The notes beneath the pieces were generated by a model, which saw nothing but the letters and a program-made list of their open reading frames with translations, was not told where the DNA came from and searched no databases. A stretch of DNA of 64,000 nt, taken from assembly GCA_013141055.1 (NCBI GenBank), contig JABFRS010000001.1, forward strand, positions 2,290,567 to 2,354,566, in the 5' to 3' direction. This document shows positions 1 through 64,000 of this stretch, one piece after another. Numbering within the stretch: the first letter of the stretch is position 1; the number at the start of each line of letters is the position of its first letter. The position numbers were made by a program, and so were the translations under genes. The stretch is from Cyclobacteriaceae bacterium (GTDB lineage Bacteria > Bacteroidota > Bacteroidia > Cytophagales > Cyclobacteriaceae).

Positions 1-356
1 TCCTGGAAGATGGAAGCGGTGTGTTTAATTCCATGGAGTTTGCAGAAGACTCTGCTGAAGAAAAACAAATCACTCAGGACACCCAAACACGCCTGCGTGA
101 TTTTATTAAGGAGCTGCCCACTGAGCAGAAGCAAGTACTGATCATGCGCCATTATATGGATATGAGCTTTCAGGACATTGCTGACAAGACAGGTGTAAGT
201 ATCAACACTGCACTGGGCCGCATGCGTTATGCACTCATCAACTTGAGGAAGAAAATGACAAAAACCCAATATGCCTATGACCAAAACGTTTACCCAAAAC
301 GACCTGATCAGGTTTATTTACCAAGAGACCACAGAGGAGGAAGCACTGGAGATTAA
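1..356 (+). CDS. ECF-type RNA polymerase sigma factor, C-terminal part
   Basis: The reading frame is open from the left edge, so only the C-terminal half is present. It carries a sigma-70 region 4 helix-turn-helix: an ELPTEQKQVLIMRHYMDMSF stretch followed by QDIADKTGVSINTALGRMRY, which would contact the -35 region. Region 2 must lie upstream of the window. Family members usually end shortly after the RYALINLRKKM segment. Here about 30 further residues follow, and they are encoded out of frame with the start of the next gene, so the tail may be non-functional. The overlapping small gene downstream is a likely partner. The family assignment is firm; the regulon cannot be inferred. Confidence 0.9.
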   Translation, partial: LEDGSGVFNSMEFAEDSAEEKQITQDTQTRLRDFIKELPTEQKQVLIMRHYMDMSFQDIADKTGVSINTALGRMRYALINLRKKMTKTQYAYDQNVYPKRPDQVYLPRDHRGGSTGD

Positions 357-507
357 CCGGACGCTTTCTTCAGATCCGGAATTGCAACGGCAATACCGGG
401 AGTTGCTGCTCTCCAAAACCACCTTGGAAAAAGCACAACTTGAGCCTTCAACCGAAGTTGTAGAGAATATACTTCGCTACGCGCACGGATTGGAAGTAAA
501 ACAGTAA
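271..507 (+). CDS. small acidic protein overlapping the sigma factor gene
   Basis: A 78-residue soluble protein, or 76 residues from the ATG at 277, with no signal peptide or membrane segment. It begins about 86 bases before the sigma factor stop, in another frame, so the two are probably translationally coupled. The N-terminal part (FTQNDLIRFIYQETTEEEA, then a Glu/Arg-rich helix) resembles the cytoplasmic N-terminal helices of anti-sigma factors, but the Cys/His ligands of zinc-binding anti-sigma domains are absent. A regulatory role towards the sigma factor is inferred from position only. A terminator follows directly. Confidence 0.75.
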   Translation: MPMTKTFTQNDLIRFIYQETTEEEALEINRTLSSDPELQRQYRELLLSKTTLEKAQLEPSTEVVENILRYAHGLEVKQ

Positions 508-528
508 CATTACTTATCCTGATAAACA

Positions 529-564
529 AACGGTGATCTGAAATTCAGATCATCCGTTTTTATT
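529..564 (+). terminator. Rho-independent terminator after the sigma factor pair
   Basis: The inverted repeat AACGGTGATCTGAA / TTCAGATCATCCGTT has one bulged base and is followed by a T-rich run. It lies 22 bases past the stop codon of the small gene. Confidence 0.8.
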
Positions 565-714
565 TATTGACCGACCTTTGGCCGCGGGCTAATCGTATGA
601 CTTGATCGTTAGCCCTTGACGGACGATCCACAACTTGCCACAACTGGGAAGTCTTATTCTTCAACTCAGTATCTTTTTCTTCGTTCCTCCAGGCATTTCA
701 TGCATCTTCAACGC

Positions 715-1386
715 ATGAATCAGATAGAAACATTCCTGCGTATCATGTTGTGGATACATATCGCAGGGGGCACATTTGCTCTTATCACAGGTATGGGTGC
801 AATGCTCACTAAAAAAGGAAGCTCTATTCATCGCACCTTTGGGAAAATATACTTCTGGTCAATGACGGCTGTTTTTGTGGGAGCGCTCGCTCTTGCTTTT
901 GGACATCACCGTACTTTTTTATTGATGGTAGCTTTCTTCAGTTACTATATGACTGTAAGAGGTTATAGAATTCTATACCTGAAAAATTTAAGCTCAGGGC
1001 AGAAGCTGAATTATATCGACTGGATCATCACAACGATATCAGGAGCCTTTATACTATTTCTGATAGTATGGGGAACATATGTATTGATCAATGGCAATGG
1101 CATGGGAATCGTTGGACTTGTTTTCGGATTAATCGGATCAACGTTCTTGTTTCAGGATCTGAAAAAATTCTTTGGCAAACCTCCGGAAAAAATGCACTGG
1201 TGGTATGGGCACATTGCCAGCATGGGTGGAAGCTATATCTCTGCGGTTACTGCATTTATTGTTGTCAACATACAGCTTCAAAGCAATGGCTGGATCCTTT
1301 GGGTGTTACCAGCATTAATTGGTGGGATACTGATAGGAAGAACTATCAGAAAGTATAAAGTGCAATTTGCAGTGAAGGCAGGTTAG
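715..1386 (+). CDS. DUF2306-like multipass membrane protein
   Basis: A hydrophobic protein of about 223 residues with six or seven predicted membrane segments. It opens with a helix containing WIHIAGGTFALITGMGAM, and a histidine-bearing turn (KKGSSIHRTFGKIYFWSM) follows. This His-rich first-loop pattern resembles the DUF2306 / predicted membrane protein family, which has no established function. In-frame starts exist at 616 (TTG), 700 (ATG) and 715 (ATG). I prefer 715 because the protein then begins directly before the first membrane helix, but 700 is equally possible. It stands alone between a terminator and a non-coding stretch. Confidence 0.75.
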   Translation: MNQIETFLRIMLWIHIAGGTFALITGMGAMLTKKGSSIHRTFGKIYFWSMTAVFVGALALAFGHHRTFLLMVAFFSYYMTVRGYRILYLKNLSSGQKLNYIDWIITTISGAFILFLIVWGTYVLINGNGMGIVGLVFGLIGSTFLFQDLKKFFGKPPEKMHWWYGHIASMGGSYISAVTAFIVVNIQLQSNGWILWVLPALIGGILIGRTIRKYKVQFAVKAG

Positions 1387-1901
1387 TAAATCCAGTTATC
1401 AGGCAGATCCATACCATCACATAAAGGCATTTTGCATTCGAGAATTGTGGCACCAGTTTTTTTGATTTTATTAATGTGAGAATATATCCTTTCGGAATAC
1501 AGATGTTCAGTGGAAGGTATTGAATAAATTTTTTGGATCCATAGACTTGGCGATTGCATTCGACCTCTCTTGCGCTGACTGTGATTTCTTTCTAATGAAC
1601 TTAATCCTTCTTTTCGAATGATGCCTCCGTCCACTCAGATTTTTTTTGTGGAGTGCAATACGCTAACATTATTGAAGTGGAAAGCCATACTAACCTTTGT
1701 AAACCAAATGAAATTCAATTCTAAAAGACATCATCAGGATTCTAATGTTAGGTCTGGCCGAAGATAATTTTTGTTCTTCAATCCTGACATTGCTAAATAT
1801 AATCATTGAGGGCAACCTATTCGCAAGAGTCTTTGTTTACAATGAAATCGCATTGAGGAAACGGAAAAGCGCTATCTTTCAAATACCAATACATTATCAC
1901 C
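1387..1901. other. intergenic stretch with no convincing gene
   Basis: About 515 bases without a supported gene. On the minus strand an 83-codon frame (1383-1634) ends in CKMPLCDGMDLPDNWIY; it has no recognisable family and may be a decayed gene. On the plus strand a 66-codon frame runs into the following kinase gene and looks like chance. A TATCTTTC at 1873-1880 resembles a Bacteroidota -7 element, about 20 bases before the kinase ATG, but no clear TTTG -33 element is at the right distance. Confidence 0.4.
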
Positions 1902-3305
1902 ATGGAGGCCACACACATTCTGGAAAAATTAAAAGCCGTACCTGAATTTAAAACGGTTCCCGAATCGCAACTTCAATGGCTCTCAGAAAAGGGGATACTC
2001 AACACATTTCAGGATAGTGTTAAAGTATTTGCAAAAGGAGATAAGATTATCGGTTTTAACATAGTTTTTAAGGGTGGTGTTAATCTTAAATACATTCAGG
2101 CAGGAAGTCTGAGGGATTTAGGAACATATGAACCGGGAGAAATTCTTGGAAGGTTACCGTATTCACGAATGGGACTTGCGGCAGGTGAGGGGTTTGCTGT
2201 CGGTGAAACAATTCTTTTCTTTTTACATCAGGATCTTTTTCAGGAGTTGGTTACCAATTGTTACGAAATCACAGAAGCGCTTGTACATAACATGACCGAT
2301 CGCGTCAGAGACTTTACAAAACAGCAGCAACAGAATGACAAGATGATGGCGCTGGGAAAACTTTCCGCTGGACTAGCGCATGAATTGAATAACCCGTCCG
2401 CGGCAGTTGTCAGAAGCGCACAGGAATTAAGACGACATCTCTCAAATGTTCCTCAAAAATTTAAAAGAGTTATTAAAATCAAATCTACTGATGAACTGGT
2501 TGATAAGCTGAATGAATTTCTGTATTCTAAAATCGAACTCTGCAAAGACAAACCTCTTTCCCTTAAAGCAAAGACTGCTTTGGAAGACGAGATTTATGAG
2601 TGGATGGATGAAAATGGAATTAAAGATACAGATGGAATCATTGAAACCTTTGCTGACTATGGCTTGGGAAAAGTGGAGCTTGAGCAAGTAAAATCCTGGT
2701 TGCGACCTGAAGACAAAGAAGCCGTTATCGGCTGGATCAATCAGGTGATGAATACTGAGAAGCTTGTAAGTGATATCGAAGAAGCAGCCAGGAGAATTAA
2801 TACACTTGTTTCTTCGGTGAAGGGCTACACTCATATGGATCAGGCTTCGGTCAAACAGCCTGTAGATATTCATCTGGGAATTCTCAACACGTTGACAATG
2901 CTGAATCACAAGTTGAAAAAGAATAACATCAAGCTGATTGAAAATTTTCAGAGCGATCTTCCTCAGGCAAAAATACTGGTCAGTGAGATGAATCAGGTGT
3001 GGACCAACGTTATCGATAATGCCATTGATGCAATGGAAGATCGTCTGAACAGTACCCTTGAAATCAAAACGAAAAAAGACCGTGAATTTATAGTTGTGAA
3101 TATTATTGATAATGGGCCTGGAATTCCAAAAGACATTCAGGATAAAATATTTGATCCCTTCTTTACAACGAAGCCTGTCGGCAAAGGAACGGGACTTGGA
3201 CTGGAGGTCGTTCAACAGATCATTAATCAGCACAATGGCAAAGTCACGGTAACATCAGAAGCAGGGAAAACTGATTTTGAAATTTGTTTTCCTATCGCTG
3301 GTTAA
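1902..3305 (+). CDS. cyclic-nucleotide-type sensor histidine kinase
   Basis: A soluble protein of 467 residues with no membrane segment. Residues about 30-135 match a CAP-ED (cNMP-binding) fold, with GDKIIGFNIVFKGGVNLKYI and an EPGEILGRLPY turn. A kinase core follows: the H-box GKLSAGLAHELNNPSAAV (His160), then an unusually long helical insertion (about 185-320), the N-box NQVWTNVIDNAIDAM, and ATP-lid motifs DNGPGIP and GTGLGLEVVQQI. The catalytic residues look intact. The next gene, 15 bases downstream, carries a receiver domain with an intact Asp and is the likely phosphotransfer partner. Signal and ligand are unknown; a redox or cyclic-nucleotide input is inferred only from the domain and context. 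Confidence 0.93.
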   Translation: MEATHILEKLKAVPEFKTVPESQLQWLSEKGILNTFQDSVKVFAKGDKIIGFNIVFKGGVNLKYIQAGSLRDLGTYEPGEILGRLPYSRMGLAAGEGFAVGETILFFLHQDLFQELVTNCYEITEALVHNMTDRVRDFTKQQQQNDKMMALGKLSAGLAHELNNPSAAVVRSAQELRRHLSNVPQKFKRVIKIKSTDELVDKLNEFLYSKIELCKDKPLSLKAKTALEDEIYEWMDENGIKDTDGIIETFADYGLGKVELEQVKSWLRPEDKEAVIGWINQVMNTEKLVSDIEEAARRINTLVSSVKGYTHMDQASVKQPVDIHLGILNTLTMLNHKLKKNNIKLIENFQSDLPQAKILVSEMNQVWTNVIDNAIDAMEDRLNSTLEIKTKKDREFIVVNIIDNGPGIPKDIQDKIFDPFFTTKPVGKGTGLGLEVVQQIINQHNGKVTVTSEAGKTDFEICFPIAG

Positions 3306-3320
3306 AGATTAAGAACCTAC

Positions 3321-4982
3321 ATGAACAAACCAATCATATTAATAGTTGACGATGATCCGCAGGTACTTCGGGCGGTCGTGCGTGACGTAAGAAATCAATT
3401 TGGGAAAGAGTACAGACTCATGAGCACCAATTCCGCAAAGGAGGCGCTTGAGACCCTCACGGATTTGAAAAATAAAAATGAAACTGTAGCTCTTTTTCTT
3501 TCAGATCAGCGCATGCCAGAAATGCTGGGAGTAGAATTTTTACAACAGGCAAAGGAGATTTTCCCTGATGCCAAACGAATTCTTCTCACTGCTTATTCTG
3601 ACACAGAAGCAGCCATCAGGGCCATCAATGATGTACAACTGGATTATTATCTGATGAAGCCATGGGATCCACCGGAAGAGAAATTATATCCGGCGCTTAA
3701 TGAACAGCTGGATGAATGGCAAAGTCAATACACGCCTCTTTTTCAGGGGATTCGTATCGTTGGATATCAATGGTCACCACGCTCCCATCAGGTGAAAGAT
3801 TTTCTTTCCGGGAATTTAATTCCGTATCAATGGTTAGACATTGAATCCAATGATGCAGGAAGAGAGTTGATGGAATTAAACAAGATCGATCGCGCATCAT
3901 TGCCTGTCGTCTTTTTTGAAGACGGATCTTTCTTACTGAATCCCAACCTTCAGGAAGTTGGCAGTAAAACGGGAATGCGATCCAAAGCTTCCAAGACAAT
4001 GTATGATGTTGCCATTATTGGGGCAGGTCCTTCAGGCTTGGCGGCCGGAGTGTATGGAGCTTCAGAAGGACTCAATACAACACTCATTGAAAAACGTGCC
4101 CCGGGCGGACAAGCAGGAACCAGTTCAAGGATTGAGAATTATCTGGGCTTTCCAAATGGATTGAGCGGTGCTGAGCTTTCACGAAGAGCTATCTCACAGG
4201 CATCACGATTTGGCGCTGAACTTTTATCTCCACAAGAGGTAGTAGATATATCGATCAAAGACAATTATAAGATTATTACGCTGGCCGATGGCAGTGTCAT
4301 CAATGCTAAGAGTGTCATCATCACTACAGGAGTTGATTACCGCTCACTTGAGGCGACGGATGTAGAAAAGTATACGGGTGCTGGAATTTACTATGGAGCA
4401 TCAACAACAGAAGCACATGCGTGTAAAAACTGTGATGTGTACATTGTTGGTGGAGGAAACTCAGCAGGACAGTCTGCCATGTATCTTGCCAACTTTGCTG
4501 CAAATGTTTATATCGTTGTTCGAAAGCCAGATCTCTCCTCTACCATGTCTCAGTATTTGATTGATCAGATCAAAGGTACACCTAACATTCACCTGATGGG
4601 TGAAACAATTGTGGGACAGGTTTTTGGAAATGAAAAACTGGAAGAAATCTGTCTTGAGAATCTTGCTACCAAAGAACGTAAGCAAGTAAAGGCATCAGCA
4701 CTCTTCATTTTTATTGGGGCAAAACCTGTTACCGACTGGATCAAGCTTGACATCATTAAGGATGACAAAGGCTTCATAGAAACAGGAAGGGATCTTTTAA
4801 AATATGATTCGTTTAAGAAGTCATGGAAGCTTGAACGGGAGCCTTTCCTTCTGGAAACGTGTAGTCCAGGAATTTTTGCTGCCGGAGACGTTCGTGCAGG
4901 CGCTATGAATCGTGTTGCATCAGCAGTAGGGGAAGGAGCCATGGCCATCAAATTTGTTCATGAATATCTTGCTGAGAATTAA
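3321..4982 (+). CDS. fused response regulator / thioredoxin-reductase-like flavoprotein
   Basis: A protein of 553 residues in three parts. Residues 1-135 form a receiver domain with acidic DDD at 10-12, phospho-acceptor Asp62 (LSDQRMPEM), Thr90 and Lys113, all intact. Residues about 142-215 resemble a glutaredoxin/thioredoxin fold, with SPRS at 152-155 where CPYC is expected and LPVVFFEDG for the cis-Pro loop. Residues 228-553 are a thioredoxin-reductase-like flavoprotein with FAD motif GAGPSG (234-239), NAD(P) motif GGGNSAG and a C-terminal GIFAAGDVR. The usual CxxC before the NAD motif aligns with A-S-T-T (360-363); a different pair, C368-K-N-C371, lies closer to the nucleotide motif. Databases usually name such fusions thioredoxin-disulfide reductase, but the missing active-site cysteines argue against that reaction. 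Confidence 0.92.
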   Translation: MNKPIILIVDDDPQVLRAVVRDVRNQFGKEYRLMSTNSAKEALETLTDLKNKNETVALFLSDQRMPEMLGVEFLQQAKEIFPDAKRILLTAYSDTEAAIRAINDVQLDYYLMKPWDPPEEKLYPALNEQLDEWQSQYTPLFQGIRIVGYQWSPRSHQVKDFLSGNLIPYQWLDIESNDAGRELMELNKIDRASLPVVFFEDGSFLLNPNLQEVGSKTGMRSKASKTMYDVAIIGAGPSGLAAGVYGASEGLNTTLIEKRAPGGQAGTSSRIENYLGFPNGLSGAELSRRAISQASRFGAELLSPQEVVDISIKDNYKIITLADGSVINAKSVIITTGVDYRSLEATDVEKYTGAGIYYGASTTEAHACKNCDVYIVGGGNSAGQSAMYLANFAANVYIVVRKPDLSSTMSQYLIDQIKGTPNIHLMGETIVGQVFGNEKLEEICLENLATKERKQVKASALFIFIGAKPVTDWIKLDIIKDDKGFIETGRDLLKYDSFKKSWKLEREPFLLETCSPGIFAAGDVRAGAMNRVASAVGEGAMAIKFVHEYLAEN

Positions 4983-5003
4983 AGCGATAAAATATATTCT
5001 GAT

Positions 5004-5273
5004 ATGAAAGAAGGAGTTTGCAATCATCTACAAAACCTCGAAATTATTCTTACAGAAAAAAAACATGAGTGTGACGAATGTGTGAAGACCGGAGACCGAT
5101 GGCTTCATCTTCGCACTTGTCAGACTTGCGGAACAACTCTATGCTGTGACTCATCTCCAAATAAACATGCATCCAGGCATGCGGCTAAGGCGAATCATCC
5201 TGTTGCTATTTCTTCCGAGCCGGGAGAACGATGGGCCTGGTGCTATGTTGATGAGCAAATAGTGGAGTACTAA
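5004..5273 (+). CDS. UBP-type zinc finger protein
   Basis: An 89-residue protein made almost entirely of one zf-UBP (BUZ) zinc finger. The CNH near the N-terminus, CDEC, CQTCG, LCCDSS and the HASRH...H series supply the Cys/His ligands in family order. In eukaryotes the fold binds the ubiquitin C-terminus; bacterial members have no established ligand. It lies 21 bases after the receiver/flavoprotein gene on the same strand, so it is probably the last gene of that operon. Bacterial zf-UBP proteins often sit next to redox flavoproteins, which supports a joint role, but the biochemical function is unknown. Confidence 0.9.
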   Translation: MKEGVCNHLQNLEIILTEKKHECDECVKTGDRWLHLRTCQTCGTTLCCDSSPNKHASRHAAKANHPVAISSEPGERWAWCYVDEQIVEY

Positions 5274-6752
5274 TCAACCAGCATTTGAGCGAAGATGTTT
5301 TGGAATTAACCACCACCCAATAAGTTCGAATAGAAGTTCCATCATAATGGCCAGCATTGCTGCGGGAATCGCTCCCTGAAGAATCAACTGGGTATTGTTT
5401 AATGCTAATCCTGTCACAATAAATTCCCCTAATCCCCCTGCTCCAATAAATGCTGCTAGTGTAGCTGTACCAACATTAATAACAGAAGCAGTCCGGATTC
5501 CGCTTAGGATCACCGGACTTGCAAGAGGGAATTCTATCCAAAGAAGTTGCTGACGGCGAGTAAGTCCCATTCCTTCAGAAACCTTTTTTAATAGCGGATC
5601 GACTGTCTGCAATCCGGTGATCGTATTTCGCAAGATTGGAAGCAAAGCATAGAGAAAGAGAGCTACCAATGCAGGAAGAAGGCCAATCCCCAAAAGAGGA
5701 ATAGTGATTGCAAGCAGTGCGATGCTTGGAATGGTTTGCAATAGACTTACAAAATACAAGATTGGCTTTGAGATCGACGGATTCCAATAGATAGAAATTC
5801 CGAGTGGAATGGCAACGATGATCGCCAGGAGCAACGCCAGAAATGTAAGTGCAAGATGTGTTCCTGTCTTTGAAAGGATTTCGTTCCAGGTTGAAACATT
5901 GGAAGTTTCAGTTTCAGCTGATACCAGCTTATGGCTTGTAAGAAATGAATGCGCGACTTCCGCAAAGCTTTTCTTTTCAAATAATACAGCCGCATTCAAT
6001 TGTTGAATACTTTCTTCGCTTAAGCTTCCTTCCAGTTTGCTCAAAATTGTTTTTGCCTTTCGGTCAATATTTTCTGAATGAAGTGCTACAGCTTCATACG
6101 ATGGAAAGAAGCTGAGATCGTCTTCAAGTACTACGAGGTTATCTCTTGAAATTTCTCCATCTGTAGTATATGCATCAGTGACATCAATTTTTTTATTACG
6201 CAATGCTTCATAGGCCAAGCCATGCTCCAATCCTGTGGGGCGGAGTGGAAGCTGGTAAACTTTGGCAAGGTTGTCCCATCCATCCTGACGTTTTAAAAAT
6301 TCATAGCTTAAGCCGATCGTTATTTCAGGATGATCCTTAAGATCTGAGATAAGGGCAAGCTTCCTGTCAAGGGCTACCGTACGCAACACTACCAGGCCAT
6401 ATGAATTGCTAAATCCAAAAGATCCGGACATTTCCATTTTAAAAGTGGAGTGAAGCTGCTTGCTGATTTCTTCGTTTGGAATCTTTGCTCCAGCCGAAAG
6501 AATTTCAGATGCGATAGTGCCGGTATATTCAGGATAAACGTCGATGGCTCCATTCTTTAATGCTTCAAAACAGACGAGTGTTCCACCAAGATTGTAAACT
6601 CTTTTTACTTTGAATCCATTATCCTCAAGCAATTGGGAAATGATCTCACTTAAAATGTATCCTTCATTGAAGTGCTTAGCGCCTACTGTAATATTCTGCG
6701 AGTAAGTAGAGAACCCTGTAAAGAGAAAGATGAAAATCAGAATATTTTTCAT
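5274..6752 (-). CDS. osmoprotectant-type ABC transporter, substrate-binding/permease fusion
   Basis: A 492-residue fusion. It starts with a Sec signal peptide (ILIFIFLFTGFSTYSQ) and a periplasmic binding domain of the glycine betaine/choline (OpuAC/QAT) family, residues about 20-275, with ITVGAKHFNEGYILSEI and YPEYTGTIASEIL. A BPD_transp_1 permease with several membrane helices follows (about 290-485; TIPSIALLAITIPLLGIGLL and the EAA-like loop). The binding domain precedes the permease. The family imports quaternary amines such as betaine or choline, or related compounds; the true substrate is not shown. Its start overlaps the ATPase gene stop by four bases. Confidence 0.9.
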   Translation of the reverse strand: MKNILIFIFLFTGFSTYSQNITVGAKHFNEGYILSEIISQLLEDNGFKVKRVYNLGGTLVCFEALKNGAIDVYPEYTGTIASEILSAGAKIPNEEISKQLHSTFKMEMSGSFGFSNSYGLVVLRTVALDRKLALISDLKDHPEITIGLSYEFLKRQDGWDNLAKVYQLPLRPTGLEHGLAYEALRNKKIDVTDAYTTDGEISRDNLVVLEDDLSFFPSYEAVALHSENIDRKAKTILSKLEGSLSEESIQQLNAAVLFEKKSFAEVAHSFLTSHKLVSAETETSNVSTWNEILSKTGTHLALTFLALLLAIIVAIPLGISIYWNPSISKPILYFVSLLQTIPSIALLAITIPLLGIGLLPALVALFLYALLPILRNTITGLQTVDPLLKKVSEGMGLTRRQQLLWIEFPLASPVILSGIRTASVINVGTATLAAFIGAGGLGEFIVTGLALNNTQLILQGAIPAAMLAIMMELLFELIGWWLIPKHLRSNAG

Positions 6753-7477
6753 AGCTCTGATTCTGTGATAAGTTCTTCGACAACACTTGTAGCGGGATGA
6801 TCAAAGATTTCTGATGCAGGACCAAATTGTTGAATGGTTCCGGCGTGGATTACAAGAATTCGATCAGCAAGTTTTTTTGCTTCACGCATATCATGAGTAA
6901 CCATGAGCACGGTGCGTGGAGCGGTATTTTGTAAACGGAGAAACTCCTCGTGTATATCAAATCGGGTGGAAGGATCTAAAGAACCAAAGGGTTCATCCAT
7001 GAGTAAAATAAAAGGATCAAGAAACAATGCCCGGCAAATTCCTGCCCGTTGTTGCTCTCCACCGGAAAGCTCATGAGGAAATTTTTTATAGAGATGATCC
7101 GACAGGCCGACAAGATTCATTAACTCATAAAGTCTTTTGCTATCGGTTAATTGCCGCGGTGAATGTGCCTTGCCCGTCAATAGAATATTCTCCTCAATCG
7201 TTAAATGAGGAAAGAGCCCTACCCCCTGAACGACATAGCCAATCTTTCTTCTCAAAGATTGGAGATCCTGGTAATTTATCTTTTGTTCAAATACAGAGAC
7301 ATCTCCTTTTGTTGGCTTTAACAGCCCATTGATCATTTTGATGAGCGTTGATTTTCCACTCCCGCTTTTTCCAATAATGGCGATGACTTTATTTTCAGGA
7401 AAATCGATAGACAAATTACTGAGAATGGTCCGATTGCCAATTTGATGAGAAAGGTTGTGGAGTTTGATTGGATCCAT
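6749..7477 (-). CDS. osmoprotectant-type ABC transporter ATP-binding protein
   Basis: A 242-residue ABC ATPase with Walker A GKSGSGKSTLIKMI, a Q-loop in GYVVQGVGLFPHLT, signature LSGGEQQRAGICRAL, Walker B FILLMDEPFGSLDP and the switch His in MVTHDM. Sequence type and partner point to the betaine/choline (OpuAA/ProV) class, but it ends near residue 242 and lacks the C-terminal CBS pair that many OpuA ATPases use for ionic-strength sensing. It is the first gene of a two-gene operon with the fused permease, joined by a four-base overlap. Confidence 0.92.
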   Translation of the reverse strand: MDPIKLHNLSHQIGNRTILSNLSIDFPENKVIAIIGKSGSGKSTLIKMINGLLKPTKGDVSVFEQKINYQDLQSLRRKIGYVVQGVGLFPHLTIEENILLTGKAHSPRQLTDSKRLYELMNLVGLSDHLYKKFPHELSGGEQQRAGICRALFLDPFILLMDEPFGSLDPSTRFDIHEEFLRLQNTAPRTVLMVTHDMREAKKLADRILVIHAGTIQQFGPASEIFDHPATSVVEELITESEL

Positions 7478-7559
7478 TCAGCAAAAGGTAAAAATAAATG
7501 ATCACAGTTGGTAACGATGAATTTAGGAGTTATAACAAGGGTTTTGTTTTCTTTGCATC

Positions 7560-8732
7560 GTGAAAATTTTAATGCTCCACCAACATTTTAAAACGCCTCA
7601 GGGTGGTGGTGCCATTCGTTCATATTTTCTGGCAAAAGCACTGATTAAAAAGGGCCATAGAGTGGTTGTGATAACATCATTTAGTGGAGAAGGATACAAG
7701 GTAGAAATGATGGAGGGCATTGAAGTACATTATCTGCCCATACCTTACGATAATCGGTTTACATTCTATGCAAGAAGCCGGTCATTTATTCAGTTTACTA
7801 CTGCCGCTTCAAGACTTGCTACGAAGTTTAAGGATTTTGATTATTGCTATGCGATTTCTGTTCCGCTGACAGTTGGATTGATAGCGCGTTGGATCAAGCT
7901 AAGATTTGGTATACCTTATTTTTTTGAAGTGGGTGATCTTTGGCCGGATGCCCCTATTCAATTGGGATTTATTAGAAACTCTTTTCTGAAGAGCTCCTTG
8001 TATTCCCTTGAAAAATCAATTTACAGAAATGCAAAAGCAGTGATTGCGCTTTCACCTGCTATCCAGTCTTCTATTGAAAAGAAAGTGACAGATGTGAACG
8101 TTCACATTATTCCAAATATGGCTGATTGTGAATTTTTTATACCAGAAAAGAAAAACCCTGATCTGGAAAATCAATTTGGCGTTGCCGGAAAGTTTGTTGT
8201 TTCATACATCGGCGCACTGGGCGTAGCCAATGGTCTGGATTATCTTCTGGAGTGTGCAAATGCCTCAAGAAAATCAAATTCCAAAATTCATTTTATAATA
8301 TGTGGTGATGGTGCCATGCTGGAAGATCTAAAGCTCAACGCACAGAGATTAAATTTGAATAATCTTTCCTTCATAGGATTTGCAAACAGAGATCGGGTGA
8401 AGGAAATAATGAATGTGACGGATGCAATTTTTGTTTGCTATAAGAATGTTCCAATCCTCGAAACAGGATCGCCTAATAAATTTTTTGATGGATTAGCAGC
8501 AGGTAAATTGATCATCATCAATTTTGGAGGGTGGATAAGAAAAGAAATTGAAGAAAATCGGTGCGGAGTTTTTGTCGATCCTGCTCATCCTACCGACTTT
8601 ACAAAGAAAATCTCCCCATTCGTTTCTGATCCTAAATTACAGGAGCAGTATCAATCGGCATCAAGAGAACTCGGCGAAAGAAAGTATTCAAGAAAAAGAC
8701 TTAGCGTAATCTTTACGGATTTATTTTCATGA
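7560..8732 (+). CDS. family 4 glycosyltransferase (WbuB-like)
   Basis: A 390-residue GT-B glycosyltransferase. The N-terminal domain opens with MKILMLHQHFKTPQGGGAIR and LAKALIKKGHRVVVIT; the C-terminal domain has FVVSYIGALGVANGLDYLL and the sugar-nucleotide-binding region around VPILETGSPNKFFDGLAAGK. This pattern matches GT4 enzymes of the WbuB/WcaI type, which build surface polysaccharide. It starts with GTG, with no in-frame ATG nearby that would keep the Rossmann strand. It is transcribed alone, divergently from the ABC transporter, and its 3' end overlaps the convergent WYL-like gene by 20 bases. Acceptor and donor sugars are unknown. Confidence 0.9.
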   Translation: MKILMLHQHFKTPQGGGAIRSYFLAKALIKKGHRVVVITSFSGEGYKVEMMEGIEVHYLPIPYDNRFTFYARSRSFIQFTTAASRLATKFKDFDYCYAISVPLTVGLIARWIKLRFGIPYFFEVGDLWPDAPIQLGFIRNSFLKSSLYSLEKSIYRNAKAVIALSPAIQSSIEKKVTDVNVHIIPNMADCEFFIPEKKNPDLENQFGVAGKFVVSYIGALGVANGLDYLLECANASRKSNSKIHFIICGDGAMLEDLKLNAQRLNLNNLSFIGFANRDRVKEIMNVTDAIFVCYKNVPILETGSPNKFFDGLAAGKLIIINFGGWIRKEIEENRCGVFVDPAHPTDFTKKISPFVSDPKLQEQYQSASRELGERKYSRKRLSVIFTDLFS

Positions 8733-9087
8733 AAGCCTGCCTGTCTTTATTGATCACGCAGAAAATTTCTTTCATTCCACCACCAGTACTATCGAAGTCA
8801 GGACGCACTAATTCAAACTTTTGATCCAGTATCTGGATATCTGAAATGTTCTTCAACAGATATGTTCTCCAGTTCTCGGTGTGGCCCACCATTCCCTGTT
8901 CTTTCGTTGGCAGATACCATGCTGAAAGCTGAATGTGTTTTCTGGGGAAGCACCCAATGATGTGAGGTTCTACAGTCCTCCAATCCCGAATTCCATTGGT
9001 GCTGTTCAAATACCAAAAACGAATTAACTGCTTGGATTGGATAGCAGGACAAATTACGGCGATAAGATTTTTCTCGTGATCAGTCAT
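8713..9087 (-). CDS. small WYL-domain-like protein
   Basis: A 124-residue protein with a WYL-like core: KQLIRFWYLNSTNGIRDWRT followed by EPHIIGCFPRKHIQLSAWYL. WYL domains are SH3-like ligand-sensing modules normally fused to a DNA-binding HTH; no HTH is present here. A stand-alone WYL unit could bind a ligand or partner, but this is inference. The gene is convergent with the glycosyltransferase, overlapping it by 20 bases, and stops 25 bases before the convergently placed end of the oxidoreductase operon. Confidence 0.7.
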   Translation of the reverse strand: MTDHEKNLIAVICPAIQSKQLIRFWYLNSTNGIRDWRTVEPHIIGCFPRKHIQLSAWYLPTKEQGMVGHTENWRTYLLKNISDIQILDQKFELVRPDFDSTGGGMKEIFCVINKDRQAFMKINP

Positions 9088-9112
9088 GGTACAACTATCT
9101 TATCCACTTATT

Positions 9113-10300
9113 CTATTCACCTCTCTCAACAATCTTCCCTGTCTTCTTGTTTTTTAAAATCACCTTCTTCACACCAAAGTGCGTTACTTCCTCTTTAATT
9201 AAATAATGATCGGCATCATATTCAACCAGGTGACTGTCTTTTGAAACGCCCACTTTTCCTCTCCAGACGTCCAGTTTTACAGGTTCCCATTGTTTTGTCT
9301 TGGCGGATTTATATGCTGCATCTAAAATAGAATTCACAACATATCCATCGTAGAATGTTTCTTTTGGATCAGATTTTCTTTCAAGGTTATTGAACATATC
9401 CATGAACATGTGATTATAACCCAGCTCATTTAATTCATCTCCTACCGGGAAAAGCCATCCGCTATTGCTTTCAGATTTTTCTGAAATGTAGTCTCCTCCT
9501 TTTCCGGAGGTAAACATTTCAAAACCTGTGCGAAGAAAATTATTGATCCAGATCGTCCCTTCTGTTCCCATCACTTCATCACGAAGATCAAGACCGCCGC
9601 GAAAAGTCCAGCTGACCTCAAACTGTCCGATCGCACCGTTTTCATATTTGACTAAACCAATGGCGTGATCTTCTGCATCGATCGGCTTGACCTGTGTATC
9701 GGCCCAGCACATCACTTCAACAGGCTTTATATCTTTGCCGATATAGGATCTGGTGATCTCTACACAATGACAACCCAGATCAAGGATTGCTCCGCCACCT
9801 GCCTGTTCAATATCCCAAAACCATTCACTGTGAGGTCCCGGATGTGTTTCTCTCGACTTTGCCCAGAGAATTCTTCCAAGAGCTCCGTTCTTAACGCTTT
9901 CGTTTGCCTTTATAAATTTTGGTGTGTACACCAGGTCTTCAAGATATCCATTGAATATTCCGGCTTTCTCAACCGCCTCAAGCATCCGTTTTGCTTCTTC
10001 AGCATTTCGACCAAGAGGTTTGGTGCACATCACTGCTTTTTTATGCTTGCAACATAATGCCACGGCTTCTTCATGAAGGTTGTTCGGGAGAGCGATGCAC
10101 ACCACTTCGACCTCAGACCGGTTGATTGCATCTTCAAGTTGAGTGGTAAAATGACCTACCTTATAATCAGAAGCGAACTTTTTTGCACTTTCTTCGCGGC
10201 GTGAATAGATACTAACAATCTTGTCTTTGCTGCGATATCCCTGAAGAGAGTCAGCATAAAACCGGCCGATAAAGCCGGAACCAAGCATTGCGATATTCAT
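9113..10300 (-). CDS. Gfo/Idh/MocA family NAD(P)-dependent oxidoreductase
   Basis: A 395-residue protein with an N-terminal Rossmann fold (MNIAMLGSGFIGRFYADSL), the family motif CTKPLGRNAEEAKRML, which holds the conserved Lys-Pro, and a C-terminal substrate domain with GGGAILDLGCHCVEI. The family oxidises or reduces sugars, inositols and related polyols. It follows the MFS transporter gene by 42 bases on the same strand, so uptake and oxidation of one sugar-like compound is a reasonable inference. The substrate is not determinable. Confidence 0.9.
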   Translation of the reverse strand: MNIAMLGSGFIGRFYADSLQGYRSKDKIVSIYSRREESAKKFASDYKVGHFTTQLEDAINRSEVEVVCIALPNNLHEEAVALCCKHKKAVMCTKPLGRNAEEAKRMLEAVEKAGIFNGYLEDLVYTPKFIKANESVKNGALGRILWAKSRETHPGPHSEWFWDIEQAGGGAILDLGCHCVEITRSYIGKDIKPVEVMCWADTQVKPIDAEDHAIGLVKYENGAIGQFEVSWTFRGGLDLRDEVMGTEGTIWINNFLRTGFEMFTSGKGGDYISEKSESNSGWLFPVGDELNELGYNHMFMDMFNNLERKSDPKETFYDGYVVNSILDAAYKSAKTKQWEPVKLDVWRGKVGVSKDSHLVEYDADHYLIKEEVTHFGVKKVILKNKKTGKIVERGE

Positions 10301-10342
10301 AGATGTTGATCGTTAGCAATGAACAAAAACCACCAATGATTT

Positions 10343-11530
10343 TTATACAGTTTTTTTCTCTTTGAAAAACAGGATGAAGTAAATCATCACAGCAATCGCG
10401 ATATACGCTGGCACCAACCAGATCTGCGGCCACTGATGAACGCCATCTGCAACGTAATAGTCGGCAGTGTATCCGGAGAAAGCAGAACCGATCACCATAC
10501 CAACACCATACGTGGCAAAAGTGAAAAGGCCCTGCGCTGCATTTTTAATTTTATCACCCGCCTTTTTCTCAGTGTACATATAGCCAGTGACAAAGAAAAA
10601 ATCATAGCAGATTCCGTGAAGGATAATCCCTGCATAAAGCATCCAGGTATTTGGACCGAGATCGGCAAAGGAAAAGAACACATAACGCAATATCCATGCG
10701 GTCATCCCAAGCAGTAACATCTTCTTTACTCCAATGCTGTTGAAAAGAAAAGGAATTGCAAGAATGAAAACAGCTTCTGACACCTGGCCTAGAATCATTT
10801 TGCTTGCCGGACTTTCCATTCCTAATTCATTAAGGAATACATTCGCGAATCCATAGTAAAAGGAAAGAGGAATACAAACCAGAATGGCAGCAATGAAGAA
10901 GACGAGATAAGGCCGGTCTTTAAAAAGTACGAAAGCTTCTGTTCCCAATGCAGAGGAGGCTGAAGCACCTTCCTGTTTACCTTTCGGAGGTGTGTTTGGA
11001 AGAATAAAACTGATCAGACCTAATGCAATAGAAGCAGCCGCGGCCATATAAAATGTTGAAGAAGTCTTTTCAATCGCCAGGTATCCGATTAATAAACCCG
11101 CAATGATCCAACCCACTGTTCCAAACACACGAATCCAGGGAAATTGTTTTCCAGGATCCGTCATCTGATTAAAGGCAATGCTATTGCTTAATGCGATCGT
11201 AGGGGTATACAATAATGAATAGACCAGAATGACCCAATAGAAAGCAGTGTTATCAGTTATGGTTGTGGCCAGGTAAAGCAAAATCCCACCGGCCAAATGC
11301 AGAACGCCCATAATTCGCTGAGCGGCAAAAAAACGATCTGCCACCAGACCTATGAAGAAAGGAGAGATCATTGTCGCAATGGCAAGGGCACCATACGCTG
11401 CGCCGATCTGAATGCCGGAAGCATGCAAGAATTCAGACATATAAGTCCCCATGGTTACATACCATGCACCCCAGATAAAGTACTGGAGGAGCATCATGAC
11501 GGAGAGGCGGGAGAACACTGAAGGATTCAT
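10343..11530 (-). CDS. MFS transporter, nucleoside-permease-like
   Basis: A 395-residue protein with about twelve membrane helices. The start MLLQYFIWGAWYVTMGTYM and the cytoplasmic GLVADRFFAAQRIMGVLH loop are typical of the NupG-like nucleoside:H+ symporter branch of the major facilitator superfamily, widespread in Bacteroidota and often next to Gfo/Idh/MocA genes. In that context many members probably carry sugars rather than nucleosides. It lies upstream of the oxidoreductase gene and likely in the same transcript. Confidence 0.88.
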   Translation of the reverse strand: MNPSVFSRLSVMMLLQYFIWGAWYVTMGTYMSEFLHASGIQIGAAYGALAIATMISPFFIGLVADRFFAAQRIMGVLHLAGGILLYLATTITDNTAFYWVILVYSLLYTPTIALSNSIAFNQMTDPGKQFPWIRVFGTVGWIIAGLLIGYLAIEKTSSTFYMAAAASIALGLISFILPNTPPKGKQEGASASSALGTEAFVLFKDRPYLVFFIAAILVCIPLSFYYGFANVFLNELGMESPASKMILGQVSEAVFILAIPFLFNSIGVKKMLLLGMTAWILRYVFFSFADLGPNTWMLYAGIILHGICYDFFFVTGYMYTEKKAGDKIKNAAQGLFTFATYGVGMVIGSAFSGYTADYYVADGVHQWPQIWLVPAYIAIAVMIYFILFFKEKKTV

Positions 11531-11555
11531 GAGATGAATTTTTATGTAATGTAAA

Positions 11556-12590
11556 TTAAATATTTTCTTTTCCCGGCACCTTTACGATCTGCGGTCTGTA
11601 GCCCGATTCTTTAAACAAAAGGGAGGCATTCTGAATTTTCATTAATTGCTGAAGCGTTGTCTCCGGGTGCGTTTCCATATATTTTTTAACGATCTGCCAT
11701 CCTACCCAGGTCCCGATCCGCCCCGGGCATTCTTCTCCGACTTCCACGGTCTTGGGTCTTTCAGCAATATATTTTTGTTTAACAAGATGACTTGTTGAGA
11801 ATAGCACCTGATCTTCCACAAATCGTGACCAGATCAGATTTTCGAATTTGTTAGAGCCTTCAATTTCTTTTTTCGTGTACCCAATCAATACGCTGTCAGG
11901 AACACATGGCAGCATCTGCTTGGTAAAATAATATGCTTTCCCGTAGGCAACCATATCAGCAAGAACGGACCGGTCTTCTGAATTAACCTTATTAAAATGA
12001 CTGTCTATTCCGGTCAAAAGCATTACTGAAGGAACAATAAAGTGTTTGTTATAACGACGCAGCATGTACTCATACATATCATGCGGCCGATACTTTGCTC
12101 CATCACCAAGAAAATAGTCCAGTCCAACAATGATCAATGAATCGCTTACGTATAGATCACTGCCACCCTCAAGTCCTGTAACTATTGTCTGAATTTTAGG
12201 AGCACGAACTTCCGGATAATAGTATTGAAGATTCGCGAAAGCTTCTTCAAATTCATTTTTTAATTCCTGATTGTTTCCAAAGACCCGATGTGTTTCGGTC
12301 AGCAGAGTGTCGATGTGTGGGTTAGTGAATTTTGAATAAAGTGCGTTGATAAATGCTGAGTCATTAGGATAGGCAGCACGATTGAAAAACAGATCCCTTG
12401 CCTGACGATGGTGATCAAAGAAATTTACAAGTTGTGTTTTGGTGGTAATGGACGGGAGAGAGTCTTCCAGGACTTCAAGTTGCATCTCTGGTTTTACAGT
12501 TTTTTCAGGGATGAAAGCACAGCGCTCAGCGGTTTCCTTGCAACTTACAATGAGCAGACAGCAAAAAATGAATAGCAAGAATTTTCTCAT
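11556..12590 (-). CDS. gldB: gliding motility lipoprotein GldB
   Basis: A 344-residue lipoprotein. The signal sequence ends in the lipobox IVSC (Cys17). The body matches GldB, including LADMVAYGKAYYFTKQMLP and the C-terminal CPGRIGTWVGWQIVKKYM. GldB is required for gliding in Flavobacterium johnsoniae, where it lies next to gldC; no gldC is seen here. It starts 26 bases upstream of the MFS gene on the same strand and is divergent from the nucleoside kinase gene. Gliding or type IX secretion in this organism is suggested, but other gld/spr genes are not in the window. Confidence 0.9.
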   Translation of the reverse strand: MRKFLLFIFCCLLIVSCKETAERCAFIPEKTVKPEMQLEVLEDSLPSITTKTQLVNFFDHHRQARDLFFNRAAYPNDSAFINALYSKFTNPHIDTLLTETHRVFGNNQELKNEFEEAFANLQYYYPEVRAPKIQTIVTGLEGGSDLYVSDSLIIVGLDYFLGDGAKYRPHDMYEYMLRRYNKHFIVPSVMLLTGIDSHFNKVNSEDRSVLADMVAYGKAYYFTKQMLPCVPDSVLIGYTKKEIEGSNKFENLIWSRFVEDQVLFSTSHLVKQKYIAERPKTVEVGEECPGRIGTWVGWQIVKKYMETHPETTLQQLMKIQNASLLFKESGYRPQIVKVPGKENI

Positions 12591-12739
12591 TTCACTAAGA
12601 TCAGAATAATATTTTACCCAAAGATCGCAAAGGAGGAATGTTCACCAAGTTTAAATTATGGATGAATTCGCACCCGAAGGATGAAATAATTTCTTCCCTC
12701 GTTCATTCCTATGAAATTCCTAAATTAGCCGTCCAGCCC

Positions 12740-13375
12740 ATGAACACACTTAAACACATCGCCATTTCAGGAAATATAGGTTCGGGAAAAACGACCCTCG
12801 CTGAAAAGCTGGCAAAGCATTATAACTGGACACCACTTTTTGAATCAGTAGATCACAATCCGTATCTGAAGAGTTTTTATTCCGATATGACCCGATGGGC
12901 ATTTCACCTTCAGATCTATTTCCTGAACAACCGGTTTAACCAGGTAACTCAAATTCGCAACAGCGAAAAGACAATTGTTCAGGACAGAACGATCTATGAA
13001 GATGCCGAGATATTTGCTGCCAACCTTCATAAGAGTGGACACCTCACAGATTTGGATTATAACTGCTATCTCGATGTTTTTAAATCAATGGTAAACTTTG
13101 TTCAGCCGCCGGATCTCCTGATTTATCTAAAGGCAGATATTCCAAAACTGGTTCAGCAAATTCAAAAGCGTAACCGTGACTTTGAATACAACATTAAGCT
13201 GGAGTATTTAAAAACTCTTAATGAGCATTACGAGCAATGGATCAGCGGATACAAAGGCAGACTATTGATCGTTGATGTCAATCACATGGATTTTGTAGAA
13301 CGAATTGAAGATTTCTCCCATATTGTTGGAAGAGTAGATCTTGAGATCAACAATCTTTTCAGCAAACAGAATTAG
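12740..13375 (+). CDS. deoxynucleoside kinase
   Basis: A protein of about 211 residues with P-loop GNIGSGKTTLAEKLA directly after the start, the substrate segment DRTIYEDAEIFAANLH (containing the DR and E residues used for the nucleoside) and a Lys/Arg-rich lid (QKRNRDFE). This is the deoxyguanosine/deoxyadenosine/thymidine-kinase-like dNK family, which salvages deoxynucleosides; specificity is not readable. An in-frame ATG at 12638 would add 34 residues with no counterpart in the family, so the ATG at 12740, four codons before the first beta strand, is preferred. Both remain open. Confidence 0.88.
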   Translation: MNTLKHIAISGNIGSGKTTLAEKLAKHYNWTPLFESVDHNPYLKSFYSDMTRWAFHLQIYFLNNRFNQVTQIRNSEKTIVQDRTIYEDAEIFAANLHKSGHLTDLDYNCYLDVFKSMVNFVQPPDLLIYLKADIPKLVQQIQKRNRDFEYNIKLEYLKTLNEHYEQWISGYKGRLLIVDVNHMDFVERIEDFSHIVGRVDLEINNLFSKQN

Positions 13376-13396
13376 CTGAAGCAAAGATCTTATCAG

Positions 13397-14695
13397 TTAT
13401 TTTTCCTGTGAGGGTCCGATCCATTCAACCTCAACAGTTTCAGGAAGCGTTTTGTTGATACGCGTTACCTTGATCTTATAATTGAAGAGTGTCTTCTCAT
13501 CACCTTCCTTCATGGTTGGCCAATGATATGTCAGCAAACCTGCAAGGGTCTCGTAATTCTCCGATTCAGGGAATGAACTCTTAAGGAACTTATTAATGTC
13601 ATGTAAGGAAGAGAAAGCAACAATCTGAAAGCGGTCGCCTTCCATAGGCTGAACGATCAATTGCTCGTGGTCATGTTCATCCTGAATTTCTCCTACAAGC
13701 TCTTCCAGAATATCTTCCAATGTAACTAATCCGATCGTTCCGCCGAACTCACTGATGACTACAGCCATCTGCGTTTTTCTTTTTTGAAATTCACGAAGAA
13801 GCGAATCAATAGGTTTTGTTTCAGGAACAAAGTGAACTGGCCTCATGATATCTTTTAAACCCTTGTCATTGTTCGTTTGAACGAATAGGCTGATAATATC
13901 CTTGGCATGAACAATCCCGACAATTTCTTCCAATGAATTTTCATACACAGGATAACGCGAATATGCTTCTTTAAGAACGAGATTCATCACTTCCGGAATA
14001 GGAGAAGTCAATCGCAGGGCAGAGATTTTAATGCGCGGCACCATTACTTGTCTCACAACACGATCATCAAAGTCAAAAACATTTTGAATCAATTCACGCT
14101 CGCTATGTTCGATCGCTCCACCTTCTTCACTTTCAGCAATGATTAGCTTCAACTCTTCTTCTGAATGGATTTCTGTTTCACCCATTGGTTTGATGCCAAA
14201 GATCTTCAGGATGATGTTTGCAAATCCATTCAGTAACCAGATGAACGGACGGAAAACGATGTAGAAAATTCTGAGAGCAAGTGAGAGTCGGAGTGTTGTG
14301 ATGGTGGGATATCGGATCGCAATAGTCTTTGGAGCTAATTCACCGAACACAATATGGAGTACCGTGAGTAAAAAGAAAGCAACTGGAATGGCAATAGCAT
14401 GTGCTGTAACTTCTGTGATCTCAAATCCGAGATTATGAATTCCGTTCAGGACCATTCTGGAAACAACATCTTCTCCGACCCATCCGAGGCCAAGACTGGC
14501 AAGGGTGATTCCAAGCTGCGTAGCGGCAAGATATCCGTCAAGATTGCTGATGATTTTAGTGGCTGCATCACGGGATAAAGTGCCCTTTTCAACTGCAATT
14601 TGAGAGGAACGAACCTTTACGATGGCAAATTCTGCAGCGACGAAAAAGCCATTCAACAGAACGAGGGCCAACGTGATAATTACATCCAGGGTCAT
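13397..14695 (-). CDS. HlyC/CorC (CNNM) family membrane protein
   Basis: A 432-residue protein. Residues 1 to about 190 are a DUF21/CNNM membrane domain (LNGFFVAAEFAIVKVRSSQI and LGLGWVGEDVV). A CBS pair follows (about 205-325; VMVPRIKISAL, SRYPVYENSLEEIVGIVHAK, QMAVVISEFGGTIGLVTLED), and then the CorC/HlyC C-terminal domain. Members are candidate Mg2+/Co2+ transporters or regulators; in gliding Bacteroidota the paralogue GldE has the same architecture. Without gldD next to it, GldE cannot be claimed. The gene is convergent with the nucleoside kinase gene. Confidence 0.92.
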   Translation of the reverse strand: MTLDVIITLALVLLNGFFVAAEFAIVKVRSSQIAVEKGTLSRDAATKIISNLDGYLAATQLGITLASLGLGWVGEDVVSRMVLNGIHNLGFEITEVTAHAIAIPVAFFLLTVLHIVFGELAPKTIAIRYPTITTLRLSLALRIFYIVFRPFIWLLNGFANIILKIFGIKPMGETEIHSEEELKLIIAESEEGGAIEHSERELIQNVFDFDDRVVRQVMVPRIKISALRLTSPIPEVMNLVLKEAYSRYPVYENSLEEIVGIVHAKDIISLFVQTNNDKGLKDIMRPVHFVPETKPIDSLLREFQKRKTQMAVVISEFGGTIGLVTLEDILEELVGEIQDEHDHEQLIVQPMEGDRFQIVAFSSLHDINKFLKSSFPESENYETLAGLLTYHWPTMKEGDEKTLFNYKIKVTRINKTLPETVEVEWIGPSQEK

Positions 14696-14781
14696 AGGTA
14701 GGGAAAAGGCAAAGGTACGGAGTTTGGAGTCGTTTTACACACGGATTTATTTGCGATCCTGTTTATAGTTTTAATACAATT

Positions 14782-15339
14782 TTATGTTTTGGAAAGAGAA
14801 AATTCCTTCATCACATCCCATTTTCCATTGATGTGTTTCAACAAAGAGATATTATTCACTAAAAAGGTCCCTTCAAATTTCTTTTTGCTGAATTCTTCCC
14901 ATGCCGATTTGAACATTGGCTTTCTTAAATCACGAAAAGCGACGGTAAGATGCGGATGAAACGGTAAGTCTTTATAATCGGCGTTGAATAAACCAAGATC
15001 TTTTTTACAGAATTGACGAAGCGCACGCTGAAGATGAGAAAGCTCTTCTGTTTTTTCTATTTGAATAAAAATAACCCGTGGTTCAAAGCAATTGAAATTC
15101 TGAAAGGTTACGTAGGTCTGCTTTTGAAGTGAAAAGAAATTCTGAAGATGCGTGATCAGGTCATCTTCACGGTCACTCCTCCATTCAAAAGGCATGTGAA
15201 GTGTAATGTGAGGAGGTGAAAGAAGGGATCCTTTGCTGTTGAACTTATCACTGACATAATTTTTTATGACCGCCGCTTGTTCGTAATAAGGTGATGGAGG
15301 AACAATAGCAATAAAGTAACGGTCTTTGATCGGCGACAT
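14782..15339 (-). CDS. 2'-5' RNA ligase / cyclic phosphodiesterase family protein
   Basis: A 185-residue 2H phosphoesterase. The two catalytic histidine motifs are visible as HITLHMPFEW and HPHLTVAF, both of the H-x-T form that defines the superfamily. Members act on 2',3'-cyclic phosphates or 2'-5' linkages in RNA; the physiological substrate in Bacteroidota is not known. It is 3 bases downstream of the TPR gene on the same strand, so the pair is probably one transcript. Confidence 0.88.
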   Translation of the reverse strand: MSPIKDRYFIAIVPPSPYYEQAAVIKNYVSDKFNSKGSLLSPPHITLHMPFEWRSDREDDLITHLQNFFSLQKQTYVTFQNFNCFEPRVIFIQIEKTEELSHLQRALRQFCKKDLGLFNADYKDLPFHPHLTVAFRDLRKPMFKSAWEEFSKKKFEGTFLVNNISLLKHINGKWDVMKEFSLSKT

Positions 15340-15342
15340 TGA

Positions 15343-16254
15343 TTATCGGGAATTCTTCTCAAGCGCAGAGGCACGTGAACGATATTCGTTAGCGTTCTCA
15401 GGATCCAGCTGAATCAATTGACGATAAACATCGGCCTGTGTAGTGTCTTGTTCAATTACTTTTAAATAAAACTCTTTTGCCTTTTCATTGTTGCCTTGCT
15501 TTAAGTACGCATTGCCAAAAAGCTGAAGAAAGCCTGGCTCTTCATATTGATTATTGTATGCCCTTTGAAGAGAAATAATCGCAGAGTCATATTCCCGAAC
15601 AGAATAATAATCATCACCCAGCAACCACCAGCCTGGATTGTAATCCTCATTCTGTTGAAGACATTTCTTTACGATGCTGATTGATTTTCTGTAATCTTCT
15701 TTCATGAAATATGCCAGCGCCTTGTTGTAGGTTGCGTCAATATCATCTGGATTAATCTCAAGTGACTTGTTATAAAAGTAAAGAGCAGAATCATATTGAC
15801 CCTTGTCGAAGTATTCAGTTCCTTTTGAATTGAATGAGTTATCTGTTTCCGTTACTGCAGAAGTTGATGATGACTCGATCTCAACAGGTTCGGATGTTTG
15901 CGATTCCTCATCAGAGGAGAATAGTCCAATAATGATGAATATGAAGATGACGCCACCTATGATTGCGAAGGTTCTAAATACTTTCTTTTGAATAGCCTGA
16001 CCATGCGAATCGGTCGCTCCAAAATTGGATGGCCGTGACTGAAATGGATTTTGATTTCTTGTTGGATTATTGAAAAAGGAGATCGTGACACCTGAATATG
16101 AAAGCGCGAAGGCACCGAAGGAAATGGACAATCCTAATAGTGTCCAGAAGAAAAATGATCCAAGCGACCAGAAGATTGCGAACAATAAAAGAAACAACAC
16201 CGAAAGCAGGGTGCACCATTTGCGTTTGCTTTCGATGTTATTGGTAGGTTGCAT
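15343..16254 (-). CDS. membrane-anchored tetratricopeptide repeat protein
   Basis: A 303-residue protein with two hydrophobic N-terminal segments (about 14-60), a third helix near residue 95 (IIGGVIFIFIIIGLF), an acidic Ser/Thr linker, then three or four TPR units (about 143-285) such as FDKGQYDSALYFYNKSLEIN and YDSAIISLQRAYNNQYEE. TPRs mediate protein contacts; no enzymatic domain is present. It probably shares a transcript with the 2'-5' ligase-like gene. Confidence 0.85.
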   Translation of the reverse strand: MQPTNNIESKRKWCTLLSVLFLLLFAIFWSLGSFFFWTLLGLSISFGAFALSYSGVTISFFNNPTRNQNPFQSRPSNFGATDSHGQAIQKKVFRTFAIIGGVIFIFIIIGLFSSDEESQTSEPVEIESSSTSAVTETDNSFNSKGTEYFDKGQYDSALYFYNKSLEINPDDIDATYNKALAYFMKEDYRKSISIVKKCLQQNEDYNPGWWLLGDDYYSVREYDSAIISLQRAYNNQYEEPGFLQLFGNAYLKQGNNEKAKEFYLKVIEQDTTQADVYRQLIQLDPENANEYRSRASALEKNSR

Positions 16255-16310
16255 GAATGGATTATTCCGGATTTGAAATTAGCAGAAAAATCGGACTCGA
16301 GGCTTGTGGT

Positions 16311-18194
16311 CTATTCCAAAATGATTTTCTCACGTTTCGGATATTTTACCTCGTATTGTAGTTGTAAGTCCTTTTGCTGTTGAGGATTTATCTCTAGATC
16401 CCAAAATATTTTTCCTGTTTTCTCATCCAATTGACCCTTAGATATTTCAAGAGCATTGACGCTAATATCACTATTGACAGAAACCGGGATTTGATCAAAG
16501 ATCTTTATGTTGATGGGTAGGGATTTTTTATTTCTTATCGAAGTAATAAAGCCGCGACTTTCGATGGCATTACCACCAAGAGTTCTTCTTTTTGTGAACT
16601 GTTCATTCTTAATTCGACCGATCACAATATTCTTATCACGACCCAAAGAAATAGTCAGAGTATCTTTCAGGGCCTTTGCATCAAGTATTGTACGTCCGAT
16701 GTAAGCATCTTCGAAGTAAAGATTTGCTTCACCCTGCAGCAAATTGTACTGATCCCAGTTTACAACCTGCGCTATCAGAAAAGCATCTTTGTCAAGCTTA
16801 GGAATAGTATAGTATTGATAGGTTGCATCAATTGGGTACTTCTTAAGATCCACAGTAAGTTTATCGCCATTGGATTTTATAGAATATGGTGTGTCTATCG
16901 AAATCTCAACAGTAGTTTGATTTTCAATCATTGTGGTCGGGATGATTCTGGAAGTTTTTTCTTTATAATTCAATGAGCTAATTCCCCGTATCTGAACACC
17001 GGCTGTCGCACCACTTAAGCCATAACCCGTCACCACAACCTCAGAAAGTTGCGTTGCATCCGAAGCCAGGGCAACGTTCATTTCTGGTTTTATAATAGGC
17101 TCTTCATGCGAGGTCAGCCCGATGAAGGAAAAAACCAGAACGGATGCTTCATTTGGTAAAGTAAGCTGGTATTGGCCATTTGCATCAGTGACAGTTCCAA
17201 TTGTTGTACCCTTCACCACTACATTAACCCCAGGTAAAACGCTACCATCCTCTTCTGACAGAACTGTTCCAAAAACCTCTCTCACGTTAGTTAACGCAAC
17301 TCCATAGGCTGACTTTTGAACAAAAGTGTATTGAGCATAATTCAAATTCCAGGGCATCAACTCAGGGATAACTCCACTTTGCCTTGGATCGCCGTTGGAG
17401 AATCTAAGTCGTACATTTTTCCAATCGACCCCTGTGTTTTGATATACTTCAGCTTTGTAGGTGAGATCTAAAGGACTTTTCACATTCTTTACACGGACAT
17501 CATATTTTGGATACCATCCTGCATTGGAAACAAGATAGCTTACTGAAAACCTGACGGTCTCTTGGCTGTCTGCATTAAGTCTTATTTCAATTTCACTGCT
17601 TGGAAGTGTTTTTTGCGCCTGAATTTCCTTCAATTGCGATTCAATCTTTTTCTTCTGCTCACTTTTCAAGACTATGCTTCTATTAATTCGAATTTCTTCC
17701 TGCTTTATTTTTGAAAATTCGACGTCATAAAAATCAAGAGCCAGCTTTAATTGGGTAACTGTTGTTCCGGAATTCTCACCTCCAAGTTTTTTATTCAGAT
17801 CAAGAAGACTTTGCTTTTCAATCAATACCTCGAGCATGGCTTTGCTTTCGGTAATATTTGCAATTAATGATTCTACTATTTTATTAAGGCTGTCAATCTT
17901 GTCATCTTTCTTTAGTTCTTTCAGGAAGTTCAGTTTGTGATTGACTGAGAGTATTGTAAAATCTCCCTCTGCCTTTACCTGAATGCTTTTGGGATCAAGA
18001 AATGGTGATAGATTTTTGATTCGAAGGAGAACTTTTCCCTGGTTGAGAGTCGCACTTCCTTTCTCAAAGATTTGTGCACTATTCAGAAATAGAGTGACTT
18101 CCGCGACTTCCGTCTTAAGTTCTTTCTCTTTAAAATTTTGTGAGAATGTAGATCCGGAAATGATCAACAGAATTGAAAGTAGAATAGGTTTCAT
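16311..18194 (-). CDS. DUF4139 (MuiA-type) secreted protein with inserted carboxypeptidase-like domain
   Basis: A 627-residue protein with a Sec signal peptide (LLSILLIISGSTFSQ). The N-terminal part is DUF4140-like (VTLFLNSAQIFEKGSATL) with a coiled coil at about 95-200, and the C-terminal part is DUF4139 (VSYLVSNAGWYPKYDVRV and later strands). Inserted at about 303-405 is a CarboxypepD_reg-like beta domain (FGTVLSEEDGSVLPGVNVVV, GTTIGTVTDANGQYQLTLP) ending in LSEVVVTGYG, the sequence typical of the start of SusC-type plug domains. The family is named after mucoidy inhibitor A, but the function is unknown. It is transcribed alone. Confidence 0.88.
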   Translation of the reverse strand: MKPILLSILLIISGSTFSQNFKEKELKTEVAEVTLFLNSAQIFEKGSATLNQGKVLLRIKNLSPFLDPKSIQVKAEGDFTILSVNHKLNFLKELKKDDKIDSLNKIVESLIANITESKAMLEVLIEKQSLLDLNKKLGGENSGTTVTQLKLALDFYDVEFSKIKQEEIRINRSIVLKSEQKKKIESQLKEIQAQKTLPSSEIEIRLNADSQETVRFSVSYLVSNAGWYPKYDVRVKNVKSPLDLTYKAEVYQNTGVDWKNVRLRFSNGDPRQSGVIPELMPWNLNYAQYTFVQKSAYGVALTNVREVFGTVLSEEDGSVLPGVNVVVKGTTIGTVTDANGQYQLTLPNEASVLVFSFIGLTSHEEPIIKPEMNVALASDATQLSEVVVTGYGLSGATAGVQIRGISSLNYKEKTSRIIPTTMIENQTTVEISIDTPYSIKSNGDKLTVDLKKYPIDATYQYYTIPKLDKDAFLIAQVVNWDQYNLLQGEANLYFEDAYIGRTILDAKALKDTLTISLGRDKNIVIGRIKNEQFTKRRTLGGNAIESRGFITSIRNKKSLPINIKIFDQIPVSVNSDISVNALEISKGQLDEKTGKIFWDLEINPQQQKDLQLQYEVKYPKREKIILE

Positions 18195-18288
18195 AGGCTT
18201 GTTTTATCCTATGATTCTGAAAATCATGAAATTCCATACGATGAGTAAAAATATCCCCTCATTTAAGGGTGATTTTTATTGGCGTTTG

Positions 18289-19002
18289 TTATTTCAACTC
18301 CCTCAAATACAATTGTATCGTATTCTCCAACCCAAGATAAAGTGCATCACAGACCAAAGCATGTCCAATTGAAACTTCATCCAGATCCGGAATGGATTGT
18401 TTAAGAAACTTCAGGTTATGTAAATCGAGATCATGCCCAGCATTTAAGCCAAGGCCGAAATTCCTCGCAGCTTTTGCAGCCTCAACATAAGGCGCCACTG
18501 CTTTCGCAGGATCTTTGTGATAATTCGATGCATAAGGTTCTGTGTAAAGTTCAATTCTATCGGCACCGATCTTTGAAGCTCCTTCAACCATCAATGGGGA
18601 TGGATCCACAAACACTGACACCCGAACTCCATAGCCCTTAATTTCGGAAATTACTTTTTTCAGAAACGTTTCATTTTTAATAGTATCCCAACCGGCATTA
18701 GAAGTAATTGCCCCTGGAGGATCAGGTACCAACGTCGCCTGCTCAGGCTTCACCTCCCGGATAAGTTTCATGAACCGCTCGTCAGGGTAGCCCTCGATAT
18801 TGAATTCTGTCGTCACAATCTTTTTCAACTGAGTGACATCACTGTATCGGATGTGACGCTCGTCCGGTCTGGGATGAACTGTGATGCCCTGCGCACCAAA
18901 TCGCTCGCAATCCAGCGCAGTTTTAATGACATCAGGATTATTCGCCCCGCGGGCATTGCGAAGCGTGGCAATCTTGTTGATATTGACACTTAAATGCGTC
19001 AT
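18289..19002 (-). CDS. pdxJ: pyridoxine 5'-phosphate synthase
   Basis: A 237-residue TIM-barrel enzyme that condenses 1-deoxyxylulose 5-phosphate with 3-amino-1-hydroxyacetone 1-phosphate in the DXP-dependent vitamin B6 pathway. Family motifs include [53 protein letters not shown] and DEVSIGHAL. The start at 19002 ([10 protein letters not shown]) matches the family; an upstream in-frame start would add 15 atypical residues. The gene is divergent from the yqeY-like gene. Confidence 0.95.
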
Positions 19003-19033
19003 TGTTAAAGATGGATTTCGTTCGATAACTTTG
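19001..19033 (+). promoter_or_regulatory. candidate primary-sigma promoter for the yqeY-cvpA operon
   Basis: ATTG at 19001-19004, a 21-base spacer and TAACTTTG at 19026-19033, which fits the Bacteroidota -7 element TAnnTTTG exactly and the -33 TTTG in three of four bases. It leaves a leader of about 13 bases before the ATG. Confidence 0.5.
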
Positions 19034-19052
19034 AAGCGAAAATACATAAATC

Positions 19053-19505
19053 ATGTCACTGAAAACTATCATCGACGCCGACATCAAGAAAGCGATGCTC
19101 GCCAAGAACAAAGAAGAACTTGAAGCCCTGCGCAGCATCAAGTCAATGATCCTCCTTTCCGAAACAGAAAAGGGTGGAAGTGGAGACATCGCTGCCGATG
19201 TAGAAAATAAATTATTAATGAAGGCCGCTAAACAGCGAAAAGAATCTGCTGAGATCTTCCAAAAGGAAGGAAGAACAGATCTTGCAGCCAAGGAAAATCT
19301 TCAACTTGAAGTTATTAGCCGGTACTTGCCTAAACAACTTTCTGAAGAAGAAGTAGCAAATGAATTAAAGGCAATCATTGCTCAGGTGGGCGCCAAAGGT
19401 CCTCAGGATATGGGCAAGGTAATGGGCACTGCAACCAAATCTCTTGCAGGTAAGGCTGACGGAAAACTTATCTCTGAACTTGTTAAAAAACTCCTCGCGT
19501 CTTGA
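19053..19505 (+). CDS. GatB/YqeY domain protein
   Basis: A 150-residue helical protein of the YqeY family, related to the tRNA-binding tail domain of GatB. Recognisable segments are KKAMLAKNKEELEALRSIKS, YLPKQLSEEEV and GPQDMGKVMGTATKSLAGKA. Its role is not firmly established; a link to tRNA-dependent amidation is proposed from homology. It heads a plus-strand run with cvpA (stop/start overlap TTGA), a hydrolase and a CBS protein. Confidence 0.93.
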   Translation: MSLKTIIDADIKKAMLAKNKEELEALRSIKSMILLSETEKGGSGDIAADVENKLLMKAAKQRKESAEIFQKEGRTDLAAKENLQLEVISRYLPKQLSEEEVANELKAIIAQVGAKGPQDMGKVMGTATKSLAGKADGKLISELVKKLLAS

Positions 19506-20008
19506 GCACAGCAGATATTATTATTGCCCTCCTGATTATTGTCGGCGCATTCGCTGGTTACAAAGAAGGCTTTCTGATGGAGTTGATTTCAGTTATTGCA
19601 ATATTGCTTGGAGTCTTCGCAGGCTTCAAACTGATGGGTGAAGGAATGATACTACTTGAAGAGAAATTCAACGCAGATACAACGACACTTCCTTACATCT
19701 CCTTTGCAGTGATATTTATCATCATTGTAGTGCTTGTCAACTTAGCTGGGAAACTGATAAAGAATTCAATTGATAAATCTTTTCTCGGCAAAGCTGATCA
19801 GGGTTTGGGTGCTGTACTGGGTGCATTCAAAACAATATTTATGTTAAGTATTGCGTTATGGATTGCAGATTCACTGAAGTGGACTCCCAAAGAATCATGG
19901 ACCGTTGGCTCATGGCTTTATCCCTTTACAGCGAAATTAGCCCCGCGTACTGCTGAATGGATTGGAGGATTTCTGCCCATTTTCAAGGAAATTTTCAGGC
20001 AATTCTAA
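19502..20008 (+). CDS. CvpA family membrane protein
   Basis: A 168-residue protein with about four membrane helices. It starts with ADIIIALLIIVGAFAGYKEG, the conserved CvpA opening, followed by helices at about 30-45, 60-82 and 100-120. CvpA is linked to colicin V production and envelope homeostasis in enterobacteria. The start is a TTG that overlaps the preceding stop by four bases, which suggests translational coupling; no better start is in frame. Confidence 0.88.
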   Translation: MSTADIIIALLIIVGAFAGYKEGFLMELISVIAILLGVFAGFKLMGEGMILLEEKFNADTTTLPYISFAVIFIIIVVLVNLAGKLIKNSIDKSFLGKADQGLGAVLGAFKTIFMLSIALWIADSLKWTPKESWTVGSWLYPFTAKLAPRTAEWIGGFLPIFKEIFRQF

Positions 20009-20051
20009 CTACGAATATTTTTCACTTACTTTTCAAGGAAATAACTGTCAC

Positions 20052-20819
20052 ATGGCTCTTAATGTTAAAGAAGAAGGCGGTTTTAAATACGTAGACGAAG
20101 GTCATGGACAGGTTCTTATGTTACTCCATGGTTTGTTTGGTGCATTGAGTAACTGGGAAGGAGTTGTGAGCAGATTCTCGAAGCAATTCAGAGTTGTAAT
20201 TCCTATGCTTCCTATTTATGAGATGCCTATCAAAGAAGCAGGGCTTGAAGGTTTAAGAAAATTTGTTGAAGACTTTGTAGCATTAAAGAAACTTGATAAT
20301 CTCATCATCCTTGGCAATTCTTTAGGGGGTCATATAGGATTGCTATATACTTTGAATAACTCTGCGAAAGTTGATAAGTTGTTGCTAACCGGCAGTTCGG
20401 GATTGTTTGAGAATACGATGGGTGGCTCATACCCGCGAAGAGGAAGCTATGATTACGTTCGCGAACGCGTAGCATATACTTTTTATGATCCGGCAGTTGC
20501 TTCCAAGGAATTGGTTGATGAAGTTTTTGAGACGACGAAAAGCATTCCAAAATGTATGCGGATCGTTGCTATCGCCAAATCTGCACAGCGCAACAACCTG
20601 GCAAACGATTTGCATAAAATACTGGTTCCCACACTGCTGGTTTGGGGATTAAATGATACCATTACGCCACCCACCGTGGCATATGAATTTAATAGGTTGA
20701 TCCCGAACTCTGAACTGCATTTTATGGACAAATGCTGTCACGCACCGATGATGGAACATCCTGAAGAATTCAATGAAATTGTGGAGGACTTTTTAATGGC
20801 AACACCCCAGGTTAAATAG
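20052..20819 (+). CDS. alpha/beta hydrolase
   Basis: A 255-residue alpha/beta hydrolase. The oxyanion region LLHGLFGALSNWEGVV, nucleophile elbow GNSLGGHIGLLY (Ser), Asp in WGLNDTITPP and His in DKCCHAPMMEHPEEF form a complete catalytic set. The start at 20052 (MALNVKEEGG) fits the family; a longer in-frame start would overlap cvpA with unrelated residues. The substrate is unknown. It is third in the yqeY operon. Confidence 0.9.
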   Translation: MALNVKEEGGFKYVDEGHGQVLMLLHGLFGALSNWEGVVSRFSKQFRVVIPMLPIYEMPIKEAGLEGLRKFVEDFVALKKLDNLIILGNSLGGHIGLLYTLNNSAKVDKLLLTGSSGLFENTMGGSYPRRGSYDYVRERVAYTFYDPAVASKELVDEVFETTKSIPKCMRIVAIAKSAQRNNLANDLHKILVPTLLVWGLNDTITPPTVAYEFNRLIPNSELHFMDKCCHAPMMEHPEEFNEIVEDFLMATPQVK

Positions 20820-20830
20820 AGAATAAATAA

Positions 20831-21496
20831 ATGATTGCAGAAGAACTTATCAACCACATGATTCCGCCGCTAAAGGTGTCGGATGATGCCCACAAGGCAA
20901 TTGTGTGGATGGAGGAATTCCGTTGCAATCACCTTCCCGTTGTAGATGAAGGAACATTGCTTGGATTTATTTCTGAAGAGATCATTCTCGAGTCAAATGA
21001 CATCGATATGAATCTTGGTGATTTTGACCTTGTCGGAAAGGATTGCGTCGTTGGATTGGAATCGCATTTTTTCGACATCCTTAAAGTTGCCGGAGAACAT
21101 AAACTGAATATTGTTGCCGTGCTGAATGAAGAAGGCCGTTATGCCGGCATCATTACGGTTCAGGATATCATGGCATCTTTTGCCCAAACAGCTTCTGTTC
21201 AAATGCCAGGAGGTATTATTGTCCTTTCAATGGATCTGATTGATTATTCTCTTGCTGAGATCAGTCGTTACGTTGAAGAGAACAAAGCAAAAGTTATCAG
21301 CAGCACGATGACCGAAGATGCACTCGACCGGGGAAAAATAAAGCTGACACTTAAAATCAATCAGCTTGATCTTTCACGCATTGTTGCAACACTTGAACGT
21401 TTTGGATATCGCGTTATTGGTCGTTATCAGGAAGCACCACGTGATGATGACGATAAAGAAAGACTTGACATGCTCATGAAATATTTGAACATCTGA
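20831..21496 (+). CDS. CBS domain protein
   Basis: A 221-residue cytoplasmic protein with a pair of CBS motifs (about 1-125: FRCNHLPVVDEGTLLGFIS and AVLNEEGRYAGIITVQDIM). A C-terminal ACT-like region (about 130-210) has IVLSMDLIDYSLAEISRYVE and a second beta-alpha-beta unit. CBS pairs bind adenine nucleotides and ACT-like domains bind small ligands, so it is probably a sensor, but no output domain is present. It lies 11 bases after the hydrolase gene. Confidence 0.87.
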   Translation: MIAEELINHMIPPLKVSDDAHKAIVWMEEFRCNHLPVVDEGTLLGFISEEIILESNDIDMNLGDFDLVGKDCVVGLESHFFDILKVAGEHKLNIVAVLNEEGRYAGIITVQDIMASFAQTASVQMPGGIIVLSMDLIDYSLAEISRYVEENKAKVISSTMTEDALDRGKIKLTLKINQLDLSRIVATLERFGYRVIGRYQEAPRDDDDKERLDMLMKYLNI

Positions 21497-21532
21497 AGCG
21501 TCCTTTATCGCCATTCAATTTCCACGCGTTAA

Positions 21533-23959
21533 CTATTCACTTTTCAGATTCTCTACCGGATTCACTTTCGTTGCGCGAATGGTTTGTGAACCGATCGTCA
21601 CCGCACCAAAAACTACCAGCATCATCACACCCGTTATCACCACAACAAAATCAAAACTGGTGTGATACGCAACCTGCTCGAGCCATAAATTATTTAGGAA
21701 GTAAGCAGATGGTACCGCAATCAGAATTGCAACCAGTAAGATTTTAACAAATCCTTTTGATAGAAGAACAATCAGTGATGCATCACTGGATCCAAGAATC
21801 TTGCGTATAGAAATTTCTTTCATGCGCGTTTCCGTTGTGTAAGTAGCCATTCCAAGAAGACCAAGACATGAGATCATGATGGCAAGAAAAGCGATCATCA
21901 TTACAATATTGACAAGATCTCCGAAGATGGTATGATAGAAACTTAGGATCTCCTCTTCAAAGTTTTTATAATCAAGCTTTAAGGAAGGATTGACCTTTGC
22001 CCAGGATTCTTCTATGGATTTTGTGGCGGCACTATAGTCCCCTGAATACTTTACCTGGAGAATTTGAAACTGATCCGGATTATACATTAGTGCCATAGGA
22101 CTGATCTTCTGCATCATCATCTGATGATTGTAATCTTTCACCACACCGATGATCTCAAGCTTTGATGAATCATGATCGTGAATAACAGTTTGCCCGATTG
22201 CATCTGCGGGAGAAGCAAAATGAAAAGCTCTTACGGACTGTTCATTGATAAGAATGAAATTCTTATTGGAAATCCCCGCCTCTGCCGAAAAATTCCTGCC
22301 GGCAATCATGGTGAGGCTAAGGTTTTTCAAATAGTCCTCATCCACAGAATAGTATTCAAGATCGGTCCATTCTTTTTCGTCAAGCGATTTTTTGAATCCG
22401 CTTCCGTAGGTGGTGCTTGCTGCGGGAACGTGTGAAGAAGTCGCTACATTGGTTATGTTAGAATGCTTGGCTAATTCTGTTTTTAAATTCTGAGAAGAGG
22501 TATTGTTAAGTCTTACAACAACATTATTCTTCATGTCAAAGCCGTGATCCGCACGCACAAACAAATTCAATTGATTATAGATCACGATTACTGTCAGGAT
22601 AAAAATCAACGACAAAGTGAACTGTGATACCAACAAGGCTTTACGCAATCCCATTTTAGAAAAAAGCTTCATAGACCCCAGGTTCTTCAAAACCTTTACC
22701 GGTTGAAAGCCAGAAAGAACAACAGCTGGAAACAAGCCAGCGAGAATTCCTATGACGACAGCAAACACTACAAAAACACCATAGACATAAATGTTAGATT
22801 CTAGATCCCACTTCAACACTCTTGCAAAGGTGAGATTCAGCATTAAAGGTTTAATCGCCATTAAAAAGACGAAAGACAATGCCAGCGCAAGCAAAGCTGT
22901 TATAACAGACTCTGACAGAAACTGAGTAAAGATCTGCCACCGTGCTGCTCCTGAAACTTTACGAACACCAATTTCGCGCGCACGAGTGAGTGATCTCGCA
23001 ATAGAAAGATTTGTAAAGTTGAAGCAGGATGTCAACATCACAACTCCAGCCAGACCCGCGAAAAAATATATAAAGATCCACGGAAGGAACGGTCCGATTG
23101 GATTGTTCAATAATTTACCAGGAGTGATCTCGCGCAATGATTGCAGAGAGAATGATGTTTTTTGAATATCAGGATTAGTAACAGTAGCAATTTTTGTTTT
23201 ATAAATTTTGGCGAGATGAGGTTTGATATCATCAGCTGTTTTTCCTTTTTCAAGCAATAAATAATTCCAGGTATCCCAGTGATTATGCCAATCCTCACCA
23301 TCTCTTTTTTTCTTCCCCTTCATAGCCACCTGACTTCTCCAGGAAGCCATGCTTGCCAGCCCTTCAAATACGATATGTGATTTCCGGTCTGTCTCTCTCA
23401 GAATGCCAGTTACTGTATACGTTCCGATGTCACCAACCTTTATGGTTTTCCCTATTGGATTTTCTTCTTTGAAAAGTTTTTTGGAAGCTCTTTTGGTAAG
23501 AACCACTGTGTAGGGTTCAGTCAATGCGGTGTTTGCATCACCATATTCCAATTCATATTCAAAAATGTCAAGCATTTCAGGATCAACAAAGAATCCGCTA
23601 AGCGGAACATTTACATTTTGATCAAACTCAATCCAGCCATTTCCGAACCCTCGTTTTATCTGAACGATTTTTTCAATACCGGTATAGTTATCGATTAACT
23701 CCTGACGCAAAGGCATTGGAGAAGTGGAGTATTCATTGCCACTGCTGGATAGTCCATCAGCGCCAACAGGAATGCTGGTAATCCGATAAATCCTGTCGCG
23801 CTTTGTGTTATGGATATCATATGTCATCTGATCTGCCACGAGCATGATGATACCAAGGCAAATGGACATCGCAATTGCCAGACCGAAGATGTTGATGAAA
23901 GAAAAAAACTTATGACGGTTCAGGCTGCGAAAAGCAGTCTTGATATAATTCCTTAACAT
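21533..23959 (-). CDS. MacB/FtsX-type ABC transporter permease
   Basis: An 808-residue protein with two MacB_PCD periplasmic domains and two FtsX membrane units. An N-terminal helix (FFSFINIFGLAIAMSICLGI) precedes a periplasmic region to about 285, three helices in the middle, a second periplasmic region and three C-terminal helices. The conserved SLTRAREIGVRKVSGAARWQ and TRMKEISIRKILGSSDAS loops follow the FtsX pattern. Such Bacteroidota permeases usually act in efflux, lipid or signal export with a separate ATPase; none is adjacent here. Confidence 0.92.
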   Translation of the reverse strand: MLRNYIKTAFRSLNRHKFFSFINIFGLAIAMSICLGIIMLVADQMTYDIHNTKRDRIYRITSIPVGADGLSSSGNEYSTSPMPLRQELIDNYTGIEKIVQIKRGFGNGWIEFDQNVNVPLSGFFVDPEMLDIFEYELEYGDANTALTEPYTVVLTKRASKKLFKEENPIGKTIKVGDIGTYTVTGILRETDRKSHIVFEGLASMASWRSQVAMKGKKKRDGEDWHNHWDTWNYLLLEKGKTADDIKPHLAKIYKTKIATVTNPDIQKTSFSLQSLREITPGKLLNNPIGPFLPWIFIYFFAGLAGVVMLTSCFNFTNLSIARSLTRAREIGVRKVSGAARWQIFTQFLSESVITALLALALSFVFLMAIKPLMLNLTFARVLKWDLESNIYVYGVFVVFAVVIGILAGLFPAVVLSGFQPVKVLKNLGSMKLFSKMGLRKALLVSQFTLSLIFILTVIVIYNQLNLFVRADHGFDMKNNVVVRLNNTSSQNLKTELAKHSNITNVATSSHVPAASTTYGSGFKKSLDEKEWTDLEYYSVDEDYLKNLSLTMIAGRNFSAEAGISNKNFILINEQSVRAFHFASPADAIGQTVIHDHDSSKLEIIGVVKDYNHQMMMQKISPMALMYNPDQFQILQVKYSGDYSAATKSIEESWAKVNPSLKLDYKNFEEEILSFYHTIFGDLVNIVMMIAFLAIMISCLGLLGMATYTTETRMKEISIRKILGSSDASLIVLLSKGFVKILLVAILIAVPSAYFLNNLWLEQVAYHTSFDFVVVITGVMMLVVFGAVTIGSQTIRATKVNPVENLKSE

Positions 23960-23988
23960 GATAATTTGGTTTTAAAGAGAGGAGGGTA

Positions 23989-24020
23989 GTCGTGCGGGAC
24001 ATTCAAAAATTCCGCACGAC
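23989..24020. repeat. perfect 9-bp inverted repeat between permease and DUF6249 genes
   Basis: GTCGTGCGG at 23989-23997 and CCGCACGAC at 24012-24020, with a 14-base A/T-rich loop. It lies 22 bases past the DUF6249 stop. No T-run follows on either side, so it may be a weak terminator, an mRNA end-protecting hairpin or a protein site. Confidence 0.5.
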
Positions 24021-24042
24021 TTGAATAACTTCTTATTGGTAA

Positions 24043-24390
24043 TCAGGAGGATTTCTTTACCAGGAAATAATAGATAAGGAAACCTAATGAAACAGATACA
24101 GCAAACAACCCATAAGGAAGAGGTGATTCGGGATTTACCGAGATGAACTCCATAATGATCAATGAAAGACCACCAAAGAATACAATTAAACCCCATTTCA
24201 GAGAACTGTATTTGTTGTCATCTCCAACCTGTTTGAAAATTGCCTGAGTGTCTTCGTTGACAAAACCTTTTTCGATCATCTTCTTTTTCAGAATATAATC
24301 AGTCATCACTTTAACGAAGAAATAGACGGAACCGCCAAGCCCACTGAAGATGGCAACTGGCATTAGAACTTCTCTTAAATTACTGTCCAT
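24043..24390 (-). CDS. DUF6249-like membrane protein
   Basis: A 115-residue protein with three hydrophobic segments: about 10-30 (VLMPVAIFSGLGGSVYFFVK), 65-83 and 90-110. A charged loop (YILKKKMIEKGFVNEDTQAI) carries the pattern I recognise from DUF6249 proteins of Bacteroidota. The function is unknown. It stands upstream of the ABC permease on the same strand, separated by 83 bases including the inverted repeat, and divergent from the ECF sigma gene. Confidence 0.75.
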   Translation of the reverse strand: MDSNLREVLMPVAIFSGLGGSVYFFVKVMTDYILKKKMIEKGFVNEDTQAIFKQVGDDNKYSSLKWGLIVFFGGLSLIIMEFISVNPESPLPYGLFAVSVSLGFLIYYFLVKKSS

Positions 24391-24609
24391 GGCTATGAAT
24401 TTTAGTTTCTTTTTTGTTTCTGGAGCGTGAGACAGGATGAACAGATGAAATGTTGCAGGAGAATTTGATAAATCTTTCCCAGGATGGATTTAACTCTTAA
24501 GAGAAGCTTAAATGCATGCTCGGCAACCTCTCTTTATTTTTAAACGTTCCGCTAGAAAATCCCTTATTTTTCAGCAACCTTCCTGTCCAAACCCGTGTCT
24601 AACCTCAAA

Positions 24610-25173
24610 ATGACAGATGATCAGGCCTTAGTAAAGCGGGTATTGCAAGGCGATACGCATGCTTTAAGGACCCTGATACGACAACATGAGAGATTAGTGG
24701 GTCATATGGTTGGCAGACTAATCAACAATGCAGAGGATCGTGAGGAGCTTTGTCAGGATGTATTTCTGAAGGTTTATGATAAGCTTGGGGAATTCAATTT
24801 TCAGTCAAAATTGTCGACATGGATTGCTACAATAGCATATAACCATTCAATTAATCACTTGAGAAAAAAGAAAATTCTGGTAAATGATATTCCAGATGAG
24901 GAGAGCTTTACCAAGCATTTTATTTCGGATGACAATCCTCAGGAGATGCTTGAAGATAAAAATATGGATGCTCTTGTGATGCAATTCATTGATCAGCTGC
25001 CAACTCAATACAAAGCAGTGCTCACATTGTATCATCTTGAAGACATGAGTTATCCGGAAATTGGAATAGCTACAGGTATGCCAGAAGGAACTGTGAAAAA
25101 TTATCTTTTCAGGGCACGGGCATTGGTGAAAGAGAAAGTAAAAAAGTATCTTGGCAAGGAAGAAATGTTATGA
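24610..25173 (+). CDS. ECF-type RNA polymerase sigma factor
   Basis: A protein of about 187 residues. Region 2 has LIRQHERLVGHMVGRLINNA, CQDVFLKVYDKLGEFNFQSK and STWIATIAYNHSINHLRKKK; region 4 has PTQYKAVLTLYHLEDMSYPE and GIATGMPEGTVKNYLFRARA. It is complete and of normal ECF length. A GTG at 24595 would add five residues; the ATG at 24610 starts at the conserved TDDQALVKRV. It overlaps its downstream membrane partner gene by four bases (ATGA), the usual sigma/anti-sigma arrangement. Confidence 0.93.
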   Translation: MTDDQALVKRVLQGDTHALRTLIRQHERLVGHMVGRLINNAEDREELCQDVFLKVYDKLGEFNFQSKLSTWIATIAYNHSINHLRKKKILVNDIPDEESFTKHFISDDNPQEMLEDKNMDALVMQFIDQLPTQYKAVLTLYHLEDMSYPEIGIATGMPEGTVKNYLFRARALVKEKVKKYLGKEEML

Positions 25174-25556
25174 ACAGCGCAGAAGAAGAATTGCAGAATG
25201 AATTTGAGAGATCCGGCAAATCCGGATCTGAGATCGATATGCATTCCTATAAGATTGTTTTCGATGCTTTAAAAAAAGAGCCTGATTTTAACTTGTCTTA
25301 TAATTTTGCAGATAAGGTCATCGCAAAAATTGAAGTTAAAAAAGAAGACTCAAAGGACTCTTTTTGGATAGTCATGGGAGTTCTTTCATTTGTTATTGCA
25401 GCCATCATTTCAATTGTACTTACAGATTTCAAATTGAACTTCGGTGCATTCCGATTCTTATCGGGATATGCAGGACTGTTCGCTTTTGGGATTGTATTTA
25501 TCCTTGTGCTTCATTGGATTGATAAAAAACTTATCAGACCGCTCCACACTTCCTGA
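25170..25556 (+). CDS. putative membrane partner (anti-sigma-like) of the ECF sigma factor
   Basis: A 128-residue protein with a cytoplasmic N-terminal region (1-65, acidic then FDALKKEPDFNLSYNFADKV) and two membrane helices (about 67-88 and 95-117). There is no zinc-binding HxxxCxxC anti-sigma motif. Translational coupling to the sigma factor and the topology suggest it regulates that factor; this is an inference from position. Confidence 0.75.
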   Translation: MNSAEEELQNEFERSGKSGSEIDMHSYKIVFDALKKEPDFNLSYNFADKVIAKIEVKKEDSKDSFWIVMGVLSFVIAAIISIVLTDFKLNFGAFRFLSGYAGLFAFGIVFILVLHWIDKKLIRPLHTS

Positions 25557-25724
25557 CGGGTATCGCCTTTCAAATAAAAAGACATCACTTTCATTGCCAT
25601 ATGCAATCGAAAGGGTCACGCATTCCAACTTTTAGATAAGGTCTTTGATCTATTTGCCGAACGTGTAATATTCCAAACGGTCGTCTGGGAAAATCAGTTT
25701 ACTTTGTAACAATCCCAACTAACC

Positions 25725-28700
25725 ATGAAGAAAATTTACCACCTGTTTTGCGTGACGCTCATTCTCGTCACTCATTTGGCTTTTGCACAAGAGCCGAAAA
25801 AAGAAGATAAGCCAGACACCACCAAAAAGGAGAAACCAAAGAAGAAGAAAGACCTTCCGCTGGAGGTAGCCCGCAAAGTTTCAATCAAGTCCAATGAAGG
25901 AACCTGGATGTCACTTGACGTAAGTCCTGATGGGAAAACAATCGCCTTTGATTTTCTTGGAGACATCTTTACAATGCCAATCGCCGGAGGTAAGCCTACT
26001 CAGTTTACAAAAGGAATGGCATTCGATTCTCAGCCAAAGTTCAGTCCGGATGGAACGAAACTTCTTTTCATTTCTGATCGAAGCGGTGGTGAAAACATCT
26101 GGTGGTTTTCAATTGATAAGAAAGATTCTCTTCAAATAACAAAGGGTGCAACAGAACATTACCAATCTGCAGAGTGGACTCCGGATGGAACTTACATTAT
26201 CGGATCACGCGGCACACGAAATTTTAAACTCTGGATGTATCATAAAGACGGAGGCTCCGGTGTACAACTGATCAGTAAACCTGACAATCTTAAAACAGTT
26301 GAACCAGCTTTCGGACCAGACAATCGCTACATATGGTATTCACAAAGAATCGGCGCATGGAATTATAATGCACAGCTTCCACAATATCAGATTGCTGTAT
26401 ATGATCGTGAGAATGGTGAGATTGAAACAAAAACAACACGATACGGGTCGGCTTTTGCTCCAACACTTTCACCAGATGGAAAGTATCTTGTCTATGGATC
26501 ACGTTACAATGATCAAACAGGATTGCTTCTTCGTGATTTGAAATCTGGTGATGAAAAGTGGCTCGCTTATCCGGTTCAAAGAGATGAACAGGAATCAATT
26601 GCTCCTCTCGGAGTTTTGCCTGCCATGTCATTCACACCTGACAGTAAAGAGTTAGTAGCATCGTATGGTGGTAAATTCTACAGAATACCAGTAGCCGGCG
26701 GACCTTCTATTAACATTCCATTTGAAATGGAAACAGAAATGCTCCTGGGACCATTGGTAGAGTTCAAATATCCTATCAAGGACGACAAGGATATGGTTGT
26801 AACGCAGATAAGAAACCCTGTTGTTTCTCCTGATGGAAAACAAATTGCATTCACAGCATTGAATAGATTGTATACAATGGATGTTGCTAACGGAACACCA
26901 AAGCGTGTGACGAATTTTGATTTTACAGAAGCACAACCTTCCTGGAGTCCAGATGGATCACAGTTATTGTGGGCTTCATGGGAAGGTAACGGCGGCCATC
27001 TTTATAAAATAAATTTCAAACTAAAAGGAGCCAAGCCACAGAAATTAACTTCAACGGCTGCATTGTATTCAGATCCTGCCTGGACGTATAAAGGAAATAA
27101 GATCGTGTTCCTGCAGGGAACCTCTTTCAATTTCAAGGAAGATGCAGATCCTGTCACCTTTGCAAGTCAGGAAGAGATTGCGTGGATAAGCGGAGACGGA
27201 GGGAGTGTTAATGTGATTGCTCGTGCAAAAGGCAGAAGCAATCCTCATTTTGTGAAATCAGATGATCGGATTTACTTATACAGTGGCCAAAAAGGATTGA
27301 TCTCTATTCGATGGGATGGTACCGATGAAAAACAACTTGCCAAGATTACCGGAATTATGACTTACGGCTCTATCATCGGAGAGAACAACTGTATGCTTGT
27401 AGAATCAGCAACAGAACCGCAGAGAGAACCTCTGAATGCTGACATCATTAAAATGGCGCCGGAAGGAGACAAGGCTTTTGCTCAGATACATAATGAGATC
27501 TATGTCGTAACGATTCCCAAAACAGGCGGAGAAGTTCCAAAGATCTCTGTTGCTGAGGCAGACAAGGCAGCGTTTCCATCAACGAAGCTGACGAAGTTGG
27601 GCGGAGAATTCCCTAGCTGGAGTGATAACGCAAAGATTGTTTATTACTCATTGGGCAATGCATTCTTCACATACAACCTTGAAGAAGCAAAAGCTAAAGA
27701 GCTGGAGTTGAAGAAAAAGAAAGCTGAAGAGGAAAAGAAAAAAGAAGAAGATGAAAAGAAAAAGGAGGAGGTAAAAAGCGGTGATAAAAAAGATGAACCT
27801 AAAAAAGATGAGAAGAAAGACGAAGGCTACAAGCCCGGAGAAGTTCGCATCAAGGTTACAGTTCAAAAGGATATACCCAACGGAAAACTTTTGCTGCAGA
27901 ATGCCCGCATCATTACGATGAAAGGTGATGAGATTATCGAGAAAGGAGATATCCTGATTGAAAATGCGCGCATTAAGCAAGTTGGAGCAGCAGGCTCGAT
28001 TTCAGTTGATGGTTCTGTTCAGATGGACATGGCTGGCAAAACGATCGTTCCCGGATTTATCGACACTCACTCTCACATGTGGCCAGCATGGGGAATTCAT
28101 AAGAATCAGGTTTGGATTTATGCTGCTAACCTTGCTTATGGCGTAACCGCAACCCGTGATCCACAAACTGCAACTACTGATGTATTAACCTACAGTGATA
28201 TGGTAGAGACAGGTCAGATCATTGGACCGCGTGTCTATAGCACCGGACCAGGCGTGGGATACTGGGCATATAATCTGAAAGATCTTGATCAGGCGAAAGA
28301 TATCCTTAAACAGTATTCAGAATATTATAATACGAAGACGATAAAAATGTACTTAACTGGTAATCGCCAGCATCGTCAATGGATCATTCAGGCCGCGAAA
28401 GAGCAAAAGCTTATGCCTACAACAGAAGGTGGATTGGATTTCAAACTTAACATGACCAATCTGATCGATGGATATTCCGGTCATGAACATTCTTTACCGA
28501 TCTATCCTTTGTATAAGGACCTTACAACTTCACTTGCCCAATCTAAAATGACGTACACACCAACACTTTTGGTTTCATACGGAGGACCATGGGCTGAGAA
28601 TTTTTACTACTCAACGGAAAATGTTAATGGTGATCCAAAATTGAATTACTTCACGCCAAAGTCAGAACTCGATCAGAAATCACGCAGAAGAGGTTCATGG

Positions 28701-29132
28701 TTTATGACAGAAGAGCACGTGTTTCAGGATCATGCTCGATTTGTAAATGAATTGGTTAAAGCCGGCGGAAATGCAGGTGTCGGATCTCATGGGCAGCTTC
28801 AGGGATTGGGATATCATTGGGAAGTTTGGAACATTGCTTCTGGTGGTATGAGCACACACAATGCTCTGAAGGTTGCAACCATCCATGGAGCAAGGGCTCT
28901 TGGTCTTGACGGTGACATTGGAAGCATTGAGTCCGGTAAACTGGCAGACCTGGTAATCCTGGATAAGAATCCATTAGAGAATATCAGGAATACAAATTCT
29001 GTTAATAAAGTTATGAAGAATGGAAGGCTATTCGATGGAGCAACACTGGACGAGGTTTACCCTAATCCACACAAAGCACCATCATTTGGTAATGAGCAGG
29101 CGAGTCCTGTGAATCTTCCTGGGATTAAGTAA
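25725..29132 (+). CDS. secreted TolB-like propeller / amidohydrolase fusion
   Basis: A 1135-residue exported protein with a signal peptide (LFCVTLILVTHLAFAQ) and a Lys-rich stretch directly after it. Residues about 50-650 hold repeated PD40/TolB-type propeller blades (DVSPDGKTIAFDFLGD, KFSPDGTKLLFISDRSGG, PVVSPDGKQIAFTALN, SWSPDGSQLLWASWEG). A Lys/Glu-rich linker covers about 658-702. The amidohydrolase (about 720-1110) has the metal-binding His782-Ser-His784 in DTHSHM, a histidine in YSGHEHSLP and a late GSHGQLQGLGYHWEV. The amidohydrolase/propeller combination is known in Bacteroidota and other phyla; the substrate, possibly a cyclic amide or peptide, is unknown. It is transcribed alone, with its own terminator. 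Confidence 0.92.
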   Translation: MKKIYHLFCVTLILVTHLAFAQEPKKEDKPDTTKKEKPKKKKDLPLEVARKVSIKSNEGTWMSLDVSPDGKTIAFDFLGDIFTMPIAGGKPTQFTKGMAFDSQPKFSPDGTKLLFISDRSGGENIWWFSIDKKDSLQITKGATEHYQSAEWTPDGTYIIGSRGTRNFKLWMYHKDGGSGVQLISKPDNLKTVEPAFGPDNRYIWYSQRIGAWNYNAQLPQYQIAVYDRENGEIETKTTRYGSAFAPTLSPDGKYLVYGSRYNDQTGLLLRDLKSGDEKWLAYPVQRDEQESIAPLGVLPAMSFTPDSKELVASYGGKFYRIPVAGGPSINIPFEMETEMLLGPLVEFKYPIKDDKDMVVTQIRNPVVSPDGKQIAFTALNRLYTMDVANGTPKRVTNFDFTEAQPSWSPDGSQLLWASWEGNGGHLYKINFKLKGAKPQKLTSTAALYSDPAWTYKGNKIVFLQGTSFNFKEDADPVTFASQEEIAWISGDGGSVNVIARAKGRSNPHFVKSDDRIYLYSGQKGLISIRWDGTDEKQLAKITGIMTYGSIIGENNCMLVESATEPQREPLNADIIKMAPEGDKAFAQIHNEIYVVTIPKTGGEVPKISVAEADKAAFPSTKLTKLGGEFPSWSDNAKIVYYSLGNAFFTYNLEEAKAKELELKKKKAEEEKKKEEDEKKKEEVKSGDKKDEPKKDEKKDEGYKPGEVRIKVTVQKDIPNGKLLLQNARIITMKGDEIIEKGDILIENARIKQVGAAGSISVDGSVQMDMAGKTIVPGFIDTHSHMWPAWGIHKNQVWIYAANLAYGVTATRDPQTATTDVLTYSDMVETGQIIGPRVYSTGPGVGYWAYNLKDLDQAKDILKQYSEYYNTKTIKMYLTGNRQHRQWIIQAAKEQKLMPTTEGGLDFKLNMTNLIDGYSGHEHSLPIYPLYKDLTTSLAQSKMTYTPTLLVSYGGPWAENFYYSTENVNGDPKLNYFTPKSELDQKSRRRGSWFMTEEHVFQDHARFVNELVKAGGNAGVGSHGQLQGLGYHWEVWNIASGGMSTHNALKVATIHGARALGLDGDIGSIESGKLADLVILDKNPLENIRNTNSVNKVMKNGRLFDGATLDEVYPNPHKAPSFGNEQASPVNLPGIK

Positions 29133-29151
29133 TTAAATAGAAACTCATCAG

Positions 29152-29192
29152 TCGTCATTGTTTGGTGCGAGCCAGGCAATGACGATTTTTTT
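29152..29192 (+). terminator. Rho-independent terminator after the amidohydrolase gene
   Basis: TCGTCATTG / CAATGACGA, a perfect 9-bp stem with a 16-base loop, followed by seven T. Its T-run touches the 3' end of the convergent TonB receptor gene. Confidence 0.88.
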
Positions 29193-31266
29193 ACTCGGAC
29201 TTTTGTGATTTTAAACGAAGAGCAATTCCTCCAAAATAATTTCTTCTAGAAGAAGCGTTGAAGTAACGGCCACCGACAGCATTCAAATCATTGCCCAGAC
29301 TATATCGTTCATCCAGAGCATTTTCAATTCCCAAAAAGAATTCAAGAGGAAGTTTTCCGGTAAGCTTGTATCCAAACTTTGCGCCAAGCAAAAAATATTG
29401 TGAAGCGTAATCCGTGTTTGCGTCGTTCAAAGGGATACGATCAACATAATGGCTGGTGATATTCAGATAGAAATTCTTTTTGAAAATGATATCAGATCCA
29501 AAAGTTACAATGTAAGGGGCAACGCCTGTTAATGCATTCCCCGAGAAATCATTTCCGGAGGTGATGTAGTTATTGAATCTATAATGATTATATGATAGAC
29601 TTGTGTATAACCGAATATTATTAATGAATGTATTGTGTTGTACTTTGTCAAACTGCTTACTCCAGCTGAGAAAAATTTCGGCACCTTTTTGATCTGTTTT
29701 TCCCGCGTTTATAAAAAAATCAGCACCCGTTGCATCACTTTGAATAACAATCGTCTCATCGAGAATGAAATCGTAGAGTGTAAAAGAGGCATCAAAGGCA
29801 TCCATTACTTTTGTCTTCACCCCAATCTCATAGCTGACTCCTCTTTCAGAATTTAATCCTGAATTAAATGTTGCAGTGGATGGTCTTACTTCTGCCAGAG
29901 TGGGAGGAGAGAATCCACTACTTACACTTCCGTAGATAGAAGTACTTTCTGAAAGCTTTTTTAACAATGCGACCCGTGGAGAAATTACCGGATCAAAATT
30001 TCTTTCCTGAAAGGAAGAAGGTAATGGAGCAATGCGTTCGAATTGATACTTGATAAAATTGATGCTTGTCCCGAGAGTGAGATAAAAATTTGCTGGTAAA
30101 TCAAGGTCAATCTGAGTGAATCCAATAACCAATTCAGAGCGAAGCTTGTCGTCTGTCTGAACATTGCCACGATTTCCGGATAGATTATCATAATCAGTAA
30201 TCGGCGAGAAGAAATGCTGATACTCTGCCCCGAAATTAAGTCTGCCATTTGCAGATGCGATATCAAAAATGAATTTAGTGTTTGTACGCCCTCCCCAATT
30301 TTCCTCCCTCCGTATTTCATAATTTCTGATGGCGGGATTTGTAAAGTCAGTGAAGGAACTGAACGCTCCGATTTGCGTAGACCATTGATCACTCCACTCA
30401 TGTTCGAATGATAATCCCGAATATATTGTGTTGTTGCTGATGGATGCTTTTTGAATAACAGCCCCAGGAGATGCAGGTGATGTTGATGGCCGGGCCTGTT
30501 GAGGATCTGTATCGTATTGGGCTTGCGTTAAACCTCCAGGTGTCTCATAGAATAGTTGGGAGGAAAGAATAGTGCCGGATAGAAAACTTCGGGGACTGAA
30601 ACTATTTTTAAAATCAAATTGAGCTACAAGGCGATTCATTTTGGTTTGCTGTCTGTAACCATCTGATTGCTGATAGCTCAATCGCATATTCATTTGAAAT
30701 TTTTCGGTCGAAACAAGCGAGCCACCTGCCTGAATGTGAAAAAGTCCATAGCTGCCTCCGGTTAAAGAATAGGATAATCCGGCATCTTTTGGTGACGTCA
30801 ATAGAACAACACCTCCGGTACCAGCACCATATAAACTGGCACCAGGACCTTTAATAATTTCTATGCTTCCTATTGAACTGAAATCAAAAAGATTGAGATA
30901 AGTATTTCCTCCTCCATCAGTCAGTGGCAGACCATTCCAGTAGAATTTAACGTTTCTAACGCCAAACGGAGATCGAAGAGAACTTCCGCGAATTGAAAAC
31001 CGATAGCTTCCCGGTGAACGCTCTTCCATTCTTACACCAGGGATCATATTAACGGCTGGAAGAATTGAGACGGGACTAAAGCGATTAAGATCCTGATCTT
31101 TAATGATGCCAATGGCGGCAGGTACTTCCTGAATGTTTCTGTCTGAAGCATAGCCATGAACGACAACCTCATCCAGTTTTCGAATGGTATCTGGTTTAGT
31201 TAAAACTTCCTGCGCAGAAAGATTAATGACTATCAGGGACAGGAAGAAAATCAGATAGCGTGACAT
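29191..31266 (-). CDS. TonB-dependent outer membrane receptor
   Basis: A 691-residue protein with a signal peptide (YLIFFLSLIVINLSAQE) and an N-terminal KLDEVVVHGYASDRNIQEVP, the start of a plug domain (about 25-150; SIEIIKGPGASLYGAGTGGV). A 22-strand-type barrel ends in RRNYFGGIALRLKSQKSE. No CarboxypepD_reg extension and no SusD partner are present, so a siderophore, vitamin or metal-chelate receptor is more likely than a glycan SusC; the ligand is unknown. It starts 8 bases after the ispH stop on the same strand and may be co-transcribed with it. Confidence 0.92.
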   Translation of the reverse strand: MSRYLIFFLSLIVINLSAQEVLTKPDTIRKLDEVVVHGYASDRNIQEVPAAIGIIKDQDLNRFSPVSILPAVNMIPGVRMEERSPGSYRFSIRGSSLRSPFGVRNVKFYWNGLPLTDGGGNTYLNLFDFSSIGSIEIIKGPGASLYGAGTGGVVLLTSPKDAGLSYSLTGGSYGLFHIQAGGSLVSTEKFQMNMRLSYQQSDGYRQQTKMNRLVAQFDFKNSFSPRSFLSGTILSSQLFYETPGGLTQAQYDTDPQQARPSTSPASPGAVIQKASISNNTIYSGLSFEHEWSDQWSTQIGAFSSFTDFTNPAIRNYEIRREENWGGRTNTKFIFDIASANGRLNFGAEYQHFFSPITDYDNLSGNRGNVQTDDKLRSELVIGFTQIDLDLPANFYLTLGTSINFIKYQFERIAPLPSSFQERNFDPVISPRVALLKKLSESTSIYGSVSSGFSPPTLAEVRPSTATFNSGLNSERGVSYEIGVKTKVMDAFDASFTLYDFILDETIVIQSDATGADFFINAGKTDQKGAEIFLSWSKQFDKVQHNTFINNIRLYTSLSYNHYRFNNYITSGNDFSGNALTGVAPYIVTFGSDIIFKKNFYLNITSHYVDRIPLNDANTDYASQYFLLGAKFGYKLTGKLPLEFFLGIENALDERYSLGNDLNAVGGRYFNASSRRNYFGGIALRLKSQKSE

Positions 31267-31274
31267 CAGAATTG

Positions 31275-32492
31275 CTAATATCCCTTTATCACATCCTCTA
31301 CTTCTTTCACATCTGCAAAATATCCTGCGAGCTTGAGCATTACTCTGTCGACGATCGTATCAGGACAGGAGGCGCCACTGGTAAGAACTATGGTTACAGG
31401 AATGCGGTCAGGAATAAATTTATGTGTGACTACTTTTTCTTTTGTGTGATAATTAAAATGGTGGATTTCTTCACCCGACTTTAACTCATCATCTGAATTG
31501 ATAAAGAAAGTCTGGAATTTCCTTTCACACAATTCCACAATATGCGACGTGTTGGAGCTGTTGTAACCACCGACAACAATTGCAAAATCCGCATCGTTCT
31601 TCAGAAGCTCGTAGGTCGCGTCCTGATTGTCATTGGTGGCGTAGCAAAGAGTATCCCGTGTATCGGCGAAATGTTCCTTAACAGCTGATTCACCATATTT
31701 CTGAATCATGGTTTGACGGAAGAAATCAGCAATTGCCTGTGTCTCTGTTGCAAGCATTGTTGTTTGATTGACAACACCTACCTTTTTCAGGTTGACATCC
31801 GGATCGAATCCATCAGAATGCTTGCCCCGGAAATCTTCAAAGAACTCTGCGCGCGATTTGCTTCCAATGATGTAATTACCAAGGTTAATCGCATCCTCCA
31901 TATCACGAACAATAATGGAATGACCATTCACTGCACTATGAGAAAATGTTGCTCTCGTCTCTTCGTGATTGGGCTTGCCGTGAATAATGATCGTGTGTGA
32001 TTCCTTTCCGAGTTTCTCTGCACGATTCCACACCTTCTCAACAAAGGGGCATGTAGTATTATATTTTTGAACTTCAACGCCAATGTCGCTAAGGATCTTT
32101 TCAATTTCGAGTGTTGTTCCAAACGCGGGAATGATGACAATATCTTCCTTGCTGATCTCTTTCCAGGGGATGAACTGAGAACCGTCCGTATCCATGATAA
32201 ACTTGATTCCACGTTCCTGAAGATCACTGTTGACTTCCTGGTTGTGGATCATCTGACTTAGGAGAAATACTTTTTTATCAGGATTTTCCTCTAAAGCACG
32301 ATAGCTGATCTCAATTGCATTTTCAACTCCGTAGCAAAAGCCGAAGTGCCTGGCAATAATAAATCGAACCGGTCCGAAATCCAGAATTGTGGGAGTAAAG
32401 TCTTGCTTTCTCAGATCTTTTGACCTCCGGAATTCTTTGATGCGACCTGTAATGGACGATCGGTAATAAGATGGGATTTCGAATTTTTTGAT
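31275..32492 (-). CDS. ispH: 4-hydroxy-3-methylbut-2-enyl diphosphate reductase, non-standard start
   Basis: The last enzyme of the MEP isoprenoid pathway, an iron-sulfur reductase making IPP and DMAPP. The three cluster cysteines sit in FGFCYGVENAI, TCPFVEKVW and GASCPDTIVD. The first standard start codon in frame (ATG at 32252) lies after the first of these, so a protein from there could not hold its cluster. The frame stays open upstream and reads KKFEIPSYYRSSITGRIKEF and then DFGPVRFIIARHFGFCYGV, the N-terminal extension I recall from Cytophagales IspH. The position where Met would be expected is ATC (32492-32490). No ATG, GTG or TTG is in frame upstream before the stop. A weak -7-like TAACTTTA at 32517-32524 would place the transcript start just ahead of it. 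Translated length would be 405 residues. A base error in the assembly is the main alternative. Confidence 0.88.
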   Translation of the reverse strand: MKKFEIPSYYRSSITGRIKEFRRSKDLRKQDFTPTILDFGPVRFIIARHFGFCYGVENAIEISYRALEENPDKKVFLLSQMIHNQEVNSDLQERGIKFIMDTDGSQFIPWKEISKEDIVIIPAFGTTLEIEKILSDIGVEVQKYNTTCPFVEKVWNRAEKLGKESHTIIIHGKPNHEETRATFSHSAVNGHSIIVRDMEDAINLGNYIIGSKSRAEFFEDFRGKHSDGFDPDVNLKKVGVVNQTTMLATETQAIADFFRQTMIQKYGESAVKEHFADTRDTLCYATNDNQDATYELLKNDADFAIVVGGYNSSNTSHIVELCERKFQTFFINSDDELKSGEEIHHFNYHTKEKVVTHKFIPDRIPVTIVLTSGASCPDTIVDRVMLKLAGYFADVKEVEDVIKGY

Positions 32493-32546
32493 AAAAAGAT
32501 GCTTAACAACTAACCGTAAAGTTAGTGGTTTGTCGGCAGGTGTCGA

Positions 32547-32590
32547 TAAAGAAAAACGACAGACGAAAAAGAGCTTTCCGCCTGTCGTTT
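32547..32590 (-). terminator. terminator after the HtrA / DUF2158-like gene pair
   Basis: On the minus strand AAACGACAG / CTGTCGTTT is a 9-bp stem with an 18-base loop, followed by TTCTTTAT. It starts 8 bases after the stop of the small gene and separates it from ispH. Confidence 0.8.
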
Positions 32591-32598
32591 AGTATGGT

Positions 32599-32772
32599 TC
32601 AGGCTGCTTTTGACAGCTTGTCTTCTTTCACCTTGTTGGTATGAACTTCTTTTGAGTTGATATCAAAAGACTTTACTTCTACCAGATTCTTTTTGAAGTA
32701 CTTAAGCACTTCCATCACTGTTCCGTCAATCTTGCTGCGAACACGTTCGCCTTTTTTAAACAATCTCCTCAT
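32599..32772 (-). CDS. 57-residue DUF2158 (YodC)-like protein
   Basis: A short basic protein starting MRRLFKKGERVRSKIDGTVM and ending in KVKEDKLSKAA. The opening KKGERVRSKIDGTVMEVLKY resembles the SH3-like DUF2158/YodC pattern (hydrophobic-x-x-G-D/E-x-V-x-x-K-x-G-x-x-M-x-V). It lies 12 bases downstream of the HtrA-type protease gene and directly ahead of a terminator, so it is probably the last gene of that transcript. No function is established. Confidence 0.75.
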   Translation of the reverse strand: MRRLFKKGERVRSKIDGTVMEVLKYFKKNLVEVKSFDINSKEVHTNKVKEDKLSKAA

Positions 32773-32784
32773 TCTTATATGGGA

Positions 32785-34278
32785 TTAGATTCGTACTGCA
32801 TAGATATACTCCCGTGGGTAGTTCTCATATATCCCCGAGAAGGTGATCAGGTCACCAGCCTTTTTACTCTTTAGAAAGTCATTTACTTCTTTAGCATTTT
32901 TTACCGTTTTATCGTTGATATGAGTAACGATAAATCCATCTTTCATGTCTGTATAACGTGAAACTTTTCCTTCTTCCAACTTCACTTTTACACCACTGGA
33001 AAGTTCAAGCCCCTTCAAAATCTTATTATCAACATCTTCGAACTTCACACCCAACGAAGCTACAGCATCTTTCTCTACACGCTTGATTGTGCCAAGCTTT
33101 CCTTCACGATTTTTTAATGTTATGGTAAAGATCTTTTCTTTTCCATCGCGATTAACGGTTACAACCACTTTGTCACCGGGATGTTTAAGACCAATATATT
33201 CAATTAATCCTGAACTTGTTCTGATTTTCGTCTGATCCAGCATGATAATTACATCCCCCTTCTGGATACCCGCTTCCTTAGCAGCGCTCATACTTTCCAG
33301 TTCTCCAAAGCCATTTACGTACGCCCCATCATTTACGGCAATGCTGGCTTTATCTTCCAAAGTTTTGACATCCTGAACCTGAATACCAAGCCAACCTCTC
33401 TGAACGACACCATATGATAAGAGATCTTCAACGATCTTGCTCACAATGTTGGACGGTACTGCGAAACCATATCCGGAATATGATCCTGTCGGGCTTGCAA
33501 TGGCTGTATTGATCCCAAGAAGGCCTCCCTGGAGATTCACTAGAGCCCCGCCACTGTTACCTGGATTAATAGCGGCATCGGTTTGAATAAAAGATTCTAT
33601 TGCAGTTCTTGAACCTCTTTGATCCATAGTGCTATTAATGATGTTGATGTTTCTTCCTTTCGCACTGATGATGCCGGCTGTTACAGTAGAATTAAGATTA
33701 AAAGGATTTCCTACCGCTAATACCCATTCTCCGACTTTTGATTGATCCGAATTAACAAAAGACAGAAAAGGCAATTCCTTCTGATTGATTTTCAGAACAG
33801 CGAGATCTGTATCAGTATCGGTGCCAATCACTTCAGCTTTATAAGTACGATCATCCGACAAAGTCACTTCAAGAGCATCCGCTCCCGCAACAACATGATT
33901 GTTGGTTACAATGTATCCATCAGCATTGATGATCACGCCGCTTCCCGAACTTTGACTTGGACCACGTTGCTGCTGACGTGGATTAAAAAAGTATTGAAAA
34001 GGATCTTGTGAATCCTGTTCCCGTGAACTGGCTTGTGCACTGGAAGTAGATTTAATGTGAACTACGGCCTGAGTTACTTTTTCGGCAACTCCGGTGAAAT
34101 CCAATGGAACCGTTTCACCATTTTCATTTACCGTATAAGCAACCTGAGATGAAGGTATGCCTGTAACGTGTTCTATTCTGACGCCTTCCTTATTGTTTGT
34201 GTTAAACCACTGGACACTAACCAGTGTAATGGTGCTGCCTAAAACAGCTGCCAAGATGAGAGATCCAAAACGCTTCAT
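32785..34278 (-). CDS. Do/HtrA-family serine endopeptidase
   Basis: A 497-residue periplasmic protease with an N-terminal signal anchor (LILAAVLGSTITLVSV). The trypsin-like domain has the triad His128 (TNNHVVAGADAL), Asp158 (TDTDLAVLK) and Ser242 (NPGNSGGALVN). Two PDZ domains follow, at about 285-375 and about 400-490. DegP/DegQ relatives degrade or refold misfolded envelope proteins. It probably shares a transcript with the 57-residue protein. No sigma-E-type site was recognised upstream. Confidence 0.95.
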   Translation of the reverse strand: MKRFGSLILAAVLGSTITLVSVQWFNTNNKEGVRIEHVTGIPSSQVAYTVNENGETVPLDFTGVAEKVTQAVVHIKSTSSAQASSREQDSQDPFQYFFNPRQQQRGPSQSSGSGVIINADGYIVTNNHVVAGADALEVTLSDDRTYKAEVIGTDTDTDLAVLKINQKELPFLSFVNSDQSKVGEWVLAVGNPFNLNSTVTAGIISAKGRNINIINSTMDQRGSRTAIESFIQTDAAINPGNSGGALVNLQGGLLGINTAIASPTGSYSGYGFAVPSNIVSKIVEDLLSYGVVQRGWLGIQVQDVKTLEDKASIAVNDGAYVNGFGELESMSAAKEAGIQKGDVIIMLDQTKIRTSSGLIEYIGLKHPGDKVVVTVNRDGKEKIFTITLKNREGKLGTIKRVEKDAVASLGVKFEDVDNKILKGLELSSGVKVKLEEGKVSRYTDMKDGFIVTHINDKTVKNAKEVNDFLKSKKAGDLITFSGIYENYPREYIYAVRI

Positions 34279-34444
34279 AATCTTTCTTTGTGTTTAATAT
34301 TATGTAAAACAGATATTAAAAAATATGCCAATTTGATTTTTCACTGCCTTCCCCACCGGTCAACTTCTCCTTTCTGACAATTTTGCAGACTGCTGTAAAT
34401 ACGAGTATGAATCGAATTTGGTTCTGTTTTTTTGACAGACAGGC

Positions 34445-35029
34445 CTATTTTTTGACCAATTGGCCATTTCTGTATTCATACTCAATGGTAAGATTCCCCT
34501 GCTCGTCATACCACTTTGATATACCCTCCCGCAATCCGTTTTTGTAAACACCTTCTTCCATCAGCTTGCCGGTTTCGTAATATACCTTTGTGGTTCCTTC
34601 CTGCTTTCCGTTTTGATAGAAGCGCTCTTCTTTCAGGTTAGAGTAATGGTATTCCCGGTATTCGCCATGACGGACATCATTCCGGTACGTGCATTTCTTT
34701 ATCAATTGGTTGCCATCATTAAACTCAAGATAAAGCCCCTCTTTTTTATCATTGACATAGTTCGTCAATGTCTTTAACAGATGAGTCTGACCTGTAGAAT
34801 ACGTTGCCCATGAACTTTCTTTCTTCCCATCCTTAAGATACCCACTGCTGATTACGATGCCATTGCCGTTTTTCTCTTCGGTATATTGAAGCTCAGAATC
34901 TTTGGAAGGTTTTAATTCTGAAGAAACGGATTCAATCTCTTCAGAGTCGTTGGAATTTTTCTGATCAGATTGATCTTTTCCGCAACCATACAGAGAAAGG
35001 ATCAGGCAAAACAAAAGTGTTTTTTTCAT
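34445..35029 (-). CDS. YwqK/MORN-repeat lipoprotein
   Basis: A protein of about 194 residues with a lipobox (LSLYGC, Cys16) and an acidic Ser-rich linker. At least five MORN-variant repeats of the YwqK type follow, such as GYLKDGKKESSWATYSTGQ, RNDVRHGEYREYHYSNL, YQNGKQEGTTKVYYETGKL and YKNGLREGISKWYDEQGNL. The label 'toxin-antitoxin system YwqK family antitoxin' is common for this fold but no toxin is adjacent, so that role is not supported. The start is set at the ATG opening the lipoprotein signal; an upstream in-frame ATG adds 25 atypical residues. Confidence 0.85.
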   Translation of the reverse strand: MKKTLLFCLILSLYGCGKDQSDQKNSNDSEEIESVSSELKPSKDSELQYTEEKNGNGIVISSGYLKDGKKESSWATYSTGQTHLLKTLTNYVNDKKEGLYLEFNDGNQLIKKCTYRNDVRHGEYREYHYSNLKEERFYQNGKQEGTTKVYYETGKLMEEGVYKNGLREGISKWYDEQGNLTIEYEYRNGQLVKK

Positions 35030-35117
35030 GTTGCTGGGGGCTAAGAAAATGCGACCGGGATAGATGACCATATTATTATAAATTGCTGAAATAACGGCAT
35101 ACAATTTAATAGAAGAA

Positions 35118-36293
35118 ATGAAAATTCAGGGACAGATTATTCTAAAAAAAGGCCGGGAAGCCTCCGCAAAAAGATTTCATCCCTGGATTTTTTCTGGCGC
35201 TATTCATTCAATGGAGGGCAAACCCGAAGATGGTGATTGGGTGGAGGTAAAAGATGGATTTAAAAAAACTCTTGGCTTTGGCCACTATCAGAAGGGAACC
35301 ATTACAGTAAGACTGCTTAGCTTTTCTGATCAACCGCCATCGCAAAAGATTTATTCAGAAAAAATACGCAAGGCAGTTGATCAGAGAATCAATACAAATG
35401 TTATCAGCGATCAGACAAATTGCTATCGCTTGATTCACGGTGAAGGAGACGGATTGTCCGGACTGATAGTAGACATCTATAATGGTGTTGCTGTTCTGCA
35501 GGCGCACAGCGCAGGTATGCACAATGATCGTCAGTTGATCACTGAATCAATAAAAGAAGTTCTTCCTGATAGTATCAACGCAGTTTATTATAAAAGTCAA
35601 AGTACTCTACCGGGAAAGACAGACAAAGAATACCTGCATGGAATGAGTCCTGTGCCTCACGTTGTACTCGAACATGGAAACAAGTTTTATGTCGACTGGG
35701 AAGAGGGTCAAAAGACTGGTTTTTTTCTTGATCAAAGAGAGAACAGAATGATGGTAGGCGAAATGGCTAAGGGAAAGAAAGTGTTAAATACCTTCTGTTA
35801 TACCGGAGGATTTTCTGTCTATGCTCTGGCAGGGGGAGCAGAACTTGTTCATTCTGTTGATGCGTCTGAAAAAGCAATAAATCTCACTAAAAAGAATCTT
35901 GAGCTCAATGGATACGATTCAAGCAAGCATCTTAGTGTAGCGGAAGACACTTTTGAATTCTTAAAAGATAAAAAAGATGTTTATGACTTTATCATTCTGG
36001 ATCCTCCCGCTTTCGCGAAACATAAAGACGCACGCCACCAGGCAATGAAAGGATACCAACGGCTTAATGCAGAGGCAATGCGGGTGATAAAACCGGGCGG
36101 GATTATTTTTACCTTTTCATGCTCACAGGTGGTAGACAGACAATTGTTCTATGATACAGTTGTTTCTTCAGCAATTCAATCAGGACGTGAAGTCAAAGTA
36201 CTCCATCAACTGTCACAACCAGCGGATCATCCGATCTCAATGTTTCATCCCGAGGGTGACTATCTGAAAGGGTTGGTTTTGTATGTTAACTAG
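35118..36293 (+). CDS. class I SAM-dependent rRNA (cytosine-C5) methyltransferase, RlmI-like
   Basis: A 391-residue enzyme with an N-terminal PUA domain (about 1-75; FHPWIFSGAIHSMEGKPEDG), a central linker domain, and a Rossmann methyltransferase with VLNTFCYTGGFSVYALAGGA for SAM and LDPPAFAKHKDARHQAMKGY as motif IV. FSCSQVVDR carries the catalytic cysteine. In E. coli RlmI makes m5C1962 in 23S rRNA. It is transcribed alone. Confidence 0.93.
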   Translation: MKIQGQIILKKGREASAKRFHPWIFSGAIHSMEGKPEDGDWVEVKDGFKKTLGFGHYQKGTITVRLLSFSDQPPSQKIYSEKIRKAVDQRINTNVISDQTNCYRLIHGEGDGLSGLIVDIYNGVAVLQAHSAGMHNDRQLITESIKEVLPDSINAVYYKSQSTLPGKTDKEYLHGMSPVPHVVLEHGNKFYVDWEEGQKTGFFLDQRENRMMVGEMAKGKKVLNTFCYTGGFSVYALAGGAELVHSVDASEKAINLTKKNLELNGYDSSKHLSVAEDTFEFLKDKKDVYDFIILDPPAFAKHKDARHQAMKGYQRLNAEAMRVIKPGGIIFTFSCSQVVDRQLFYDTVVSSAIQSGREVKVLHQLSQPADHPISMFHPEGDYLKGLVLYVN

Positions 36294-36464
36294 CACTACC
36301 CTTCAAAACTGACAATACTGCCATTTTGAATGAAATTTAGTCAGGTCAAAAGCGATTTTGGCCTTGAAAACCTACCTGGACGCCTTTTTGATGGTATAGA
36401 TGCAGCCCGATTCGGGGTTATTTTCCGAATGGTTAACTTTAAAACTTAATTACAAACAACAATT

Positions 36465-37043
36465 ATGAGTAAAGGACTAATTACCACCCTGATCATTGTA
36501 GGATCACTGATCGTAGTTTTTGGAGGATTCTTCATGTGGGGAACAGGAGTGTATGACAGTGCAGTCGCAACCCAGGAAGATGTAAATCAGAAATGGGGTG
36601 ATGTGCAGGCAACTTATCAGAGGAGAGCAGATTTAATTCCAAGTTTGGTAGCGACTGTTAAGGGCGCAGCTGAAAACGAAAAATCTATTTTAGTTCAGGT
36701 AACTCAGGCTCGTGCCGGTATTGTTAGTGCGACAACTCCTGAAGAATTGGATCGTGCAGGTAAGCAGATTAATACAGCAATCAATCTTGCATTTGAAGCA
36801 TATCCTCAAATTCGTTCAACAGAAAACTTTTCTGATTTGCAGGCTCAATTAGAAGGAACTGAAAACAGGATCAACGTTGCGCGCGAGCGTTACAACGAGT
36901 CTATAAAAGGATACAACACTTACGTAAGAGGATATTTCAAACGCAAAGCTTTGAGCTGGTTTGGTGATGGCGAAGAGTTTGCCGTAAAGAAAGGGTTTGA
37001 ATCTGCTGCAGGATCTGAAAAAGCACCTGAAGTGAAATTCTAA
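36465..37043 (+). CDS. LemA family protein
   Basis: A 192-residue protein with one N-terminal membrane helix (about 5-27; TLIIVGSLIVVFGGFFMWG) and a helical bundle with the conserved QEDVNQKWGDVQATYQRRAD, LIPSLVATVKG and YPQIRSTENFSDLQAQLEGT segments. LemA proteins are membrane-anchored, with an N-out topology in known members; their function is not settled. Family genes often neighbour TPM-domain proteins, but none is found here. Two tandem hairpins follow the gene. Confidence 0.93.
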   Translation: MSKGLITTLIIVGSLIVVFGGFFMWGTGVYDSAVATQEDVNQKWGDVQATYQRRADLIPSLVATVKGAAENEKSILVQVTQARAGIVSATTPEELDRAGKQINTAINLAFEAYPQIRSTENFSDLQAQLEGTENRINVARERYNESIKGYNTYVRGYFKRKALSWFGDGEEFAVKKGFESAAGSEKAPEVKF

Positions 37044-37078
37044 AATATTCAGACGATCTGAATCGTCTTCCTTAAATA

Positions 37079-37112
37079 AAAAAGCCTGACCGAAAATCGA
37101 TCAGGCTTTTTT
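37079..37112. terminator. bidirectional terminator between lemA and infB
   Basis: AAAAAGCCTGAC-CGA / TCG-ATCAGGCTTTTT, with A-run and T-run on opposite sides, so it can serve both convergent genes. A shorter hairpin (AGACGAT / ATCGTCT, 37051-37068) lies just upstream, after the lemA stop. Confidence 0.9.
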
Positions 37113-37135
37113 TATTCCTGTGAGTTAAAGCAATC

Positions 37136-39862
37136 TTAGTTTTTCTTCACCTCGCGGTTCTCATAGCTTTCGATCACATCACCTATCTGCATGTCATTGA
37201 AGTTCTCAATGCCCATACCGCAATCAAAACCTGTGCGCACTTCACTTACATCGTCCTTGAATCGTTTCAATGTACTGAGCTTACCTGCGTAAACAACAAT
37301 ACCATCACGGATAAGACGAATCGGGTTGGCACGCTTGACAGAACCATCCGTGATCATACAACCCGCTACCGTACCGAACTTGGTAATCTTGAAGACTTCA
37401 CGAACCTCAGCATTACCAACAATAACCTCCTCCATCTCCTTCTCCAGCATACCTTCCATCGCGCTCTTTACATCGTTGATGGCATCGTAAATGATAGAGT
37501 ACAAGCGAATTTCAATCTCTTCTCCATCAGCAAGTCTTCTCGCAGAAGTAGATGGTCTTACCTGGAACCCGACGATGACCGCATCAGATGCTGATGCCAG
37601 CAATACATCAGATTCTGAAATCTGACCAACACCCTTATGGATAATTCCAATCTGGATCTTTGGTGTGGAAAGTTTCAACAATGAATCAGAAAGCGCTTCA
37701 ACAGATCCGTCCACGTCACCCTTCACAATCACATTCAACTGCTTGAATGAACCAATTGCAATACGTCTTCCGATTTCATCCAACGTAATGTGTTTCTTGG
37801 TACGAATGCTTTGCTCACGTACTAGCTGTGCACGCTTGGTTGCAACTTCTCTTGCTTCACGATCTGTTTCGTAAACAGCAAATTTCTCACCCGCCTGAGG
37901 AGCTCCATCCAATCCAAGTACCTGAACTGGTGAAGATGGACCTGCTTCTTTAATTCTTGCGCCGGTATCATCGTACATCGCTTTTACACGCCCGTAGTTA
38001 GAACCAGCAACCATAATATCCCCAACACGAAGTGTTCCGCTCTGCACCATAAGAGTTGATACATAACCGCGACCTTTGTCAAGAGATGCTTCAATGATAG
38101 AACCAATCGCTAAACGATCAGGGTTTGCTTTCAGGTTAAGCATTTCTGACTCAAGGAGAACTTTCTCCAGCAAGTCATCAATTCCCTTTCCTGTCTTGGC
38201 AGAAATTTCCTGGCTTTGATATTTTCCTCCCCATTCTTCAACAAGGATATTATTTTTTGAAAGCGACTCACGTACCTTATCAGGATTCGCTGTAGGCTTG
38301 TCAATTTTATTAATAGCAATGACGATTGGTACACCCGCAACCTGCGCGTGATTGATAGCTTCTTTTGTTTGCGGCATTACATCGTCGTCTGCTGCTACCA
38401 CAATGATAGCAATGTCCGTAAGCTTGGCACCGCGTGCACGCATCGCAGTAAATGCTTCGTGACCCGGAGTATCAAGGAATGCAATCTGCTTACCGCTCTT
38501 CGTTGTTACATCATAGGCTCCGATGTGCTGAGTGATACCACCAGCTTCAGAAGCAACAACTTTTGTATTTCTGATATAATCGAGGAGAGAAGTCTTACCA
38601 TGATCGACGTGACCCATAATGGTAACGATTGGAGCACGAGGCTTCATATCTTCTTCGTCGTCTTCAACTTCTTCGTCTACTGTTTCTTCTTCTGAAGAGA
38701 TGAACTGAACTTCATATCCAAACTCATCCGCAATGACGGTAATAGCTTCTGCGTCCAATCTTTGGTTGATAGACACAAACATTCCAAGTCCCATGCACGT
38801 TGAGATGACCTCATTAACAGAAACGTTCATCATTGATGCCAGATCGTTTGCAGAAATGAATTCTGAAACGCGAAGAATCTTTGAAGCTTCCTGTTCCTGA
38901 AGCAACTTTTCCTCCTGTGCATCTGAAACCGCCTGGCGTTTTTCCTTGCGGTACTTTGCTCCGGAGAATTTCTTCTGACCACCACTTAGCTTAGCAAGTG
39001 TGGCCCTGATTTGATCCTGAATTTCTTTTTCAGAAGGTTCTCCCTTTTGGGCATGCAAAGGAGCACGTCTTGGATTTCCGGTTGCAGGCGTTCCGGTCGC
39101 AGGTGCATTACCCGTTCTTGGAGCTCCCTTGTTTCCGCCTTCATTGGCAGAAGGAATTCTCTTGCGAGGTCTCTTCTTTCTGTCGTCCTGTTGTTGTTTG
39201 TCTTGCTGCGGATTGGATTTCTTCTCAGCAGGAAGTTCAATTTTGCCCAACACGTTTAAGCCCTGAAGCTTTTCAGCTTTAGCTTTGATCAACTCTAATT
39301 CAGGAGGAGCTTCAACAACTGGAGTAACGACTTCCTCTTTCTTTGGAGCCTCTTCTTTAACCTCTTTTACTGGCTTGGTTTCTTTTACTTCTTTCGGCTC
39401 TTTAACAGCCTTAGGTTTTACTTCTTTTGTTTCTTTAGGCTCTTCCTTCTTTTTCTTTTCAAGGTCAATCTTGCCTAGTACTTTAATACCTTCAAGCTTC
39501 GCGGTTTCACGCTCGACTTTTTCAGGCTGCTTTGCTTCTTCCTTTGCCTTGATCTCTTTCGAGCCAAGGTTCTTGATCATGATGTTATCATCCTCCTCTG
39601 TTTTCTTACGAACAGGTTCTGGTTGAATGGTCAGATTCTCAGCATGCTTTGTACCAATAGTAAGTCCTGATGCTTCAATTTTTTCTGAAGCAGACGCAGC
39701 AAACTCCTTCGACAGCATGGCAAACTGTTCCGGTGAGAGTTTTGTGTTCGGATTGTTTTCTACGGTGAAGCCTTTCTTCGCCAAGAAATCCAATATGGTG
39801 TTGTGACCCACATTGAGTTTTCTAGACGCTTGCCCCAGCCTTATCATTTTTTCTTCTGCCAT
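37136..39862 (-). CDS. infB: translation initiation factor IF-2
   Basis: A 908-residue GTPase that places initiator tRNA on the 30S subunit. It has an N-terminal IF2_N helix domain, a long low-complexity Lys/Glu/Pro-rich region (about 90-300), and a second IF2_N-like unit (about 330-380). The G domain follows, with [16 protein letters not shown] (G1), DTPGHEAF (G3) and INKIDKP (G4), and then domains II, III and C2. The ATG at 39862 is preferred over an in-frame TTG two codons upstream. It is third in the rimP-nusA-infB operon, 49 bases after nusA. Confidence 0.97.
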
Positions 39863-39911
39863 GCTCAAAGTTGACTATGTTTTTTCTTATTAATGTGATT
39901 ATTATATGAAT

Positions 39912-41159
39912 TTATTCAAATTCCTTGCTCAAAACAGCCACAACATTTTCTACTGTCTCCTCTTCAAGGTCAGTTCTGCGAACTAATTCTTCCTTGTTAA
40001 GAGCCAATACACTCTTTGCGGTATCAAGTCCGATCTGCTTAAGCTGATCGATAACCCAGCTTTCAATTTCGTCTGAGAATTCGTCAAGATCCACATCTTC
40101 TTCACCGGCGGTTTGTTCACCAAGTTCACGGAAGACATCAATCTCCATACCTACTAAGCGGCTTGCTAATTTGATATTAAGCCCGCCTTTACCAATCGCT
40201 AAGGATACCTGATCAGGTTTCAGATAAACAGAAACACGGTTAGTGTCCTTATCAATTTTAAGATTTACAATTTTCGCCGGACTCAGGGCACGCTGAATAA
40301 ACAACTCAAGATTTTCAGTATAGTTGATTACGTCGATGTTTTCATTTTGCAATTCACGAACGATAGCGTGAATACGTGATCCCTTCATACCTACGCAAGC
40401 TCCAACCGGATCAATACGATCATCATATGATTCAACGGCAACCTTTGCGCGCTCTCCTGGCTCACGAACAGCTTTCTTGATAGTGATCAAACCATCATAA
40501 ACTTCAGGAACTTCCTGTTCAAACAAGCGCTCCAATAACACAGGAGATGTTCTTGAAAGAACAATCTTTGGATTGCCATTCACCATTTCAACTTTGTGAA
40601 CAATCGCTCTTACATTTTCTCCCTTACGGTAACGATCCTTAGGAATTTGTTCGTTGCGGGGAATTGAAATTTCATTTCCTTCTGCATCCGTTAATAATAC
40701 CTCACGGCTCAAAACCTGATATACTTCTCCAGTGATGATCTCACCGACAATCTCCTTGTATTTCTGGAAAAGAATGTCTTTTTCCAGGTCTTTGACTTTT
40801 TGCATAAGCGTTTGACGTGCAGTAGTTACTGCGCGACGACCGAAGTGCTCAATTTCAATTGGCTCAGAAACTTCTTCTCCCACTTCGAAATCAGGTTCAA
40901 TCTTTTGAGCTTCTGACAAGCTGATTTTGTCATGTTCCCAGATATCTTCCGAGTCGTCGTCGACGATCTCACGAATGCGGTAGATTTCCAAGTCACCTTT
41001 ATCCGCGTTAATGATAATATCAAAGTTGTCATCATTGACATACTTCTTTTTGATCATAGTGCGAAATACATCTTCCAGGATCCGGATCATGGTAGGCCGG
41101 TCGATGTTTTTTTGCTTGGCGAAGTCGGCAAACGACTCAATTAAATTTGATATGTCCAT
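39912..41159 (-). CDS. nusA: transcription termination/antitermination protein NusA
   Basis: A 415-residue protein with the N-terminal RNAP-binding domain (about 1-130), S1 (about 135-200; GEIITGEVYQVLSREVLLTD) and two KH domains (DPVGACVGMKGSRIHAIVRE; VSLAIGKGGLNIKLASRLVG). A single short helix-hairpin-helix repeat near the end (LVRRTDLEEETVENVVAVLS) replaces the two acidic repeats of E. coli NusA, as is usual for this phylum. It starts 6 bases after rimP. NusA modulates pausing and termination, which makes the leader hairpin of its own operon of interest. Confidence 0.97.
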   Translation of the reverse strand: MDISNLIESFADFAKQKNIDRPTMIRILEDVFRTMIKKKYVNDDNFDIIINADKGDLEIYRIREIVDDDSEDIWEHDKISLSEAQKIEPDFEVGEEVSEPIEIEHFGRRAVTTARQTLMQKVKDLEKDILFQKYKEIVGEIITGEVYQVLSREVLLTDAEGNEISIPRNEQIPKDRYRKGENVRAIVHKVEMVNGNPKIVLSRTSPVLLERLFEQEVPEVYDGLITIKKAVREPGERAKVAVESYDDRIDPVGACVGMKGSRIHAIVRELQNENIDVINYTENLELFIQRALSPAKIVNLKIDKDTNRVSVYLKPDQVSLAIGKGGLNIKLASRLVGMEIDVFRELGEQTAGEEDVDLDEFSDEIESWVIDQLKQIGLDTAKSVLALNKEELVRRTDLEEETVENVVAVLSKEFE

Positions 41160-41165
41160 CTTAGA

Positions 41166-41630
41166 TTATTTAAACGAAACCATTACAAATGCTCTTTCTA
41201 TTTCTTCATAGGGTAGGATCATCTCTTTTTCAACGATGATTTTTCCCTCTTTAACTTCTTCTGCTAATACGATCTTGTCGTCGTCGGCGTGGATCAATTT
41301 TCCCTGGATAATACTCTTGTCTTTTCGGTGAATCTTAAACCCACGTCCGATATTCTTCTGGTACTGTCTCTTCAACTTCAGCGGATGATCCAATCCTGGA
41401 GTAGATACTTCCAGCGTATAGCTTTCCGCCTCAAAATTTATCTCGTCAAGTTTTTCAGAAACTACTCTGCTGATCCGGGTACAATCATCGATCGTAACAC
41501 CCTTGTCGCCGTCAATGATTATCGAGATTTTAGAGAAATTTCGGTTAGAAGCCACAATTTCCACTAAAAACAGCCCTGGATCCTGTAGGCTCGCCTCCAC
41601 CAACTCTGTCAATTTTGCCTTAATGTCCAT
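41166..41630 (-). CDS. rimP: ribosome maturation factor RimP
   Basis: A 154-residue protein needed for 30S maturation. The N-terminal domain has ISIIIDGDKGVTIDDCTRIS and the beginning of the SH3-like domain has YTLEVSTPGLDHPLKLKRQY, both family signatures. It is the first gene of the operon, with a promoter at 41693-41724 and a strong hairpin between promoter and start. Confidence 0.95.
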   Translation of the reverse strand: MDIKAKLTELVEASLQDPGLFLVEIVASNRNFSKISIIIDGDKGVTIDDCTRISRVVSEKLDEINFEAESYTLEVSTPGLDHPLKLKRQYQKNIGRGFKIHRKDKSIIQGKLIHADDDKIVLAEEVKEGKIIVEKEMILPYEEIERAFVMVSFK

Positions 41631-41642
41631 TTTTCTATAAAG

Positions 41643-41670
41643 AAAGAGGGGACTTTTGGGTCCCCTCTTT
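41643..41670 (-). promoter_or_regulatory. leader hairpin ahead of rimP-nusA-infB, attenuator-like
   Basis: On the minus strand AAAGAGGGGAC / GTCCCCTCTTT is a perfect 11-bp stem with a 6-base loop, followed by CTTTATAG. It sits in the roughly 57-base leader between the predicted transcription start and the rimP ATG, 12 bases before the ATG. Because the 3' arm ends in a T-rich run it could act as an intrinsic terminator, or it could occlude the ribosome site. Regulation by NusA, as known for the E. coli nusA operon leader, is an inference. Confidence 0.65.
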
Positions 41671-41692
41671 GACTTTTTCCTCAGAAGTATGA

Positions 41693-41724
41693 CAAAGGTA
41701 TGCCTTTTTATTTTTTATCGCAAA
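41693..41724 (-). promoter_or_regulatory. primary-sigma promoter for rimP-nusA-infB
   Basis: On the minus strand TTTG (41724-41721), a 20-base spacer and TACCTTTG (41700-41693) match the Bacteroidota -33/-7 consensus TTTG-N19..20-TAnnTTTG in every fixed position. Confidence 0.75.
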
Positions 41725-41763
41725 TTATTGTGTTCTTTGGCCGTTTAAGCCACATTTCATTTC

Positions 41764-42756
41764 ATGATCAGGCCAGTTTTTCTCATCCTTCTGATTGGAT
41801 TTTTAGCCTCCTGCGGTAAAAAGGAGAAGCCAGTAGAAGAAACACCACAGCGCCTTATCAAGGTGCCTATTTTCAATGCGGATTCTGCATTTTGGTTTAC
41901 CGAGAAGCAGGTAAAATTCGGGCCCAGAATCCCCAACTCACCAGCACACAAAACCACTGGCGATTATCTGACAACGACTCTCAAAAACTATGGAGCTTCT
42001 GTCATTACTCAGGAGTTTGAATCAAATTCTTTCGATGGTAAAAAACTCTTTCTCAGAAATATCATAGCAAGTTTTTATCCGGAGAAGCAGAAGAGAATTT
42101 TATTGGCAGCGCATTGGGATACCCGACCTTTCTCCGATAAAGACAAGGATAAACCGGATGCAAAATTTGATGGCGCCAATGATGGTGCTAGTGGAGTAGC
42201 CGTGTTGCTGGAAGTAGCTCGCACCTTATCTCAAAATTCTGCACCCGATACGGGTATTGATATTATCTTATTTGATGGTGAAGACTGGGGTGAAAAAGAA
42301 AATGCTTCCGGCAGAATTCAACCTCCGCAGGGATTGAATTCCTGGTGGTGCCTTGGCTCACAATATTGGGGGAAACATAAACACAAGCCGAACTATACTG
42401 CTTACTATGGTATTCTTCTTGATATGGTGGGAGCGCAGGGAACGCATTTTTTTCAGGAGGGATACTCAATGGAGTATGCGCCAAAGATTGTTGATAAAGT
42501 CTGGAACACTGCTGCGCGTCTTGGTCATGGATCCTTATTTGTAAGACAAAAGAATGGAAGCATCACCGATGATCACGTTTATGTAAACGAGCTCGCGAAA
42601 ATTCCAATGATTGATATTATTCCGTATGATCCGTCATCCGGATCGTTTGGCGATTACCACCACACTCAAAAAGATAACATGTCAGTGATCAGTAAAGAAA
42701 CACTTGGCGCCGTCGGCAATGTGTTGATGAATGTGATCTATTACGAAGGACAATAG
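41764..42756 (+). CDS. M28 family metallopeptidase / glutaminyl cyclase-like lipoprotein
   Basis: A 330-residue lipoprotein (lipobox FLASC, Cys17). The M28 zinc site is visible as AAHWDTRPF (His), GANDGASGV (Asp), FDGEDWG (Glu pair position: Glu-Asp), LLDMVG (Asp) and DYHHTQKD (His). The wide GANDGASGVAVLLEVARTL pattern and FDGED are shared with bacterial glutaminyl-peptide cyclotransferases of the M28 fold, so it could be either an aminopeptidase or a QC that forms N-terminal pyroglutamate. It is transcribed alone, divergent from rimP and convergent with rfbA. Confidence 0.88.
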   Translation: MIRPVFLILLIGFLASCGKKEKPVEETPQRLIKVPIFNADSAFWFTEKQVKFGPRIPNSPAHKTTGDYLTTTLKNYGASVITQEFESNSFDGKKLFLRNIIASFYPEKQKRILLAAHWDTRPFSDKDKDKPDAKFDGANDGASGVAVLLEVARTLSQNSAPDTGIDIILFDGEDWGEKENASGRIQPPQGLNSWWCLGSQYWGKHKHKPNYTAYYGILLDMVGAQGTHFFQEGYSMEYAPKIVDKVWNTAARLGHGSLFVRQKNGSITDDHVYVNELAKIPMIDIIPYDPSSGSFGDYHHTQKDNMSVISKETLGAVGNVLMNVIYYEGQ

Positions 42757-43620
42757 TTATTGCTCAAGAATACTTTTGAGATAGACACCGTATCCACTTT
42801 TTTCGAGAGGCTTTGCAAGCTTTAACAATTGTTCGGCATCAATGAACTTCATTCGATAAGCGATCTCTTCAATACATCCTATCTTCAATCCCTGACGCTG
42901 CTCAATCACCTGAATAAAGTTTCCGGCCTGCATCAGTGAGTCAAATGTTCCCGTATCAAGCCATGCTGTGCCACGACTCATTGTTCCAACGCGAAGTTTT
43001 CCTCTTTTCAGATAGACATTATTGACATCTGTTATCTCAAGTTCTCCTCGTGGACTTGGTTTCAAAGCTTTTGCAATCGCCACCACTTCATTGTCATAGA
43101 AATAAAGACCTGGTACTGCAAAATTCGACTTTGGATTCTTTGGCTTTTCTTCAATAGAGATTGCTTTCTTGTTCTCATCAAATTCAACAACACCATATCT
43201 CTCAGGGTCATGCACATGATATGCAAATACAACTCCTCCATCAGGATTAGTATTCTCACGAAGTAATTCAATAAGTCCTGAGCCGTAAAAAACATTGTCA
43301 CCCAGCACTAAGGCAACTTTTTCTTTGCCGATAAATTTTTCGCCGATGATGAACGCCTGAGCAAGACCATCAGGAGTTGGTTGCTCAGCGTAGGAGATCT
43401 CACAACCAATTTGTTTGCCATCACCCAGCAAGCGTTTAAAAAATGGAAGATCAAAAGGAGTGGAGATGATAAGGATTTCGCGGATGCCAGCCATCATCAG
43501 GATAGACAATGGATAATAAACCATTGGCTTGTCATACAGAGGCATAAGTTGTTTGCTCATGACCAGCGTAAGCGGATGTAAGCGGGTGCCTGACCCTCCG
43601 GCAAGAATAATTCCTTTCAT
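42757..43620 (-). CDS. rfbA: glucose-1-phosphate thymidylyltransferase
   Basis: A 287-residue nucleotidyltransferase that makes dTDP-glucose. The N-terminal signature [33 protein letters not shown] and [15 protein letters not shown] are typical of RmlA/RfbA. It is the last gene of the nucleotide-sugar operon, 3 bases after rfbB. rfbC and rfbD, which would complete dTDP-rhamnose synthesis, are not adjacent. Confidence 0.96.
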
Positions 43621-43623
43621 GTT

Positions 43624-44679
43624 CTATCGGTTATGGTACATGCTTTTATAATACTCGCGGTAAGCGCCAGATGTTACATTGTCTAGCCACTCACGGTTGT
43701 TGAGGAACCAGTCAACTGTTTTTTCCAGACCTGTTGGGAAATCTATAGATGGTTTCCAACCCAACTCGCGTTGAAGCTTGGAAGAGTCAATAGCATATCT
43801 CAGATCGTGACCGGCTCTGTCTTTTACGTAGGTGATTAGCTTTTCTGAGGTGCCAGCTTCGCGCTTAAGTTTTTTATCCATGATCTGACAAAGCAGCATG
43901 ACAAGATCAATGTTCTTCCATTCGTTATTACCACCAATGTTATAAACTTCTCCTACTTTCCCCTTTTCGAAAATAGTATGAATAGCACTTGCGTGATCTT
44001 CAACATAAAGCCAGTCGCGGACGTTTTCACCTTTTCCATAAACCGGAAGCGGCTTGCTATTAATGATGTTGAAGATCATCAATGGAATAAGCTTTTCAGG
44101 AAAATGATTCGGGCCATAATTATTGGAACAGCGACTGATAATTACCGGCAATCCAAAGCTGCTATGAAAAGCGCTGACGAAATGATCGCTGCCAGTCTTT
44201 GATGCTGAATAGGGAGAACGTGGATCAACAGGAGTTTCCTCTGTAAAGTATCCACCATTATCCAGTGAACCATACACCTCATCTGTTGAGATGTGATAGA
44301 ATAATTTGTTTGCGAAATTATCCTTCCAGCTTACCCGGCATGCCTGCAATAGATTGAGTGTGCCAACGATGTTCGTTACTGCGAATTCGGCAGGATTTTC
44401 AAGGGAGCGATCAACATGTGATTCTGCAGCAAGGTGGATAACGCCATCAAATTGCTCCTTGATAAACAGTTCTTTGAGGAATTCATAATCCACAATGTCT
44501 CCTTTAACGAACCGGTAATTCTTCTCGCTTTCCACCTCCCGGAGATTTTCAAGATTACCAGCATAAGTAAGTTTGTCAAGATTAACAATTGAGTAATCAG
44601 GATGCTTCTTAACAAAAAGTCTGACGACATGAGATCCGATAAAACCGGCTCCTCCTGTGATTAATATTTTTTTACTCAT
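43624..44679 (-). CDS. rfbB: dTDP-glucose 4,6-dehydratase
   Basis: A 351-residue extended SDR with NAD motif [16 protein letters not shown], catalytic region [10 protein letters not shown] (Thr-Asp-Glu) and YSASK (Tyr-x3-Lys). It converts dTDP-glucose to dTDP-4-keto-6-deoxyglucose, the branch point to rhamnose and other deoxysugars. It overlaps the upstream epimerase-like gene by four bases. Confidence 0.96.
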
Positions 44680-45665
44680 CGTGTGTATGCTTCAAAATTC
44701 TTATGGTCACGTTGGTATAGATCTTCCTGTGACAATGTTTTAAAATAATCGTACGTGATTTTTAAACCTTCAGCTCTGGAAACTTTCGGCTCCCATCCAA
44801 GAAGCTGTTTTGCTTTTGTAATGTCCGGCTGACGTTGCTTAGGATCATCTTTAGGGAAACCTTTGTAAATAATTTTTTGTGATGTACCTGTTAATTTGAT
44901 TACCTCCTTGGCAAAATCAAGGATTGTTATCTCGTCGGGGTTTCCAACATTTACTGGCAACGCATAATCCGACATGAGTAGTCTGTAAATACCTTCCACC
45001 AGATCATCCACGTAACAAAACGAACGCGTTTGCAAACCATCACCAAAGACAGTCAAATCTTCTCCACGCAACGCTTGCCCTATAAAAGCTGGGAGCACGC
45101 GGCCATCATTCAGGCGCATGCGCGGACCGTATGTATTGAATATCCGTATGATCCTGGTTTCAACCTGATGATACGTGTGATAAGCCATCGTAATAGCTTC
45201 CTGAAACCTTTTTGCCTCATCATAAACTCCCCTTGGACCCACTGGATTCACATTTCCATAATATTCTTCCACCTGAGGGTGAACGATAGGATCTCCATAA
45301 ACTTCGGAAGTGGAGGCTACAAGAATTCTTGATTTTTTGGCACGGGCCAGTCCAAGAAGATTATGAGTTCCTAACGAACTTACCTTGAGCGTTTGAATGG
45401 GAATCTTTAAATAATCAATCGGGCTGGCGGGGGAGGCAAAGTGAAGAATGTAGGCAAGATCACCAGGGACATGGACAAATTTTGAAACATCGTGATGATG
45501 AAACTCAAAATTTTCCAGATGAAATAGATGCTGAATGTTCTTCAGCTCACCTGTTATCAGGTTATCCATAGCAATCACATGATAGCCTTCTTTGATGAAC
45601 CTGTCACAAAGATGAGAGCCGAGGAAGCCTGCACCTCCAGTAATTAAAACTTTTTGTTTAGGCAT
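44676..45665 (-). CDS. UDP-glucuronate decarboxylase (UDP-xylose synthase) family protein
   Basis: A 329-residue SDR with NAD motif [25 protein letters not shown] and the UXS-type [20 protein letters not shown] carrying Tyr-x3-Lys. This family decarboxylates UDP-glucuronate to UDP-xylose. The product of the upstream ugd gene, UDP-glucuronate, is its expected substrate, and the genes overlap by eight bases. Confidence 0.92.
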
Positions 45666-46968
45666 GTATAGTTTTTCGTCCGATGCTGATATACGTGAAT
45701 CCCTGATCCTGCATATCCTTTAGTTCATAAAGATTACGGCCATCAAAGATAACCTTGCTTTTCATAATGGAGATCAGCTTTGCAAAGTCCGGTGTTCTGA
45801 ACTCAGGCCATTCTGTTGCAATAAAGATTGCATCCGCTCCGGTTGCAGCTTCATAAGGAGTTGTGTGATAGCTGATCTTATCGCCCAATATTTTTTTCAC
45901 ATTATCCATTGATTCAGGATCATGTGCCCGGATAATAGCTCCCTCTGAAAGAAGCTCATCAATGTTGTATAATGACGGAGCTTCGCGGATATCATCAGTA
46001 TGTGGCTTAAACGATAGACCCCAGAAAGCAATCACTTTTCCTTTTAAGCTTCCAAAATGTTTTTTGATATGAGGAATGAGCTTGGTTTTCTGATCTGCGT
46101 TAACAGCCATCACGGATTTCAGAATCTTGAAGTCATAATCATTATCTTCTGAAGCTTTTGCCAGTGCCCATACATCCTTTGGAAAACAACTGCCGCCATA
46201 TCCAATTCCAGGAAATAAAAATCTTTTACCAATTCTACTATCAGTACCTACACCTTTACGGACTGCATCCACATCGGCTCCAAGTTTTTCGCAAAGATTC
46301 GCGATTTCATTCATGAAGGTGATCTTAGTAGCAAGAAAAGAGTTCGCCGCATACTTTGTCAATTCTGCAGAACGCTCATCCATGAAGATGATTGGATTAC
46401 CCTGACGAACAAAAGGTGCATATAACGTCTCCATAATTTTCTTTGCGCGATCAGAAGATGTTCCGATCACCACACGGTCTGGTTTCATAAAGTCATCAAC
46501 TGCCACACCTTCACGCAAGAATTCAGGATTGGAAACCACATCGAAATCAACCTTCGCTTTTGCTTTTATCTTCTCTGTAACTTTCTCTGCTGTGCCAACA
46601 GGTACCGTACTCTTGTCAATGATGACTGTGTACGATTGTAAAAGCTCGCCCAACTGACCCGCTACACCCAGGACATATTTCAAGTCTGCAGATCCATCTT
46701 CTCCCGGAGGTGTAGGTAATGCTAAAAAGATAATCTGAGCATCCTTTATACCTTCTTTTAAGTTCGTGGTAAACGATAGTCGTCCCTGTTTAATATTTCG
46801 CTCAAAAAGAACGTCAAGGCCAGGCTCGTAAATGGTGATGGTTCCCGCTGAAAGCTTTGAAATCTTCTCCGCATCGATATCGACACAAGTCACCGTATTG
46901 CCAGTCTCTGCAAAACAGGTTCCCGTTACCAAACCGACATAACCTGTCCCAACGACTGATATTTTCAT
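45658..46968 (-). CDS. UDP-glucose 6-dehydrogenase
   Basis: A 436-residue UDP-glucose/GDP-mannose dehydrogenase with N-terminal Rossmann [20 protein letters not shown], catalytic cysteine in [18 protein letters not shown] and a C-terminal UDP-binding domain ([19 protein letters not shown]). It oxidises UDP-glucose to UDP-glucuronate, feeding the decarboxylase. It is first in the four-gene sugar operon. Confidence 0.94.
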
Positions 46969-46990
46969 GATTAAACTTTTTTAGAGGGGG

Positions 46991-46998
46991 CAAAAATA
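46991..46998 (-). promoter_or_regulatory. candidate -7 element for the nucleotide-sugar operon
   Basis: TATTTTTG on the minus strand fits TAnnTTTG exactly and lies 22 bases before the ugd ATG. No clear TTTG is at -33, so confidence is limited. Confidence 0.4.
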
Positions 46999-47059
46999 GG
47001 GCTTTGAGCATGAGAATCTGCGCATTCTGGACGAAATAAAGCAAGCAAACTAACAGTCG

Positions 47060-47091
47060 TTTGGCTGATTGTTGAAGTTGCTGTACTTTTG
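47060..47091 (+). promoter_or_regulatory. primary-sigma promoter for the acyl-CoA dehydrogenase gene
   Basis: TTTG (47060-47063), a 20-base spacer and TACTTTTG (47084-47091) match the Bacteroidota TTTG / TAnnTTTG pattern fully. The predicted start of transcription is about 14 bases before the ATG. Confidence 0.75.
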
Positions 47092-47111
47092 AAACCTAAA
47101 TAAGAAAGGCG

Positions 47112-48281
47112 ATGCAAGTAATGACAGAGACTTCTGCTGGAATTGATTTCGAGCAATCGGAAAGCCAGGCGATGGTAACACAAATGATCAGGGATTTTGG
47201 GAACAAATTCATCCGTCCTCATATGATGGAATGGGACGAGTCTCAGGAATTTCCGGTTCATATTTTTCGTGAAATGGGTAAGCTGGGGCTTATGGGTGTG
47301 CTGGTTCCAACGGAGTATGGTGGTGCTGGCTTAAGCTATATGGAATACGTAACCACCATTGCTGAGATATCACGCATTGATGGTTCAATAGGATTATCAG
47401 TAGCTGCACATAATTCTCTTTGTACAAATCATATTCTTCAGTTTGGCAATGAAGAACAAAAGCAAAAATATCTTCCAAAGCTTGCTTCAGGCGAATGGAT
47501 TGGAGCTTGGGGTTTGACAGAACCAAATACAGGATCAGATGCCGGAAACATGAGGACCGTTGCTGTAGAAGATGGCGATCATTATGTGCTCAATGGATCC
47601 AAGAATTTCATCACCCATGGAAGAAGCGGGAATGTTGTAGTAGTTATTGTTAGAACGGGCAAGGTTGGAGATTCTCATGGAATGTCTTCTTTCATCATTG
47701 AAAAGGGCACAAAAGGGTTTACTTCCGGAAAGAAGGAAAACAAACTTGGAATGCGTGCATCAGAAACTGCTGAGTTGATCTTCTCAGATTGCCGTGTTCA
47801 TAAGAGTCAGATGATGGGTGAAGTAGGTGAAGGATTTATTCAGTCTTTGAAAGTTCTTGATGGTGGACGCATTTCAATTGCAGCCTTAAGTCTTGGAATT
47901 GCACAGGGAGCATTTGATGCGGCCCTGCAGTATTCAAAGGAACGTCAGCAGTTCAACAAACCGATCTCATCTTTTCAGGGCATTTCATTTAAGCTTGCTG
48001 ACATGGCAACCAAAATTGAAGCAGCCAGACTTCTGACATTCAGAGCTGCAGAGCTAAAGAACATGGGTAAAAGCGTGAACAAGGAATCTGCCATGGCAAA
48101 GCTTTACGCCTCTGAAGTGGCGGTGGATGTGGCCAATGAGGGAGTGCAGATTTTTGGTGGCTATGGTTATACCAAGGATTTTCCGGCTGAGAAGTTTTAC
48201 CGTGACGCAAAACTCTGCACAATCGGTGAGGGGACCTCAGAAATCCAGAAATTGGTGATTTCCAGGGCTCTTTTAGCCTAG
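47112..48281 (+). CDS. acyl-CoA dehydrogenase
   Basis: A 389-residue flavoenzyme of the fatty acid or branched-chain acyl-CoA beta-oxidation step. The family signatures are [53 protein letters not shown] and the C-terminal [15 protein letters not shown]. The glutamate of that last motif is the catalytic base in short-chain and butyryl-type enzymes, which suggests a short- to medium-chain substrate. Chain specificity is otherwise not readable. Confidence 0.95.
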
Positions 48282-48312
48282 TTGGTCTTAGGCTTCACTA
48301 TTTTAGTTTGAT

Positions 48313-48345
48313 TTTGCAAAATAGGTGCCCTTTACCCTATATTTG
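48313..48345 (+). promoter_or_regulatory. candidate primary-sigma promoter for rpsU
   Basis: TTTG at 48313-48316, a 21-base spacer and TATATTTG at 48338-48345, an exact TAnnTTTG. The leader before the rpsU ATG would be about 16 bases. Confidence 0.65.
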
Positions 48346-48367
48346 CAGCCCATAAAGAACAATACGC

Positions 48368-48562
48368 ATGCTGATCATTAACATCAAAGAAAACGAGTCA
48401 ATCGATAAGGCCCTTAAACGCTTCAAAAAGAAGTTTGAAAAGACAGGTGTCCTAAGAGAGCTTCGCGCACGCACGGCTTTTGAAAAGCCATCTGTGACCA
48501 GAAGGACTCAGGTTTTGAAAGCGGTTTATCGCCAAAGCCAATTCGTAAAAGAGAATTACTAA
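48368..48562 (+). CDS. rpsU: 30S ribosomal protein S21
   Basis: A 64-residue basic protein with the S21 pattern: ENESIDKALKRFKKKFEKTG, then RELRARTAFEKPSVTRR and a basic tail. S21 sits near the anti-Shine-Dalgarno region of 16S rRNA. It has its own promoter and a strong terminator. Confidence 0.96.
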   Translation: MLIINIKENESIDKALKRFKKKFEKTGVLRELRARTAFEKPSVTRRTQVLKAVYRQSQFVKENY

Positions 48563-48586
48563 CATTCCATAGACATTTGTCAACAT

Positions 48587-48624
48587 ATCCCTCCGGATTC
48601 TTCATCCGGGGGGATTTTTTTTTT
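48587..48624 (+). terminator. Rho-independent terminator after rpsU
   Basis: ATCCCTCCGGAT / ATCCGGGGGGAT, a 12-bp stem with one G-T pair and a 5-base loop, followed by nine T. Confidence 0.92.
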
Positions 48625-48658
48625 ACATTTCTAAAGACGCCCGAATGTAGCTGCTGAC

Positions 48659-49531
48659 ATGATCGATTCTTTTCTGAATTATCTCCGTTTTGAAAAAAGG
48701 TTTAGCCCGCATACTGTCCTTTCTTATAAGAATGACCTATCCCAGTTTGAGATTTATCTGAGGAAAAGCTATGAGGAAATTCCCTCTGTGGCCTCATACG
48801 GAATGGTACGTTCCTGGATCGTTGAACTTGTTGAGCAGAAGCTGGATCCTTTATCGGTTAACAGAAAAATTGCCAGCCTTCGCAGCTATTATAAATTCCT
48901 GCTGAAGCAGGAATCGATCAGTAAAGATCCAATGATGAAGATCAAGGTGCTGAAGACGAAAAAGAAACTTCCTCAATTCGTAAAGGAGCCGGACATAAAC
49001 TCTGTGCTTGATCAGGAGTTTGAGAACAATCATGAGGGTTGGAGATCAAAACTCGTACTGGAACTTTTGTATGGAACAGGAATGCGATTGTCTGAATTGA
49101 TCAATCTGAAAGAGAATCAGGTTAATCTTCGCGAACAAACAATTCGTGTATTAGGTAAAAGAAATAAAGAAAGAGTCATTCCTTTTTCGGATTCACTCGT
49201 TCCAATCATAAAAGGGTATCGTAACGCAAGAAATAAAGAGATTGAAGTTGGCGATCACGGATGTTTTATTGTTGGTGACACCGGAGGCAAATGTTATCCC
49301 ATGCTTGTGCAGCGAATAGCAAAAAAATATTTGAGTTCAACTTCTGTAGAGAAAACAAGTCCACATGTTCTGAGACACACATATGCGACTCATCTTTTGA
49401 ATAAGGGTGCTGAGATCAACGCCGTGAAAGATCTGTTGGGTCATAGTAGTTTGGCAGCAACACAGGTATATACACACAACTCAATGGAGAAGCTTAAAAA
49501 GGTATTTGATCAGGCTCATCCCAAAGCATAA
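48659..49531 (+). CDS. XerC-like tyrosine recombinase
   Basis: A 290-residue tyrosine recombinase. The N-terminal SAM-like domain (about 1-85) has FLNYLRFEKRFSPHTVLSYK. The catalytic domain has LLYGTGMRLSELINL (Arg), SPHVLRHTYATHLLNKG (His-x-x-Arg), LLGHSSLAATQVYTH (His and Tyr nucleophile). Length and sequence are those of XerC/XerD, which resolve chromosome dimers at dif; the raiA/hpf neighbour is common for the chromosomal gene in this phylum. No att sites or phage genes are nearby, so an integrative-element origin is not supported. Confidence 0.93.
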   Translation: MIDSFLNYLRFEKRFSPHTVLSYKNDLSQFEIYLRKSYEEIPSVASYGMVRSWIVELVEQKLDPLSVNRKIASLRSYYKFLLKQESISKDPMMKIKVLKTKKKLPQFVKEPDINSVLDQEFENNHEGWRSKLVLELLYGTGMRLSELINLKENQVNLREQTIRVLGKRNKERVIPFSDSLVPIIKGYRNARNKEIEVGDHGCFIVGDTGGKCYPMLVQRIAKKYLSSTSVEKTSPHVLRHTYATHLLNKGAEINAVKDLLGHSSLAATQVYTHNSMEKLKKVFDQAHPKA

Positions 49532-49606
49532 GGCTACTGGCATGATTTTGTTGAGATAAATAAGTAGAATAAAAGAGTACGATCGTTTCACTTAAATTCA
49601 AGAGTT

Positions 49607-49888
49607 ATGAGGTTACAGGTTCATTCAATCCATTTCAATGCCGATCAGAAATTGATCGACTTCATTCAGCAACGTGTCGATAAGCTTCAGACATTTTATG
49701 ACCGGTTTGTAGAGGGAGAAGTTTTTCTCAGAATTAACAATGAAGGAATAGAAAATAAAACAGTAGAGATAAAGCTTAGTGTTCCCGGGAAAAAGTTATT
49801 TGCAAAGGAACAAGCTCGTTCATTTGAAGCTGCTGCAGATATGGCAACCGAAGCTCTGAGAAATCAGTTGAACAAATTCAAACGATAG
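49607..49888 (+). CDS. raiA: ribosome hibernation factor, short HPF/RaiA family
   Basis: A 93-residue protein of the S30EA/HPF family: MRLQVHSIHFNADQKLIDFI, VEGEVFLRINNEG and LFAKEQARSFEAAADMATEA. It lacks the C-terminal dimerisation domain of long HPF. Short forms bind the 30S subunit and inhibit or store ribosomes in stationary phase. The common neighbours in many Bacteroidota (tRNA genes, tuf) are not found here; metK is placed convergently instead. Confidence 0.93.
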   Translation: MRLQVHSIHFNADQKLIDFIQQRVDKLQTFYDRFVEGEVFLRINNEGIENKTVEIKLSVPGKKLFAKEQARSFEAAADMATEALRNQLNKFKR

Positions 49889-49907
49889 AAAACAGATTTA
49901 TTACTAT

Positions 49908-49943
49908 AAAAAAAGCCCCTTCGGATACCGGAGGGGCTTTTTT
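49908..49943. terminator. bidirectional terminator between raiA and metK
   Basis: AAAAAAGCCCCT-TCGG / CCG-GAGGGGCTTTTTT, a GC-rich stem flanked by A- and T-runs, placed between convergent genes. Confidence 0.9.
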
Positions 49944-49959
49944 ATGATCTATTTGACTT

Positions 49960-51213
49960 CTAAAGCTTAAATGCTTTTTTTACCTTATCCACGTAGTCAA
50001 GTTTTTCCCAAGGGAACAACTCAACCTTTACTTTCTTTTCTGTCTTCTTTCCTTTGTTGAAAACCTTTTCAACAATTTTAGGCTCACGACCCATGTGTCC
50101 ATAGGCAGCAGTTTCAGAATAAATAGGTGTGCGTAACTTAAAACGTTCTTCAATGAAGTAAGGACGCATGTCGAAGATCTTTGCGATCGCATCAGAAATT
50201 TCTCCATCAGACATCTTCACTTTGGAAGTTCCGTAAGTGTTAACATACAGGCCAACAGGTTGTGCTACACCAATTGCGTAAGCAACCTGAACGAGTACTT
50301 CGCTGCAAACACCCGCAGCCACAAGATTCTTAGCAATGTGACGGGTAGCATATGCTGCTGAACGGTCAACCTTGGAAGGATCTTTTCCTGAAAAGGCGCC
50401 ACCACCATGTGCACCTTTACCACCATAAGTATCAACAATGATCTTTCTTCCGGTAAGACCTGTGTCACCGTGTGGACCACCGATTACAAATTTACCAGTA
50501 GGATTAACGTGGTACTTGATGTCATCTCCAAATAATGCCTGAAGGCGTTTTGGAAGTCTTTTCTTGATGCGAGGAACCAATACATTGATCACGTCATCCT
50601 TTATTTTTTTCAACATCACAGCGTCTTTATCGAAATCATCATGCTGAGTAGAGATAACGATGGTGTCAATGCGGGTTGGTTTATTGTCGTCACCGTATTC
50701 AATTGTTACCTGAGACTTTGCATCAGGACGGAGATAGTTCATAGCTTTTCCTTCACGACGAAGGACGGCAAGTTCCAGCAACAACATATGAGCCAGATCC
50801 AACGCAAGCGGCATATAGTTGTCCGTTTCGTTGGTTGCATAACCAAACATCATTCCCTGGTCACCAGCACCCTGATCTTCTTTTTTCTTGCGCTCAACAC
50901 CTTGATTGATGTCAGCAGATTGTTCGTGAATAGCAGAGAAAATTCCGCAGCTATTTGCTTCAAACATATATTCGCTCTTAGTGTATCCGATCTTTCGGAT
51001 GACTTCACGGGCGATTTCCTGAACATCAAGATATGCTTCAGATTTTACTTCACCTGCCAGAACCACCTGACCGGTTGTTACCAGCGTTTCGCAAGCAACT
51101 TTTGAATTTGGATCGTACGCTAAAAAGGCGTCGATTAAAGCGTCAGAAATTTGGTCGGCAACCTTGTCGGGGTGCCCTTCAGATACTGATTCGGAAGTGA
51201 ATAAATATGGCAT
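49960..51213 (-). CDS. metK: S-adenosylmethionine synthetase
   Basis: A 417-residue enzyme making SAM from methionine and ATP. Signatures are [37 protein letters not shown] and [20 protein letters not shown], with complete N-terminal, central and C-terminal domains. It is transcribed alone; no SAM riboswitch is recognised in the short leader. Confidence 0.97.
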
Positions 51214-51241
51214 TTGTTTGTTTTGGATTTACTAAAGGCCG

Positions 51242-51249
51242 CAAAGATA
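51242..51249 (-). promoter_or_regulatory. candidate -7 element for metK
   Basis: TATCTTTG on the minus strand matches TAnnTTTG and lies 28 bases before the metK ATG. At the -33 distance only TGTG is seen. Confidence 0.45.
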
Positions 51250-51276
51250 ATGAGGTTTAACTATTCTCCCACACCT

Positions 51277-51987
51277 CTATTTGATTGCCAGAAAAAGGAA
51301 TACAGCAGGGACTTTTTCAAATGTCATGAGGCCTTTCTTCCATTGATTTATGTCCTGACAGATGATTTTTTCATCAGCGGATGTGAGGTTGATAGCAACA
51401 CAAAGCTTTGTATCTCCTCTTAAGGACTTCAACAAATGGTTTAACAGTGAGTTGTTCCGATAAGGAGTTTCAATGAATATCTGAGTTTGATTTTTTTCTC
51501 TTGACTCTTGCTCAAGGACTTTTATTGAATTGCCCGCATCTTTTGCTTCTACCGGAAGGTATCCATGAAAAGCAAATTTTTGCCCGTTTAATCCTGAGGC
51601 CATCAAGGCAAGCAGGATTGAAGAAGGCCCGACCAATGGAACAACCTGTATCTGGTTTTGATGTGCGTAAGCGACAGCCATTGCACCCGGATCCGCAATG
51701 CCAGGGCAACCTGATTCGCTGAGAATGCCAACATTAATCCCATTTTGAAGTGGAGACAATAGTTTTGCCAAAGATGTAGCAGGAGTGTCTTTATCAAGAA
51801 CTTCAAACTGAAGTGCCTCAATGCTCTCATGCACTTTAAGGCTGCTTACAAACCGCCGTGCAGTGCGTACATTTTCACACAAAAAATAGGAGAGGGATTT
51901 TACCGACTCCGTTACCAGTGATGGCAAAACGAATTTCTGTGTTTCGTCAGCAATAATAGTCGGGAGAAGAAAAAGTTTGCCTTTCAT
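51277..51987 (-). CDS. tetrapyrrole-methylase-fold SAM methyltransferase, RsmI-like
   Basis: A protein of about 236 residues. MKGKLFLLPTIIADE and GINVGILSESGCPGIADPGA are the signature of the RsmI branch of the TP_methylase family, with LVGPSSILLALMASGLNGQK and IFIETPYRNNSLLNHLLKSL further on. RsmI 2'-O-methylates C1402 of 16S rRNA; this short Bacteroidota form may or may not have the same target. An in-frame GTG at 52002 overlaps the upstream stop by four bases and would add five residues. Confidence 0.9.
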   Translation of the reverse strand: MKGKLFLLPTIIADETQKFVLPSLVTESVKSLSYFLCENVRTARRFVSSLKVHESIEALQFEVLDKDTPATSLAKLLSPLQNGINVGILSESGCPGIADPGAMAVAYAHQNQIQVVPLVGPSSILLALMASGLNGQKFAFHGYLPVEAKDAGNSIKVLEQESREKNQTQIFIETPYRNNSLLNHLLKSLRGDTKLCVAINLTSADEKIICQDINQWKKGLMTFEKVPAVFLFLAIK

Positions 51988-51998
51988 TTTTAATTTGA

Positions 51999-52403
51999 TC
52001 ACGAGTGAAGAACCCCTTCCCGTTCGAGTTCTTTAATGAATGTAAGATTCTCTTCCCGGATCGTATCGGGCACAAAAACAAATCGTTTGTCGTATATCTG
52101 AGTTCCAATATAATAGCTTAGCCAATACTCGTTGTTAAGGTGAAAAACAGCTGAATCAATTGGCTCTATCAGCGCGGTGCTGTTGGGTGGCACGGTTTGC
52201 AAAAAATGACGGAGCGTGGAGGTGCGTTGCTTCTCGCCCTCTTTTTCCCCGTAACCTGTGCTGGCCACCAGAGTATTTTCAAGAGCAACATCGTTGTTGT
52301 TAATCAGATATACTTTCCACTCGTCCTGAAGCAGATTATTCTTATCACGAATGACAGCAAGTGTTACATTTTTTACAATGGGAAGATGAATGTCTTTGAT
52401 CAT
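51999..52403 (-). CDS. conserved hypothetical protein between lipB and the RsmI-like gene
   Basis: A soluble protein of about 134 residues from ATG 52403, with no signal peptide, membrane segment or recognised motif. It opens IKDIHLPIVKNVTLAVIRDK with alternating strands, then an EPIDSAVFHLNNEYWLSYYI segment and a helical C-terminus. It is probably in one transcript with lipB, 40 bases upstream, and overlaps or abuts the methyltransferase gene. Its function is unknown. Confidence 0.75.
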   Translation of the reverse strand: MIKDIHLPIVKNVTLAVIRDKNNLLQDEWKVYLINNNDVALENTLVASTGYGEKEGEKQRTSTLRHFLQTVPPNSTALIEPIDSAVFHLNNEYWLSYYIGTQIYDKRFVFVPDTIREENLTFIKELEREGVLHS

Positions 52404-52443
52404 ACAGCACAGATTCAGCAACAAAAATAAATATCTCCTGGAA

Positions 52444-53184
52444 TTAATTACGTTTTGGGCTGGATGTTGCCACCAAAGCCTTCATTCCAAAAAGTGAGAC
52501 AAGATTATTTTTCAGAACTTCCTTTACTTCATTCATATTCTGAATAGTCCTTAATTCTTTTTGCATCGAAGTAACAGCTTTATCGGCGAGCCCGCACGGC
52601 ACGATGTAATCGAAATATTTGAGGTCTGAATTAACATTAAAAGCAAGGCCATGAAGTGTCACCCAACGACTGGTCTTTACCCCAAGAGCACAGATCTTTC
52701 TTGCCTTGTTATTATCAATATCGAGCCAGACACCAGTAAGTCCTGGAATTCTTCCGGATTGGATTGAAAAATGCTTAAGAGTCATGATCACAGACTCTTC
52801 CAACAATCTCATATACTGATGAATGTCTGTGAAGAAATTTTCCATGTCGATGACTGGGTACACAACAATTTGCCCGGGACCGTGATATGTGATGTCTCCG
52901 CCTCTGTTGACTGGATAATAGGTAGCATTTATTGTGTGGAGCTCTTCTTTTTTGACAAGAAGATTTTTCTCGTCTCCGCTTTTACCCAAAGTAAAAACAT
53001 GAGGATGTTCGCAAAAGATCAGATAATTTTTTGTGGTGAGTTGCTTATCCTCAGAAGTGTCCCTGTTGGCGGATTTAATTGCAAGAGTATCATTGAACAG
53101 GTGGGTTTGATAATCCAGTGCCTGCTGATAATCGATCAATCCAAGGTCAATGATCTCAGTTTCGTGATTCGGCTTTAAATTCAT
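52444..53184 (-). CDS. lipB: lipoyl(octanoyl) transferase
   Basis: A 246-residue enzyme that moves octanoyl from acyl-carrier protein to lipoyl domains. It carries the LipB signature YPVNRGGDITYHGPGQIVVY, HGLAFNVNSDLKYFDYIVPC with the catalytic cysteine, and the following GLADKAVTSM with the conserved Lys. It overlaps the sugar isomerase gene by four bases. Confidence 0.96.
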   Translation of the reverse strand: MNLKPNHETEIIDLGLIDYQQALDYQTHLFNDTLAIKSANRDTSEDKQLTTKNYLIFCEHPHVFTLGKSGDEKNLLVKKEELHTINATYYPVNRGGDITYHGPGQIVVYPVIDMENFFTDIHQYMRLLEESVIMTLKHFSIQSGRIPGLTGVWLDIDNNKARKICALGVKTSRWVTLHGLAFNVNSDLKYFDYIVPCGLADKAVTSMQKELRTIQNMNEVKEVLKNNLVSLFGMKALVATSSPKRN

Positions 53185-54179
53185 GAAGACCGGTCAAGCT
53201 CTGCCTTTAAAAAATCAATTTCTTCTATTGGATCAGGATCGACTTTATTCTCCTTTGCAAGGAAATACGAAATCCAATCAGTAAGATGGATCAGATAGAA
53301 GTATTGCTCAAGTAATGATGCGCCCTCGGCGACAATATCAATAATATGATGAGATCGTTTTTCAAAAATCTGCCTGCAGATGTCCAATCTTTTATCAACC
53401 CGGACGTGGTCATGATCGGAATGAAGATAAATAACCTGAGCCTGCTGGAGAATGTTTTCCGGGAATCGCCATCCTACCAATTCATTATGATTCATTTCCG
53501 GGAAGGTATTGTAATGAACGATTTGCTTTGCGTTCTCATTAAGCTGCTGCTGAAAACGGGCTGCCATTGCCTGGAGGCGACCATCACAATAGATAAATGG
53601 AAGTTTGCCTTTTAGTTTTTTTGCAATCAACTCAGCTTCTGCCTGAATTGCCTTTTCGCTTCGATCGAGATGCTCCATGGCATTCTCTGTTTCCCGAATG
53701 AAGGCGGCACCGATCAGGTTGGTGTGATATAATGCCGTAAGCAAAAAGACAATCATGTATGAAACAGTAACTCTCGGACTGTTATAGTTGCCTGGAATTC
53801 TAATGTAAAGAAGATTATGTTCTTTCACGATGTCCATCATCTTTCCGCCGGCTGTTATGCAGATAATGTGGGCACGCTTGAGCATTGCCTTCTGCATTGC
53901 TTCAAGGGTCTCTTCGGTATTTCCTCCATAAGAACATGCTATGAAAAGCGTATGGGGACTTACGAATTGCGGAATCTCATATCCCTTGCAAACGGTGATC
54001 GGGATGGGAACTCTTCCAAACGTAAGTGATTCCACCAGATTAGCCGCAATTCCACTGGCCCCCATCCCAACAATGAGTACGTTTCTAATGTCAGAGCCCT
54101 GTCGGACCAGATCCACACTATTCCCAATGCGGAGAGCATCGCTTAATTGTCTGGTAAATCCTTCGAGATTTTTTTTCAT
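53181..54179 (-). CDS. bifunctional phosphoglucose/phosphomannose isomerase
   Basis: A 332-residue SIS-domain isomerase. The first SIS domain has VLIVGMGASGIAANLVESL and FIACSYGGNTEETLEAMQKA; the C-terminal half has FPEMNHNELVGWRFP. It is related to archaeal/bacterial bifunctional PGI/PMI enzymes that interconvert fructose 6-phosphate with glucose or mannose 6-phosphate. Catalytic residues appear present (NHNE). It is first in the operon with lipB. Confidence 0.9.
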   Translation of the reverse strand: MKKNLEGFTRQLSDALRIGNSVDLVRQGSDIRNVLIVGMGASGIAANLVESLTFGRVPIPITVCKGYEIPQFVSPHTLFIACSYGGNTEETLEAMQKAMLKRAHIICITAGGKMMDIVKEHNLLYIRIPGNYNSPRVTVSYMIVFLLTALYHTNLIGAAFIRETENAMEHLDRSEKAIQAEAELIAKKLKGKLPFIYCDGRLQAMAARFQQQLNENAKQIVHYNTFPEMNHNELVGWRFPENILQQAQVIYLHSDHDHVRVDKRLDICRQIFEKRSHHIIDIVAEGASLLEQYFYLIHLTDWISYFLAKENKVDPDPIEEIDFLKAELDRSS

Positions 54180-54220
54180 GGAAATAGGATCCGTCTGAAA
54201 TTTGGAATCAAAGGTAGGTC

Positions 54221-54574
54221 ATGACTGATAATATCAAAATGGGAGAGCAGGGGGAAGATCTGGCGGCGGCATTCCTTCAGGAAAAAGGTTTTACCATCCT
54301 GGAAAGGAACTTTCGTTTTAAGAAATCAGAAATCGATCTGATTGTGAGTCGCGGAAACTGGCTGGTTTTTATTGAAGTAAAAACGAGAACATCAACGGCT
54401 TTCGGATATCCCGAAGAATTTGTTGACTACAAAAAGAAGAAAATGATTTTCGAAGGAGCGCTTGAATATATGTATCGCCAAGACTGGCAGGGGAATGTTC
54501 GATATGACATCGTAGCCGTAAATATTTATGGCCATAAGCACAAGATTCGTCACATTGAAGATGCTTTTTACTAG
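54221..54574 (+). CDS. YraN family (UPF0102) nuclease-fold protein
   Basis: A 117-residue protein with the YraN pattern: KMGEQGEDLAAAFLQEKGFT, SEIDLIVSRGNWLVFIEVKT with the acidic Asp and Glu-x-Lys of a restriction-endonuclease-like core. The family is predicted to act on nucleic acids, but its role is not established. It is convergent with the hybrid kinase gene, with only 4 bases between stops. Confidence 0.92.
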   Translation: MTDNIKMGEQGEDLAAAFLQEKGFTILERNFRFKKSEIDLIVSRGNWLVFIEVKTRTSTAFGYPEEFVDYKKKKMIFEGALEYMYRQDWQGNVRYDIVAVNIYGHKHKIRHIEDAFY

Positions 54575-54578
54575 CGAA

Positions 54579-56201
54579 CTATTGCCCGCTAGCCTCTGCG
54601 ATGTATCTGTCGAATGAGATTACACATCTTGAAAGATGTTTATGAAAGACAGCTTGCCGGACAGGTTTGGAGATTATTGAATTGAACAGATCGCCCTCTT
54701 TTTTAGCCCTTTCATTGTCTTTCGGACTCAAAAGGATTACAGGAAGAGAAGAATGAAATTTTCGAATCGCTTGTCCCAACTGAACACCATCAAATCCCTG
54801 CATCTTTAAATCTGTTATCACAAGATCAAAGCTTGATCTTTCCGATAAGAATTTCATCGCTTCAAATCCGGAAGCAGCAGCAGTAACATTCATTTTCCAC
54901 CGTTGCAACTGGTCTTTTAAAACATTAAGGCTGATGGAATGATTATGCACCAGCAGAACATTTTTGCCCTCGAGCTGATCGGTTTCAAAATTCTCAGTTC
55001 CCTTAAAGCGGTTTGCATCAGTCTTGAATTTGATTGCAAAGGAGAAGGTTGATCCCTTCCCTCTGTGACTTTCCATCACAATAGTTCCACCCATGAGCCT
55101 CACGAGATTTTCACAAGTCGGTAAACCTAATCCGGTACCACCATACTGATCGTTGCTTAAATTATCGGAGTAACTGGATGACTTGAACATACTGACGGCA
55201 CTTTCATAGTGAATTCCATATCCAGAATTGTGGATCTGAAAATCAAGAGTATGAATGTCGCCTTCTGTTTTCACAACCTGCACATCAATGAAGATGTCTT
55301 CAACCTGTTGTGTGAATTTTAACACATTTGCAATAAGATTAGTCAAGACTTGCTTCAAGCGGAATGCATCTCCCCAAATTTGAACAGGCACATCATCTCT
55401 TAATCGATATACCAGATCAAAATCGATGTCGCCTGACTTACTGGCGAAGACTTCCAAAACGTCTTCAATACAGCGACGAAGATTGAATTCCTTTTCATCC
55501 AGCTTGATTTGTCCAGCCTCAATCTTAGCAAAATCAAAAATATCATGGACAGCGGATTGCAGATCATTCACATGATTTTCGATTGCGGCGGAACATTCGT
55601 GCATCTCTTTGGTGAGCTGTACTTCTTTTAGCGAAGAGGAAATCTCCTTTAAGCCATTCAGAGGCGAATTCACTCCGTAGCTTATCATTGCCAGGAGATT
55701 GGCCTTTGTTTGTTCTGACTTTTCTGTTTTCTCGATTTGGTCTTCAAGACTTTTCTGAAGGGAGTCAAACTGTCCTCTTAATTTTAAAAGAGAATCGGAA
55801 TGAATCCGAACTGTTTTTACCTGTCGAAGGACCTCTTCATTTCTTTCTATCAGCTCATTCTCAAAAGCTCTTCTCATTTTCTGAATGGTGCGCACTCTGA
55901 GACGTTGAATGAAAAGCAGAATACCTACGATCAGAAATCCTGCTGAGAAACGAAACCATGCTGATTCCCAGAACACAACCTTTACAGGCGGTGTTGCAAG
56001 ATGAATAGGCCGATTACTAAACGAATCATACTCCTTTAGAACCGTAAAAGTATGATTAGCCACAGGAGATATTTCTTCTTCATGCGTACTCTGTGCGAAT
56101 GAGAAAAAAGTGGCAGTCAATAAGATCAAGATCATTGTAAGCCTGAATATTTTCAGCAGGACTTTTTTGTCGTGTTCGGAAAATTGTTTGTATTCAGACA
56201 T
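54579..56201 (-). CDS. degenerate hybrid histidine kinase (predicted pseudokinase)
   Basis: A 540-residue membrane protein. A first helix (about 19-36) and a second (about 84-98) flank a short periplasmic segment; the PPVKVVFWESAWFRF stretch resembles the end of propeller-type sensor kinases. A coiled coil precedes the DHp domain, where the usual H-box (SHEIRTPLNG) reads SYGVNSPLNG, with Tyr175 at the phospho-accepting His. The ATPase N-box NLIANVLKFT and the GGTGLGLPTCENL lid are kept, but the G1 Asp is Asn325 (IHNSGYGI). The C-terminal receiver has HN (419-420) instead of the acidic pair, yet keeps Asp464 and Lys512. Autophosphorylation on His is therefore unlikely; ATP binding may persist. 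It follows the small membrane protein gene by 13 bases. Confidence 0.9.
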   Translation of the reverse strand: MSEYKQFSEHDKKVLLKIFRLTMILILLTATFFSFAQSTHEEEISPVANHTFTVLKEYDSFSNRPIHLATPPVKVVFWESAWFRFSAGFLIVGILLFIQRLRVRTIQKMRRAFENELIERNEEVLRQVKTVRIHSDSLLKLRGQFDSLQKSLEDQIEKTEKSEQTKANLLAMISYGVNSPLNGLKEISSSLKEVQLTKEMHECSAAIENHVNDLQSAVHDIFDFAKIEAGQIKLDEKEFNLRRCIEDVLEVFASKSGDIDFDLVYRLRDDVPVQIWGDAFRLKQVLTNLIANVLKFTQQVEDIFIDVQVVKTEGDIHTLDFQIHNSGYGIHYESAVSMFKSSSYSDNLSNDQYGGTGLGLPTCENLVRLMGGTIVMESHRGKGSTFSFAIKFKTDANRFKGTENFETDQLEGKNVLLVHNHSISLNVLKDQLQRWKMNVTAAASGFEAMKFLSERSSFDLVITDLKMQGFDGVQLGQAIRKFHSSLPVILLSPKDNERAKKEGDLFNSIISKPVRQAVFHKHLSRCVISFDRYIAEASGQ

Positions 56202-56214
56202 ACAGATGGTGATT

Positions 56215-56418
56215 TTATTTAACTGAACTTGATTGCAGACTTGCTGTCTGAACGGAGGCAGCAGCGCTTTCTTCCTGTAAAGGATCAGTACTTGCTACTG
56301 TATTTTTTTTCATTGTGAATGAAAAGAATGTAACTAGGATCATAACAAATAAGACCGCAAGTCTTAAAAGTTTCAAGTGAACCTTTTTTCCTGATGTGTA
56401 TGGATCGTGGTATGACAT
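56215..56418 (-). CDS. small membrane protein sharing the kinase N-terminus
   Basis: A 67-residue protein with one membrane helix (about 19-35). The N-terminal GKKVHLKLLRLAVLFVMI continued by LVTFFSF is clearly related to the first 35 residues of the adjacent kinase (DKKVLLKIFRLTMILILL, then TATFFSF). The rest is a Ser/Ala-rich tail ending in ASLQSSSVK. The two genes lie in one operon. It may anchor or hetero-dimerise with the kinase; this is inference. No family is recognised. Confidence 0.75.
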   Translation of the reverse strand: MSYHDPYTSGKKVHLKLLRLAVLFVMILVTFFSFTMKKNTVASTDPLQEESAAASVQTASLQSSSVK

Positions 56419-56442
56419 AATAATTGGGTTTAAATTGTTTGT

Positions 56443-56784
56443 TTAGTTGAGTCTTGGATTTTTTTCGTTTTGATTTGCTTCGAGGCTGTTGACAATTTCA
56501 ACACAAAGCCTGTTAAAGGATGCTGCCTTCTCTTCGTTGCTGTTATCTGATTTAATCTCTTCGACGATGTCAATAAATTCTCTGTCATCAAGCATGTTAA
56601 GAGTTGAGTTTATCTTGTTACATACTCTTTTGTAAAAGGAGATTTCATTAAACCGAAAAGACAACTGAAGTGACTGCTGCAATTCCATTAAGTCTGAAAC
56701 CATCATCTTGATCAGTTCCTTCTTAAAGTCAGGATCACCGTGCGCATACAAACTGAAATCGATATAGAGCGGCCTGTGGACCAT
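56443..56784 (-). CDS. Hpt-like protein lacking the phospho-histidine
   Basis: A 113-residue helical protein. Residues 9-65 follow the Bacteroidota Hpt pattern: a Tyr/Asp-rich start (IDFSLYAHGDPDFKKELIKM), a second helix with a Phe/Leu core, and the block where Hpt proteins have AHKMKPS. Here that block reads VCNKINSTLNML, with Asn56 in place of the phospho-accepting His. It would be the first gene of the operon with the membrane protein and degenerate kinase. Assignment to Hpt is by pattern, so confidence is moderate. Confidence 0.65.
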   Translation of the reverse strand: MVHRPLYIDFSLYAHGDPDFKKELIKMMVSDLMELQQSLQLSFRFNEISFYKRVCNKINSTLNMLDDREFIDIVEEIKSDNSNEEKAASFNRLCVEIVNSLEANQNEKNPRLN

Positions 56785-56950
56785 ATAATTGTTGTTTTTA
56801 TATGGTCAAAGATCATGTTCCCGAACGCGCTGCGAATCAGGAGAAAACTTAATTAACAAAATCAGGAATTGGTCAGGTCATCGGGGAATCCCCCGAGACT
56901 GAATCTATAAAAGTGCTATTGGATGAAAATTTTAAGGATTGTGAATATCC

Positions 56951-57784
56951 TTAAACTCCTTTGCTGGATGTGAAGATCTCCCGACCTTTTTCATCCCATT
57001 CCTTTCTGACGAAAGGTTTGATCTCTTTTTCGAATGGCTCTTTAGGATAAGAGACAATCTTTTTTCGTTTACCGTTAGGATAGTTCTCTACCCAGTCGCC
57101 GACTTTTTCTCCCCATTTGTATTCACCTGTCACTGCGATATTTCCGTTTTCATGGAATAAAAAATAGAAGCCCTCGCGCTCATCTATTTCAATCGGGATC
57201 ATTTCCTTTACCTTTTTATGCTCTACTGCATCATAGTAAGTGACGATAGATTCTTTTGGCCAGCCTTTGTAGAACTTCTCTTTGTCATCCAGAATATCCT
57301 GGCGATCGTACTTCATCCATCGTCCATGCTTGGCGCCTTTGTAAAAAATACCTTCCTCCAGTACCACGGGTCCCTGCATTTTCTTGTAAGGTCCGTGAAG
57401 AAGGACACCTTTTTTTTGATCAAAGTTTCCTGAGCGACGGATCTCTCTTCTTGTAAAGTCGTACCAGAAAATATCACGAACGAATTCAGTAGGCTTATCG
57501 GGATACTTAAGCGTATAGAAAAGCTCAATGACAACCTTATCACCGAAGCCTTTACGTGTATAGCTTTTGCGTGTTTTTAATCCGTAAAATGTCTTCTTTT
57601 TTGGCTTCTTCTTTTTGGTAACAATTGGATCAGATGTTTTTTCATCCAGCTCCAGAAGCTTAAAGGGCTTGTCGGTTTCAAACGTGAATTGTCCTTCCTG
57701 TCCGAATGCTTCCTTCTTCCTCTCCTGACCATAGGAAAGCAATCCGAAGAGAATGAATAGAATAAGGAAAGAGGACTTCAACAT
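56951..57784 (-). CDS. exported MORN-repeat protein
   Basis: A 277-residue protein with a signal peptide (FLILFILFGLLSYGQ), a Lys-rich segment (about 57-66), and several MORN-like units: GVLLHGPYKKMQGPVV, GIFYKGAKHGRWMKYD, GYFLFHENG-type and GEYKWGEKVGDWVENYPNGK. It is related in repeat type to the YwqK lipoprotein elsewhere in the window but is longer. It has no lipobox. Its role is unknown; it lies downstream of htpG and is separated from it by a hairpin. Confidence 0.82.
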   Translation of the reverse strand: MLKSSFLILFILFGLLSYGQERKKEAFGQEGQFTFETDKPFKLLELDEKTSDPIVTKKKKPKKKTFYGLKTRKSYTRKGFGDKVVIELFYTLKYPDKPTEFVRDIFWYDFTRREIRRSGNFDQKKGVLLHGPYKKMQGPVVLEEGIFYKGAKHGRWMKYDRQDILDDKEKFYKGWPKESIVTYYDAVEHKKVKEMIPIEIDEREGFYFLFHENGNIAVTGEYKWGEKVGDWVENYPNGKRKKIVSYPKEPFEKEIKPFVRKEWDEKGREIFTSSKGV

Positions 57785-57835
57785 AATGTCATGGAAAACG
57801 AAATTATGGAAAGTTTATTTTAAACCCGTTTAAGT

Positions 57836-57868
57836 GAAGCCAAGACCGGAATTTCCAGCCTTGGCTTC
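57836..57868 (-). terminator. hairpin after htpG
   Basis: GAAGCCAAG / CTTGGCTTC, a 9-bp stem with a self-pairing inner region, 12 bases past the htpG stop. The T-run is weak, so it may be a partial terminator. Confidence 0.5.
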
Positions 57869-57880
57869 AAACTTTGGGGA

Positions 57881-59788
57881 CTAGGATACTAAATCAACGC
57901 TTCTTTTAATGAAATTGGTGAGATCGGCACCAGTAAGCATTCCTTGTGAAAGCAGAGCAAGATCGTATGCTTGTTTTGCAAGTTTGATTTGCTGCTCTTC
58001 ATTTTCAGCTTGTAATACTTTTTGAGCCATCTTATGATTGCTGTTGATGGAGACCGAATATTGATCAGGCATGGATCCCATGAAGCTATACATTCCACCA
58101 CCACCGCCTGTGCGAGCCATGTCTTTCATTCTTCTTGCCCATTCGCTCATAGTAACGGTAACCGGTAAATGATCGGGCGCAAGAGAATCAATCGCCACAT
58201 TCATGCTGGCGTTGTTGATGGCTTTTTGAAATACTGATTTCAACTTATCCTGATCTTCCTGACTTAAAACGCTTTCAACCGTCTCATCCTTTACAATCAG
58301 TTTATCAATAGTATCACTATCAACTCTTCGGAATTGCGTCTTTTCAAGCTTTTGCTCCAGCGTATTGATGAAATGGCTATCAAGAACCCCATCGAGAATC
58401 AATACATCATAAGCTTTTTGATTGGCTGTTTCAATAAAGCTATGTTGCTTATTGACATCGCTGCTGTAGAGATAGATGAGATTTCCTTCTTTGTCGGTTT
58501 GAAGATCCTTGACAAGGGTGTGATATTCTTCAATTGTTGAATACTTTTTCTGAGTGTTTTTCAGTAAAGCATAATCTTTTGCGCGATCATAGAATTTTTC
58601 ATCGCTGACCATTCCATACTTTACAAAAATGCTAATGTCATCCCACTTCTTTTCGAAATCAGTGCGATCCTTTTTGAACATATCATTGAGCTTGTCAGCT
58701 ACTTTCTTGGAAATGTGCTGACTGATCTTTTTGACATTGGAGTCACTTTGAAGATAACTGCGTGAAACGTTTAGCGGAATATCCGGGGAATCCAAAACGC
58801 CGTGGAGTAACATAAGGAAGTCAGGAACAACATCCTTTACCTCATCGGTTATAAAAACCTGGCGGCTGTAAAGCTGGATCTTGTTTTTATTGACTTCAAA
58901 ATCATTCTTAACCTTAGGGAAATAAAGAACACCGGTAAGGTTGAATGGATAATCAACATTAAGATGGATCCAGAACAATGGTTCTTCCGCAAACGGATAG
59001 AGTTCTTTATAAAACTTTAAATAATCTTCATCAGTAAGTTCTTTGGGCGACTTGGTCCAGAGAGGTGAAGGATTGTTGATGATGTTATCTTTTGTAATGC
59101 TTTTAAAAGCGGGCTTACCCTCATTGTCAACACCATCCTCTACACGCTCTTCCTTTGTGCCGAATTTGATTTCAACAGGAAGGAACTTGCAATATTTATC
59201 AAGAATTCCTTTCAGACGAAACTCATCCAGAAACTCTTCACCTTCCTGATTGATATGAAGAATTACATCTGTTCCACGCTGTTCCTTTGGAAGAGAGGTT
59301 AATTCAAACTCCGTTGATCCATCACATTCCCATCGTGCACCTTCTGCTTCAGTTGATTTATATGAGCGTGAATGAATCACGACTCTGTCAGAAACCATGA
59401 ACGCCGAGTAAAATCCAAGACCAAACTTTCCAATGATGTCTTTTGCATCACCTTTGTCTTTAAATTTTTCAACGAATTCAGTGGCTCCGGAAAAAGCGAT
59501 CTGATTGATATACTTTTTAATTTCCTCACCGGTCATTCCGAGTCCATGATCGGAGACTGTAATCGTCTTGTTGTTCTTATCAAAACTGACTTCGATTTTC
59601 AAGTCACCCAGCTCTCCATTAAACTCACCCATTGCCGCGAGCTTCTTTAGCTTTTGGGTGGCGTCTACCGCGTTGCTGACCAATTCCCTGAGGAATATTT
59701 CATGGTCTGAGTAGAGAAATTTCTTGATGATCGGAAAGATGTTTTCCGTATTGATCGAGATCGTGCCTTTTTCCATTGTTTCTGCCAT
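57881..59788 (-). CDS. htpG: molecular chaperone HtpG (Hsp90)
   Basis: A 635-residue bacterial Hsp90. The GHKL ATPase domain has LRELVSNAVDATQKLKKLAA, VSDHGLGMTGEEIKKYIN and IGKFGLGFYSAFMVSDRV; the middle domain has GVLDSPDIPLNVSRSYLQSD, and a C-terminal dimerisation domain is present. It refolds client proteins under stress. It is transcribed alone; no CIRCE or other heat-shock operator is seen upstream. Confidence 0.97.
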   Translation of the reverse strand: MAETMEKGTISINTENIFPIIKKFLYSDHEIFLRELVSNAVDATQKLKKLAAMGEFNGELGDLKIEVSFDKNNKTITVSDHGLGMTGEEIKKYINQIAFSGATEFVEKFKDKGDAKDIIGKFGLGFYSAFMVSDRVVIHSRSYKSTEAEGARWECDGSTEFELTSLPKEQRGTDVILHINQEGEEFLDEFRLKGILDKYCKFLPVEIKFGTKEERVEDGVDNEGKPAFKSITKDNIINNPSPLWTKSPKELTDEDYLKFYKELYPFAEEPLFWIHLNVDYPFNLTGVLYFPKVKNDFEVNKNKIQLYSRQVFITDEVKDVVPDFLMLLHGVLDSPDIPLNVSRSYLQSDSNVKKISQHISKKVADKLNDMFKKDRTDFEKKWDDISIFVKYGMVSDEKFYDRAKDYALLKNTQKKYSTIEEYHTLVKDLQTDKEGNLIYLYSSDVNKQHSFIETANQKAYDVLILDGVLDSHFINTLEQKLEKTQFRRVDSDTIDKLIVKDETVESVLSQEDQDKLKSVFQKAINNASMNVAIDSLAPDHLPVTVTMSEWARRMKDMARTGGGGGMYSFMGSMPDQYSVSINSNHKMAQKVLQAENEEQQIKLAKQAYDLALLSQGMLTGADLTNFIKRSVDLVS

Positions 59789-59805
59789 AATTGTACGAGA
59801 TTAAA

Positions 59806-59832
59806 TTAAAAACCCTCGCGGGCGGAGGGTTT
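59806..59832 (-). terminator. Rho-independent terminator after the lipoprotein gene
   Basis: On the minus strand AAACCCTC / GAGGGTTT with a 7-base loop, followed by TTAATTTAA. It separates the lipoprotein gene from htpG. Confidence 0.8.
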
Positions 59833-59882
59833 CAAATGGTGTTCCAAAAAAATGTAAGTGTCAGGTTGTCAGACTTGGGATG

Positions 59883-60494
59883 TTATTTTTTCAATAATCC
59901 CTGAATGTCTTTGACAATTCTCACGGCAGCACGACGTCCACAATGACCAGATTGCACAACAAACTCATTTTCATCAAAGCCTTTTTCGGTGTATACGGTA
60001 TTGTCTTTGTTCTCACCGGTAATCATCTGACCCACATTGCGAGCGTTGTCCAGTCTTTCATCTTTATCTTTTTCAGCAGACCATTTTACAGAATTGCCAC
60101 CTGCGGCCGGAGCCACGGTGCCGGAAGTTTTCAAGTTGCCAAGGGTGAGATCACGAATGAGACCGTTGTCTTTTGACTTTACATCTTTTACAGTATCGGT
60201 TTTGGTGCTCTCGGAAATTTCCAGAGAACTTATTTTCACAATAAACTCGGGAGAAGCTTCATCGATGATAATATGATCGTTGGTGAATTCATTCTTAAGT
60301 TCTTTCAAATACGACTCGCGATACTCTGCTTCGGTATGCAAAGCACTAAAATTTGATGTTCCGGTATTTGTGATGATTACTGGAAAATCAGTGTTAATGG
60401 AAACCCGGACATCATGGTCCAGGGGCTTGGCGATATAACAGCTTTGAGTAGAAATGAGCAAAGCAATGCCAATCAGAACGGGAATTTTTTTCAT
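59883..60494 (-). CDS. hypothetical lipoprotein
   Basis: A protein of about 203 residues with a signal sequence ending in a lipobox (ISTQSC, Cys19), a strand-rich middle (VRVSINTDFPVIITNTG) and an acidic Lys/Asp region, ending in a helix with CGRRAAVRIVKDIQGLLKK. No family is recognised. The start is placed at the ATG opening the signal peptide; an in-frame start eight codons upstream is less likely. Function is unknown; the context with htpG is separated by a terminator. Confidence 0.75.
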   Translation of the reverse strand: MKKIPVLIGIALLISTQSCYIAKPLDHDVRVSINTDFPVIITNTGTSNFSALHTEAEYRESYLKELKNEFTNDHIIIDEASPEFIVKISSLEISESTKTDTVKDVKSKDNGLIRDLTLGNLKTSGTVAPAAGGNSVKWSAEKDKDERLDNARNVGQMITGENKDNTVYTEKGFDENEFVVQSGHCGRRAAVRIVKDIQGLLKK

Positions 60495-60584
60495 AGGGGG
60501 CAAGAGAATTCCTACCAAGTAAGGAGATTTTGGTTTGACATTTTTGTTGGAAGCAAAGTTTATTTTGACTGGCCGTAAAACAAA

Positions 60585-60614
60585 ACAGCGAAGGATTTTA
60601 TGATCCCTCGCTGT
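60585..60614 (-). terminator. Rho-independent terminator after rng
   Basis: On the minus strand ACAGCGAGGGAT / ATCCTTCGCTGT with one mismatch, followed by TTTGTTTT. It lies 25 bases past the rng stop. Confidence 0.85.
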
Positions 60615-60638
60615 GAAATAATTTAACTAAGAAGTTTA

Positions 60639-62237
60639 TTAAGCTTCTGCTGCGACCTCTGCGGGTTGTGCAGCAGGCTTACCTTTCGCCAGATCAATTT
60701 CTTCACCATCCTTGTTCAGGAAGTGGAATTCTGTAATTCCAAGAGAAGTGTCTTTTACAAGATTGACCCAACGTTTGTATTTGAAGAACCACTTTACCCT
60801 TTTGGAAAAAAGTCCTTTTGTGTAATAGGCAAACAGGAAAGGATGAAGTGCAAGAACCAGGTTAGGTTCATTTTGTTTTTCAAACAGATGCTTGATATGC
60901 TCTTCGATCTGATCTGTGATCAAAATGCTTGCTGTGATGCTGCCAGTTCCATTGCAAGTCGGACATACTTCCTTGGTTGCAATATTCATCTGCGGACGTA
61001 CACGTTCACGGGTGATTTGCATCAATCCAAACTTTGAAAGAGGAAGAACAGTGTGCTTGGCACGATCCTGCTCCATCTCATCAATCATTGTTTTGAAGAT
61101 GAGCTTCTTGTTATCGGCACTGCGCATGTCGATAAAATCGACAACGATGATACCACCCATATCGCGCAGACGAAGCTGACGCGCTACTTCTTTCGCGGCT
61201 TCAATGTTAACCGATAAAGCAGTGGTCTCCTGATTTTCTTCACGATTGGATTTGTTTCCGCTGTTGACGTCAATGACGTGAAGAGCTTCCGTATGTTCAA
61301 TGATGAGATATCCACCAGCTCTAAGACTCACAGTCTGACCAAATGCAGACTTGATGAGCTTCTCAATGCCGTAGTGTTCAAAGATTTTTGCTTTGCCTGT
61401 ATAAAGCTTAACGATCTTATCCTTGTCAGGAGCGATGTTATGGATATAGGCCTTTACTTCTTCGTAGATCTTTTTGTCGTCGATGTGAACGTTATCAAAA
61501 GATTCGTTCAGCAGATCACGAAGGATAGATGATGTTTTGCTTAGTTCACCGATGATCTTGTCGCGTGGATTAGCAGTGACAAGACGGGCAGCACCTTCTT
61601 CCCAGGTTTTCACCAGGTTGCGAAGATCTTTGTCCAGTTCTGCTACTTCTTTGCCTTCGGCGACAGTACGTACGATGACACCAAATCCTTCAGGTTTGAT
61701 TGATTGGATAAGGCGTTGGAGGCGTTTACGCTCTTCACTGCTGCTGATACGTTTGGAGACGTTCACAGAGTTTGAGAATGGCACCATGACCAGGTATCTC
61801 CCGGCGATGGACAACTCCGAAGAAAGACGCGGGCCCTTTGTGGAGATCGGCTCCTTTACAACCTGGACAGGAATAAACTGTCCTTTGGAAAGTTGCTGGC
61901 CGATTTTTCCATGCTTGTCGATATCTCTTTCAGCCTGGAATTTTTCTAGTCGACCACCTGTGATCTTTTTGGCGCGAACCAGCTTTGTGAATTTCTGAAG
62001 GGATCCAAATTGAGGACCAAGATCCAGATAGTGAAGGAATGCATCCTTCTCGTATCCGATATCAATGAAGGCGGCATTTAAACCCTGGACAACTTTCTTA
62101 ACGTTGCCAAGGTAAATGTCACCTACAGAGAACTTGCTTCCACCATTGTCTTCATGAAATTCAACCAGCGACTTGTCGCGCAGTAGGGCAATGCGGCATC
62201 CTTCCGGAGTAGCGCTTATGATTAGTTCGTTACTCAC
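60639..62237 (-). CDS. rng: RNase G/E family ribonuclease
   Basis: A 532-residue endoribonuclease. The S1 domain near the N-terminus has SVGDIYLGNVKKVVQGLNAA and IDIGYEKDAFLHY. The catalytic region has HVIDVNSGNKS and GGIIVVDFIDM with the metal-binding aspartates, and CPTCNGTGS provides the zinc-link cysteines for dimerisation. It lacks the long RNase E C-terminal scaffold, so it is RNase G-like. It is involved in rRNA maturation and mRNA decay. A tiny ribosomal-like gene lies 16 bases upstream. Confidence 0.95.
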   Translation of the reverse strand: MSNELIISATPEGCRIALLRDKSLVEFHEDNGGSKFSVGDIYLGNVKKVVQGLNAAFIDIGYEKDAFLHYLDLGPQFGSLQKFTKLVRAKKITGGRLEKFQAERDIDKHGKIGQQLSKGQFIPVQVVKEPISTKGPRLSSELSIAGRYLVMVPFSNSVNVSKRISSSEERKRLQRLIQSIKPEGFGVIVRTVAEGKEVAELDKDLRNLVKTWEEGAARLVTANPRDKIIGELSKTSSILRDLLNESFDNVHIDDKKIYEEVKAYIHNIAPDKDKIVKLYTGKAKIFEHYGIEKLIKSAFGQTVSLRAGGYLIIEHTEALHVIDVNSGNKSNREENQETTALSVNIEAAKEVARQLRLRDMGGIIVVDFIDMRSADNKKLIFKTMIDEMEQDRAKHTVLPLSKFGLMQITRERVRPQMNIATKEVCPTCNGTGSITASILITDQIEEHIKHLFEKQNEPNLVLALHPFLFAYYTKGLFSKRVKWFFKYKRWVNLVKDTSLGITEFHFLNKDGEEIDLAKGKPAAQPAEVAAEA

Positions 62238-62253
62238 GGTTAATCAGGATTAC

Positions 62254-62343
62254 CTATTTCTTCTTATGACGATTTTTTCTCAAACGTTTTTTGCGTTTGT
62301 GGGTCGCCATTTTGTGTTTCTTTCTTTTCTTACCGCTTGGCAT
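62254..62343 (-). CDS. 29-residue AURKAIP1/COX24-like (mS38-like) basic protein
   Basis: A 29-codon frame: ATG at 62343, MPSGKKRKKHKMATHKRKKR at the start and LRKNRHKKK at the end, then TAG. The KKHKMATHKRKKRLRKNR core matches the AURKAIP1/COX24 (DUF1713) pattern, known as mS38 in the mitochondrial small subunit and as a tiny ribosomal-type protein in bacteria. About two thirds of its residues are Lys, Arg or His. It lies 16 bases upstream of rng on the same strand, which is consistent with co-expression with an rRNA-processing enzyme. Confidence 0.85.
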   Translation of the reverse strand: MPSGKKRKKHKMATHKRKKRLRKNRHKKK

Positions 62344-62386
62344 AGTGTTTTAATGTTTGTCCCGAGTGACCGGGAGAGTTAAAAAA

Positions 62387-63199
62387 TTATTTAAGTTCCT
62401 CGAGATACGAATCGACAGTAGCCTGAACTGAAGGATCCGAATCCATTTTTTTTACTTTATCAAATTGCTGACGAGCTTTTTCTTTTTGACCAAGGTTGAG
62501 ATATGCAACCCCCAGAAGCAATTGACCCTGAATATGCTTTTCATTCACTGCTGAAAGCTTTTCCAACCAGTCGACTGCCTTAGGATACTGTTGAGATTGA
62601 ATGGACAGCATTCCCATGTTGAAAAGTGCCAGTTGATTCTTTGGATCATCGGCCAGTACTTCTCTCATCATGCCAACACCTTTGGGAGGATTGGAAGAGA
62701 AATAGGTCATGGCTATTTTGATCTTGGCGTCCGGGTTTTTTGGATTTTTTTCCAATACCTGCTCCAGGAGCGCACGGGTTTTTTCTGCCATTGCCTGCTG
62801 CTTTTCAGCATTGAGGGCAAAGGTGTAAGCATCGTAATAGGCATTACCTGCTTTCAAAAGGCTTTCATCAGTTTTAAAGAACGTCATTGCTCTCTCTGCG
62901 TACCAGGCTGCGCTGTCGAAAAGACCCGCTTGATTATACAGGATCGCTAAAGAGTCGGCAAAGATAGCATTTTTTTCTTCAGGCAAACCCGATAAGTATC
63001 GGGCTTTCAACCGGTTAATGTTTTGGCGAACGCCTTGTGGTGTGGGTCCGTGCGGACTTGCCGCCATGGCTCCGGAACCTTTGGAGTCAGTTCCGGTTTG
63101 CAACTGATTATCATTTTCAACAACCGCTTTAGGAAGAAAGAAAAGTGCCACTATGAGGAGTGCACTAATGGCCAATAGAAGGATGCGGTTTTTGAGCAT
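62387..63199 (-). CDS. membrane-anchored tetratricopeptide repeat protein
   Basis: A protein of about 270 residues with an N-terminal membrane anchor (ILLLAISALLIVALFFL) and a Gly/Ser/Pro-rich linker. TPR units run through the C-terminal two thirds, such as LLKAGNAYYDAYTFALNAEK, NPKNPDAKIKIAMTYF, NQLALFNMGMLSIQSQQYPK and GQLLLGVAYLNLGQKEKARQ. It is probably a periplasmic scaffold; no enzyme domain is seen. ATG at 63199 is preferred over a TTG nine codons upstream. It lies 52 bases downstream of the HU gene on the same strand. Confidence 0.85.
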   Translation of the reverse strand: MLKNRILLLAISALLIVALFFLPKAVVENDNQLQTGTDSKGSGAMAASPHGPTPQGVRQNINRLKARYLSGLPEEKNAIFADSLAILYNQAGLFDSAAWYAERAMTFFKTDESLLKAGNAYYDAYTFALNAEKQQAMAEKTRALLEQVLEKNPKNPDAKIKIAMTYFSSNPPKGVGMMREVLADDPKNQLALFNMGMLSIQSQQYPKAVDWLEKLSAVNEKHIQGQLLLGVAYLNLGQKEKARQQFDKVKKMDSDPSVQATVDSYLEELK

Positions 63200-63251
63200 G
63201 AGAGGAGAGCTGTACTTGTCAGACAACGAAAGCCGTCAGACAAGTGTCTCT

Positions 63252-63557
63252 TTATTTTTCAGCAAGTTGCTTTACCTTGTCGCTGTTCTTGATCTTGTTG
63301 ATGAAAACTTTTGCAGGCTTAAAGCTTGGTATGAAATGCTCATCGATCACGATGGCAGTGTTGCGCGAAATATTGCGTGCAATTTTCTTCTTTCGTTTTT
63401 TATTGATGAAGCTTCCAAAGCCACGAACATATATATTATGTCCGCCTGACATGGAATTTTTTACAATGGAAAAGAAGGCTTCCACGGATGCTGTAACATC
63501 TGCTTTATCGATGCCTGTCTTCTCTGCGATTTGATTTATAACGTCTGCTTTCGTCAC
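63252..63557 (-). CDS. HU family DNA-binding protein
   Basis: A 101-residue nucleoid protein of the HU/IHF fold. It has TKADVINQIAEKTGIDKADV, the beta-arm region with IYVRGFGSFINKKRKKKIAR and the C-terminal PSFKPAKVFINKIKN. It starts with GTG. The arm carries NISRNTAIVIDEHFIPSFKP, with a standard R-N pair preceding the Pro region. It is likely co-transcribed with the TPR gene; a candidate -7 element is 35 bases upstream. Confidence 0.94.
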   Translation of the reverse strand: MTKADVINQIAEKTGIDKADVTASVEAFFSIVKNSMSGGHNIYVRGFGSFINKKRKKKIARNISRNTAIVIDEHFIPSFKPAKVFINKIKNSDKVKQLAEK

Positions 63558-63591
63558 GGTGCTGGGTGTTATTGCTTGAAATTAGGGAGGG

Positions 63592-63599
63592 CAAAATTA
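63592..63599 (-). promoter_or_regulatory. candidate -7 element for the HU gene
   Basis: TAATTTTG on the minus strand matches TAnnTTTG; at the -33 distance TTTT is seen instead of TTTG. The predicted leader is about 28 bases. Confidence 0.45.
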
Positions 63600-63652
63600 A
63601 TTTTCGTGGCCTGAATTAAAAACAATATTCAAAAATTCTGATTCTCAAGGAA

Positions 63653-64000
63653 ATGAAGGAGGGATATTTCTCTAAAAAAATCGTTCAGTGGTATCACGAG
63701 TCACATCGCGATCTGCCATGGAGAAACACCCAAGACGCATATAAAATATGGCTTTCGGAAATTATTTTGCAGCAAACCAGGGTCGCTCAAGGCCTTCCGT
63801 ATTACCAAAAATTTATTCAACAATATCCTGACGTAAGATCGCTCGCTCGGGCAAAAGAGCAGGACGTCTTGAGATTATGGCAGGGTTTGGGATACTATAC
63901 CCGCGCAAGAAACCTTCACAAATGCGCTCAGGAAGTTGTCACAAAATTCGGAGGGAAGTTTCCCCAAACTTTTGAGGAACTCAAACAACTTTCAGGCATT
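63653..64000 (+). CDS. mutY: A/G-specific adenine glycosylase, N-terminal part
   Basis: The gene starts here and runs off the right edge; 116 codons are visible. RDLPWRNTQDAYKIWLSEII followed by LQQTRVAQGLPYY is the MutY signature (adenine recognition and the QQTR loop), and LWQGLGYYTRARNLH follows as in the family. MutY removes adenine opposite 8-oxoguanine. The catalytic Asp, iron-sulfur cysteines and C-terminal domain lie outside the window. It is divergent from HU. Confidence 0.93.
   Translation, partial: MKEGYFSKKIVQWYHESHRDLPWRNTQDAYKIWLSEIILQQTRVAQGLPYYQKFIQQYPDVRSLARAKEQDVLRLWQGLGYYTRARNLHKCAQEVVTKFGGKFPQTFEELKQLSGI

Follow-up and report, generated by a model that had tools for sequence, protein, structure and literature searches.

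The propeller-type hybrid kinases of Bacteroidota, in which Reg_prop, Y_Y_Y, HisKA and HATPase_c domains are combined with two receivers, carry the label HTCS, and RetS of Pseudomonas is a hybrid kinase whose reported mode of action is to pair with a second kinase. DivL from Caulobacter is a PAS-domain protein and a pseudo-histidine kinase with Tyr550, which is reported to be devoid of kinase and phosphatase activity, to bind ATP poorly and to be a partner of DivK~P (PMC4211667). In plants, the pseudo-Hpt AHP6 is reported to be a negative regulator, competing for kinases and response regulators with the normal Hpts (PMC6518804, PMC6963811). Taken one by one, Tyr pseudokinases (DivL) and Asn pseudo-Hpts (AHP6) are therefore known already. 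A bacterial operon pairing a pseudokinase with a pseudo-Hpt was absent from the literature searched, in which subscription journals are thinly covered, which is weak evidence. An earlier note on the DNA studied here knew of no described system of this form, without taking this as proof; for the pairing as such the literature searched agrees with it, but the locus proved to be a reduced derivative of a locus kind that is known.

The cassette lies in a window of 64,000 nucleotides from a Cyclobacteriaceae bacterium (assembly GCA_013141055.1, contig JABFRS010000001.1, positions 2,290,567 to 2,354,566); cassette coordinates are positions in this window, and its genome (G000, two contigs, 98.78% complete) is called the window genome. 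Three open frames without stops occupy positions 54579-56784 of the minus strand, separated by gaps of 13 and 24 nucleotides and preceded by a single conserved promoter element, which bears out the description as one tight cassette. They encode a 113-aa protein of the Hpt family with Asn56 at the phospho-His position (56443-56784), a one-helix membrane protein of 67 aa (56215-56418) and a sensorless hybrid pseudokinase of 540 aa (54579-56201). The borders, defined by their open reading frames and by synteny, are a YraN-like gene (54221-54574, plus strand) and a gene for a MORN-like secreted protein (56951-57784, minus strand). All residues named in the earlier note (Tyr175, Asn325, His419-Asn420, the N-box, Asp464 and Lys512 in the kinase and Asn56 in the Hpt) were recovered, and alignment confirmed that the phospho-residue is gone from both the kinase and the Hpt.

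The kinase scored above the curated Pfam cut-offs with all three profiles proposed for it, HisKA (27.7 bits, cut-off 26.9), HATPase_c (71.1, cut-off 26.4) and Response_reg (61.8, cut-off 30.2). A signal-anchor-like N-terminus is followed by a short loop, a second hydrophobic helix, a coiled coil, the DHp and CA domains and one receiver. The Reg_prop and Y_Y_Y sensor, which Pfam detects in the 1385-aa kinase of the related genome G054 and the 1379-aa kinase of G014, is absent, and so is the second receiver, which is kept by all eight other sensorless kinases examined. The reference for individual residues was a set of 14 intact hybrid kinases from its own family. Tyr175 occupies the H-box position, which is His in 14 of 14, and is followed by Gly176 in place of the Glu of the reference kinases; Asn325 replaces the G1-box Asp (14 of 14). 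In the receiver, His419 stands for an Asp present in all 14 and Asn420 for the second acid (13 Asp and one Glu), and the acidic pair for Mg2+ is missing. The N-box residues Asn288 and Asn292, the G2 glycines and the receiver residues Asp464, Ser492 and Lys512 are retained. Of 127 columns invariant in the intact kinases, 48 are lost here and 32 in the G054 ortholog. Both orthologs found, those of the window genome and of G054, have the H-box Tyr. A scan of GTDB r220 contigs for close relatives of the kinase yielded a single locus, in which 30% identity extends across a portion of the protein; in the window genome itself, the next-best match is a PAS-type kinase (31% identity), with none closer to this type. 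As far as the sequence tells, the window module has no means of relaying phosphate from its kinase to its Hpt through the usual residues.

The 113-aa protein did not match the Pfam Hpt model, one of the profiles proposed in the earlier note, nor an Hpt model in NCBIfam. The Pfam model also misses the G054 Hpt and the REC-Hpt protein of G014, the two relatives scanned. Membership therefore rests on profile comparison and architecture. A family profile of 36 rows (35 used) matched the Hpt domains of E. coli ArcB, BarA, EvgS and RcsD with an hhalign probability of 92.3% (E 5.5e-7 for a single comparison, 86 columns, His columns aligned), compared with 0.8% for a reversed template and at most 0.7% for 30 column shuffles. 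A smaller five-row profile of the family gave nothing specific against PDB sequences. Members are free-standing, C-terminal to a receiver or C-terminal to an HK-REC unit, and the position behind HK-REC is the usual place of an Hpt. By these comparisons the family of the 113-aa protein is a real Hpt family. Of 295 genomes belonging to the taxonomic family, 131 contain a match to it. Among the 40 distinct members that were fetched, a portion of all matches, 39 have the phosphosite His and the sole Asn is that of the window; in the tree set, from which members shorter than 85 aa were dropped, the His is found in 35 of 36. A single-sequence AF2 model, which is weak (mean pLDDT 70), has five helices and places Asn56 in helix 45-62; fold searches with this model gave nothing specific, with no Hpt structure among the matches listed.

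The 67-aa frame had been taken for an independent component. A one-helix membrane protein is indeed predicted, but it looks like a partial copy of the kinase N-terminus, with which it shares the pattern KKVxLKxxRL...TFFSF (protein score 68, best of 1000 shuffles 49). At the DNA level the comparison with the 5' end of the kinase gene gave a score of 17, and 613 of 1000 shuffles were as good. Searches of the 62 genomes of the genus yielded no convincing homolog: weak matches (E <= 0.1) occurred in 10 of the 62, the kinase N-terminus was matched weakly (E 0.009) and the best foreign match, in G055 (E 0.005), lies in a frame that contains a stop. Since this match is as good as that to the kinase N-terminus, the duplication reading is based mainly on the shuffle test. 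The frame is probably an old partial duplication of the kinase N-terminus, and the G054 locus has no space for it.

Kinase matches at E <= 1e-60 were found in three of the 62 genus genomes, the window genome, G054 and G014, the last being an intact propeller kinase, and the pseudokinase-Hpt pair is present in two of the 62 at the thresholds used. With a pair confined to two genomes, and a small frame lacking both a convincing homolog and space in G054, the idea that the three genes stay together among relatives could not be upheld. In 21 of 30 other relatives examined, about 100 bp or less separates the MORN-like from the YraN-like gene (19 of the 28 MORN loci for which 1.5-kb flanks were used, together with G049 and G051). 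These 21 include all nine relatives whose MORN genes rank next in similarity after that of G054 (66-81% identity). Of the other nine, eight have no detected YraN inside the flank, and in G023 the two genes stand 7 kb apart. No kinase or Hpt matches were found between the border genes in these 30 relatives. The roughly 7 kb of other DNA in G023 (L104, 9151-16305) indicates that the MORN/YraN junction may have taken up DNA more than once.

G054 is a draft genome (87% complete) with the only close ortholog found. The borders are the same there and enclose an Hpt that still has its His, a Tyr pseudokinase whose second receiver is intact, a thioredoxin-like gene and, on the same contig, intact hybrid kinases of 751 and 1385 aa; YraN is on another contig, next to two more hybrid kinases, a cut frame of 1021 aa and one of 1409 aa. 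Because the borders are shared, we infer that the two contigs represent one array. A thioredoxin-like / DUF6436 gene was observed within this array (L035, 5839-6435). Intact kinases thus adjoin the pair in G054; none is so close in the window genome. The simplest history would be that an Hpt-kinase module was inserted in the common ancestor and that intact kinases and receiver 2 were lost in the window lineage, while for some of the G054 kinase copies expansion after the split is a possible alternative. The downstream end of the cassette did not align with the end of the G054 array (score 15), and a deletion junction was therefore not located.

Since Tyr175, Gly176, Asn420 and His421 are common to both kinases, the pseudokinase state predates the split of the window and G054 lineages. 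Changes found only in the window, after the split, are those of the G1 Asp325, the receiver Asp419 and the Hpt His; changes found only in G054 are those of the N-box Asn292 and the first G1 Gly. The earlier note had regarded orthologues with intact His and Asp residues as evidence against its view. G054 does keep the Hpt His, the receiver Asp419 and the second receiver, but its kinase already has the Tyr. Furthermore, the ATP site was hit independently in both lineages, through the G1 Asp in the window and through Asn292 and the first G1 Gly in G054, which disfavours ATP dependence as a selected trait and thereby the suggestion of ATP-dependent signalling. The fully dead state, in kinase and Hpt, was found in one genome only.

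Sensorless kinases near an Hpt also occur in the genera g74 and g16, which belong to the same taxonomic family. Two-receiver kinases without a sensor were found in seven of nine other fetched clusters that contain both an Hpt and a propeller kinase (L135-L139, L141 and L142; not in L037 and L143), and the seven proteins are of about 592 aa. The H-box His and receiver 2 are present in seven of seven; the ATP-lid segment is lost in six, and Glu replaces the phospho-Asp of receiver 1 in six. They may or may not share an origin with the window kinase type, the support of the tree split being 53. A type IX sorting tail is found on a protein encoded nearby in two g74 clusters; Pfam scans of two other proteins, large or neighbouring (L195, 1867 aa; L136, 597 aa), gave no match. 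As judged from these residues, partial degeneration of the accessory kinase is recurrent in this taxonomic family. The joint loss of H-box His, receiver acids and Hpt His was seen in the window alone among the clusters examined, and by this comparison the cassette is the most reduced module of Hpt and accessory kinase among them.

Upstream of the cassette, at 56807-56867 of the minus strand, a promoter element with the form TCCTGATT-N17-TCCTGATT-N20-GATCTTTG ends 22 nucleotides before the start codon of the Hpt gene. It emerged as the best local alignment between the upstream regions of the window and G054 (28 of 34 positions identical, score 38, best of 2000 shuffles 30) and consists of TCCTGATT-N17-TCCTGATT followed after exactly 20 nucleotides by a -7-like box in both genomes, with both spacings unchanged. 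The element also precedes the Hpt gene in G054 and in some genomes of another genus. Three exact copies are present in the window genome (reversed control 0), upstream of the cassette, of a gene for a 2987-aa protein (DUF11-rich in the 1944-aa part that was scanned) and of a PorP/SprF gene with an OmpA-family gene next in line; the copies at the latter two loci have the form TCCTGATT-N17-TCCTGATT-N20-CACTTTTG and are located at C1:1939048-1939108 and C1:1948272-1948332 of G000 (L149, L150, L163, L164). Three nearly identical tandem short ORFs of 104-106 aa, GIY-YIG-like by eye, were observed at G000:C1:1953283-1954371 (L164).

In 15 genomes, which are not a random sample because most were chosen for carrying Hpt genes or propeller kinases, element and box together gave six mismatch-free sites (reversed control 0). 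In the window, G054, G269 and G282 such a site precedes an Hpt gene, which accounts for four of the six; the other two belong to the DUF11 and PorP/SprF genes of the window genome and lie before them. One mismatch added seven sites, and seven of the 15 genomes had none. With two mismatches, 11 further element-like sites appeared in the window genome; the sites in L152 and L160, found with a looser pattern and at most one mismatch, are both without the box. The three element-bearing loci are likely to form a small regulon. A NarL-type response regulator encoded near Hpt genes in G014 and G235 was considered as the reader of the element and rejected: its best relative in the window genome (54%, C1:3198135) has no element nearby, and the G054 draft has only a 37% relative. 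No regulator reading the element was found through such NarL-type candidates in these two genomes.

Between the window and G054, synonymous sites are near saturation (pS 0.72-0.85). The kinases share 48% and the Hpts 53% of their amino acids, compared with 75-95% for eight flank genes, and pN/pS of both kinase and Hpt exceeds that of all eight. Because NG86 gave an infinite dS for every gene except one, we relied on tree branches, 4-fold sites and a neutral simulation. The kinase branch is 0.93 in the window and 0.24 in G054 (bootstrap ratio 4.1, 2.6-6.7, n=40). The window Hpt branch (0.37) resembles that of its His-bearing G054 sister (0.42), with a wide interval for the ratio (0.85, 0.42-1.80, n=30), and the flank branches are 0.107 and 0.081 (ratio 1.3). 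At 258 4-fold sites of the flanks, the window branch amounts to 0.93 substitutions per site. Starting from the window kinase, neutral simulation left the frame stop-free in 3.5% of 200 runs at 0.05 substitutions per site and in 0 of 200 at 0.1; the stop-free state despite the long branch thus indicates that selection acted on the frames during most of the period after the split and that the bulk of the kinase change arose in a maintained gene. The Hpt His-to-Asn change may be recent and neutral, which would be compatible with the simulation. The aligned kinase core has no deletion and one inserted column. Among its changed positions, 22 of 35 are hydrophobic in the window kinase, compared with 0.595 expected at random, and 23 of 29 in G054, so this test gave no support for structural constraint in the window kinase. 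Of the decay marks that had also been named as counter-evidence, broken frames are absent despite the large divergence; the constraint on the kinase is relaxed.

We favour, narrowly over a decaying relic, the reading that the cassette encodes phosphate-independent binding proteins and descends, in reduced and orphaned form, from a phosphorelay locus for surface sensing, and we consider it about evenly balanced against everything else. The ancestral locus would have combined propeller-type hybrid kinases and a sensorless accessory hybrid kinase with an Hpt standing on its own, behind a promoter element that surface and secretion genes have as well. By the time of the split from G054 the accessory kinase had already turned into a Tyr pseudokinase, and the window lineage would then have lost the intact kinases and receiver 2, along with the G1 Asp, the Hpt His and the pocket of the remaining receiver. 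The cassette proteins are most likely still made, co-regulated with adhesin and secretion genes, and active through binding. By analogy with plant AHP6, the pseudo-Hpt would sit on receivers or kinases that belong to other relays; by analogy with DivL and its binding of DivK~P, the pseudokinase would associate with kinases or receivers. Here the partners and the direction of any effect are inferred. The age of the pseudokinase, frames that are open at saturated pS, an Hpt that is not accelerated and the conserved spacing of the element support this reading. It is weakened by a kinase branch 4.1 times that of its sister, by random-like core changes, by the loss of 48 of 127 columns and of receiver 2, and also by pN/pS values of kinase and Hpt above those of the flanks, by a dead state in one genome and by an element whose regulator was not found.

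Since the constraint on the kinase is relaxed, a relic is a serious rival, and we think it quite possible, though somewhat short of even. The accessory kinase would have been useful beside intact kinases, and after their loss both genes would be drifting, too recently for stops to appear. The intact kinases beside the pair in G054 and their absence so close by in the window genome fit this, as do the acceleration of the kinase with its random-looking core changes, the loss of receiver 2 and the restriction to a single genome; the one His-to-Asn change is compatible with a short neutral interval. However, the stop-free frames cap such an interval at about 5% of the branch, which corresponds to about 10% amino acid change, whereas the kinase has accumulated 0.93 amino acid substitutions per site; the Hpt shows no sign of acceleration (with its wide interval), and the promoter element is intact. 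A still catalytic variant, in which phosphate is carried by another residue (Tyr175 or a different His) or supplied in trans by another kinase, appears improbable to us. The N-box, the G2 box, Asp464 and Lys512 are kept, and acceptance in trans is plausible for the sensorless kind because the g74 and g16 kinases keep the His and receiver 2 yet have mostly lost the ATP-lid segment. The window copy, however, has lost the G1 Asp, the two acids of the receiver and the His of the Hpt, the last being otherwise conserved in 39 of 40 fetched members, and DivL, with a Tyr at the same place, is reported to have neither kinase nor phosphatase activity (PMC4211667). An error of sequencing or gene calling, or a chance resemblance, is hardly credible, given stop-free frames in a two-contig genome of 98.78% completeness, domains above the cut-offs, an ortholog with the same Tyr and an hhalign value of 92.3% against at most 0.8% in controls.

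Going beyond the binding reading, the folds of a phosphorelay (HK, receiver and Hpt) might have been kept as a phosphate-free binding circuit. Made from one operon, under a promoter element of the adhesin and secretion regulon that modules of this kind would control, pseudokinase and pseudo-Hpt would now tune this regulon by sequestering the receivers or kinases on which other relays depend; we put this forward tentatively and consider it rather unlikely in this full form. If true, it would provide a bacterial operon with pseudo-enzymes at both ends of a relay. Whichever reading applies, the operon and its partly active relative form a natural series, from a Tyr kinase with a His-bearing Hpt and intact partners in G054 to nothing catalytic in the window, in which the role of phosphorelay proteins in the absence of phosphate can be studied. 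Through the shared promoter element a regulon also becomes testable, one that would connect the Hpt modules of this bacterial family with genes for the cell surface and for type IX secretion.

Compared with the known systems, the window kinase matches the sequences of structure 4q20 (DivL) and of the RetS kinase-region structures 6dk7/6dk8; like RetS, it is a hybrid kinase, and the comparison with RetS covers this sequence match. Like DivL, the window kinase has an H-box Tyr in a histidine kinase fold, and DivL acts by binding a receiver; in contrast to DivL, a PAS-domain protein, the window kinase is sensorless, has a damaged receiver of its own and evolves fast. With the propeller-type hybrid kinases it shares the kinase family and the linkage to an Hpt, as well as the two-receiver layout in the G054 ortholog, but it is without the propeller, Y_Y_Y, the second receiver and several catalytic residues. 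The sensorless kinases of g74 and g16 are similar in their position near an Hpt, the missing sensor, the long branch and the partial degeneration, but they keep the H-box His and receiver 2 and have mostly lost the ATP lid and the receiver-1 Asp. The phosphosite His is changed to Asn in both AHP6 and the window Hpt, inhibitory competition being reported for AHP6; the window Hpt differs in being bacterial, in sharing an operon with its own pseudokinase and in having undergone an independent change in another Hpt subfamily.
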